A stretch of 31,737 nucleotides of DNA, taken from positions 1 through 31,737 of the IMG/VR virus record IMGVR_UViG_3300006802_000064; one strand, 5' to 3'. Shown piece by piece: positions 1 to 31,737 of the stretch. Source of the DNA: a virus. A program made the position numbers and the translations under genes. Under the pieces are notes generated by a model, which was given only the letters and a program-made list of their open reading frames with translations, did not search any database and was not told the DNA's origin. Every line of letters starts with the position of its first letter. Within the stretch, counting starts at the first letter, position 1.

Positions 1-78
1 TATAAACCAACGTTGCTATAATTAGTAGTCCTTGTAGAGCTTCATTTATTTCTGCTATTGTTATTATATACACACTAA
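1..78. repeat. Terminal direct repeat, left copy
   Basis: These 78 bases are identical to the last 78 bases of the window (31660-31737). This is what a circular molecule, or a circularly permuted phage genome, looks like after linear assembly. The repeat lies inside a small reading frame and far from the terminase genes, so it is more likely an assembly overlap than a packaged terminal repeat. The non-redundant circle is 31,659 bp. Confidence 0.95.
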
Positions 79-109
79 CTCCTAATATTGTTGGTTCAAA
101 TCCATTCAT
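1..109 (-). CDS. Small membrane protein spanning the circle junction (5' part)
   Basis: The reading frame starts at the ATG at 109-107, runs off the left edge at base 1 and continues on the closed circle at 31659, ending with TAA at 31622-31624. The whole product is 48 residues. It has an N-terminal stretch (MNGFEPTILGVSVYIITIAE) followed by a hydrophobic segment (LQGLLIIATLVYTIIKIYQL) and a lysine end, the look of a one-pass membrane peptide. It lies just downstream of the fibre genes and upstream of the 34-residue gene at 31514-31618. A holin-like or other lysis-accessory role is possible from size and topology, but I do not recognise the family. Any annotation of the linear record would miss it because it is split by the window ends. 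Confidence 0.7.
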   Translation of the reverse strand, partial: MNGFEPTILGVSVYIITIAEINEALQGLLIIATLVY

Positions 110-119
110 TTTTATCTCA

Positions 120-1145
120 TTAACTTATTTTAAATGCCATATATATATAAGTTCTACCATTAGCATCATAATCTACATAGCTGTTTGCTGTTACTGATGA
201 ATCTAAATAAAACCCTGTTGATGTAAATTTAATTGGACTATCATTAAATCCCGCATCTGCTGAAGAATCATTTGCTCTTAACCTATAAGCACCTGTTGCT
301 CCAAAAACTCTTTTGGTATCGTGTATTTCCCAATTTGTAGTTGCGTGAGATGCACATTTAACCATCACATAGTCAGGTTGAAATCCTGTTGTTACAGTTA
401 CATTACCTGATGCAATTCCAGTATAAGTTCCAATTTTGCTAAATCCTGCTACTGAATGAAAAGCATAAACAATCATTTCCTGCCCACTTGGGTTTCTATC
501 AGGCTGTCCACTTGCTAAACCGATTGTGGTTGAATTAGCTGTACGAGTATAAGAACTAAATGTACCAGTTTCATTTAATGCTCCAGTTCTATTTCCACTT
601 AAACTTCCTATATCTTGTGTATGAGTAGGCCATTTATATCCTGATTGGTCAAGGTTTTTCATAAAATAAATTTCAGGAGTACTATTTAATCCGTGTCCCA
701 CAGTTGCGGTAGCTCCTGTTCCTGTAAATCTTATTATAGAGAACCCTGCATTTGTATTTGCTTGTACTGTACTTGTAATACTTCCATCAGTATTACTGCT
801 TGTAGTTCCTCCGTTTGCTTTCCAGCACCAGGCTACCATACTCCCTAAACTTGAATCATTATATCCTGTTCCCCCTATTATATTAAAACCATTAGTAACA
901 ATTTCATTAGGAACTGTACCTTCTGCAGCAGTTGAATTTGAGCTTAATCTATTATTGTCACCCCTTGTACTATCATATAATGCGTGAGAAGCTACGGCAC
1001 CTCTTGGTTTTATCCATACCAAATCAGGTGTAAATCCTACGTCTATAAATTTACTTGCAGTATTATCACCAGTAAAAGTAACCACATTAAAGTTTTCTAT
1101 TGGGGAAGTCGCTTCAGCTTCTATTATTTTTTTATTTATACCCAT
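120..1145 (-). CDS. Tail appendage / receptor-binding-like protein with internal repeats
   Basis: The product has 341 residues. It contains three related segments of about 100 residues. Each opens with a pattern like GF-x-[IV]-x-x-[FY]-[TG]-G (near residues 17, 134 and 233), and a hydrophobic Pro-[DE]-x-[VI] strand follows soon after (PDLVWIK, PEIYFMK, PDYVMVK). The C-terminus, YIYMAFKIS, is typical of the DUF7483-like domain found at the ends of many marine phage tail proteins. The composition, rich in Gly, Ser, Thr and Asn, suits a beta-structured trimeric fibre. It is the last large gene of the fibre block, preceded by a fibre chaperone-like gene with only a 1-nt overlap (1145), which supports a role in host binding. 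The exact receptor cannot be inferred. Confidence 0.7.
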   Translation of the reverse strand: MGINKKIIEAEATSPIENFNVVTFTGDNTASKFIDVGFTPDLVWIKPRGAVASHALYDSTRGDNNRLSSNSTAAEGTVPNEIVTNGFNIIGGTGYNDSSLGSMVAWCWKANGGTTSSNTDGSITSTVQANTNAGFSIIRFTGTGATATVGHGLNSTPEIYFMKNLDQSGYKWPTHTQDIGSLSGNRTGALNETGTFSSYTRTANSTTIGLASGQPDRNPSGQEMIVYAFHSVAGFSKIGTYTGIASGNVTVTTGFQPDYVMVKCASHATTNWEIHDTKRVFGATGAYRLRANDSSADAGFNDSPIKFTSTGFYLDSSVTANSYVDYDANGRTYIYMAFKIS

Positions 1146-1615
1146 TATATTATACTTGGTAAATCATAACTCATAACTGCTTTTTTAGTAGTTAAAGCAT
1201 TGATTTCATTTTCTACAACTTCTGATTGGTCTCTTAATGCTTGTCTTGCTGAAGTTATATCAGCAGGTATTGCATCTCCTGTTTCTTGGTTTCTTATAAT
1301 ATACCAATCTGTTTGTTGTAACTTAATCCCTGTAGAATGTTTAAAGTTATTTATTTGCTGCTCTTTTAATTCAGCTAAAGTTAATACCCAAGTTTTATTT
1401 GAAACATCTTTAGTAAAAGTTTCACTTGCAGAATCAAAATATAATTCTCGTAAATCTTCTACTCTTGAATCGTAATCTGGAATTACCACATCATAAAAAC
1501 CATAAGTTTTTAACTCATCATCTGAAAGTAAATCAAATCCTCCAAGAACATTTCCCCAAGATTTAGGTAATCTATCGTATGTTTTAATTTGTCCGTTTAT
1601 TTCTATTGCTTTCAT
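1145..1615 (-). CDS. Tail fibre assembly chaperone-like protein
   Basis: The product has 156 residues. The C-terminal half reads LQQTDWYIIRNQETGDAIPA and is followed by R-QALRDQ and a short coiled stretch. This is the pattern of phage tail-fibre assembly chaperones (Caudo_TAP / DUF4376-like), where a L-x-x-TDWY...R-x-x-E-x-G-x-x-IP...R-x-x-LR block is conserved. The gene sits between two fibre-type genes, starts 4 nt after the upstream fibre gene ends and shares one base (TAATG) with the next gene. Family evidence is by motif only; the N-terminal 80 residues are not recognised. The likely role is to fold or trimerise the neighbouring fibre proteins. Confidence 0.6.
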   Translation of the reverse strand: MKAIEINGQIKTYDRLPKSWGNVLGGFDLLSDDELKTYGFYDVVIPDYDSRVEDLRELYFDSASETFTKDVSNKTWVLTLAELKEQQINNFKHSTGIKLQQTDWYIIRNQETGDAIPADITSARQALRDQSEVVENEINALTTKKAVMSYDLPSII

Positions 1616-1619
1616 ATTA

Positions 1620-2390
1620 TTATGGTGTTGTGTCTGCTGTATATGTTATTACTGAATAGTTAAATACTGCTGTTGCTGAATCATCTACACAAGCAACTTG
1701 TAAAAAGTTAGTTCCTGTGCCATCATATTCAGAAGTTCCTATTCTATTAAATGTTTCGCTTGTAGCTGCGTCACTATCAAGTGTAATCACTTGGGCTGCT
1801 GTTAAGCCATATATTCCAATTACCTGTCCTTGTTTAAAATTAGTAAAGCTAATTGTTGTTGCACCTGTTAAAGACGCTGTGAATTCAAATGTAGTGGCTG
1901 CTGACCAGTCAATACTTATAGTTCCTGACGTAGAACCTGTAGTTGATTTAGCGGTGTATCTATCTTCTAATTTAGCAAATGTTACATTGTCATCTGCTAT
2001 GTGAACTGTATCAACTGCTCCATCTGCTATTTTATCTGAATCTACAGCATCATCTGCAAGTTTAGCAGTTGTTATACTTCCATCTGCAATTGTTACACTT
2101 GGAGAACCCCAAGAAAAACTTCCGTCTCCATCTGACAGTAATGATTGTCCAGAAGTACCGTTACCGCTTACATTTAAAAGAGATGCACCTACAACATCTG
2201 AATCTGATGTTCCAATTAAAGTACCATTTGTTGTTGAAACAATAACACCACCGTTTGTTAGTGTAAGTCCAAGAGCATTTCCTGCACCATCAGTAAGTGC
2301 TTGTGCTGAACTATCAATAGTTCCATTATCACCCACTTTCAATAATGAAGTATAAGTATCTTTTATTTTATTTCCTGTTAAACTTGCCAT
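1620..2390 (-). CDS. Tail fibre protein with short KLADDAV-type repeats
   Basis: The product has 256 residues. The central part (about 98-145) carries degenerate repeats of roughly 10 residues: ITTAKLADDAVDSDKIADGA and then VDTVHIADDNVTFAKLED. This repeat type is common in phage tail fibres, where it builds an elongated trimeric shaft. The N-terminal region (GNKIKDTYTSLLKVGDNGTI) resembles the virion-attachment part of marine phage fibres. The C-terminal 110 residues are beta-rich and Thr/Ser-rich, a plausible tip domain. It is followed by the chaperone-like gene and the receptor-binding-like gene, so the three make up the host-recognition set. Confidence 0.75.
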   Translation of the reverse strand: MASLTGNKIKDTYTSLLKVGDNGTIDSSAQALTDGAGNALGLTLTNGGVIVSTTNGTLIGTSDSDVVGASLLNVSGNGTSGQSLLSDGDGSFSWGSPSVTIADGSITTAKLADDAVDSDKIADGAVDTVHIADDNVTFAKLEDRYTAKSTTGSTSGTISIDWSAATTFEFTASLTGATTISFTNFKQGQVIGIYGLTAAQVITLDSDAATSETFNRIGTSEYDGTGTNFLQVACVDDSATAVFNYSVITYTADTTP

Positions 2391-2400
2391 TTTATATTAT

Positions 2401-2532
2401 TTAAATTTGTTCCCAATTTGTATTTTCGTGATTCCATTGATGGCTATTTTTATTCCAATAAGATTTTAGATGTTTTATAATCTTTACAATCTTATTTCCA
2501 ATCTTCGGTAAACCAAGTCCAAGTCCTAACAT
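2401..2532 (-). CDS. Small hypothetical protein (43 residues)
   Basis: An ATG at 2532-2530 opens a 43-codon frame ending at 2401. It begins one base after the stop codon of the upstream 90-residue gene and ends 11 bases before the fibre gene starts, so it fits the operon exactly. The product starts with a Gly/Leu-rich piece (MLGLGLGLPKIGNKIVKIIK), which could be an amphipathic helix, and ends in a Trp/Asn/His-rich tail (NTNWEQI). I do not recognise it. Tight spacing and codon use like its neighbours support its being real. Confidence 0.6.
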   Translation of the reverse strand: MLGLGLGLPKIGNKIVKIIKHLKSYWNKNSHQWNHENTNWEQI

Positions 2533-2533
2533 A

Positions 2534-2806
2534 CTACTCTATATAAGCTATTATTTTACCTGCTGAACAACTAATCGTATGGAATGATCCATAAATTATC
2601 ATACCAGTAACAAGTTCTAAACTTGTAATTGTAGTATCTCCTTTTGTTGTATTGTTTGTAGCACTTATCGTTGCATCTTCTAAAACTTGGATTGCATTGT
2701 ATTGATTTCCTACTGTACTGGTTTCGCCACTTGCAATTATTTCTAATCCAAAATCACCAAAAGCTGATTTGTGGTAAACCGAGTTGTAACTCATATCATT
2801 TGCCAT
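2534..2806 (-). CDS. Hypothetical virion-associated protein (90 residues)
   Basis: The product is a small beta-rich protein (ANDMSYNSVYHKSAFGDFGL near the N-terminus), ending in GKIIAYIE. It has no signal peptide or membrane segment. Similar short proteins with an E-x-I-x-x-L-x-x-[AT]-T-[IF] core are common beside fibre or capsid genes in marine phages, often as decoration or tail-associated proteins, but I cannot assign a family. It is the first gene after a TATTTTTG box at 2824-2831, 17 nt upstream of the ATG, so it may head a transcript carrying the fibre genes. Confidence 0.6.
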   Translation of the reverse strand: MANDMSYNSVYHKSAFGDFGLEIIASGETSTVGNQYNAIQVLEDATISATNNTTKGDTTITSLELVTGMIIYGSFHTISCSAGKIIAYIE

Positions 2807-2823
2807 AATTGAAATATTTACTA

Positions 2824-2831
2824 CAAAAATA
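2824..2831 (-). promoter_or_regulatory. TAnnTTTG -7 box (TATTTTTG) before 2806 gene
   Basis: This matches the Bacteroidetes -7 promoter element TAnnTTTG on the minus strand, 17 nt upstream of the ATG at 2806. No clear -33 TTG was seen. It could give an internal promoter for the fibre genes. Confidence 0.4.
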
Positions 2832-2843
2832 ACAAATTATAAT

Positions 2844-2975
2844 TTAATGTTTTCGACCTTGACCTCTGTATTTTTTCTTATAACCATTTTGACCACGACT
2901 TGCATTTTTGCTATGCACTCCAGGTCTTTTTTTCTTGGGTTTCTCTATGTATGAAGTGTAAAGTTTACGAGGCAT
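2844..2975 (-). CDS. Small highly basic protein with RPGVHSK motif (43 residues)
   Basis: The frame has an ATG at 2975-2973 and a TAA at 2844-2846. It overlaps the end of the holin gene by 11 nt, which suggests translational coupling. The product begins MPRKLYTSYIEKPKKKRPGV and continues with HSKNASRGQNGYKKKYRGQG, ending RKH. About 40% of its residues are Lys, Arg or His. I have seen similar short basic RPGVH...KKYRGQG proteins in marine phage genomes, without a known function. Nucleic-acid binding or a role with the holin or endolysin are both only guesses. It is too short for most gene callers. Confidence 0.7.
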   Translation of the reverse strand: MPRKLYTSYIEKPKKKRPGVHSKNASRGQNGYKKKYRGQGRKH

Positions 2976-3453
2976 TTTTAGACATCATTTCAGTTTTATG
3001 CTTTGATCCCATAGAACTACCAAAATAATATCCTATGACTTGTGTAAAAGCTGCAACAACTGCACCAAAACCCATATCAAATAATCTTTGAGATTCCTCT
3101 GGAATTTGCCATACACCAATAGCACCTGCGACAACTGCAACAAAAGACAACGTTATACCCCAACCTACAGTTTTAAAAAGAATATCGTTTGATCCAGATT
3201 GTATAGCTGCAATTTCTCTTTGTCTTGCTGAAGCCCTATCAGCAACTTCAGCTTCGTATGCTTCAAGAATTAACTCTTGTGCTTTGATTTTATCCTCTAC
3301 TGGTACATCAGATTCTTTTATAGAAGCAATAACTTCTTCAACACTCATATTGCCTTGTATTAATGAACCGAGTGTTGGATTAATTAATCCTACTGCACCT
3401 TTTAAAAGTTTACCAACAGTTGTTTCACCAAATTTTTTTTTCTTATTACTCAT
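2965..3453 (-). CDS. Holin, 3TM / GTA-holin-like
   Basis: The product has 162 residues. A basic N-terminus (MSNKKKKFGE) is followed by a weakly hydrophobic Gly-rich helix (KLLKGAVGLINPTLGSLIQG), an acidic and basic amphipathic helix region with a DRASARQRE motif (about 82-90), and then two membrane segments (about 101-119 and 126-147). The YYFGSSMGSKHK end is typical of the 3TM holin family (PF11351-like) found in phages and gene transfer agents. It directly follows the M15 endolysin gene with an 8-nt overlap, so the two form the lysis pair. The role is to permeabilise the inner membrane and time lysis. Confidence 0.75.
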   Translation of the reverse strand: MSNKKKKFGETTVGKLLKGAVGLINPTLGSLIQGNMSVEEVIASIKESDVPVEDKIKAQELILEAYEAEVADRASARQREIAAIQSGSNDILFKTVGWGITLSFVAVVAGAIGVWQIPEESQRLFDMGFGAVVAAFTQVIGYYFGSSMGSKHKTEMMSKNAS

Positions 3454-3940
3454 CTTCTATTTGGTCTAAATTAAATGGGTGATATGTAGTAAAAGCCTTA
3501 CCAGGTTTTCTTTTTGCTTGATATACAAGACCACGATTATTACCTTTCACATAGCTAATGTGAATCCAAGCAGGATTGTTGTCATCTCCTAATTCCCATA
3601 TCAGCTTATCAAACTCAAATTCATTTTTAATTATATAAAACAATTCGCAATTAGAAATCTTTGTTGCATCAAGATCAATAGCACACCCCTCTATATGTTG
3701 CGAAGTTGTAGCTGAACCAGAAATAGCTTTGTTAAGTTCTTCACATCTAAAGAAACTATTAATTAGTATTGGCTCACCAACTCTTTCTCTTAATGGTTCA
3801 AATAAATCTTCTGCAAGGTCTTGCATATTATTTAACTGCTCATCATTTGGAGTATTATCTATTTCTAATTTTTTGGCAGTAGCAGATCCAGTTGCTTCTT
3901 TCCAAGATATATGTTTGCTAAATTTTTTTGCTTTTGGCAT
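3446..3940 (-). CDS. Endolysin, M15-type peptidase (DD-/LD-carboxypeptidase)
   Basis: The product has 164 residues, the usual size for a single-domain Peptidase_M15_3 endolysin. The zinc-site signature is clear: SQHIEGCAIDLD at 80-91 supplies the His82 and Asp89 ligands in the S-x-H-x-x-G-x-A-x-D pattern, and WIHIS gives the third ligand, His127. Arg65 in NSFFRCEELN precedes it, as in the family. It cuts peptide bonds in the peptidoglycan stem peptides. No signal peptide is present, so release needs the holin encoded next (2965-3453). The lysis pair sits between tail-completion and fibre genes. Confidence 0.88.
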   Translation of the reverse strand: MPKAKKFSKHISWKEATGSATAKKLEIDNTPNDEQLNNMQDLAEDLFEPLRERVGEPILINSFFRCEELNKAISGSATTSQHIEGCAIDLDATKISNCELFYIIKNEFEFDKLIWELGDDNNPAWIHISYVKGNNRGLVYQAKRKPGKAFTTYHPFNLDQIEDE

Positions 3941-3945
3941 AATAT

Positions 3946-4383
3946 TTAATTTTGTTGAACTCTATTTGCAATATCAATAATTGCTCTATAATAAGTTTTC
4001 TCATTATCGTTTTCTTCGCTATATGCTATCCCATTAATGTTTGAAGTAAATACATTAAAGTTATTGGAAGATAAATCAAAGAAATCCGTTGTAGATGTTT
4101 TGATTAATTCTAATATTGATTCTACAATATCGTTTACTTGCAGTTCACCACCATCATCAGAGAAAAATGCAGTTACAACTTCTATTCTTGTTATACATTC
4201 TACAATAAAATCAGTTTGGTTTTGATTTGTTTGTGCAGTATCTACAGAATAGATAATTATGTATGGTTCGTTTTGAGTTGATGGAACACGATTATAAACT
4301 GGCACATTTGAGCCATCATAAGTAACGTTTCCGTTTAATAGAGTGAATATCTTTTGTCTTATATATCTTATTGGTTCTTTCAT
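3946..4383 (-). CDS. Tail completion protein, DUF3168-like
   Basis: The product has 145 residues. The N-terminal helix (EPIRYIRQKIFTLLNG), then VPVYNRVPSTQNEPYIIIYS, matches the P-x-Y-[IV]-x-[IL] strand pattern of DUF3168 / gp17-like tail completion proteins, which join the head-tail connector to the tail tube. Its position after the HK97 gp10-like gene, with a 4-nt ATGA overlap, supports this. The C-terminal strands (YYRAIIDIANRV) complete the small alpha/beta fold. Sequence similarity in this family is always low, so the call leans on context. Confidence 0.65.
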   Translation of the reverse strand: MKEPIRYIRQKIFTLLNGNVTYDGSNVPVYNRVPSTQNEPYIIIYSVDTAQTNQNQTDFIVECITRIEVVTAFFSDDGGELQVNDIVESILELIKTSTTDFFDLSSNNFNVFTSNINGIAYSEENDNEKTYYRAIIDIANRVQQN

Positions 4384-4727
4384 CTTAAAGCCCTTGTAAT
4401 CGCATTATTTAAATCTAAAACTAATCTTTTTAATCCTGTGTTTATTTTGCTATAAAAATATGGTTGTGCCTTTTGAAACTTTGTACCAAATTCAAGAAAC
4501 CCTGAATATGGTGCTTTTGATTCTATTGCTTTCTCTCTTGCATTGTAAACAACATTGTTTCTTAAATTACCAGTATCAACTGGTATTGGTGGTCTTTTTA
4601 TTTCTCTAACAATACTTAAACCATTTCTATCTATAATAATATCTGCATCTCTTTCGGAAACTTTTTCAAGTTTACTAAACAACCTATCGATTTTGCGAAG
4701 ATCAGATTTATTAACTCTTATTTCCAT
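4380..4727 (-). CDS. HK97 gp10-like neck/tail protein
   Basis: The product has 115 residues. Features of the HK97-gp10_like family (PF04883) are visible: an N-terminal helix (LRKIDRLFSKLEKVSE), then PPIPVDTGNLRNNVVYNARE around 51-70, where the P-V-D-T-G-x-L-R motif is the hallmark, and Y-SGFLEFGTKFQKAQPYFYS at about 75-93, where the FLEFGT motif is also typical. The protein closes the neck and helps attach the tail. It starts with a 1-nt TAATG overlap with the head-closure gene and is followed by the tail completion gene, the normal order in HK97-like phages. Confidence 0.85.
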   Translation of the reverse strand: MEIRVNKSDLRKIDRLFSKLEKVSERDADIIIDRNGLSIVREIKRPPIPVDTGNLRNNVVYNAREKAIESKAPYSGFLEFGTKFQKAQPYFYSKINTGLKRLVLDLNNAITRALR

Positions 4728-5053
4728 TACTCTCTTTTTGTTGCCGTTATAGATGTAAAATATTTATACTTGCTATCAAACATTGTATTGATTTGATATT
4801 GACCAGATTCATTTTCTATTTCAAGCAAATCTGTTGTTGCAATATCATCAGCAGTTTTTTTTCTTACTATAAGTTCAATAACTAAATTCCTATCTCTTTT
4901 CCCATTCTTTGTTGTTATATCGCCATCAGTATAATTAACACTTGCCCAAATTGTTGTTTGGGTTGAAAGTGTAGAAGTAAATCCACCAAAACCATCAGCA
5001 GTTTTACTTTGTCTTTTGACTAAAACTCTTGTGTCTAAATCTCCTGCTCTCAT
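4727..5053 (-). CDS. Head closure / head-tail adaptor protein (PF05521-like)
   Basis: The product has 108 residues. It opens with MRAGDLDTRVLVKRQSKTAD, followed by GFGGFTSTLSTQTTIWASV. The G-x-L-x-x-R-[VI] start and the T-x-W-A-x-[VI] strand are typical of the SPP1 gp16 / Phage_H_T_join family. It forms the stopper ring below the portal. Neighbours support the call: the gp6-like connector gene is upstream with a TAATG overlap and the gp10-like gene is downstream. Confidence 0.82.
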   Translation of the reverse strand: MRAGDLDTRVLVKRQSKTADGFGGFTSTLSTQTTIWASVNYTDGDITTKNGKRDRNLVIELIVRKKTADDIATTDLLEIENESGQYQINTMFDSKYKYFTSITATKRE

Positions 5054-5598
5054 TAAATAAACATTGCTTTATAAGAACTCAATATACTTTTTACATCAGT
5101 TGGTATTTCACTTACAATAGTTCCAGTCACAAAATCTGCTCTATTGTCGTACAAGTTAGAAATCATTTGAAGATTCGCTTGTATTAAAAAGCTATCATTT
5201 AAACCACTTGTTGTGTAACTTACAATGACTTCTTTAGATGGCAAACTATTTAACTCTACAATTGTATCATCAAGTCCATAAGTTTCGTAAGCAGTTGTAG
5301 CAGTTCCCTCAACTGTTATAGATTGTATAGAAGCAATAGGGGAAAAAGGCAAAACAAATCTCTCATCAACACTCGCTAAATATAATTTTCTTGTTTTAGC
5401 TACTATGTCTTTTGAAATATAGTTTTCAATAATAATCCTTGCTTGTGTTATCATTTGACCAATTAAGGTATCATCAGCACTTGTATCAACTCTTAAATAA
5501 GTTTTAGCAGTTGCAGTATTTATTAATTCAGATCCTGTTGTAGAATCGATCTTAATTTGTGTGTGAAAACGATTTAAAGGATTACTATAATATCTCAT
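5053..5598 (-). CDS. Head-tail connector protein, gp6-like
   Basis: The product has 181 residues. The segment TATAKTYLRVDTSADDTLIG (27-46), continuing QMITQARIIIENYISKDIV, matches the phage_connect_1 / HK97 gp6 pattern (A-K-x-[HY]-L-R-[VI]-D...D-x-x-[IL]...I-x-x-A-x-x-x-[IV]-E). The middle is a beta-hairpin region with P-x-SPIASIQSI and the C-terminus is a helix that includes LLY/DNRAD. The protein forms a ring on the portal. It begins with a TAATG overlap from the 36-residue gene at 5598-5708. Confidence 0.83.
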   Translation of the reverse strand: MRYYSNPLNRFHTQIKIDSTTGSELINTATAKTYLRVDTSADDTLIGQMITQARIIIENYISKDIVAKTRKLYLASVDERFVLPFSPIASIQSITVEGTATTAYETYGLDDTIVELNSLPSKEVIVSYTTSGLNDSFLIQANLQMISNLYDNRADFVTGTIVSEIPTDVKSILSSYKAMFI

Positions 5599-5708
5599 TA
5601 TTTAATTTTTTTTGTTTTTCTCCTATATGCTTGTTTTAGTTCCTTTGTTTCTTTTGTTTTTTTTTCTTGGTTATCTAAACCAAAAAATCTTAAAATGTCT
5701 ATTAACAT
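5598..5708 (-). CDS. Small basic protein (36 residues) before the connector gene
   Basis: An ATG at 5708-5706 opens a 36-codon frame whose TAA at 5598-5600 shares its last A with the ATG of the connector gene (TAATG), so translation is probably coupled. The product begins MLIDILRFFGLDNQEKK, with a hydrophobic amphipathic start, and then becomes highly charged (TKETKELKQAYRRKTKKIK). I do not recognise it. Small Lys-rich proteins of this kind are often seen before connector genes in Flavobacterium-type phages. It is the first gene after the terminator at 5733-5766 and a TATTTTTG box at 5724-5731. Confidence 0.6.
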   Translation of the reverse strand: MLIDILRFFGLDNQEKKTKETKELKQAYRRKTKKIK

Positions 5709-5723
5709 AATTATTATTTAAAA

Positions 5724-5731
5724 CAAAAATA
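5724..5731 (-). promoter_or_regulatory. TAnnTTTG -7 box (TATTTTTG) for the connector/lysis/fibre unit
   Basis: The box lies immediately after the T-run of the terminator at 5733-5766 and 15 nt before the ATG at 5708. This terminator-promoter arrangement suggests a new transcription unit starting with the connector genes. The -33 region would lie in the hairpin, and no TTTG is seen there. Confidence 0.45.
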
Positions 5732-5732
5732 C

Positions 5733-5766
5733 AAAAAAAATGCACCATAAAATTTACAGTGCATTT
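5733..5766 (-). terminator. Rho-independent terminator after the nuclease gene
   Basis: Read on the minus strand, an 8-bp stem (AAATGCAC / GTGCATTT, plus-strand arms 5738-5745 and 5759-5766) with a 13-nt A/T-rich loop is followed by a run of eight T (5733-5740). It ends the transcript of the nuclease gene 5790-6152. Confidence 0.8.
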
Positions 5767-5789
5767 GAAAAGAATAAAGAAAGAAAAAA

Positions 5790-6152
5790 CTATTTGAAGT
5801 CAAAGTTATTAAAATATTTTGAATTATCATTTGTAAGGCTTAACCTTACTGACATTCTTTTGCCATCATTTTTAAATATGAAAAAACCTTTAAACTTATC
5901 AACCCATATTGCAAAGTAATCTACATCTTTTTTTTCGTAAGGGTGATGCCAAGCAATATGAATTGTTTTTCTATGTTTTCTAAAATCTTGATTGGTAGAT
6001 TTTATTTGTATGCGATAAATCTTATCTCCTGTGTCAGCTATGCAATCATAAAGGGAGGAATGAATTAGGGGATAGGAAACTATTATATCTCGTTTAAGAC
6101 ATTCAATACCAAATTGATATTCGGCAATACAACCTACTGCATTGCTATCCAT
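5790..6152 (-). CDS. PD-(D/E)XK nuclease, I-Ssp6803I / PDDEXK_5-like
   Basis: The product has 120 residues. A PD-(D/E)XK core can be read: Glu11 in the first helix (VGCIAEYQFGIECLKRDI), Asp36 in SSLYDCIAD, and QIKST with Gln49 and Lys51, followed by a W-x-x-P-Y-x-x-x-D-x-D-Y-F strand (68-82). The Q-x-K form instead of E-x-K is what I recall for the I-Ssp6803I homing-endonuclease group and relatives, with catalytic residues at very similar spacing; this needs an alignment. It may be a free-standing homing-type or DNA-repair nuclease. The gene is insulated: a terminator hairpin ends 11 nt before its ATG and another follows its stop. A TAACTTTA box (6157-6164) lies exactly 4 nt before the ATG and could drive it. 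Confidence 0.75.
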   Translation of the reverse strand: MDSNAVGCIAEYQFGIECLKRDIIVSYPLIHSSLYDCIADTGDKIYRIQIKSTNQDFRKHRKTIHIAWHHPYEKKDVDYFAIWVDKFKGFFIFKNDGKRMSVRLSLTNDNSKYFNNFDFK

Positions 6153-6156
6153 ACCA

Positions 6157-6164
6157 TAAAGTTA
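6157..6164 (-). promoter_or_regulatory. Near-consensus -7 box (TAACTTTA) before the nuclease gene
   Basis: It differs from TAnnTTTG only at the last base. It stands 4 nt before the ATG at 6152, the same spacing as the exact boxes at 8901, 14252, 15139, 24540 and 30348. It overlaps the end of the T-run of the upstream terminator, so the nuclease gene could be transcribed as a leaderless unit. Confidence 0.35.
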
Positions 6165-6197
6165 AAAAAAAAGTGGCTAACCTAAATTAACCACTTC
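6162..6197 (-). terminator. Rho-independent terminator before the nuclease gene
   Basis: Minus-strand RNA folds into a 10-bp stem with one G-U pair (plus-strand arms from about 6171 to 6196, AAGTGG...CCACTT, 6-nt loop), followed by nine T (6164-6172). It closes the transcript of the four small genes 6224-6829 and shields the nuclease gene from it. Confidence 0.85.
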
Positions 6198-6223
6198 AAA
6201 ACAACTTAATTATATGAAAAAAA

Positions 6224-6382
6224 CTAATTAACTAAAGTATTTTCTTCGTTACTCTTTTCTAAAGTATCTTCTATATTATATGCTAAACCTAAAACCTTAA
6301 AGTAATCATCTTGGTTTACATTTTTTATATCCCAATTCTCTGATATAACTTTCATAATCTTTGGAGTTAATTTTCTTACCAT
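6224..6382 (-). CDS. Small acidic hypothetical protein (52 residues)
   Basis: The ATG at 6382-6380 shares its A with the stop codon of the upstream 51-residue gene (TAATG) and the frame ends with TAG at 6224-6226. The product starts MVRKLTPKIMKVISENWDIK and has an acidic, helical second half (VLGLAYNIEDTLEKSNEEN). No membrane segment is visible. It looks like a small adaptor or regulatory protein, but the family is unknown. It is the last gene of a four-gene chain that ends at the terminator 6162-6197. Confidence 0.65.
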   Translation of the reverse strand: MVRKLTPKIMKVISENWDIKNVNQDDYFKVLGLAYNIEDTLEKSNEENTLVN

Positions 6383-6537
6383 TATCTAAATAACCAAAAT
6401 AAAAAGTTAATAAATAGAATTGACCAAAATATAAATTGAGGCAAACCCCAAACAATATATTTTATAATTCGCTTTTGTAGTTCAATATCTACTGGCATAT
6501 TAATTTCTTTCTTTGTTGCTTTATAAATTGTTTTCAT
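6382..6537 (-). CDS. Small membrane protein (51 residues)
   Basis: I choose the ATG at 6537-6535 because its A is the last base of the upstream gene's stop codon (TAATG); a longer frame exists back to 6573 but would overlap that gene. The product has a basic N-terminal half (MKTIYKATKKEINMPVDIEL, QKRIIKYI) and a C-terminal membrane segment (VWGLPQFIFWSILFINFLFW) ending LFR. This gives a one-pass protein with a positively charged N-terminal side. Function unknown; with the 34-residue membrane peptide before it, it may act at the host membrane (holin-like or superinfection-related), which is only inference. Confidence 0.65.
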   Translation of the reverse strand: MKTIYKATKKEINMPVDIELQKRIIKYIVWGLPQFIFWSILFINFLFWLFR

Positions 6538-6641
6538 TATCCGTTTATAATTAACATTATAGACCATAGGCAAAAGAACATTGCAAATCCTATTGCAATA
6601 TATCCTATGATCATTAATAAATCTTGTAATAAATTTTTCAT
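6537..6641 (-). CDS. Tiny membrane peptide (34 residues)
   Basis: The ATG at 6641-6639 begins two bases after the stop of the 61-residue gene, and the TAA at 6537-6539 overlaps the start of the next gene by one base. The product is almost wholly hydrophobic: MKNLLQDLLMIIGYIAIGFA followed by MFFCLWSIMLIING. It is a single membrane helix. The precise fit between neighbours is the main reason to believe it. It is too short for standard gene calling and has no recognisable family. Confidence 0.6.
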   Translation of the reverse strand: MKNLLQDLLMIIGYIAIGFAMFFCLWSIMLIING

Positions 6642-6643
6642 AA

Positions 6644-6829
6644 TTAATTTTTGTTTAATATTCTTTGCATATTGTTTTTTGCTTGAATAAATTTAATTTG
6701 ATCTACACAATCATTTAAAGATTTTTCAGTCACTGTTGATGACATACAAATAATAGCTAATTGCTTTCTTTGATATTCAGGCAATCTTAAAGCTGCTTTT
6801 GTTAATTGTTCTAAAGTATATTTTTTCAT
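6644..6829 (-). CDS. Small helical hypothetical protein (61 residues)
   Basis: The start is set at the ATG at 6829-6827; a longer frame reaches a TTG at 6850 but the ATG is favoured. The product begins MKKYTLEQLTKAALRLPEYQ and is predicted to be all helix, with a Cys-Met-Ser-Ser-Thr turn in the middle and a basic end (QAKNNMQRILNKN). The family is not recognised. It is the first gene of the small-gene chain, about 38 nt after a TATATTTG box (6875-6882), which itself follows the capsid terminator. Confidence 0.65.
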   Translation of the reverse strand: MKKYTLEQLTKAALRLPEYQRKQLAIICMSSTVTEKSLNDCVDQIKFIQAKNNMQRILNKN

Positions 6830-6874
6830 AATTGTTGTATTTAAAAACAAAATTACAAATCTTTTTTAAAATAC

Positions 6875-6882
6875 CAAATATA
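6875..6882 (-). promoter_or_regulatory. TAnnTTTG -7 box (TATATTTG) for the small-gene island
   Basis: This is an exact match to the Bacteroidetes -7 element in the gap between the capsid terminator (6930-6954) and the first small gene (ATG 6829). The gap is almost pure A/T. A -33 TTTG at the usual distance is not evident. Position makes a promoter likely. Confidence 0.5.
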
Positions 6883-6929
6883 TTTTAATAATAAAGATAA
6901 TTTTTAATGATTATTTAACATTGGGGTAT

Positions 6930-6954
6930 AAAAAAAGGGGCATAAAGCCCCTTT
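6930..6954 (-). terminator. Rho-independent terminator after the capsid gene
   Basis: On the minus strand an 8-bp GC-rich stem (AAAGGGGC / GCCCCTTT, plus-strand arms 6934-6941 and 6947-6954) with a 5-nt loop runs into seven T (6930-6936). It starts about 20 nt after the capsid stop codon at 6975. It is the strongest-looking terminator in the genome and ends the packaging/head transcript. Confidence 0.92.
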
Positions 6955-6974
6955 AGTTATTTACTACCTAATTA

Positions 6975-8192
6975 TTACGGTGTTTCAAGTGCTGTTTTAG
7001 CAGTGCTAAATGTTCCTTGAACAATCGCATTTGGTTGGTAATTAGTTAAAGCAACTCTTTCAGATACTTTAACAGTTACGAAACCATCTCTGAAGTTAGT
7101 AGAATCTTCTCTTGAGAACTCAACAGAAACATTATCTCTAATCCAAAGTTGTGTAGCTTGGTTTAAATCACCTACAAGGAATTTACCTGCAGTCACTGCC
7201 GTATTAACAGTAACAGGTACTCCCATAATTGTTGGTACTAAACCAGAGTAAATTTGATTTCTTAAATACTCATTAGTAGTCGCTTTTAATAAAGCAATCT
7301 TGTGCATATCAGTTGGATTTAACAAGATACTACTTGCAGTATAGTTAGATAAAGCTAACTGGTTACAAGCAGCTACTAATACATCATATTCATTTGCTGA
7401 TTCTACCGACTGGTAAAATGCACCACCTGATGTAGTATCAAATGCAGCACCATCAGTAAATAATCCATCAAGGTTTGGAGATGATCCATCACCGTTTAAG
7501 ATTTCGTTATCCTCAATAGATAACACTTTACCTGGTACTCTTGCACTTAAATATGAAGTTAATTGAGGTGTGTCTGCTAACATTTCTTCTGTGATTCTCA
7601 TAAATGTTCCAATCTTCTCAACATTTACTGAAGTTGCAGTAATATCGAAATCTGACTGACCTAATGTAGAACCTTGAGCAGTAGCAGCTGCACCATCATC
7701 ATAAGCTGATTCTTTTGGGAATCTAATTGTTTGTGCATCAGTAGAACCATTTGGTATAAGGTTTCTAATGTGTACACTTCTTGATGGATCAAACTTAAAG
7801 TCAGGAATAACAGTTTCACCTGCCACAACTCCTGTATAAGCATTTGCCATTGTCATATCACCTGCTTTCATTTCAAATTTAGCAGCATTTGAATTTCCTT
7901 TTAATAAGGACTCAATAGCACCATCATTGATGCTTTTGATTAAAGAACCTTTAAATGAAGTTGGTCTTTCAGAAGCCGTAGCTTTTTTTTGTGAAACTTC
8001 AAATGAATCCATTCTTTTTGTAGCTTCTTCGTGCTTTGCTAAAAACTCTGCCGATAAGTTGTCAATCTCACTTTTTAATGAAGATTCGATTTCTCCTTTA
8101 GCATTGTCTTTCGCAGATTCGAAGGCTTTTTCAATTTTGGAATCGACAATATCTCCGTTTTGGTCTAATTCCTTTTTAATATCTTCGTTCAT
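6975..8192 (-). CDS. Major capsid protein, HK97 fold
   Basis: The product has 405 residues, the typical length. The first about 75 residues are a charged coiled-coil delta domain (for example IEKAFESAKDNAKGEIESSL), probably removed by the protease encoded upstream. The mature part shows the Phage_capsid (PF05065) features: a GETVIPDF region near 124, VHIRNLIPNGSTDAQTIRFP (the N-arm/E-loop area), VEKIGTFMRITEEMLADTP, and a LNGDGSSPNLDGLF motif. It ends with SREDSTNFRDGFVTVKVSER-type strands. The gene begins with a TAATG overlap after the protease gene and is followed by a strong terminator. Confidence 0.95.
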   Translation of the reverse strand: MNEDIKKELDQNGDIVDSKIEKAFESAKDNAKGEIESSLKSEIDNLSAEFLAKHEEATKRMDSFEVSQKKATASERPTSFKGSLIKSINDGAIESLLKGNSNAAKFEMKAGDMTMANAYTGVVAGETVIPDFKFDPSRSVHIRNLIPNGSTDAQTIRFPKESAYDDGAAATAQGSTLGQSDFDITATSVNVEKIGTFMRITEEMLADTPQLTSYLSARVPGKVLSIEDNEILNGDGSSPNLDGLFTDGAAFDTTSGGAFYQSVESANEYDVLVAACNQLALSNYTASSILLNPTDMHKIALLKATTNEYLRNQIYSGLVPTIMGVPVTVNTAVTAGKFLVGDLNQATQLWIRDNVSVEFSREDSTNFRDGFVTVKVSERVALTNYQPNAIVQGTFSTAKTALETP

Positions 8193-8896
8193 TACGATTT
8201 TTTTAATTTATTAAACAAATAATTATATATCTCGCTATTATCTTGCTTAACTTCCAACGGCTCTGTAACTTCAATATCAGTTGGCAGAGTGCTTATTTCA
8301 TTAAAAATAGATTTTAGCTTTATAAGTTCTGCTTCAATAGCATAACCTAAATTGTCAGATATTTCACCCTTGCGAATTAACTTCACAAGTTTGTCATACC
8401 TTTTCAACACTTTTTCCTTATCTATATTCCCTTTTACATCTAATATCATAGCTTCATCATTTGCAGCAAGGGTTACTGCAGAGATTTCATAAAGTTTAAC
8501 TTCTGTTAATTTTCTATGATAATTTTCATCATTAGAAGCCTCCTTTTGTAAAGGAAGTATTCCAACACTATTTTCAGTAATTACTCCTGCCTTCATTAAT
8601 TCAAGTACATCTTTACCAAGTTGTGTTTTTGGAATTTCAGCTTCGAACATCAAACCCTTTTCATCTTCATATAGATTTCTCATCTTTCCGATAGGTTGAT
8701 CCATATTATGTTGATATAAGTACTTAACTCTCTGACCATTCTCTAAAATGGTTTTCTTGTAAGCACCAGGTGCAATTACATCACCATCACTATCTATATT
8801 ATTAAAAATAGAACCATAACCTTTTACGATTCCTGCTTTTTCATCAGCATCAACTAATTCGCCAATGGGACTTGATTTGTATATTATATTTTCCAT
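8192..8896 (-). CDS. Prohead protease, HK97 family (peptidase S78)
   Basis: The product has 234 residues. The Ser-His-Glu site is visible: His63 in KYLYQHNMDQPIG, Ser110 in VITENSVGILP, and Glu137 in VKLYEISAVTLAANDEA. The N-terminal GIVKGYGSIFNNIDSDGDVI with APGAY is also a family hallmark. It cleaves the delta domain of the capsid protein and itself during head maturation. The C-terminal 70 residues are helical and acidic, a likely scaffold part. A TATCTTTG box lies 4 nt before its ATG, so it may have its own leaderless transcript in addition to the operon mRNA. Confidence 0.93.
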   Translation of the reverse strand: MENIIYKSSPIGELVDADEKAGIVKGYGSIFNNIDSDGDVIAPGAYKKTILENGQRVKYLYQHNMDQPIGKMRNLYEDEKGLMFEAEIPKTQLGKDVLELMKAGVITENSVGILPLQKEASNDENYHRKLTEVKLYEISAVTLAANDEAMILDVKGNIDKEKVLKRYDKLVKLIRKGEISDNLGYAIEAELIKLKSIFNEISTLPTDIEVTEPLEVKQDNSEIYNYLFNKLKKS

Positions 8897-8900
8897 TTTA

Positions 8901-8908
8901 CAAAGATA
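8901..8908 (-). promoter_or_regulatory. TAnnTTTG box (TATCTTTG) 4 nt before the protease start
   Basis: The order TATCTTTG-TAAA-ATG matches the pattern at 14247 and 15134 exactly in spacing and spacer. It implies a leaderless or near-leaderless mRNA for protease plus capsid, which would raise late capsid output. A -33 TTG is not seen. Confidence 0.5.
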
Positions 8909-9109
8909 TTAATTTTCTATATATACTAATTCACCCCCACCATTCACTTCAGGTCCCTCTGGAAGAATGACATCAATCTTTCTACCATTTGCATTTTCTA
9001 ACATTTCAATTATTTCATCTATATCAAATTGCATAATCCAAGATCTTGGTGATTCAGAATTAGGGTGTAATTTTTCATATTCTTGTGATAATTCAAATAA
9101 TCTTTCCAT
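8909..9109 (-). CDS. Small hypothetical protein (66 residues)
   Basis: The gene lies between the MuF-like gene (TAATG overlap at 9109) and the protease gene. The product starts MERLFELSQEYEKLHPNSES and contains a helical acidic middle (FDIDEIIEMLENANGRKID) and a Pro/Gly-rich acidic end (VILPEGPEVNGGGELVYIEN). It has no membrane segment or cysteines. The family is not recognised. The position within the head operon suggests a minor head or scaffold-related role, but this is only context. Confidence 0.65.
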   Translation of the reverse strand: MERLFELSQEYEKLHPNSESPRSWIMQFDIDEIIEMLENANGRKIDVILPEGPEVNGGGELVYIEN

Positions 9110-10644
9110 TATATTTTATTTATTAAAGTTTCAATTAGTTCGATTGTTTCTTGATATATTTTAGGATATAATTTCTTAAAAACTGGATTCCCTAAATAAT
9201 AATTCTCAAAGGAGTGTGCTAAAACTTCAGCTACTTGCGAATAAACACCACCTCTGGTATAGTATGCGTTTGAGTGTCCATACCCAATTTTATTTTTTGT
9301 TAAAGCACCAAAGAAATCAGACATTGCACCGTGAAAACTTGTAAAATCTTTTGCTGAAAGTTCAGGAAACTGACTTTGTACTCTATAAAATTCATCATAA
9401 TCAAATAACTTTTTATAAGGCTTTAAGGCTTCATTCTGAACACTCTCTCTTTGTTTATAACCTAATTGTTTTCGCCATTTTTCAAAAGTTTCTTTAACAT
9501 CATTATCTAAAATTGGACTTCTTTTTTTACCAGGCACATATTTAGCCCAACGATTTTGTTTATGAGCCATATGTCCTATTTCGTGAACTAAAACTCTATT
9601 AATAGTATTTTTTGTATTATAATTTTTAATATTTATTTCAATACCATTTTGATTTGCAAATGATTTACCTTTTCTCTTTAATTTTAATGAAATAGGTGCA
9701 TTTAACAACTTTGTAACTTCCATTGCTTTATCATCAATCTCATATCCTTGTTTCTTTAAATCATCTATTGCACTTGGATAAAAATTAGGTCTTTCTTCTT
9801 GAACAACCCTTTGTCTTGGTACTCTAACTGGATTAGCTTCAATTCTCTCTGGAATTTCTCCTTGTTGTACTTCTTCTTTTGGGAAAGGTGCATTGGTACA
9901 TCTACAATTTATTACATTCCAAGCACTTCCTGCTGAATCTCCTGGATAACTCAATAGTTCACCACCTACATTAAACTTCTCATTCATATCAACTACTTGA
10001 CCATTCGCTTCTATATGTTCTATCCTAACTCTACTATCTAAAGTGGCAATCCACTCTTTTTGAAGATTGTTTTTTCCAAATACATCTATTGCACTTTGAT
10101 TAGTTGCATAGTTTGCAGCATTTACACTTTCAGTTCTTACTATTCGCTTTGCATTAGATACACTTAACTCATCAAACTTCTTTCTTAATATTCTACCTGC
10201 TTGTGCTTCATTCATAGATTGAAACTCCTCATCAGCCATATATCTTTGAAGAACTTTAACAAACTCTTTTCTTCTATTGCCACTAATACTTACAACTCTC
10301 TCACCTGCAACACTTGAACCTATATAAGCAAACTTCTCGTTCCATATATCTGTATATTCATCTGTAATGTCTTTTTTAATATACTTCTCAAAATTATTAG
10401 CATACCACTTGGCAAATCGAAATCCTATCTCCTTGTATAGTTCTACATACAAAGTTGTCAATTCAAATTCCTTAAAATAAGTTTGTGGGTTAGGCATTTT
10501 TCGTGTTTGAAGAAACTCATCTATAAGTTGCCTATTTTGATTCTTTAGGTAAGAATAAAACTTACGATCTTGTTTAGCTTCAGATTTATCTAACTGCGAA
10601 AGCCAATCTTTATGAAATTGTTGTTTGAATTTTTTAGTCAGCAT
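9109..10644 (-). CDS. Minor capsid protein: MuF domain fused to a zincin (HEIGH) metallopeptidase-like domain
   Basis: The start is placed at the ATG at 10644-10642, which overlaps the portal stop by 11 nt; a longer frame to 10686 would overlap the portal gene by 53 nt. The product has 511 residues. The MuF (PF04233) part is clear at about 130-255: AGRILRKKFDELSVSNAKRI, RTESVNAANYATNQSA, WIATLDSRVRIEHIEANGQV and NVINCRCTNAPFP. After a proline/arginine linker, a zinc-protease motif VLVHEIGHMAHKQ (His354, Glu355, His358) is followed by a possible third ligand in SQVAEVLAHSFENYY (Glu474). MuF proteins sit inside the head and can be ejected with DNA, so the zincin may be injected or act in head maturation. 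This fusion type is known for MuF proteins, which often carry enzymatic or toxin tails. Confidence 0.85.
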   Translation of the reverse strand: MLTKKFKQQFHKDWLSQLDKSEAKQDRKFYSYLKNQNRQLIDEFLQTRKMPNPQTYFKEFELTTLYVELYKEIGFRFAKWYANNFEKYIKKDITDEYTDIWNEKFAYIGSSVAGERVVSISGNRRKEFVKVLQRYMADEEFQSMNEAQAGRILRKKFDELSVSNAKRIVRTESVNAANYATNQSAIDVFGKNNLQKEWIATLDSRVRIEHIEANGQVVDMNEKFNVGGELLSYPGDSAGSAWNVINCRCTNAPFPKEEVQQGEIPERIEANPVRVPRQRVVQEERPNFYPSAIDDLKKQGYEIDDKAMEVTKLLNAPISLKLKRKGKSFANQNGIEINIKNYNTKNTINRVLVHEIGHMAHKQNRWAKYVPGKKRSPILDNDVKETFEKWRKQLGYKQRESVQNEALKPYKKLFDYDEFYRVQSQFPELSAKDFTSFHGAMSDFFGALTKNKIGYGHSNAYYTRGGVYSQVAEVLAHSFENYYLGNPVFKKLYPKIYQETIELIETLINKI

Positions 10645-12703
10645 TTTCTGCGATTCTTTTAGCCCAAGAAACCATAGCTTTGCCACCCCAAAGATTATAG
10701 GCTACATAACCTTTGTCTTTCCACGGCTCATCTCTATATTCATCAGCTATTTTCGCATTTTCTTCGTGTCTTGATAAAAACGAATGTACTCTCTTAACAG
10801 TTTCAAGAGATAGTGCTTCTCTACTTGCAAGTTGATTTGCTCTTTCCCAACCAACTCTTGTTCCGCCTTTCACAACATCTCTACCATACTTTTCTCGCCA
10901 CTCTAACATTCTTTTTGCATTGTTAGTAGCACCTTGTGGATAATCTTTATAGCTTTCAGCTTTTTGAGATTTCTTGCTTGACATTGGGTGTCCACTTGGA
11001 AGTAAATCAGTATCGTGTTTACCAGATCTGAATTTTCCGTTTCTTAAAGCATAAAGGAATGAATTAACTCTTGCATAAGCCCATTGATCCTCACTTGTTA
11101 CACTTGGTCTTACACTTTGTGGATTTGTTCTATATGCACCAACCCCTCTATTGAAAACTGTTTGTAGTGTTCTATAATTAGTTCTCTTGCTTGGATTATC
11201 ACCTACTTTGTCATTATGCTCGGTTACTTTGTTTCTTAAACCTCTTTCTACTGAACTTCCAGGCTTTACTGGTTTGTCGATATAATCTTTATCATCTTCT
11301 TCTTCTTCGTGTCTATATTTTAAATCTAACAACTCATCATAATTAACATTAACACTCTTTACTTCTTCTTCAATAATCTCATTGTTTAGTGGCACAAGAT
11401 TCATTGGAATATAGTAATCGTTTAATTTCTCATCATCTGCATCAACACCATAACTCATAGCTTGTCTTTTCTCATTTGGAGTTAGCCACCAAGCCTGGCT
11501 CATTTGCCCTACAACTTTATCCATTTCCTCTTGCATTTCAGAAATACTTGAATAATCAAAATCTAAATAAAGTTTCTCACCATAAGCAGGTACAAGCCAT
11601 CTGTTCAGTTCATCTTTGATTTTATTTAACTCTGGAATTACTGCATTTTGATATAAACTCTTTTTCGCTTCAATTACATTGTTGTAAGTAGAAGATTCTG
11701 TATTGTTTAATAAAACTGCAGGTACCGAATAGATATTACATAAATCTTTGATACTTGCATTGTATTGCTCAATTAACGAAAGATCACTTGCACTCATACC
11801 AAAGTTTATCCAAGATAACTTCTTTGGTGTAATAACAATATCTCCTGCATTATTAGAGCCAGAATAACTATGTCTAAACTTCTCTTTTAATTGTTGTGCT
11901 TGTACTTCATTTAAATCACCCTCATCACTCATAAGCACACCTCTTGCAGTTTGGTTTTGTAAATATTTTGCACCTGTAGTTACTGCTTCGTTATTTGTGT
12001 CTAACGATCTCAAACCTGCTCTTAATGGCGACATTCCGTACAGGTGGCTACCAGTTCCATCATAGTAAGGATTGAAATCCTTTATATGACATACATCTTC
12101 GGCAGCAATATCATAAGTTCCATTATACTCTAAAGCATAACTCTTAACTGGCTCAAATATTCCCCCACTCTTTATTTCTATCTTTTGACTTGGAAGAACA
12201 TATAATTCTTGCCATTTGTTTTGATTTGGTCCTGATTCAGGTTTAATACCATAGATGTATCTGTTTCCAGTTAATTTACCAAATGCTATTATCTCTTGAA
12301 TCCAAGAATTGTAAGATTGAGCAGGATTAGGTCTATTTAATAACTCGTGAAGTTCTGTGTGTTCTACTTCTTCAAGAGCGTGTTTTCTTAATACATCAGC
12401 TTTGTATAATGAAGCACCATTAGCAATACCACTTGTCATTGCTTTATATTTTTTTAATTCGTTTTCGTTTTTTACCTCATAGATTTGGAAAGGAATCGTT
12501 GCTGCAGTATTAGCTATTAGATTTACAATAGAATATACAGTTGTATTGTATTGATACCCTTTTTCAATGTAAGTGCTATCATTTTCTGGATTCCAAACAA
12601 TGCTTTGACCTAAATAGTTATAAATCGCCCTGTTAAAATCTATGTTAGTTTGTTGAAAGTTTTTAGAAATAAAGTTTCTAAATCTCGAATAAATTGATGC
12701 CAT
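10634..12703 (-). CDS. Portal protein with a 215-residue C-terminal extension
   Basis: The product has 689 residues. Residues 1-455 look like an HK97-type portal (PF04860): YNTTVYSIVNLIANTAATIP near the N-terminus, LLNRPNPAQSYNSWIQEIIA, TGNRYIYGI, MSPLRAGLRSLDTNNEAVTT, GVLMSDEGDLNEVQAQQLKE, NIYSVPAVLLNNTESSTYNN. A normal portal ends about there. After an acidic linker (HEEEEDDKDYID) come about 215 extra residues with two Trp/Arg-rich helical blocks: VTSEDQWAYARVNSFLYALR plus NGKFRSG (535-561), and EWREKYGRDV...RVGWERANQLASREALS (601-632), ending VAYNLWGGKAMVSWAKRIAE. I do not know this domain; it recurs in marine phages. It could bind DNA or scaffold. A TATTTTTG box lies at 12722-12729. Confidence 0.88.
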   Translation of the reverse strand: MASIYSRFRNFISKNFQQTNIDFNRAIYNYLGQSIVWNPENDSTYIEKGYQYNTTVYSIVNLIANTAATIPFQIYEVKNENELKKYKAMTSGIANGASLYKADVLRKHALEEVEHTELHELLNRPNPAQSYNSWIQEIIAFGKLTGNRYIYGIKPESGPNQNKWQELYVLPSQKIEIKSGGIFEPVKSYALEYNGTYDIAAEDVCHIKDFNPYYDGTGSHLYGMSPLRAGLRSLDTNNEAVTTGAKYLQNQTARGVLMSDEGDLNEVQAQQLKEKFRHSYSGSNNAGDIVITPKKLSWINFGMSASDLSLIEQYNASIKDLCNIYSVPAVLLNNTESSTYNNVIEAKKSLYQNAVIPELNKIKDELNRWLVPAYGEKLYLDFDYSSISEMQEEMDKVVGQMSQAWWLTPNEKRQAMSYGVDADDEKLNDYYIPMNLVPLNNEIIEEEVKSVNVNYDELLDLKYRHEEEEDDKDYIDKPVKPGSSVERGLRNKVTEHNDKVGDNPSKRTNYRTLQTVFNRGVGAYRTNPQSVRPSVTSEDQWAYARVNSFLYALRNGKFRSGKHDTDLLPSGHPMSSKKSQKAESYKDYPQGATNNAKRMLEWREKYGRDVVKGGTRVGWERANQLASREALSLETVKRVHSFLSRHEENAKIADEYRDEPWKDKGYVAYNLWGGKAMVSWAKRIAENAD

Positions 12704-12721
12704 TAGATGTATTTTATCTTA

Positions 12722-12729
12722 CAAAAATA
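12722..12729 (-). promoter_or_regulatory. TAnnTTTG -7 box (TATTTTTG) before the portal gene
   Basis: The box lies in the 30-nt gap between TerL and portal, 18 nt before the ATG at 12703. It could supply extra head-gene mRNA. The evidence is sequence match and position only. Confidence 0.4.
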
Positions 12730-12733
12730 ATAA

Positions 12734-13918
12734 TTATATTACAAAAAAGTTTTCCCTACGACCAAACCTCGAATAAACTGCATAACGAATGGAATCCATT
12801 GTATGATTCTCCTTATCTCGTGGCTTATTTATTATCGTTCCATCTTTTAGTTCCTCCCAATAATAGTTGTGATATTCTCGTTTTATATTGTCAGATTCGT
12901 TACTTACAAATATATCATATTCTTTTAATAGAGAAATACCTGCATTTATACTTCCTTGACCTTTTATTGCAGGTTTAATAAACATTCCAAGTCGTTTCAT
13001 CTCCTCTATTGATTTAGGCTCGGCACTATCACCATAAGCCATTACTTGTCCATATCCTTTTTCTTTAAGATAATCTACAATGTCTGAATTAGTCATTCCT
13101 TTGCGAAATAACACCTCGTGAATGTAAAGTTTATCTTTTTGTCTAAACACAAGCACAACTGCAGTAGGATCATTAGAATACCCATAATCAATCCCAAGAA
13201 CACCCTCTACATCTAAATCAAACTCTGGGAAATCTTTGTAGTCGATAAACTCCCAGTTGTTAAATACTTGTCTTGCACTAAAGATTGCTTGTAGTCCCTC
13301 ACCATATACTCTCCAATAGTCAGGATCTCTCTCTTTCATTCTTTCAATCTCATTGACAAGTTCTGCTGATAAGAAGTTATTATCTCTATAAGTTGTTATC
13401 CAAGTGTCGCAATCCTCTCTTGGTATTAGGTCGCTATATATCCAATGCACAGGATCTGATGGGTTAAAATCAACAATTACCATATCGGTTGTTCTCATAT
13501 TGATTTGGCGAAAATCCTCTATGTTTAATTCGTTTCCCTCGTTAAGAAATGCAATGTTTCTTTTACGACCACGAATCTTTTGTGGCTCATCTACTGAAAG
13601 AAACTCAATTAGGTGATTGTTATACTTAAAAGTGTTATCAGCTTTGTTATGTACTCCTAAATAGTAAATACCAGTTTCCTGGAGGATATTCATTATATCA
13701 CGAAGCACAGAACCTTTTAAAGCAGGTAGTGTTTTTCTAACAATAGATATTGTCAATGGTTTCTCTGTACTTGTTATGAGATACACCAAGTATTGACAAA
13801 CTGCTACTGTTTTTCCACTTCTTGTTCCTCCTTGATAGACTTTGAATCTTTTGTTTGATCTAATGAGGTCGTAGAATTGTCTATTGCATTTTTGCTCAAC
13901 TTTGTTGGTGGTGTCCAT
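12734..13918 (-). CDS. terL: Terminase large subunit (TerL)
   Basis: The product has 394 residues (Terminase_3-like). The ATPase has Walker A GGTRSGKT at 30-37, a Walker B-type IAFLNEGNEL with Glu127, and the coupling motif VDFNPSDP near 149-156. The C-terminal RNase H-like nuclease begins with GVLGIDYGYSNDPTAVV (Asp244), and MAYGDSAEPKSIEEMK supplies a second acidic residue. It drives DNA packaging and cuts the concatemer. The ATG at 13918 gives a 115-nt overlap with terS; no later start precedes the Walker A motif without removing conserved sequence, so the overlap seems real. The downstream gene is the portal, the normal order. Confidence 0.93.
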   Translation of the reverse strand: MDTTNKVEQKCNRQFYDLIRSNKRFKVYQGGTRSGKTVAVCQYLVYLITSTEKPLTISIVRKTLPALKGSVLRDIMNILQETGIYYLGVHNKADNTFKYNNHLIEFLSVDEPQKIRGRKRNIAFLNEGNELNIEDFRQINMRTTDMVIVDFNPSDPVHWIYSDLIPREDCDTWITTYRDNNFLSAELVNEIERMKERDPDYWRVYGEGLQAIFSARQVFNNWEFIDYKDFPEFDLDVEGVLGIDYGYSNDPTAVVLVFRQKDKLYIHEVLFRKGMTNSDIVDYLKEKGYGQVMAYGDSAEPKSIEEMKRLGMFIKPAIKGQGSINAGISLLKEYDIFVSNESDNIKREYHNYYWEELKDGTIINKPRDKENHTMDSIRYAVYSRFGRRENFFVI

Positions 13919-14247
13919 TCTATAATTGTAGATTTAACATTATTGTCGTGTACTATCTCGCTTCTTTCGACATAACCACGAGATTTACCTTTTGTCTTTA
14001 AAAGAAATATTGTTGCAGTGGTATTGCCCTCACTTATTTGTTTGTGAAGTTGTGATTCAGCAAAATCAAGTGCTATGTTCTCAATATCTTTTACTTGCTT
14101 TGCAAATTCTTTATCTTCTTGGAGATATTTGTAGAAAGTAGTCCTACCTACCTTTGCAATCTTACAAGCCTTTGTAACAACTCCTAATGACTTCTCAAGT
14201 GCATTTAGAAGTGCTTTTTTAGTATGTTCTTTTTTGTTTGTTTTCAC
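13804..14247 (-). CDS. terS: Terminase small subunit (TerS), GTG start proposed
   Basis: The proposed product has 147 residues. The N-terminal part has a helix-turn-helix: TKKALLNALEKSLGVVTKAC, KIAKVGRTTFYKYLQEDKEF, as in phage small terminases that recognise pac/cos DNA. A helical oligomerisation part and a Ser/Thr/Lys-rich tail follow. I choose the GTG at 14247-14245. The frame is open to an ATG at 14274, but that codon lies within the terminator hairpin (14263-14289), and a TATTTTTG box at 14252-14259 stands exactly 4 nt before the GTG, as in other genes here. An ATG at 14262 is the alternative. The last 38 codons overlap terL in another frame. Confidence 0.8.
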   Translation of the reverse strand: MKTNKKEHTKKALLNALEKSLGVVTKACKIAKVGRTTFYKYLQEDKEFAKQVKDIENIALDFAESQLHKQISEGNTTATIFLLKTKGKSRGYVERSEIVHDNNVKSTIIEWTPPTKLSKNAIDNSTTSLDQTKDSKSIKEEQEVEKQ

Positions 14248-14251
14248 TTTA

Positions 14252-14259
14252 CAAAAATA
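14252..14259 (-). promoter_or_regulatory. TAnnTTTG box (TATTTTTG) 4 nt before the TerS GTG
   Basis: The order TATTTTTG-TAAA-GTG copies the arrangement at 8901 and 15139. It follows the T-run of the terminator at 14263-14289, so the packaging operon starts here. Confidence 0.55.
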
Positions 14260-14262
14260 CAT

Positions 14263-14289
14263 AAAAAAACCCACCGATTAAAGTGGGTT
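14263..14289 (-). terminator. Rho-independent terminator between the 171-residue gene and TerS
   Basis: On the minus strand, a 7-bp stem AACCCAC / GTGGGTT (plus-strand arms 14268-14274 and 14283-14289) with an 8-nt loop is followed by seven T (14263-14269). It ends the transcript of the gene at 14314-14829 and separates it from packaging genes. Confidence 0.85.
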
Positions 14290-14313
14290 AGTTTTAAAAC
14301 AATGATTTATGGG

Positions 14314-14829
14314 TTAAAAGGTAAACCCTAATGACATTAAATATTCTTTATTAACGATATCTTCTTTATCTTTATATTTAGCAATTCCTTGTTGTATTAC
14401 ATCTCTACCTTTATTACCATATTTCTTTAATAATGTAGGTATTGTAACATTACCCCAAGATACAATTCTATATTCACCTTTTTTATTTGTACCTAACAAT
14501 AAACCTTTCTTTTGATTTTTTTCAAAATCTTTTTTTTCGAAACCAATGTTAAGTAAATCTTCCATTAATAAATCAATAGATGTAGTCCAATTATATTGTT
14601 TATCCCAAAGTGAATCTTTGTCTATTAAGTTGTATATGTCCTCAATGCTTTGATTATCATAATTTGTAATTTGAAGTTCTCCACCCCAAGAGTCGTCCCA
14701 ACAATTACATATTTTTTTATTATCAAAGTATATATCCCATTCGTAAGATGGTGCATCGTGTCCTCGCATTTGCTTTATATTTTTAGCAGTTGCTCTTTTT
14801 AAAAATTCTTCTTTTGTTATTTTTTCCAT
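14314..14829 (-). CDS. Hypothetical soluble protein (171 residues), isolated unit
   Basis: The product begins MEKITKEEFLKRATAKNIKQ, has an aromatic, acidic middle (YEWDIYFDNKKICNCWDDSW with GGELQI following) and a helical C-terminal half that includes TIPTLLKKYGNKGRDVIQQG. It has no membrane segment, signal peptide or enzyme motif that I recognise. It has its own AT-rich leader with two families of tandem repeats (14870-14930) and its own terminator, so it is expressed separately from replication and packaging genes. This layout is common for accessory genes with early or host-take-over roles. Codon use resembles its neighbours. Confidence 0.7.
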   Translation of the reverse strand: MEKITKEEFLKRATAKNIKQMRGHDAPSYEWDIYFDNKKICNCWDDSWGGELQITNYDNQSIEDIYNLIDKDSLWDKQYNWTTSIDLLMEDLLNIGFEKKDFEKNQKKGLLLGTNKKGEYRIVSWGNVTIPTLLKKYGNKGRDVIQQGIAKYKDKEDIVNKEYLMSLGFTF

Positions 14830-14869
14830 TTTAATTATTTTTAGTTATTATTAGTTTTTAATTATACTG

Positions 14870-14907
14870 CAATATAAAGAATATTTTACAATATAAAGAA
14901 TATTTTA
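14870..14907. repeat. Two tandem 19-bp direct repeats
   Basis: The unit CAATATAAAGAATATTTTA occurs twice without a spacer (14870-14888 and 14889-14907). It sits about 40 nt upstream of the start of the 171-residue gene, a position fit for an operator or promoter duplication. Confidence 0.8.
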
Positions 14908-14908
14908 T

Positions 14909-14930
14909 GTAAATAATTAGTAAATAATTG
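14909..14930. repeat. Two tandem 11-bp direct repeats
   Basis: GTAAATAATTA (14909-14919) is followed directly by GTAAATAATTG (14920-14930), one mismatch. They lie just beyond the 19-bp repeats. In such AT-rich DNA chance is possible, but the adjacency of two repeat pairs is notable. Confidence 0.55.
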
Positions 14931-14966
14931 CTAACTAATTGATAATCAACGAGAAAAATTTTAATT

Positions 14967-15134
14967 TTATTCTACTTCAGTATAGTAATTTATGTTAATT
15001 ATTACGAAGAAAAAGATTATTTGGATAGTGTGTCGTAGATCATCGGCTATGTATTCCAATCCCTCAATATCTTCGTTAGAGTAGTTAAAACCTATCCCAA
15101 AACCCCTCATAACCGATATGCTGACATCAAACAT
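14967..15134 (-). CDS. Small membrane-associated protein (55 residues)
   Basis: An ATG at 15134-15132 opens a 55-codon frame ending with TAA at 14967-14969. The product starts MFDVSISVMRGFGIGFNYSN, continues EDIEGLEYIADDLRHTIQ and then has a hydrophobic segment IIFFFVIININYY with the end TEVE. The mid-region acidic helix and terminal membrane segment suggest a peripheral or single-pass inner membrane peptide. I believe related FGxGFNYS...DLRHTIQI peptides exist in other flavobacterial phages, without function. The TAACTTTG-TAAA-ATG context at its start, and its place right after the methyltransferase gene, support it as a real gene. Confidence 0.75.
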   Translation of the reverse strand: MFDVSISVMRGFGIGFNYSNEDIEGLEYIADDLRHTIQIIFFFVIININYYTEVE

Positions 15135-15138
15135 TTTA

Positions 15139-15146
15139 CAAAGTTA
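15139..15146 (-). promoter_or_regulatory. TAnnTTTG box (TAACTTTG) 4 nt before the 55-residue gene
   Basis: The order TAACTTTG-TAAA-ATG is the same as at the protease gene. The box overlaps the stop codon of the methyltransferase gene. It suggests separate, leaderless expression of the membrane peptide. Confidence 0.5.
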
Positions 15147-16340
15147 GTATAATGTTTTTATAATTCTTTCTCCAACTGCTTTTACTACATCAACTGTAAC
15201 TGCATTTCCTATCATCTTGTATCTTTGAGTATCAGAGTTATCTTCTGCAAGTGTCCAATTATTAGGAAACCCTTGTAATCTTTCACACTCTATTGGTGTT
15301 AATCTTCTAATAGAATTATTTATTGCTACACCATTTGGTTCTGATGACCTAATTGTATAAGCATCTCCTTTTCTCTCTGCTTCACCAAAAGTTTTTGAAC
15401 GATTTAATGCAATTGCTTTTATAAATTGGTCAGTATTGCCACCACCTCCAGAGCTTGAATGTAAAGTATTAGCTTCATCTTTTTCGTGATAGCTTGTTAC
15501 TTTACCTTTATTATCTCTCGTATATCCTAATACTGCTTGATTGCAACTTGTTTCTAATGTTTGTGCTTGTTTTTTACCTACTCTACCTCTAAAAGTTTTA
15601 GAGTTTGGTTGTGATAAATTAATACTGTCTCCAGGTGTTGCAATTTCATATCCTTTTTTTGTTGCTGATTTTATTTTTAATTTTTCTTGTGCATTGAGTT
15701 TACGTTCAATAATGTAACTTCCGTTTCCTCCTGCTTCGTATCTTGTTGTGAGTGTACAGGTGTTTCCTTGTTGTCTTTGTAACTTAATATTCTTGAAACA
15801 ATTTTCTCGGATAGGAAATACTTGTCCTCTACTTTTGTTTGGAGTATATCCGACAAGGTAGATTCTCTCTCTATTTTGGGGTAAAAACCAGCTTGTATTA
15901 AGCAATTGCCATTCAAGTCGATAACCCCCAATGTTGGTAAAGGCTTGGATAATTGCCCAAAAGTCCTCACCATTGTTTGAGGAGAATGTTCCTTTAACAT
16001 TTTCCCAGATAAAAAAATCTGGTCTGAATTCGCTGATGAGATTAATTGCTTCGCTAATAAGGGAACTTCTATCTCCATCAAGACCTTTTCTTTTTCCTGC
16101 AAGGCTAAAATCTTGGCAAGGACTTCCAAAAGTGATAGCATTGATTCTTTTGGGTAATCTATCTCGTTGAATATTTGTAACTGATCCGACATAAGTACTA
16201 TTTTTAAAATTATAATTATAAGTTTTTATTGCATATTTATCTATTTCAGAGTAATAAGAATTAACCTTAAAACCTGCTTGGCTTAAACCTAAATGAAAGC
16301 CACCTATTCCACTAAATAAATCAAGTAAGTTTATTTTCAT
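15144..16340 (-). CDS. dcm: DNA (cytosine-5) methyltransferase
   Basis: The product has 398 residues with all key C5-methyltransferase motifs in order: motif I DLFSGIGGFHLGLSQAGF (7-24) for SAM binding, motif IV GSPCQDFSLAGKRKG with catalytic Cys75, motif VI ENVKG (113-117), motif VIII QNRERIYLVGY (155-165), motif IX RRLTPIECERLQGFP (345-359), and motif X MIGNAVTVDVVKAVGERI (376-393). Between VIII and IX the target-recognition region carries several copies of a short pattern A-x-TL/TI-x-x-S/T...G...[IV] (about 194, 259, 290 and 327). No cognate restriction enzyme is visible next to it, so it most likely protects phage DNA from host restriction. The start overlaps the primase-helicase stop (TAATG). 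Confidence 0.93.
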   Translation of the reverse strand: MKINLLDLFSGIGGFHLGLSQAGFKVNSYYSEIDKYAIKTYNYNFKNSTYVGSVTNIQRDRLPKRINAITFGSPCQDFSLAGKRKGLDGDRSSLISEAINLISEFRPDFFIWENVKGTFSSNNGEDFWAIIQAFTNIGGYRLEWQLLNTSWFLPQNRERIYLVGYTPNKSRGQVFPIRENCFKNIKLQRQQGNTCTLTTRYEAGGNGSYIIERKLNAQEKLKIKSATKKGYEIATPGDSINLSQPNSKTFRGRVGKKQAQTLETSCNQAVLGYTRDNKGKVTSYHEKDEANTLHSSSGGGGNTDQFIKAIALNRSKTFGEAERKGDAYTIRSSEPNGVAINNSIRRLTPIECERLQGFPNNWTLAEDNSDTQRYKMIGNAVTVDVVKAVGERIIKTLY

Positions 16341-18013
16341 TAAAAAGGTATATTATCTCTAATTACTTCAAATCTTTGTTTGTCTTTATCAACTGCTTTA
16401 TATACACCTCCATTTTTAAAATCAGGTGCTATCATAAAATCGCCTTGTTGTCCATTTTCTTTTCTCTTTACTTTTTGAACATATACCTGGACACTATCGC
16501 TTCCATAGATAGTTTGTTGTCCAAGATTACGATACACAGTGATACAAGAAAATGCTTTGTTAAAGAAGTGGCTTGATTCAGAAATATCATAAGGATTAGG
16601 TACTCTATATTTCCCATCAACACTTTCCATTTTTCTTGGGTGTGCTACTAAAAACAAATGAGTGTTTGTTTGTTGGCAGAATTGGGTAATTTCACTTAAT
16701 AGTTTCCCAACATAAGTAAAATCTCTTTGTGCCGAGTGGTCTAACATATTCCACGGATCAATCACACATATATTAACCCCTTTTTGAAATACAAGTTGCT
16801 TAAAAGCATCTAATATGCCTTTAAGGGTTAGATTCTCAAAATCAATCTTAACAAAGTAAAAATGTTCTTCTATGAAATCTTTGGTGTTGTTTAAATCTTC
16901 AATATTACACTCCTTTTCGTTTATCTTATTGGCTAATCTTTTTATATGAGCCTCATAAGGAAAACTCTCTGGAGAAAACATTGCTACTCGAAAATTCTCG
17001 GATATCGCAAGATTAATGCAAATTTGGTCGCAGACATCTGATTTGCCCGAATTTGGAATCCCTGTGATAACAGTCCATTCTCCGAAGCTAATGTTATAAT
17101 ATCGGTTACTGTCACCAAGTCGCACACTATAATTTTTGATTCCATTTTCGTTGTAGTTTATTACACTATCCCAAATATCGTTAATATTTAATACACCCTC
17201 AATCGGAAAGTTTCTTGCTTTACTTATTACCTCTCGAAGTTCACTTGCACCTTTGCTTACTAATATATCGTTTGCATCTTTGTAATCTCCAAACTCTACA
17301 TAACTACATCTACCTTGTCCAAATCTTCTTGCAAGTTCGTTTCTCAAAGATAATCCTGCTTGGTCATTATCGGTGCAAAGTACAATCTCCTTTTTATCAA
17401 CAAAGTATTCCCAACAGTTATCAAGGTACTCTAATCGTTGTGATCCTTTAGAAGCACCATTGGGAACTGAACAAACACTATGTAATCCTGCTTCGTGTAG
17501 GGACAGTGCATCTATTTCACCCTCGACAATATATATTTTATCCATTTCTTTAATATTATCAAGACCATAAAATATTAATTCAGCATCTTTAAATAGTTTA
17601 AAGTTTTTTTGCCCATCACGATATTTTACATTGATTAAATCACCCTCACGATAATAATTAAAATTAATTGCTATTCTTTCCTTATTTACTTGAGGAAAAT
17701 ATTCTTTGGTTTCACTTATCTTCCAATTTACGATTGTAGTTTCAGAAATACCTCTTTTAGCGAACCATTTTAAAGTTTTATCAGATAGTTCAGATTTTAC
17801 TTCAAGTGGTCTTACATACTCTCTTTTGGGTTGTAGATTAACATTTCCACTCCAACTACAATGATGACAATTAAATAATCCTTTAGGTTCGTTTATAGAT
17901 AAACATTTTTCAGTTTTCTTTTTTCTTTTGTGTGAACATTTGGGACAAGTTGTGTGGAACTCACCAGTTTTAAAACCAATGTCAATTCCAAAGTTTAAAA
18001 ATTTATCTTTCAT
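16340..18013 (-). CDS. Primase-helicase, T7 gp4 / Twinkle-like
   Basis: The product has 557 residues, close to T7 gp4. A zinc-binding domain with Cys23, Cys26, Cys49 and Cys52 (TTCPKCSHK...LFNCHHCSWSG) is followed by a TOPRIM-type domain with VEGEIDALSLHEAG (Glu164) and CTDNDQAG (Asp215, Asp217). The helicase half has Walker A ITGIPNSGKSDVCDQI (317-331), an AMFSPESFPYEAH segment (H1a-like), VCVIDPWNMLDH-type Walker B and FLVAHPRKME. It lays RNA primers and unwinds the fork. It overlaps the 109-residue gene by 11 nt. No phage DNA polymerase gene was found, so it probably works with the host polymerase. Confidence 0.93.
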   Translation of the reverse strand: MKDKFLNFGIDIGFKTGEFHTTCPKCSHKRKKKTEKCLSINEPKGLFNCHHCSWSGNVNLQPKREYVRPLEVKSELSDKTLKWFAKRGISETTIVNWKISETKEYFPQVNKERIAINFNYYREGDLINVKYRDGQKNFKLFKDAELIFYGLDNIKEMDKIYIVEGEIDALSLHEAGLHSVCSVPNGASKGSQRLEYLDNCWEYFVDKKEIVLCTDNDQAGLSLRNELARRFGQGRCSYVEFGDYKDANDILVSKGASELREVISKARNFPIEGVLNINDIWDSVINYNENGIKNYSVRLGDSNRYYNISFGEWTVITGIPNSGKSDVCDQICINLAISENFRVAMFSPESFPYEAHIKRLANKINEKECNIEDLNNTKDFIEEHFYFVKIDFENLTLKGILDAFKQLVFQKGVNICVIDPWNMLDHSAQRDFTYVGKLLSEITQFCQQTNTHLFLVAHPRKMESVDGKYRVPNPYDISESSHFFNKAFSCITVYRNLGQQTIYGSDSVQVYVQKVKRKENGQQGDFMIAPDFKNGGVYKAVDKDKQRFEVIRDNIPF

Positions 18014-18332
18014 TAAAGTTTTCTTTATAATTATTCTTTTCGATTTCTAATTTATAAAAATTAAATGATTGCATACCTAAAATATGAGAATCAGTTGGTA
18101 CAAAATAATGCCAACCCTTTGACATTCCACGATTGAGATAATAAAAAAAGAATGCAGCTTTTTTACCAGTATTTTTTTTCATTATAACAGTTGCAGTATG
18201 ATCTGACATTGGAATTATTTCAAGTACCTTAAATATCTCGTTGTTAAAGTTCCCCTCTCTTTTGCTTATAGAGAATTTATCAGCAGTGGATTCAGCTTTT
18301 ACTTTTAATTCTTTTACAAGTGTTTTATTCAT
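18003..18332 (-). CDS. Hypothetical protein (109 residues) in the replication operon
   Basis: The product has a basic/helical N-terminus (KELKVKAESTADKFSISKRE), a beta-rich middle (FKVLEIIPMSDHTATVIMKK, AAFFFYYLNRG) and a conserved-looking GWHYFVPTDSHILGMQSFNF block near residues 72-91. I have seen the F-x-P-T-D-x-H-x-x-G pattern in Bacteroidota phage proteins next to replicative helicases, without a known function. There is no membrane segment or catalytic motif. It overlaps the T5orf172 gene by 8 nt and the primase-helicase gene by 11 nt, so it is firmly in the operon. Confidence 0.7.
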   Translation of the reverse strand: MNKTLVKELKVKAESTADKFSISKREGNFNNEIFKVLEIIPMSDHTATVIMKKNTGKKAAFFFYYLNRGMSKGWHYFVPTDSHILGMQSFNFYKLEIEKNNYKENFNER

Positions 18333-19140
18333 AATGTGTACATATATATTTAAGTTGAGTTTTAGTTAAATTAAACCATTCTCCTCTAATTCTTTGACTT
18401 TTGTATTTGTCGTGTAAATCACTTTCCCAGTTACATTTAAATTTTTTAACTAAAATTAAAGTTGGTTTTTCGCTTTGTAGAGTTTTTTCTCTTTTTAATG
18501 GATTTACAGATTTGCCTATTTTGTAATAACCAGTGTTTTTATCTTTAAGTATATAAGAAGTTTGTTTATTTTGTCTTTTATAACTTTTGTAAAAAGAATT
18601 GTTGTTAATAAAGTGATTTTTGTTCATATTTACAAACTCAATTTTATCAAAACCTTTAATATTTAAAAACAAAGTGTTTTCAATATCACAAAATAATTTC
18701 CATTGATTTAAATTATGTTCACACTCATTTTCAATATCACAAATTATTAAATCGTCATTTATTTCAAATTCTTCATCATCTAATCTATTTTTTCTATCTA
18801 TAAAAACATTTTTAATTCTTGAATCAAGCAAACCTAATTGAAAATAATTGATAAAATAATTCCAAGCAACCACTCTTGAACATTCATATGGTAAATGCCA
18901 TTGTATAAATGAATAAATTTTTGGACAGATAATTTTATATTTAATATTTAATGAAGGAATTTCAAAACAATAAATATTTGATTCCAAAAAACTCTCAAAG
19001 TCATTATACCATCGTTTTATATGTTTAACTATAAACTCTTTGTAAGAAATGTTATATTCATCAAAATTTATTATAAAATCATCTCTTATATCAAAAACAC
19101 CATCTTTTAATATAATATCATTTTTCGATAGCTTATTCAT
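18325..19140 (-). CDS. T5orf172 / GIY-YIG-like domain protein
   Basis: The product has 271 residues. The C-terminal part (about 195-258) is T5orf172-like (PF10544 or MUG113, a GIY-YIG relative): SYILKDKNTGYYKIGKSVNP with YKIGKS at 206-211, an Arg at 217, the Glu of NWESDLHDKYKSQRIRGEW (Glu239) and a GEWF motif at 253-256. The N-terminal 190 residues are aromatic and acidic and are not recognised. Such domains nick or bind DNA, or are found in phage BRO-like regulators; catalysis is not certain. The gene starts with an ATGA overlap after the pyrophosphohydrolase-like gene. It may act in recombination or host takeover, but only the domain is well supported. Confidence 0.75.
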   Translation of the reverse strand: MNKLSKNDIILKDGVFDIRDDFIINFDEYNISYKEFIVKHIKRWYNDFESFLESNIYCFEIPSLNIKYKIICPKIYSFIQWHLPYECSRVVAWNYFINYFQLGLLDSRIKNVFIDRKNRLDDEEFEINDDLIICDIENECEHNLNQWKLFCDIENTLFLNIKGFDKIEFVNMNKNHFINNNSFYKSYKRQNKQTSYILKDKNTGYYKIGKSVNPLKREKTLQSEKPTLILVKKFKCNWESDLHDKYKSQRIRGEWFNLTKTQLKYICTHYE

Positions 19141-19439
19141 TTTCCTTTAGATAAAAATTCTTGAAGTGCAGCAAGTAATCTCCAAGCTGCTTTTGCTAAA
19201 TGCAACATACCATCATCATCATAAGGATTTATGGTGTGATCTATTATATGCCTTATGGAAGCATCTAAATGATCTGTAGATTTACTTTTATCCCAATGTA
19301 GTGGTTTGTTTGGGTGGTGTTGTTTATTGCCCATCCAACTAACTTTACTAATGTATAACAATGCCAGTGGAAAGTATTTGAGAACTCCAGTGTAAACTGG
19401 TTGTTCTTTTCTAATTTGATGTTTATCTTTTTTACTCAT
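19137..19439 (-). CDS. dATP/dGTP pyrophosphohydrolase-like protein (DUF5664 type)
   Basis: The product has 100 residues. It contains PLALLYISKVSWMGNKQHHP followed by PLHWDKSKSTDHLDASIRHI and IDHTINPYDDDGMLHLAKAAW. This H-and-D-rich helical pattern (A/L-x-Y-[IV]-[AS]-K-V...G-x-x-K...RH-[IL]...D-D-D-G...HL-A-x-A-A-W) matches the DUF5664 / dGTP_diPhyd_N family, an all-alpha metal-dependent nucleotide pyrophosphohydrolase. Members cleave dNTPs, and some belong to pathways that change the phage's base composition. No PurZ or other base-modifying partner was found, so a general dNTP-control role is safer. It overlaps both neighbours by the 4-nt ATGA, inside the replication operon. Confidence 0.65.
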   Translation of the reverse strand: MSKKDKHQIRKEQPVYTGVLKYFPLALLYISKVSWMGNKQHHPNKPLHWDKSKSTDHLDASIRHIIDHTINPYDDDGMLHLAKAAWRLLAALQEFLSKGK

Positions 19440-20119
19440 AGTTTCATTTGTTTTAATTGTTTTCCAAATTTGGCTTCAAATAAATTTATATATTTTATCC
19501 CATCTTTATTTTTCTTGCGAAGTTTTAAGATTGACAAAAAGTTATCTCTCCAAAATTCATCACCTCGAACTTTAGAAGCTATGTAATAAACTTTTCTTGG
19601 ACTATAACCATCTAACCTATCTAACTTATCTATACACTCAAGCCAAGAGTTAATTTCGTTTCTTGTTTTTGGTCTTGTTTGTGGTGGAAATAAATTACAA
19701 ATAGGTTCAAATGATTTTAAAACCATCTCTGGAAAATCTTTCTTTTTATATTCTTCTGTATTATTATTATTATATATAATATTATTATCCTTTAACTTTT
19801 CTTCAATACCCCTTGAAGATTTCTTCAATACCTCTTGAAAATTTGTTAAATACATCTGCCTTGATTCTATTTCTTTAGAATTTTCTTTATAAAGCATTTT
19901 AATTTTGATATATCCACTATCTTTTAATTGAGAAATCCACTTGGAAATTGAAGTATTTGATACACTATACAGATCAGAAAAATATTTATTAGTGGCGAAA
20001 CAATATCCCTTTTCATTACAAAGAGCAGTAATCTCGCCATATAATAATTTAGCATTAGGGGTAAGTGTTTTATCATACCTTACATAAGCAGGTATTATCG
20101 CATAATAACTTTTTCTCAT
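19436..20119 (-). CDS. Winged-helix replication initiator
   Basis: The product has 227 residues. Residues 1-75 are a HTH_36-type winged helix: MRKSYYAIIPAYVRYDKTLT, NAKLLYGEITALCNEKGYCF, SDLYSVSNTSISKWISQLKD, SGYIKI. The middle (about 92-118) is Lys/Asn-rich and probably flexible, encoded by the iteron and AT-tract DNA. The C-terminal part (RPKTRNEINSWLECIDKLDR ... RDNFLSILKLRKKNKDGIKY) resembles replication O/DnaD-like proteins that load the helicase. It should bind the iterons inside its own gene. Upstream lies the 87-residue gene and downstream is the pyrophosphohydrolase-like gene with an ATGA overlap. Confidence 0.8.
   Translation of the reverse strand: MRKSYYAIIPAYVRYDKTLTPNAKLLYGEITALCNEKGYCFATNKYFSDLYSVSNTSISKWISQLKDSGYIKIKMLYKENSKEIESRQMYLTNFQEVLKKSSRGIEEKLKDNNIIYNNNNTEEYKKKDFPEMVLKSFEPICNLFPPQTRPKTRNEINSWLECIDKLDRLDGYSPRKVYYIASKVRGDEFWRDNFLSILKLRKKNKDGIKYINLFEAKFGKQLKQMKL
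19759..19788. other. Uninterrupted 30-bp A/T tract beside the iterons
   Basis: Bases 19759-19788 contain only A and T and begin 10 bp from the iterons. This is the usual place for the DNA-unwinding element of an iteron origin such as lambda ori. It codes for an Asn/Ile-rich stretch of the initiator. Confidence 0.5.
19798..19839. repeat. Two iterons with 22-bp period (candidate replication origin)
   Basis: The 20-bp units TTTCTTCAATACCCCTTGAA (19798-19817) and TTTCTTCAATACCTCTTGAA (19820-19839) differ at one base. Each is an imperfect palindrome with TTCAA and TTGAA arms. The 22-bp period is not a multiple of three, so the DNA repeat is not the by-product of a protein repeat. Lying inside the initiator gene, they copy the lambda-O layout. 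Confidence 0.65.
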
Positions 20120-20125
20120 TTATCT

Positions 20126-20389
20126 TTATAGGTTGTCTGTGATATTCTTCAGTTCGTTGCAAAATTTTCGTAACCTATCGTACATAAGCTGAACATCTTC
20201 AAAACAAATTTCTTCATCTTGAAACTTCATAAAAAGTGCTTCTATAAGTAAATCAAATTCTACTCTTGTAAGTGAACCCACATACTCATAGTTTTCGTAA
20301 TCTTCGAAATTATGTATTTCAGTATAGCGAATCCTTTGTTTAGATTCTGACCAATATACCATCTTAAACTGTTGTGTTGGGGCTGTCAT
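20126..20389 (-). CDS. Hypothetical protein (87 residues, or 78 from an internal start)
   Basis: The frame has an ATG at 20389 and another at 20362. The second starts just after the stop codon of the DnaA/VRR-NUC gene (20364), while the first would overlap that gene by 26 nt, so the shorter form is likely. The product reads MVYWSESKQRIRYTEIHNFE and continues with an acidic region and a helical DVQLMYDRLRKFCNELKNIT. No known domain is visible. The S-x-x-x-RIR-x-T/A-x-I-H start is seen in small proteins of other Bacteroidota phages. Its place before the initiator gene suggests a replication accessory or regulator role. Confidence 0.6.
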   Translation of the reverse strand: MTAPTQQFKMVYWSESKQRIRYTEIHNFEDYENYEYVGSLTRVEFDLLIEALFMKFQDEEICFEDVQLMYDRLRKFCNELKNITDNL

Positions 20390-21044
20390 TTAATGATAAA
20401 TATTTGTCTATAATTTCAATAGTTTTATCATAGTCATTAGTCCAATGACATTCCCAATTCTCTTTTCTCAATCTTTCTAAAGCATCTTTTTGACTATCGG
20501 TTGGTTTGTTATACCCAATCTTTAGTTCAATGGCAAGACCATATCTTCCTGTACCACCTCCTCTGAATATAAGTATATCAGGGACACCTGCTTTGCCACC
20601 TAAATATTTAAACTTAAATCTTTCAAATGGACTCCTTTTTCCTTCATTAGCAACGTGAATAGCATAAACATTAGGATATTGAAATGCTAAATATTCCATT
20701 ACACTATGTTGTAATTTATCCTCTTTACTTAAATATTTTTCAAATGGATTTGCCAATTTATCTATATTTTTTAAACATATTGCTTTTAAAGTTAAGTAAT
20801 TATTTTGTGTTGATTTATTATATTCAATTAAAAAATTAAATTGTTTCATTCCATTTACAACAGTAGCGTGGTTTAAATTAACCGATTTACCTAATTTTTC
20901 ATACGTTGCTCCTGGAACTAATTCTCTTGATAAACTATAATAAATACCCCTTGCATCAACATAAACTTGCATTCTTGTTTTTTTAGCAATGTCAATGTCA
21001 AAATATTCATTAACAATGTCCTTAATAATTTTTAAATCTTTCAT
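20364..21044 (-). CDS. DnaA domain IV-like / VRR-NUC nuclease fusion
   Basis: The start is set at the ATG at 21044-21042, which overlaps the exonuclease stop by 4 nt (ATGA); a TTG lies further up at 21059. The product has 226 residues. The N-terminal part (about 15-75) resembles the DnaA C-terminal DNA-binding domain: RMQVYVDARGIYYSLSREL, then ATYEKLGKSVNLNHATVVNG, matching the iG..f..rdHtTV pattern. The C-terminal part (about 108-215) is a VRR-NUC (PF08774) nuclease: KLQHSVMEYLAFQYPNVYAI, GKAGVPDILIFRGG with Pro155 and Asp156, LAIELKIG with Glu173 and Lys175, and a downstream SQKDALERLRKENW helix. Such a pairing of origin-binding and nuclease parts is unusual. It may cut or process DNA at DnaA-box-like sites during replication or recombination. 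Confidence 0.8.
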   Translation of the reverse strand: MKDLKIIKDIVNEYFDIDIAKKTRMQVYVDARGIYYSLSRELVPGATYEKLGKSVNLNHATVVNGMKQFNFLIEYNKSTQNNYLTLKAICLKNIDKLANPFEKYLSKEDKLQHSVMEYLAFQYPNVYAIHVANEGKRSPFERFKFKYLGGKAGVPDILIFRGGGTGRYGLAIELKIGYNKPTDSQKDALERLRKENWECHWTNDYDKTIEIIDKYLSLNDSPNTTV

Positions 21045-21838
21045 TTTCTTTTCCTCCAACCTTTTAAAATTATCGTACCATCATCATCAAAATCTTGCGA
21101 TTGATATCCAGTAATAATACCTTTCTCTTTATATAGTTTCCAAAATGTAAATGCTCTTTCAAAATCTTCTTTAGCATTTTCTATATATACTTCATCTAAC
21201 TTGTAAACCTCAACTGCAAATGGTGGGTTAGTTTCACAAGCTATAAAACGAAATCTTGATGGATCAATACCAAGCATAAAACAATAAAAGTAAGCCTGAA
21301 TATGATAGTTTCTTTGTTGAATGTCTTTGTTAAACTTCTCTGGAGAAGCATCTTGACAAGTTTTAATATCGCTAATCCAATCATCACCAAGACAATCAGG
21401 TCTAACCCTCACATCTATTCCTTGATATGTACCATAATGAGATACCTCAACTTTACCATTAGTCCATTTCTTTACCTTTTCGCTTTTCATAAAGTTTGTA
21501 TGTATTCCCCTTATGATATTATCTTCTTGTTCATCTAAAGCAACCTTACCTTTATTCTTTTCAATAAGATTTGCCTTTAGTTCTTTATCTTCTTTTTTTC
21601 GAAGATCAAGTTTAGGAAGAACAAAATATTCTTTTTTAAAGGCTTCTACACCCTCATAACATATTGTATGAACGGCAGAACCCCTTGTCATATATTTTGT
21701 TTCTTGTATTGGCTCTCGATTAAGATAATGAAACACAGAAGTTTGTGCTATATATTTTAAGCTACTTGCCGATATTGATTTCTTGGAGTGATACTCCTCA
21801 ATAGAATCATTTGCTATTTTTAAGTTTTCTATTTTCAT
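21041..21838 (-). CDS. RecE-like PD-(D/E)XK exonuclease (DUF3799-type)
   Basis: The product has 265 residues. Motifs of the RecB/RecE-type nuclease core are visible: SISASSLKYIAQTSVFHYLN (N-terminal helix), TRGSAVHTICYEG with Gly53 and His57, VEVSHYGTYQGIDVRVRPDCL with Glu131 and Asp148, ISDIKTCQDASPEKF with Asp157 and Lys159, and YHIQAYFYCFMLG with Gln181. This is a DUF3799 / exodeoxyribonuclease VIII C-terminal-like enzyme, which makes 3' single-stranded tails for annealing. It is encoded after the ERF annealing protein and the SSB-like protein, so the three make a phage recombination system. It may also help build concatemers for packaging. Confidence 0.85.
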   Translation of the reverse strand: MKIENLKIANDSIEEYHSKKSISASSLKYIAQTSVFHYLNREPIQETKYMTRGSAVHTICYEGVEAFKKEYFVLPKLDLRKKEDKELKANLIEKNKGKVALDEQEDNIIRGIHTNFMKSEKVKKWTNGKVEVSHYGTYQGIDVRVRPDCLGDDWISDIKTCQDASPEKFNKDIQQRNYHIQAYFYCFMLGIDPSRFRFIACETNPPFAVEVYKLDEVYIENAKEDFERAFTFWKLYKEKGIITGYQSQDFDDDGTIILKGWRKRK

Positions 21839-21926
21839 CTTTTAATTCTTTATTTTCTTTTTCTAATTCTTTTACTTGCTTTGTTAAGTTTGCAATAACA
21901 TTGTTATATAATATATGTTCATTCAT
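21807..21926 (-). CDS. Small coiled-coil protein (39 residues)
   Basis: An ATG at 21926-21924 opens a frame that ends at 21807-21809 after overlapping the start of the exonuclease gene by 32 nt in another frame. The product starts MNEHILYNNVIANLTKQVKE and continues as heptads (LEKENKELKDENRKLKNSK), a leucine-zipper-like coiled coil. It begins 12 nt after the hairpin/T-run of the terminator at 21939-21968. Whether it is translated is uncertain; the composition is consistent with a real small protein but A-rich DNA also makes Lys/Glu-rich frames by chance. Confidence 0.45.
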   Translation of the reverse strand: MNEHILYNNVIANLTKQVKELEKENKELKDENRKLKNSK

Positions 21927-21938
21927 AATTTAAAATAT

Positions 21939-21968
21939 AAAAAAAAGGGGGTTGATTAACACCCCCTT
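21939..21968 (-). terminator. Rho-independent terminator after the SSB-like gene
   Basis: On the minus strand an 8-bp stem AAGGGGGT / ACCCCCTT (plus-strand arms 21945-21952 and 21961-21968) with an 8-nt loop leads into eight T (21939-21946). It begins 4 nt after the SSB-like stop codon, at the end of the tail/early transcript, before the exonuclease genes. Confidence 0.88.
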
Positions 21969-21972
21969 AAAG

Positions 21973-22239
21973 TTAAAATGGTAAGTCATCATCTGCTATA
22001 TCGTTTTGCTCTGCTCTCACAGGAATCGATTCAGTTTTGACTTCTTCTTTTTTGTATGGTTCTTGAATACTTAATGATAAGTATTTTTCACCTTTAACAT
22101 TGGTTTTAACCCAAGCACTTAATTCTTTTGGTTTACCATCAACAACTGCATCACCTCTATAATCAGGGTGATTATCAGTAGTTTTATAGTTATTCTTATT
22201 AAGTTGCCCAGTACCATCTTTTCTTACAAATTCTGCCAT
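21973..22239 (-). CDS. Single-stranded DNA-binding-like protein with acidic tail
   Basis: The product has 88 residues. The N-terminal part has the DUF736-like / OB-fold pattern: MAEFVRKDGTGQLNKNNYKT, HPDYRGDAVVDGKPKELSAW, VKTNVKGEKYLSLSIQEP. The C-terminus is DIADDDLPF, an acidic tail ending in Phe like those of bacterial SSB and T7 gp2.5, through which SSBs recruit partner enzymes. It lies between the ERF gene (4-nt gap) and the RecE-like gene. I call it SSB-like on the tail, size and context; a direct SSB signature is weak. Confidence 0.75.
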   Translation of the reverse strand: MAEFVRKDGTGQLNKNNYKTTDNHPDYRGDAVVDGKPKELSAWVKTNVKGEKYLSLSIQEPYKKEEVKTESIPVRAEQNDIADDDLPF

Positions 22240-22243
22240 AATA

Positions 22244-22708
22244 TTATATTTCGTTAATTTTAATATTTCTCATTTCACTTATAGTTTTCCCAGATGCAGT
22301 GTTTGCATCATCATCTTTAGTTCTAATTCCAAGTAAGCCTTGCAAAGTGTATCTTCTATAATAAGTTATGGCACTTCCAAGTTTTTGTGGATCAGACACA
22401 AGTTGCAATTCTAAACTTGAAGATTTAGATTGACCTGTTTCAACACAAGTAAGTGTGGTAAAAACTTTACCATCATTAATTGGTTGTTCAACACATACTT
22501 TATATTTATTAAGTAAGGGTTGTAATTGCTCTAACATTGCATTAATGTCGGCATAATTAGATTTAAAATAAGGATTATTAGCATCTTTAATAATTGCTTC
22601 TATCTCATTTTGAATCCTGTAGATTTTAAGATTGATACTCCAATTTGGAAAATCCATCTTTTTGGCAACTACCTTTTTAGGAGTTGTCGTAGTTTTCTCT
22701 TTATTCAT
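22244..22708 (-). CDS. erf: ERF-family single-strand annealing protein
   Basis: The product has 154 residues. The ERF superfamily (PF04404) core is readable: IYRIQNEIEAIIKDANNPYF, KSNYADINAMLEQLQPLLNK, VFTTLTCVETGQSKSSSLEL, then LGSAITYYRRYTLQGLLGI followed by RTKDDDAN. The SAITYYRRY...LLGI...DDDA block is the clearest hallmark (G-S-A-x-x-Y-x-R-R-Y-x-L...D-D-D). It anneals complementary single strands in recombination-dependent repair and DNA end circularisation. Its partners are the SSB-like protein and the RecE-like nuclease just downstream. The N-terminus is Lys-rich (MNKEKTTTTPKKVVAKK). Confidence 0.88.
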   Translation of the reverse strand: MNKEKTTTTPKKVVAKKMDFPNWSINLKIYRIQNEIEAIIKDANNPYFKSNYADINAMLEQLQPLLNKYKVCVEQPINDGKVFTTLTCVETGQSKSSSLELQLVSDPQKLGSAITYYRRYTLQGLLGIRTKDDDANTASGKTISEMRNIKINEI

Positions 22709-22710
22709 TA

Positions 22711-22923
22711 TTATAAATTTATAGATTCTAACTTAAATTCTAATTCTTTCAAATTCTTCAAATCCTTAACTGTAAAAGTTTCAGGGTTTTGAATCTTTGA
22801 ATTAAGTGTTGGCATAGTTATTTCTAACTTTTCGGCAACATCTTTCTTTAATAGGCTTAATCGCCTTAAATCATCAATGAACTCAATCTCGAACTCATTG
22901 ATAAATGATTGTTCAATACTCAT
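22711..22923 (-). CDS. Small helix-turn-helix regulator, Cro/C1-like
   Basis: The product has 70 residues. The middle (SLLKKDVAEKLEITMPTLNS with the KIQNPETFTVKDL piece after it) has the layout of an HTH_3/XRE DNA-binding domain, in which helix 2 is KKDVAEKLEI and helix 3 is MPTLNSKIQN. A short N-terminal acidic extension (EFEIEFIDDLRR) and a leucine-rich end (LKNLKELEFKLESINL) might allow dimerisation. No repressor partner or operator was identified. It precedes the ERF gene by 2 bp and follows the Cys-rich gene by 4 bp, so it probably regulates early transcription. Confidence 0.65.
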   Translation of the reverse strand: MSIEQSFINEFEIEFIDDLRRLSLLKKDVAEKLEITMPTLNSKIQNPETFTVKDLKNLKELEFKLESINL

Positions 22924-22927
22924 AGTT

Positions 22928-23185
22928 TTACCATTTGTCTAAAGGACACTTGGAATCAGGGGAAAGCGTTTTAGGTGGTATTGCACACCCACAACCGTTT
23001 TTTATTTCTTTAGTTTTAACATTTACACCCTGTTTCTTTGGGTTACAAATATGACCAGATCTGATTTCGCAAATATCACATATTAGCAATCTCATCTTTG
23101 ACATTTGTACGATTTCAGGTTTAGCCAATTTAAATTGACTTAATGCCCAATTTCCCCAACCTTGTAAAATGTTCTTTAGAATCAT
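22928..23185 (-). CDS. Cys-rich zinc-binding-like protein (85 residues)
   Basis: The product has 85 residues. After a basic start (MILKNILQGWGNWALSQFKL) there are six clustered cysteines: CDICEIRSGHIC, then NGCGCAIPPK, SPDSKCPLDKW. The C-x-x-C...H-x-C...C-x-C...C pattern with Pro/Gly turns is consistent with one or two zinc sites. Small proteins of this kind are widespread in Flavobacterium-like phages with no known function. A TAACTTTA sequence sits 5 nt before the ATG (plus 23191-23198), one mismatch from the -7 box. It is the first gene after the tail genes. Confidence 0.7.
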   Translation of the reverse strand: MILKNILQGWGNWALSQFKLAKPEIVQMSKMRLLICDICEIRSGHICNPKKQGVNVKTKEIKNGCGCAIPPKTLSPDSKCPLDKW

Positions 23186-23224
23186 TGGTGTAAAGTTAAA
23201 AATATTTTCATTATAAAAAAATTT

Positions 23225-24535
23225 TTATTCAAATTTATACAAATCAAATGACACTTTATCATCATCTTGATTAGGCAAATGCATTACAATACGATACGAA
23301 TTTTGCTTAACATCATACTCTAATTCATCAATTATAGCACTTACTGGCTCTTGTAATACACTTGTTGTATAATTAACCCATAGCTTGTTATAAAAATAAA
23401 TAGGAATGGTATCATTGTCATCTTTGTAAAATGTTCCCTCATATCTTTTCACTGGATTTCTATAATCATTAATAATCTCTTGAAGCACATTTTTATCAAG
23501 TGTATTTGTATTAATACTTAATGGAAGGTTTTTTCTTGTAAACTCAAAAGGTATTGAAGCAACATCTAATAAATCAAGTTCATTTGATAATATTGTTTCT
23601 TTTTGATCGTACTCACCAGTAACATTATCTTGAACTTCAGTTATTGCACCATCTATTAATTTAAAAGAATTACCTCGCCTTTTTATATGTATTCTTTTTG
23701 TTGCACCTGATTTTTGTGATATTTCAAAACCATCATAAAATGCCCTACCAAATAAAAAACTACTTGTTGTTTGAAATAATTTAATCTCTATATGAGGATT
23801 GGTTTCTGCACCAGTTAGATTTGCCTGTAGTGTAGTTTTATACTTATTCCAAGAATCAAATTGAGTATAATCTATTTTTTTAAAAAATCTATCATCAGTG
23901 AAAGCAATAGGATCACCACCTTCTCCACAATCACTACATTCAGCTATAAATTTATTATCTCCAAAATCATACATCTTGTTTATAGTTCCATCACTTGTAG
24001 AATCAAGTCCTACACTTATATATTGATTCATTATTGGAGAACCCAATCCACCTGCAAACATATAATAGTTCCAAGCAATCTCAATATCACGACCACTTAC
24101 AATAGGTGTATCGCTTAATATGTTTTTTATCATATAAGTTGTTTTTTCAGGTACTTGTGGCATTTGTTCTTGATACAAACAATATAATCCTGAAATTGGG
24201 TTTACATCAAACAATATTTGACTTGGTATTTGAACAGTTGCTTTTGAAGCCGTTATATCCCAATTAAATGTTTTATATCTAAAATTAGGATTTTTATTAA
24301 TCAAAAGCATTTGATTTGTTTTAGTGGTTTTTACTGCATCACGAAGTGGTCTTAAATATTCAACTTGCAAATCTTGATTTATTGGCGATAAATTACTTGG
24401 TATTTGTTTTAAAACATCTTTTGATTGTTTTAATGATGCTTTTGCATTTCCATCTTTATCATATACAAAAAACTCTATGTTTTCTGTTCCATTGTCTTGA
24501 AGCAATCTTGTTTGTTCTGATCTAATAGTTCCCAT
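23225..24535 (-). CDS. Tail protein, tail-tip/baseplate candidate (436 residues)
   Basis: The product begins MGTIRSEQTRLLQDNGTENI and is beta-rich with many aromatic residues; there is no signal peptide or membrane segment. Segments such as SGLYCLYQEQMPQVPEKTTY, NYYMFAGGLGSPIMNQYISV, DFGDNKFIAECSDCGEGGDP and ETILSNELDLLDVASIPFEF have no known domain that I can name. It follows the 1002-residue tail protein and glycosyltransferase genes, so a tail-tip, fibre-attachment or baseplate role is likely. A TAAATTTG box lies 4 nt before its ATG, overlapping the stop of the glycosyltransferase gene. It ends the tail module. Confidence 0.65.
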   Translation of the reverse strand: MGTIRSEQTRLLQDNGTENIEFFVYDKDGNAKASLKQSKDVLKQIPSNLSPINQDLQVEYLRPLRDAVKTTKTNQMLLINKNPNFRYKTFNWDITASKATVQIPSQILFDVNPISGLYCLYQEQMPQVPEKTTYMIKNILSDTPIVSGRDIEIAWNYYMFAGGLGSPIMNQYISVGLDSTSDGTINKMYDFGDNKFIAECSDCGEGGDPIAFTDDRFFKKIDYTQFDSWNKYKTTLQANLTGAETNPHIEIKLFQTTSSFLFGRAFYDGFEISQKSGATKRIHIKRRGNSFKLIDGAITEVQDNVTGEYDQKETILSNELDLLDVASIPFEFTRKNLPLSINTNTLDKNVLQEIINDYRNPVKRYEGTFYKDDNDTIPIYFYNKLWVNYTTSVLQEPVSAIIDELEYDVKQNSYRIVMHLPNQDDDKVSFDLYKFE

Positions 24536-24539
24536 ATTA

Positions 24540-24547
24540 CAAATTTA
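24540..24547 (-). promoter_or_regulatory. TAnnTTTG box (TAAATTTG) 4 nt before the 436-residue tail gene
   Basis: The order TAAATTTG-TAAT-ATG repeats the spacing seen at four other genes. It overlaps the glycosyltransferase stop codon, suggesting an internal leaderless promoter for the tail-tip gene. Confidence 0.45.
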
Positions 24548-25453
24548 CAATATTTGTTTCACTAACTCATAGTATTTATATGAATCAAGGTTTGGGTTTA
24601 TTTCTAAATCTTTTGGTGGTTTTTTACCTAAAAACATAGCCTTATGAAATTCACCATTTTTATTATTATTAACTCCTGCATTATGAAAGATTGCTTTCTT
24701 TCCCCAATCATTTACATTGTTTGTTGCCCAAGTAAAATCAAGCTCATCTATAATTTGTGTTTTGCGATTTCGTTTCCAAAGATTCCAAAGTACTGCCCAC
24801 ATATCAGCACACCAAATTTGAAGTCCGTGATAGCTTTCATTTTCAGCTTTTTTCTTTGCATTTAATTTTATAACTTCTGTGAATAAGTTTTCGCAATCTA
24901 TTTCAACTTCTTCCCAAAATTTATAGTCAATATTTTTAAGTAGATATTGACAACCACCAGAATTGTCTTGATTTTGTTTTACTATTTCTTTATCAATATT
25001 AGCTACATCACACATTAAATCAAGCATATCTTCTCCTTTAGAAACAATATAATCGTGTCCAATATAGCTTATTGTATCACTTAAATAACAAGTTGGATTG
25101 CAACCACATAAGTATTTATCTAACTCCAAAGGTTTTGTAAGTGCAATATCGCAATCGTGATATAAAAACGTTCCTTTATAAAGTTCAGGATATTTAGCAA
25201 AATGTTTTTTTAGAATATGAGGTCTTACACTTGATATATATTTTATAGGGTTTCTTGTATCTAAATAAAAGTAAAAATTAACTTTAGGATATTTTTCAAG
25301 AAGATAATAAAAAGGCATTTCTTCATCAGCTTTGTCGGCAAATACAATATCTATTTGTTCAGCTTTTATGCCATTATTTAAGAAGCTATGAATCATTACA
25401 TCAACTTGCCAAGAAAAGTAAATTGTAGATGGCTGACAACAAATGTATCTCAT
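24545..25453 (-). CDS. GT-A-like glycosyltransferase
   Basis: The product has 302 residues. It looks like a GT-A fold glycosyltransferase: an N-terminal nucleotide-sugar strand region (IDIVFADKADEEMPFYYLLE), a DxD-type motif in GTFLYHDCDIALTKPLELDK (Asp-Cys-Asp at 100-102) that would bind the metal and sugar-nucleotide, and late aromatic motifs (YHGLQIWCADMWAVLW; KKAIFHNAGV, with His257) typical of the acceptor/active site of GT8-type enzymes. A phage glycosyltransferase between two tail genes is unusual; it could decorate tail proteins or change host surface sugars. Start and stop are tight against neighbours (1 nt after the 1002-residue gene). The exact sugar cannot be told. Confidence 0.72.
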   Translation of the reverse strand: MRYICCQPSTIYFSWQVDVMIHSFLNNGIKAEQIDIVFADKADEEMPFYYLLEKYPKVNFYFYLDTRNPIKYISSVRPHILKKHFAKYPELYKGTFLYHDCDIALTKPLELDKYLCGCNPTCYLSDTISYIGHDYIVSKGEDMLDLMCDVANIDKEIVKQNQDNSGGCQYLLKNIDYKFWEEVEIDCENLFTEVIKLNAKKKAENESYHGLQIWCADMWAVLWNLWKRNRKTQIIDELDFTWATNNVNDWGKKAIFHNAGVNNNKNGEFHKAMFLGKKPPKDLEINPNLDSYKYYELVKQIL

Positions 25454-25454
25454 A

Positions 25455-28400
25455 TTAAGGACAAGCAGGACAAGTAGCAGTTGATAATGTTACACCATTC
25501 CAAAAATATAAATCTCCAACATAAATATAATTTCCTGCTGGAAGAACAGTAGTACAAGTTGAATTGGTATAAACTACACTTGCAGATGTAATTGAAGTTG
25601 AGTTAATATATATAGTAATTGACTTTGATCCACAACAAGCATTTAAAGCAATTGTAGTAACTGCTGCTTGTATTGCAGTACAAGGTGCTTCAGTAGTTGT
25701 TGGTGCTTGTGTTGTAGTTGTAGATACATAATTTTGACAAGCAGTACAATCGCTAAAATCTAAAAATAAATCTACATCACCACTTGTACCTGCACCCCCA
25801 TCTTGAAGTGAAGCATAACAAATAATTCCATCTGATATTACTGCAGGGAAACTATTTGTTTGATTTGATACTTCTATAATACTATCATCAGCACTACAAT
25901 TAGATTGTAAACTTTGATATATTCTATAAAATATACTTGGTTGAGTTGTAGTGGTTGTTGTTGGAACTTGTGTAGTTGTAGATATTCCTAAACAATCATC
26001 ACAACTTACAAACCCAGTTGAGAATTTGCTTGTAGGGAAACAACCTAAATTAAATTCATCATCACTTTGTGCATTTGAGGTTCTATCTATAAATGACCAA
26101 CAATCACCAGTAGATATTTGTTTTACAAATTGAGGGAAATTATCTACATTGTTTCCAAGTACTTCTATCCTATCATCACCACATTTTAAATATCTTGCTC
26201 TAAATGTCATTGTTGGACATTGCTCTGTTGGTGTTGGCGGCTCTGTAGAACAAAGTGTGTTTATTGTTATTGCAGATAAATCATCTGGAGTTGTTATTTC
26301 TTCAAGAATTGTAAAACAATCTGATGTTTGAACATTTAAAACAACCCTATCACCAACACTAAAACTTGCATTAAAATCAACTCTTAATTCATCTAATGAA
26401 TTATCTTTTTGAACTAAAAATCCATCAGGTGTAACAACATCAGTTTCACAAGCAGGGCAACTTGCAGTATTTTGTAAATTAGTTCCATTAAATTCTCTGT
26501 AATTAACTAAATCTTCTGACAAGAATTGAGCAGGAAGTAAATTCGTACAATTACTATTTGAATAAACTTTTGTTGTATTGGTGTTATCTGTAAATGATTC
26601 TCCATTAATATATGCAGTCCTTGATGTTGGAGTTTCACAACATAGATTAAAAGCAGTATCACTTCTATATAAAATTATTTCTTTACAAGTTACTGCTTGT
26701 GTTGTTGTCGGTTCAGTTGTATCATCTACACAAGCACCTGCAATAGTTGGAAGTCCACTTAAACTTGCTAAATATTGCCCAACCATTATTGTATAACAAT
26801 CAGAAGAACTTGAAGATGAAGATAAATAAACATTATCACCCCTTGAATCTGAAGTATAAGGTACACTTTGTGTTGATGAATCACTTTGTTTTCTTAATTG
26901 CCAAGCATTCCAAGTGTATTGAGTTATTGTAGAACCAATTGCTTCACCAGTTGTATTTACTGCAAATGGTGTAATAAAATATGGTGTACCTGCAGTCAAT
27001 GTTAAAGTAAAAGGCGATTGATCTGTGTTACCAGTAAACCCAAATGCAGTTGATTGACTTTGACCTGTTGCAATTACATATCTTGTATTGCTTGTATAGT
27101 TATTTCCATTTGTACCAAAGTAAAAACCATATTCTGTAACATTACTTGAACCTACATCATCTACTTGACCTTTAATTTCCATTGCAATATTTGTTACATT
27201 ATAAGGATTACAAGGAAGTGTTGTAAGTGTTGGTGCTTCATTTTCAGCTTCAGTAACAGTTGTGGCACCTGGAAAATAAGAAATAGTAGCACCTCTACCT
27301 TCTATTAATGAATTGTTCTTTGCATAAGCTGCTATGAAATATATTTGACCTGTAACAAGATTCGTTTGTACTGATGTAAAACTTGCAGTAGTATCACTTG
27401 AAACTACTTTAGGATTTGCTAATATATTTACATTAGTTCCAAAATAAAAACCTCTTTCAATTATTGCAAGACCTTTATCATCTGTAATCGTGCCATTTAA
27501 TGTTGCACCAGTATCACTTGTGCTTGTAAGTGCATCAGTTGTTACAATAGGATTGTTTTGTGTTAAATCTTGGTCATCAGCACTTGTTCCCTCATTACCT
27601 GTTTGTGTTCCTGAAATTGCATTATCATAGTAATTACTATTTGATACAACATACCAAGAAGCATTTGCTTGATATACTCTTGAATTTGTAATTCTTAAAA
27701 GATTCTCTAAAACTTCTTTCGCTGACTTTTTCGCAAATCCATTGAAAAGTGCAAACTCATTTATTAATATATCTTGAAACAAATTATTATTAGAATTTAC
27801 AACTTGACCTTGTACTGTTCTACGAATATTATTTTGAACATATATATCAAATTCTAAACCTGTATATGATAAAATTCTATGAATATAATACCAAGCTGAA
27901 TCATTATTAGTTTGCTCACCTGCAGCAACTTTTATTGTACCATCTGCATTAGTATTTATCTTACCATCAGGCACTAAATAAGCATCTAATGCACCCAAAT
28001 TATCTATTGCCCTTAAACTAATATCATAAGGATTAGATTGTATAGCTTCGGTAAAAGTATCTGAAACTAAAAAACCCTCCCAATAAACTTGGAACTCTGT
28101 CGCTGCTGCCCAATTATAATCTGTCGCTTCCCAATTTGTATCAGCAAGTTCCCAAAGAGGTGAATTAACATCAGCTTGTGGATCATCTACACCTACATTA
28201 ACTCTAATCTTATATTCTCTTTCATCAAAGTTTGTAAACTCATCATAAGAAATCGTATCAGTAGTTTTAATATTTAAGATACAAGATGAACCGATTATTG
28301 GATTATAGAAGTCATCATCATTGGTGTATTTAATAATTACTGGATTGTCAGTACCTATAATAGAATTAACATCACCAGTGTAATCTTTTTTAAGTATTTG

Positions 28401-28463
28401 AACACTTCTTGCATTACCCTTGATGTCTGAAAAATCAAGTTCATATTTTACACCGTATGCCAT
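25455..28463 (-). CDS. Large tail protein with FnIII-like, Cys-rich and Thr-rich parts (1002 residues)
   Basis: Residues 1-280 form a beta-rich tail-tip-like region (MAYGVKYELDFSDIKGNARS; GFLVSDTFTEAIQSNPYDIS). Two Ig/FnIII-like domains follow, at about 305-400 (TSTSDTGATLNGTITDDKGL; GFYFGTN) and 408-515 (GFYFGTN again). Then a poly-Ser tract (548-554) and four cysteine-rich repeats of two types: A at about 608-672 and 928-1001 (CC...CPAC ends), B at about 750-825 and 843-910. They are joined by Thr-rich mucin-like linkers (TTTQVPTTTTTTQP at 829-842; STTTTQAPTTTEAP at 914-927). A central tail fibre/tip is likely, with the C-terminal repeats as adhesive domains. Cysteines suggest disulfides or metals. 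A glycosyltransferase gene follows at 1 nt. Confidence 0.75.
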   Translation of the reverse strand: MAYGVKYELDFSDIKGNARSVQILKKDYTGDVNSIIGTDNPVIIKYTNDDDFYNPIIGSSCILNIKTTDTISYDEFTNFDEREYKIRVNVGVDDPQADVNSPLWELADTNWEATDYNWAAATEFQVYWEGFLVSDTFTEAIQSNPYDISLRAIDNLGALDAYLVPDGKINTNADGTIKVAAGEQTNNDSAWYYIHRILSYTGLEFDIYVQNNIRRTVQGQVVNSNNNLFQDILINEFALFNGFAKKSAKEVLENLLRITNSRVYQANASWYVVSNSNYYDNAISGTQTGNEGTSADDQDLTQNNPIVTTDALTSTSDTGATLNGTITDDKGLAIIERGFYFGTNVNILANPKVVSSDTTASFTSVQTNLVTGQIYFIAAYAKNNSLIEGRGATISYFPGATTVTEAENEAPTLTTLPCNPYNVTNIAMEIKGQVDDVGSSNVTEYGFYFGTNGNNYTSNTRYVIATGQSQSTAFGFTGNTDQSPFTLTLTAGTPYFITPFAVNTTGEAIGSTITQYTWNAWQLRKQSDSSTQSVPYTSDSRGDNVYLSSSSSSSDCYTIMVGQYLASLSGLPTIAGACVDDTTEPTTTQAVTCKEIILYRSDTAFNLCCETPTSRTAYINGESFTDNTNTTKVYSNSNCTNLLPAQFLSEDLVNYREFNGTNLQNTASCPACETDVVTPDGFLVQKDNSLDELRVDFNASFSVGDRVVLNVQTSDCFTILEEITTPDDLSAITINTLCSTEPPTPTEQCPTMTFRARYLKCGDDRIEVLGNNVDNFPQFVKQISTGDCWSFIDRTSNAQSDDEFNLGCFPTSKFSTGFVSCDDCLGISTTTQVPTTTTTTQPSIFYRIYQSLQSNCSADDSIIEVSNQTNSFPAVISDGIICYASLQDGGAGTSGDVDLFLDFSDCTACQNYVSTTTTQAPTTTEAPCTAIQAAVTTIALNACCGSKSITIYINSTSITSASVVYTNSTCTTVLPAGNYIYVGDLYFWNGVTLSTATCPACP

Positions 28464-30343
28464 TATTTAAATCTATTTCTATTTCTTTCTGCTCTTTGAA
28501 GTGCCACTACTAAATCTTGACCTCTTAATACAAACTCACCTTGTGTAACACCACCATCAATCATACTTTTTAATTTACTTAAAGGTGCAACTACTTCTGG
28601 GTTTGATCTTGCACCAGGATATTCTCCAATAAGAGCATTTGTTGGTCCTGATACAATACCACCTTTTGCAAATTCTTGAAAGCCTTCTGATCTTACTCTA
28701 TTTGCTATTCCTTTTATAACACCACCTAATGCTACTGCTGCTAAACCTGCTGCAGCACCTGCAATAGGAATTGCGAATGTTTTAGCTAAATTAGAAGCAG
28801 CTATTGCAGCTAATCCCATTTGTATAATTAAATCACCAATAACATCTAACATTGATGCACCAAAACCTCTAAAACTGCCATCACTTTTGCTAAATGATTC
28901 AGATATACTATTTGCAAAACCTTGTATAAATGGTTGAATAATATTCATACTATCTACCATCATAGTAGCAGAATCTTTAAATTTTTTAGGCACTTCTGTT
29001 AAAACTTGACTTGCTTCAATAGCAGAATCTTTCATTTTTATATAACCAAGTGAAATAGTATTTAAAGCAGTTACTTGTTTTCTTGAATTAGTTTCTATTT
29101 CACCTGTAGTTTTAGATGAAATACCCGGGAATAATATGGCACTTAAATCTCTTGTTTGTCCTGGCAGTAAAGGACCGACACCTGTAAATGCACCAGAAGT
29201 TAAACCGTTAATTGTAGTTTGTAAATTACCTAATTCTCTATTAGTATCTTTAATGTTTTGTTGTATTTTAGGACCAAACATTTGTTCCCCATATCTTCCA
29301 AGTCCTGAAAAAGGTGATTCTAAAAATGCTTTAGTCAAGCCAACAAGTGCAGTAGTTGCTGCAATAATATATCCAGGTAAACCTCTAAAAAATTTGATTA
29401 CTGGTTTTAAAAATTTACCAATACTCATTAATGAAGCTGTTAATGAACCTAATATTAAAAGCAACGGTCCAAGTGCAGCGGTAATAAATCCTGTGTTTAA
29501 AATTAATTTTTGAGATTCAGTATCTAAATTTTTAAAGTTTGTTGTTAATTCACCAATCTTTGCAGATAAAGCAGGAATTCCCTCTTTTAAATTCATAGCA
29601 TCAGCTATCTCTTGACCAAGTTCTGCAAGTGCAATATTTACATTATCTTTTAAGGTTGAAAATAAACCATTAAGTGTTTGACTTAATGTTTCCATTCCTC
29701 CATCAAACTTACCACCCTCACTTGTAGCATCTCTAAAGGCTTGATTTAATATATCAAAGGTTATCTTACCCTCTGAAGCCATATCCATTATCTCACCTCT
29801 TGCAACTCCCATTGATTCAGCAAGTATATCAAGTATAGGCACCCCATTATTTATAAATTGACGGAGATCTCTCGTCATCACACGGCCCTCTGCAGCAGCT
29901 TGTCCAAATGCAATTCCAATGCTTTGTAAATCACCACCAACAATTCCTGAAATATCACCAAGCATAGATAATGAATCAAATGCTTCATTAGCATTTAAAC
30001 CAAATCCCATAAGGGTATTATTTACCTTAACTAACTCATCTAATTGAAATGGAGTTTTAGCACTAAATTGTACTAATTTCTCAAATGCCTCTGCACCTGC
30101 TTCAGCAGATCCTGTTAAAGTATTTAAAGTGGTTTGTAATCTTTCAAAATTAGCAGCTTGTTTAACGGCTAATCCACCAAGAGCAGCTAAAGGTAGTGAT
30201 AATCTTGTAGATAGCATTCGACCAGTTTTGGTCATTTGTGAACTAAACTTTTTTAACTTACCCTCTGAAACACCAATAGCACTATTGAACTTTGTGTTGT
30301 TTGCAATAAAATCAAATCGTAAATTATATCTTTGGTCTGCCAT
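28463..30343 (-). CDS. Tape measure protein
   Basis: The product has 626 residues with the TMP family pattern: RLQTTLNTLTGSAEAGAEAF, KTPFQLDELVKVNNTLMGFG, DISGIVGGDLQSIGIAFGQA, AEGRVMTRDLRQFINNGVPI, and a FDILNQAFRDATSEGGKFDG block (TMP_3, PF20155-like). Hydrophobic segments at about 280-345 and 520-560 are typical of the parts that contact the host membrane in DNA injection. Length suggests a tail near 90-95 nm if one residue spans about 0.15 nm. It follows the G/GT gene pair, and a TATTTTTG box lies 4 nt before the ATG, suggesting separate expression of the TMP. Confidence 0.93.
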   Translation of the reverse strand: MADQRYNLRFDFIANNTKFNSAIGVSEGKLKKFSSQMTKTGRMLSTRLSLPLAALGGLAVKQAANFERLQTTLNTLTGSAEAGAEAFEKLVQFSAKTPFQLDELVKVNNTLMGFGLNANEAFDSLSMLGDISGIVGGDLQSIGIAFGQAAAEGRVMTRDLRQFINNGVPILDILAESMGVARGEIMDMASEGKITFDILNQAFRDATSEGGKFDGGMETLSQTLNGLFSTLKDNVNIALAELGQEIADAMNLKEGIPALSAKIGELTTNFKNLDTESQKLILNTGFITAALGPLLLILGSLTASLMSIGKFLKPVIKFFRGLPGYIIAATTALVGLTKAFLESPFSGLGRYGEQMFGPKIQQNIKDTNRELGNLQTTINGLTSGAFTGVGPLLPGQTRDLSAILFPGISSKTTGEIETNSRKQVTALNTISLGYIKMKDSAIEASQVLTEVPKKFKDSATMMVDSMNIIQPFIQGFANSISESFSKSDGSFRGFGASMLDVIGDLIIQMGLAAIAASNLAKTFAIPIAGAAAGLAAVALGGVIKGIANRVRSEGFQEFAKGGIVSGPTNALIGEYPGARSNPEVVAPLSKLKSMIDGGVTQGEFVLRGQDLVVALQRAERNRNRFK

Positions 30344-30347
30344 AGTA

Positions 30348-30355
30348 CAAAAATA
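30348..30355 (-). promoter_or_regulatory. TAnnTTTG box (TATTTTTG) 4 nt before the tape measure gene
   Basis: The order TATTTTTG-TACT-ATG fits the leaderless pattern of four other genes. It lies between the end of the GT extension (stop 30357-30359) and the TMP start. Confidence 0.45.
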
Positions 30356-30356
30356 A

Positions 30357-30686
30357 CTATTTTTTATTCAACTTACTATTTAATAATTCTTGGTATCTCT
30401 CAAAATCTTCTTTTGAAGATTGAGCAGTTTTTCTTTTAATATTATCTTGTGGCAACTCAAATAATTCGTGTGGCTTTATCATTTGAGATTTCTTTGTGCA
30501 ATTTACATTATGAACCATAGCAGCTAAAAACCTAAATTGTTCCCACTGTGCATTGGTCGCTATAACATAAGATTCAGAAATAAGTTTGTTTTCTTTGAAA
30601 GTATTAGTCCAAAACTCATTGGGATTTATTCCACAATATCCAATGTAGAAATCAGTTATATCCTCCCAAGTAGTTTTATCGCTTAT
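30357..30686 (-). CDS. Tail assembly chaperone GT extension (T frame, reached by -1 frameshift)
   Basis: A frame of 109 codons lies right after the G gene, one base back. It starts in the A10 run at 30686-30695 and ends with TAG at 30357-30359. It has no good start codon of its own. It reads ISDKTTWEDITDFYIGYCGI, NPNEFWTNTFKENKLISESY, and a helical end with QWEQFRFLAAMVHNVNC. In siphophages the T frame is made only as a G-T fusion after a programmed slip; the Trp/Asp-Phe-Tyr-Ile-Gly pattern (D-[FI]-[YL]-x-G...G-[IL]-x-P-x-E-[FA]-[WF]) is typical of T. The fusion would be about 231 residues. It lies before the tape measure gene, as expected. Confidence 0.85.
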   Translation of the reverse strand: MSDKTTWEDITDFYIGYCGINPNEFWTNTFKENKLISESYVIATNAQWEQFRFLAAMVHNVNCTKKSQMIKPHELFELPQDNIKRKTAQSSKEDFERYQELLNSKLNKK

Positions 30687-31051
30687 TTTTTTTTTGAATC
30701 ATCAGGGTTTCTTGCAAGTCCTGCATTAAGGTCATTCCCCAATATTCTTGATTCGGTCATAGCTTTAATAATCTTTTCAATGTCCTCTGAAGTAACATCT
30801 TCAAGCCAATTACCAACATCATAATTATCATAGTCGATTTCGTTTTTATTCTCTTGATCGTAAGTTAAAATTCCTGCATATACTATCGTGATGATAGCTT
30901 TTAGTGAAACACCTTTTTCAAATACACCCCCAATTTCATCAAGGGAAATATCGAGCAAGTCAGTAAAGGTTGCCCAAAAGTTCATACTAAAATGAAGTGT
31001 ACGATTTTTCCCTCCTATTTTAAGAGTATAATAGCCTCTTTGTTTAGTCAT
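30683..31051 (-). CDS. Tail assembly chaperone G
   Basis: The product has 122 residues. It starts MTKQRGYYTLKIGGKNRTLH and shows the G-chaperone pattern: FSMNFWATFTDLLDISLDEI, GVSLKAIITIVYAGILTYDQ and an acidic IDYDNYDVGNWLEDVTSEDI middle. It helps to wrap tape measure protein during tail assembly. It ends ...DDSKKK with TAA at 30683-30685, preceded by A10 at 30686-30695. A -1 slip at the A-run leads to the GT extension. The gene lies between the major tail protein (13-nt gap) and the tape measure gene. In families of this kind the G:GT ratio is critical for tail length. Confidence 0.85.
   Translation of the reverse strand: MTKQRGYYTLKIGGKNRTLHFSMNFWATFTDLLDISLDEIGGVFEKGVSLKAIITIVYAGILTYDQENKNEIDYDNYDVGNWLEDVTSEDIEKIIKAMTESRILGNDLNAGLARNPDDSKKK
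30686..30695 (-). other. A10 slippery sequence, -1 frameshift site of G/GT
   Basis: On the minus strand the last codons are TCA AAA AAA AAA TAA. The A-run is an ideal A AAA AAA slippery site; after a -1 slip the next codons are ATA AGC GAT AAA, opening the GT frame for 109 codons to 30357. No strong downstream hairpin was sought in detail; the run itself is often enough. Confidence 0.82.
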
Positions 31052-31064
31052 TAATTATCTAATA

Positions 31065-31484
31065 TTAGTTAGTAGATTCTGTTATTGCACCAGTAACTGT
31101 GATAGTACCACTATATGTTGTAGCTTCTTCCATTGTTCCTGAAATTTCACAACTTGAAACATACCCCTCACCTGTGTAAACTGTATCTCCAGTTGCTGCA
31201 GTACCAAATGAAAAATCTACTTTTTGTCTTGTAAGTAGTTTGTGTGCGATTTCACCACCTCCATCACTATCTGTATAATCTACTAAACCATCAAAAGAAA
31301 TCTCTGCTGATCTAACTGCAGGGATAACTTCTGAAAAACCAGAAGAATCTTTAGTAGTTGCATCTGCCATATCATTTGTAAATGAAATAGTACAAGATGT
31401 TGTGTGTCCGATTGCAGCTGGAGAAACTCCATCATCAGAAACTTTAATTAGTAGGTCTGTGCCGTTGAATACTGTTGAAGCCAT
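31065..31484 (-). CDS. Major tail (tube) protein
   Basis: The product has 139 residues. It fits the TP901-1-type major tail protein family (Phage_tail_2): FNGTDLLIKVSDDGVSPAAI, GHTTSCTISFTNDMADATTK, DSSGFSEVIPAVRSAEISFD with GLVDYTD next, and GEGYVSSCEISGTMEEATTY before the final strands. Features are beta strands with G-x-x-x-x-[IL]-x-[VI] and a D-x-[ST]-[TS]-K-D-S-x-G-[FW]-x-E pattern, which is a known signature. It forms the tail tube. Its position upstream of the G chaperone is normal. A TATATTTG box at 31505-31512 suggests a strong promoter at the head of the tail module. Confidence 0.9.
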   Translation of the reverse strand: MASTVFNGTDLLIKVSDDGVSPAAIGHTTSCTISFTNDMADATTKDSSGFSEVIPAVRSAEISFDGLVDYTDSDGGGEIAHKLLTRQKVDFSFGTAATGDTVYTGEGYVSSCEISGTMEEATTYSGTITVTGAITESTN

Positions 31485-31504
31485 ATCTTAATATTTTTAT
31501 ACTA

Positions 31505-31512
31505 CAAATATA
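31505..31512 (-). promoter_or_regulatory. TAnnTTTG -7 box (TATATTTG) for the major tail protein
   Basis: This is an exact -7 element 20 nt before the ATG at 31484, in the gap after the 34-residue gene. A -33 TTTG was not found at the usual distance. Position makes it the best promoter candidate for the tail module. Confidence 0.5.
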
Positions 31513-31513
31513 A

Positions 31514-31618
31514 TTAAATTTTAAATAATAGTTTTTTTATAATTCTATTCCAACCTGTCTTAAACCAATGGTTGAAATCTCTAATCTTTTGTGCTAAATA
31601 TTCGAATATTCTTGCCAT
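31514..31618 (-). CDS. Small basic protein (34 residues)
   Basis: An ATG at 31618-31616 opens a frame with TAA at 31514-31516. It starts 3 nt after the junction gene stops (31622-31624). The product reads MARIFEYLAQKIRDFNHWFK and TGWNRIIKKLLFKI, a basic amphipathic helix peptide with Trp residues, which could bind membrane or nucleic acid. I do not recognise it. The tight spacing and the promoter box just after it suggest it is the last gene of the fibre transcript. Confidence 0.6.
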   Translation of the reverse strand: MARIFEYLAQKIRDFNHWFKTGWNRIIKKLLFKI

Positions 31619-31621
31619 AAT

Positions 31622-31737
31622 TTATTTTTTTTCTATCAATTGATATATCTTAATAATCGTATAAACCAACGTTGCTATAATTAGTAGTCCTTGTAGAGCT
31701 TCATTTATTTCTGCTATTGTTATTATATACACACTAA
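31622..31737 (-). CDS. Small membrane protein spanning the circle junction (3' part)
   Basis: This is the 3' end of the 48-residue frame that starts at position 109; the bases 31660-31737 duplicate 1-78, so the two entries are one gene. It ends with TAA at 31622-31624. The part here encodes the end of VYIITIAEINEALQGLLIIA and TLVYTIIKIYQLIEKK. It is truncated at its 5' end by the window edge, not by mutation. Confidence 0.7.
   Translation of the reverse strand, partial: SVYIITIAEINEALQGLLIIATLVYTIIKIYQLIEKK
31660..31737. repeat. Terminal direct repeat, right copy
   Basis: This copy is identical to bases 1-78. Together they show that the sequence is a closed circle of 31,659 bp or has a 78-bp terminal redundancy. 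The overlap is of a size expected from an assembly k-mer, so circularity is the safer reading. Confidence 0.95.

Follow-up and report, generated by a model that had tools for sequence, protein, structure and literature searches.

Does the glycosyltransferase gene lying next to a threonine-rich tail protein gene in a 31,737-base viral contig record (hereafter called the window, meaning the whole stretch of DNA that was analysed) modify that tail protein, or is the enzyme directed at another target? An earlier interpretation, hereafter called the sequence-only reading, had described a 1002-residue tail protein (TP) with a glycosyltransferase gene (GT) 1 nt away, and both open reading frames were found as described. 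The features of the locus and its surroundings are as follows.

23225 to 24535, minus strand: 436-aa gene 3' of GT, context, kept with GT in close relatives.
24545 to 25453, minus strand: GT, predicted GT-A glycosyltransferase of the phrog_4417 family, 302 aa (ORF, profile match, AlphaFold2, Foldseek).
25148 to 25156, minus strand: DCD (DxD) motif, GT residues 100-102, presumed metal/nucleotide-sugar site, by analogy with GT-A enzymes.
25454 to 25454, no strand: single base separating the TP stop from the GT start (ORF coordinates).
25455 to 28463, minus strand: TP, tail protein of 1002 aa, proposed acceptor (ORF, adjoins the tape measure gene).
25677 to 25733, minus strand: Thr-rich linker 4 of TP, aa 911-929, containing ..STTTTQAPTTTEAP.. 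(sequence, mostly pLDDT < 50).
25923 to 25991, minus strand: Thr-rich linker 3 of TP with Thr6, aa 825-847, containing ..STTTQVPTTTTTTQPS.. (sequence, pLDDT < 50).
26202 to 26267, minus strand: Thr/Pro-rich linker 2 of TP, aa 733-754, containing ..STEPPTPTEQ.. (sequence, partly pLDDT < 50).
26685 to 26723, minus strand: Thr-rich linker 1 of TP, aa 581-593, DTTEPTTTQAVTC (sequence, pLDDT < 50).
26802 to 26822, minus strand: Ser7 tract of TP, aa 548-554 (sequence).
26859 to 27551, minus strand: tandem FnIII-like domains of TP, about aa 305-535 (Foldseek, model pLDDT 70).
27564 to 28463, minus strand: N-terminal region of TP, aa 1-300, conserved in GT-less orthologues.
28463 to 30343, minus strand: tape measure protein, context (PF20155, E 1.6e-34).

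In close relatives the gap between TP and GT runs from -49 to +9 nt. The 436-aa gene gave no significant family match with Pfam and PHROGs profiles.

Threonine makes up 13.2 % of TP. The poly-Ser tract reported earlier is present, and so are Thr-rich linkers, of which there are four rather than two. A Thr run of six residues occurred in only 7 of 2000 shuffled TP sequences, and the number of T/S/P-rich segments was matched in 12 of 2000. Of the 38 ORFs of the window that were examined, TP alone has a real Thr tract: its maximum is nine Thr per 12 residues, compared with six in the next ORF. Its strict tract ends 485 nt 5' of GT, away from the C-terminus. The full-length AlphaFold2 model of TP was of low confidence (pLDDT 70, pTM 0.33), and the parts with pLDDT < 50 (residues 581-591, 744-750, 830-842 and 850-925) take in the Thr linkers for the larger part. 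The middle of this low-confidence model resembled FnIII tandems in Foldseek, the sole nameable domains, and a search for TP among isolated phages gave zero matches. Given the FnIII-like middle and the tape measure neighbour, TP may be a tail-tip adhesin.

GT matched phrog_4417 over its full length (residues 1-301, E 1.1e-59), a family to which PHROGs assigns no function and which some phage records name 'prophage pi2 protein 34'. Sequence searches of Pfam, NCBIfam and the PDB with GT gave no significant match. The AlphaFold2 model, built with 62 relatives, had a pLDDT of 96 and a pTM of 0.92, and Foldseek matched it to GT-A glycosyltransferases, the best being WbbM (6u4b, E 1.6e-7), with UGGT (GT24), GT8 members, LgtC, XXYLT1 and ABO-type GT6 enzymes among the other matches. 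GT has the GT-A fold and a DxD motif in common with the GT8, GT24 and GT6 enzymes (LgtC, UGGT, XXYLT1, ABO transferases), but with TM-scores of about 0.4-0.5, 5-16 % identity and no family match at the sequence level; TM-scores near 0.5 mean that the likeness is one of fold, not of family. Both Asp of the DCD motif (D100, D102) were invariant in alignments of diverse relatives with 31 and 63 rows. No hydrophobic (membrane) segment was found in GT, the highest 19-residue hydropathy being 0.72. GT is thus predicted to be a soluble GT-A glycosyltransferase, and the structure prediction, which the sequence-only reading had proposed as a check, agrees with its description of a GT-A-like enzyme with a DCD motif. 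Separately, the HPAT profile (PF23452) matched one of 63 GT members at E 0.0058, which is not significant over 63 trials, and this weak match was retained merely as a lead.

Relatives of GT were gathered from viral contigs, isolated phages and bacterial genomes. Many of the loci are incomplete and the evidence is one of genomic association; because relatedness inflates raw counts, representatives and orthologue tests were used. Among 66 non-redundant loci, none of them fetched by a Thr pattern, 38 representatives had a Thr tract whose end lies at most 300 nt 5' of the start of GT, compared with 5.2 expected from the starts of other same-strand ORFs at these loci, which served as controls (52 of 571 with such a tract), and none of 20,000 random draws reached this value. 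Thr tracts were present in 70 of 71 and 73 of 80 members of the Bacillota sets, and 10 of 79 representatives lacked a strict tract in the locus, several of these having weaker ones. The enzyme tracks Thr tracts instead of being found commonly away from Thr-rich proteins, the finding that would have counted against glycosylation of the tail.

Members of the window's own group have a TP homologue 5' of GT, and it shares the linkers of TP. In more distant groups, long Thr tracts are likewise frequent in the protein encoded 5' of GT, although this protein bears no relation to TP. The 55 Thr-tract carriers fall into 22 sequence clusters spanning at least six major head and at least seven major tail PHROGs, and they have little in common except the Thr tract, so that the linkage is independent of carrier homology. 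The carriers of Bacteroidota-type phages are tail adhesins, and those of Bacillota phages are major capsid or major tail proteins with C-terminal Thr tags; the 5' gene in phages of Lactococcus, Enterococcus, Staphylococcus and Lactobacillus typically encodes a major capsid, a major tail or a small Thr-rich protein. Examples are the tags of phage 1706 (GVTTTTTTTTTTHHD, ending at the stop) and Enterococcus 4995_1 (TTTTTTKPTTTTTTTQA, likewise). Several of these phages have two Thr-tagged structural proteins beside one GT in the stretch read. On the GT tree, with carrier labels assigned partly by hand, sister enzymes accompany different carriers, namely tail in L084 and capsid in L090 (support 99/82), and capsid in L188 and tail in L189 (support 100/89).

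Three carrier families were compared with and without GT, and in all three the presence of a tract sorted almost perfectly with that of GT. Complete copies of the window-type TP with GT next to them are about 1000 aa long and have tracts, whereas GT-less copies, which are more distant, measure 690-800 aa and have none, the N-terminal region being kept; this contrast is probably a single evolutionary event. The Lactococcus-type capsid protein ends in ..GAPTTTTTTQATTTTTSHA or similar when GT is present and in KTTTSTAV, TAGK or the like when it is absent, although most of the GT-less copies are >90 % identical to the one query used for both kinds of copy. With a looser script criterion three capsid copies were scored as tagged without GT; one of these (L678) ends in KTTTTTAG, and the other two (L671, L679) have the Thr run only in another frame. 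The Bacillus-type major tail protein was tagged in 9 of 9 copies with GT and untagged in 25 of 25 without (Fisher P 1.9e-8). At the level of genes, tag and enzyme come and go as a single unit, and this joint gain and loss is the strongest evidence obtained.

The reading that best fits these observations, with a probability of about 0.86, is that GT O-glycosylates the Thr tracts of TP in the cytoplasm, either ahead of virion assembly or while it is under way. The soluble enzyme would act in the infected cell on the TP encoded just upstream; the Thr tracts would be the acceptor tag, written into the gene itself, and a nucleotide sugar the probable donor. Tag and enzyme would then form a portable module that many phages have placed on their capsid, tail-tube or adhesin proteins. 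The suggestion that the phage glycosylates its own adhesin, the idea put forward in the sequence-only reading, gains support from the tracking of Thr tracts over unrelated carriers and from the joint gain and loss in three families. The general O-glycosylation of the Bacteroidota host, also invoked there, is a doubtful route: it takes place in the periplasm, whereas virions are put together in the cytoplasm and their proteins would escape it, so the phage's own GT is the better candidate. Stiffening of linkers or protection from proteases, shielding from antibodies or other molecules, and tuning of adhesion are candidate purposes; that the glycans stiffen and shield the adhesin linkers of TP is a guess.

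Many Bacteroidota-type GT copies have a second enzyme directly downstream, overlapping by a few bases. It is a GT29 sialyltransferase-like protein in L034 (L038, L052 and L079 look alike), GT2 in L040 and L080 and more weakly in L050, GT6 in L061, GT32-like in L272, an FkbM methyltransferase in L165, and a radical SAM protein in L028, L046 and L057 and, by similarity, L044. We infer that the phrog_4417 enzyme adds the first sugar and that the second enzymes vary the extension, the second transferases elongating the glycan in those relatives. In the window, GT is directly followed by the 436-aa gene of the tail region and has no recognised second sugar enzyme beside it, and this phage is expected to make short glycans of one or a few sugars. 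A wider generalization from the gene arrangements, which we consider probable with less assurance than the reading for TP itself, is that poly-Thr is a glycosylation tag with a dedicated writer family reading the tracts on any carrier: phages of Bacillota and Bacteroidota would have grafted the module onto at least 12 unrelated virion proteins, the same family would act on bacterial GG-leader peptides, and swappable second transferases would give different glycans.

Gtr systems are well-known phage glycosyltransferases that alter the host O-antigen, and by this precedent GT could modify a host surface polysaccharide, in seroconversion or superinfection exclusion, with its position among tail genes a matter of operon convenience. 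Gtr-type seroconversion uses a membrane glycosyltransferase with GtrA and GtrB partners, whereas GT has no hydrophobic segment and no gtrA/gtrB-like neighbours were seen at the loci read. The gene is a neighbour of the tagged gene within the structural region, it pairs with Thr tracts on unrelated carriers, and its cellular branch adjoins secreted-peptide genes. The alternative of the sequence-only reading, modification of host surface sugars, is thus a poor fit and appears very unlikely. Equally improbable is that GT acts on a virion protein at another site, the Thr tracts being flexible spacers that aid access or that arose alongside. The carriers do have further Ser/Thr sites, TP itself having the Ser7 tract and six D[ST][AILVMT] motifs, the sequon that Bacteroidota general O-glycosylation uses in periplasmic proteins, of which one (aa 581) is inside a Thr linker, but the Thr tag is the consistent C-terminal difference between capsid and tail-tube orthologues with and without GT, and the tract is nearly all that the carriers share.

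Sampling was also done in the reverse direction. A Thr10 DNA pattern retrieved 120 viral loci, of which 12 contained GT, whereas the Ser10 control pattern gave none in 120 (P 3.7e-4). The other 108 Thr10 loci had no GT in the stretch read, so the tract alone does not imply the enzyme: GT is usually accompanied by a tract, but many tracts occur without GT. Among 33 other Thr-tract genes without a phrog_4417 GT, two were followed by a GT2-type enzyme, the other 31 being judged by eye. Thr-rich linkers could also be plain spacers. Thr codons within the tracts were mixed, with 197 identical neighbours of 749 compared with 236.6 expected, which indicates selection of the peptide and not a slipping DNA microsatellite. 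The proposal that the tracts are low-complexity linkers born of repeat slippage, and their association with GT a by-product of phage ancestry, draws on the commonness of GT-less Thr10 tracts but is largely refuted, and is the least credible of the alternatives, given unrelated carriers in two phyla, tag swaps between near-identical orthologues, mixed codons and a Ser-tract control of zero.

Glycosylation of Thr tracts by GT, the preferred reading, has a parallel in mycobacteriophages. According to Freeman et al. (2023), as relayed in PMC12619734 and PMC12363180, virions of Che8, Corndog and Myrna are glycosylated by phage-encoded glycosyltransferases, with glycans at the C-termini of capsid and tail-tube proteins and a shielding effect. 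As far as these accounts go, this is the arrangement proposed here from genes alone, with phage-encoded enzymes acting on virion proteins. Che8 gp108-110 are of GT2/GT2/GT25 type, with genes at the genome's far end, unlike the GT family studied here, and homology between them was rejected since no significant score was obtained even with filters off. Che8 capsid and tail proteins also end without a Thr tract; the Che8 system is alike in kind, but not the same system. Mucin-type domains, the substrates of eukaryotic GT27 enzymes, have similar Thr/Ser/Pro-rich acceptor stretches, often with TTTTAAP-like units, but GT27 gave no match to the phage GT, which is made in a bacterial cell and is not Golgi-resident. 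A search of the open-access literature found no paper tying Thr tracts to phage glycosylation.

If the preferred reading is correct, it would give a function to phrog_4417, a widespread unannotated phage family, and would make virion glycosylation a modular, common trait beyond the mycobacteriophages, with an acceptor that can be read from sequence, so that genomes could be used to predict which virions are glycosylated. The module is carried by phages of Lactococcus, a genus of dairy bacteria, including CHPC836, 1706 and bIL285, which makes the reading directly testable, and the near-identical capsid protein pairs with and without tag and enzyme are natural, ready-made controls.

The family also has a cellular branch. 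One member, in Sphingobacterium bovisgrunnientis (L169), is a longer GT homologue of 526 aa whose gene follows that of an 82-aa Cys-rich peptide with a double-glycine leader (core VSWTTTTTTSSVPV...); the two are flanked upstream by a C39-peptidase/VKOR/thioredoxin gene and downstream by GT2 genes. In these parts (Cys-rich GG-leader precursor, C39 peptidase, VKOR/thioredoxin, GT2) the branch resembles glycocins and other glycosylated GG-leader peptides; the synthases of known glycocins are of GT2 type, whereas the enzyme here is of another family. A sample of 300 genomes from the phylum of L199 contained only the GT match already known, so GT is sparse there. Among Sphingobacteriaceae, 21 of 301 sampled genomes had such a homologue, and several of these genes adjoin TIGR04149-like GG peptides (E 1.3e-5 to 1e-3 against the profile, at or just under the cut-off), some with Thr-rich core starts. 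In some of these loci, though not all, the cellular branch shows the same acceptor feature in a context other than the virion.

In the C-terminal half of the 1002-residue Thr-rich tail protein, the proposed glycan acceptor, small beta modules sit between the Thr linkers, and ends similar to that of this protein ('YTNSxCT...', '...CP') were found again in other carrier proteins. A DNA methylase is also encoded in the window.

Window 25455-26800, minus strand: Cys-rich C-terminal half of the tail protein
Window 15144-16340: C5-cytosine DNA methylase gene, in the phage replication region

In four phage loci a Thr tag, the putative acceptor beside the glycosyltransferase, was read across or behind the stop codon of a capsid or capsid-position gene.

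L088 4724-4760, L172 3028-3080 and L328 3594-3640: Thr tag in the -1 frame
L087 (bIL285) 4944-4985: capsid-gene tag behind the stop codon

The three loci with a -1-frame tag are from Enterococcus phage VPE25, a Listeria fleischmannii prophage and a Lactococcus-type locus. In each, the capsid-position gene has its stop codon in the context (C)AAAG|TAA or (C)AAAA|TAA. The -1 frame stays open through this stop and encodes the tag, a layout that looks as if a programmed -1 frameshift would tag a fraction of the subunits. The capsid gene of bIL285 ends in TAA followed in frame by NDKTTTTTTRHD, suggesting either read-through or a decayed tag; a second structural gene of this phage retains the C-terminal end TTTTTTTTTRHD.

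Other enzymes are found beside Thr-tract genes and in bacterial peptide clusters.

L286 4243-5067 and L297 3895-4731: GT2-type enzyme after a Thr-tract gene
L169 2798-10701, L643 6653-8580 and L642 5138-8541: Sphingobacteriaceae GG-leader clusters

In L286 and L297 the Thr-tract gene, lacking a phrog_4417 enzyme, is directly followed by this different enzyme, possibly representing an independent second system. The Sphingobacteriaceae clusters combine GG-leader peptides with a long phrog_4417-like enzyme, and L169 additionally contains C39 peptidase/VKOR/thioredoxin and GT2 genes; such clusters likely specify a class of glycosylated peptides.

In several viral contigs (L028, L044, L046, L057) a radical SAM enzyme gene overlaps the end of the phrog_4417 glycosyltransferase gene. 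Directly after this gene, phages also encode GT29 sialyltransferase-like proteins (L034, Pfam; L038, L052 and L079, by similarity) and, in L061, a GT6-like protein (Pfam).
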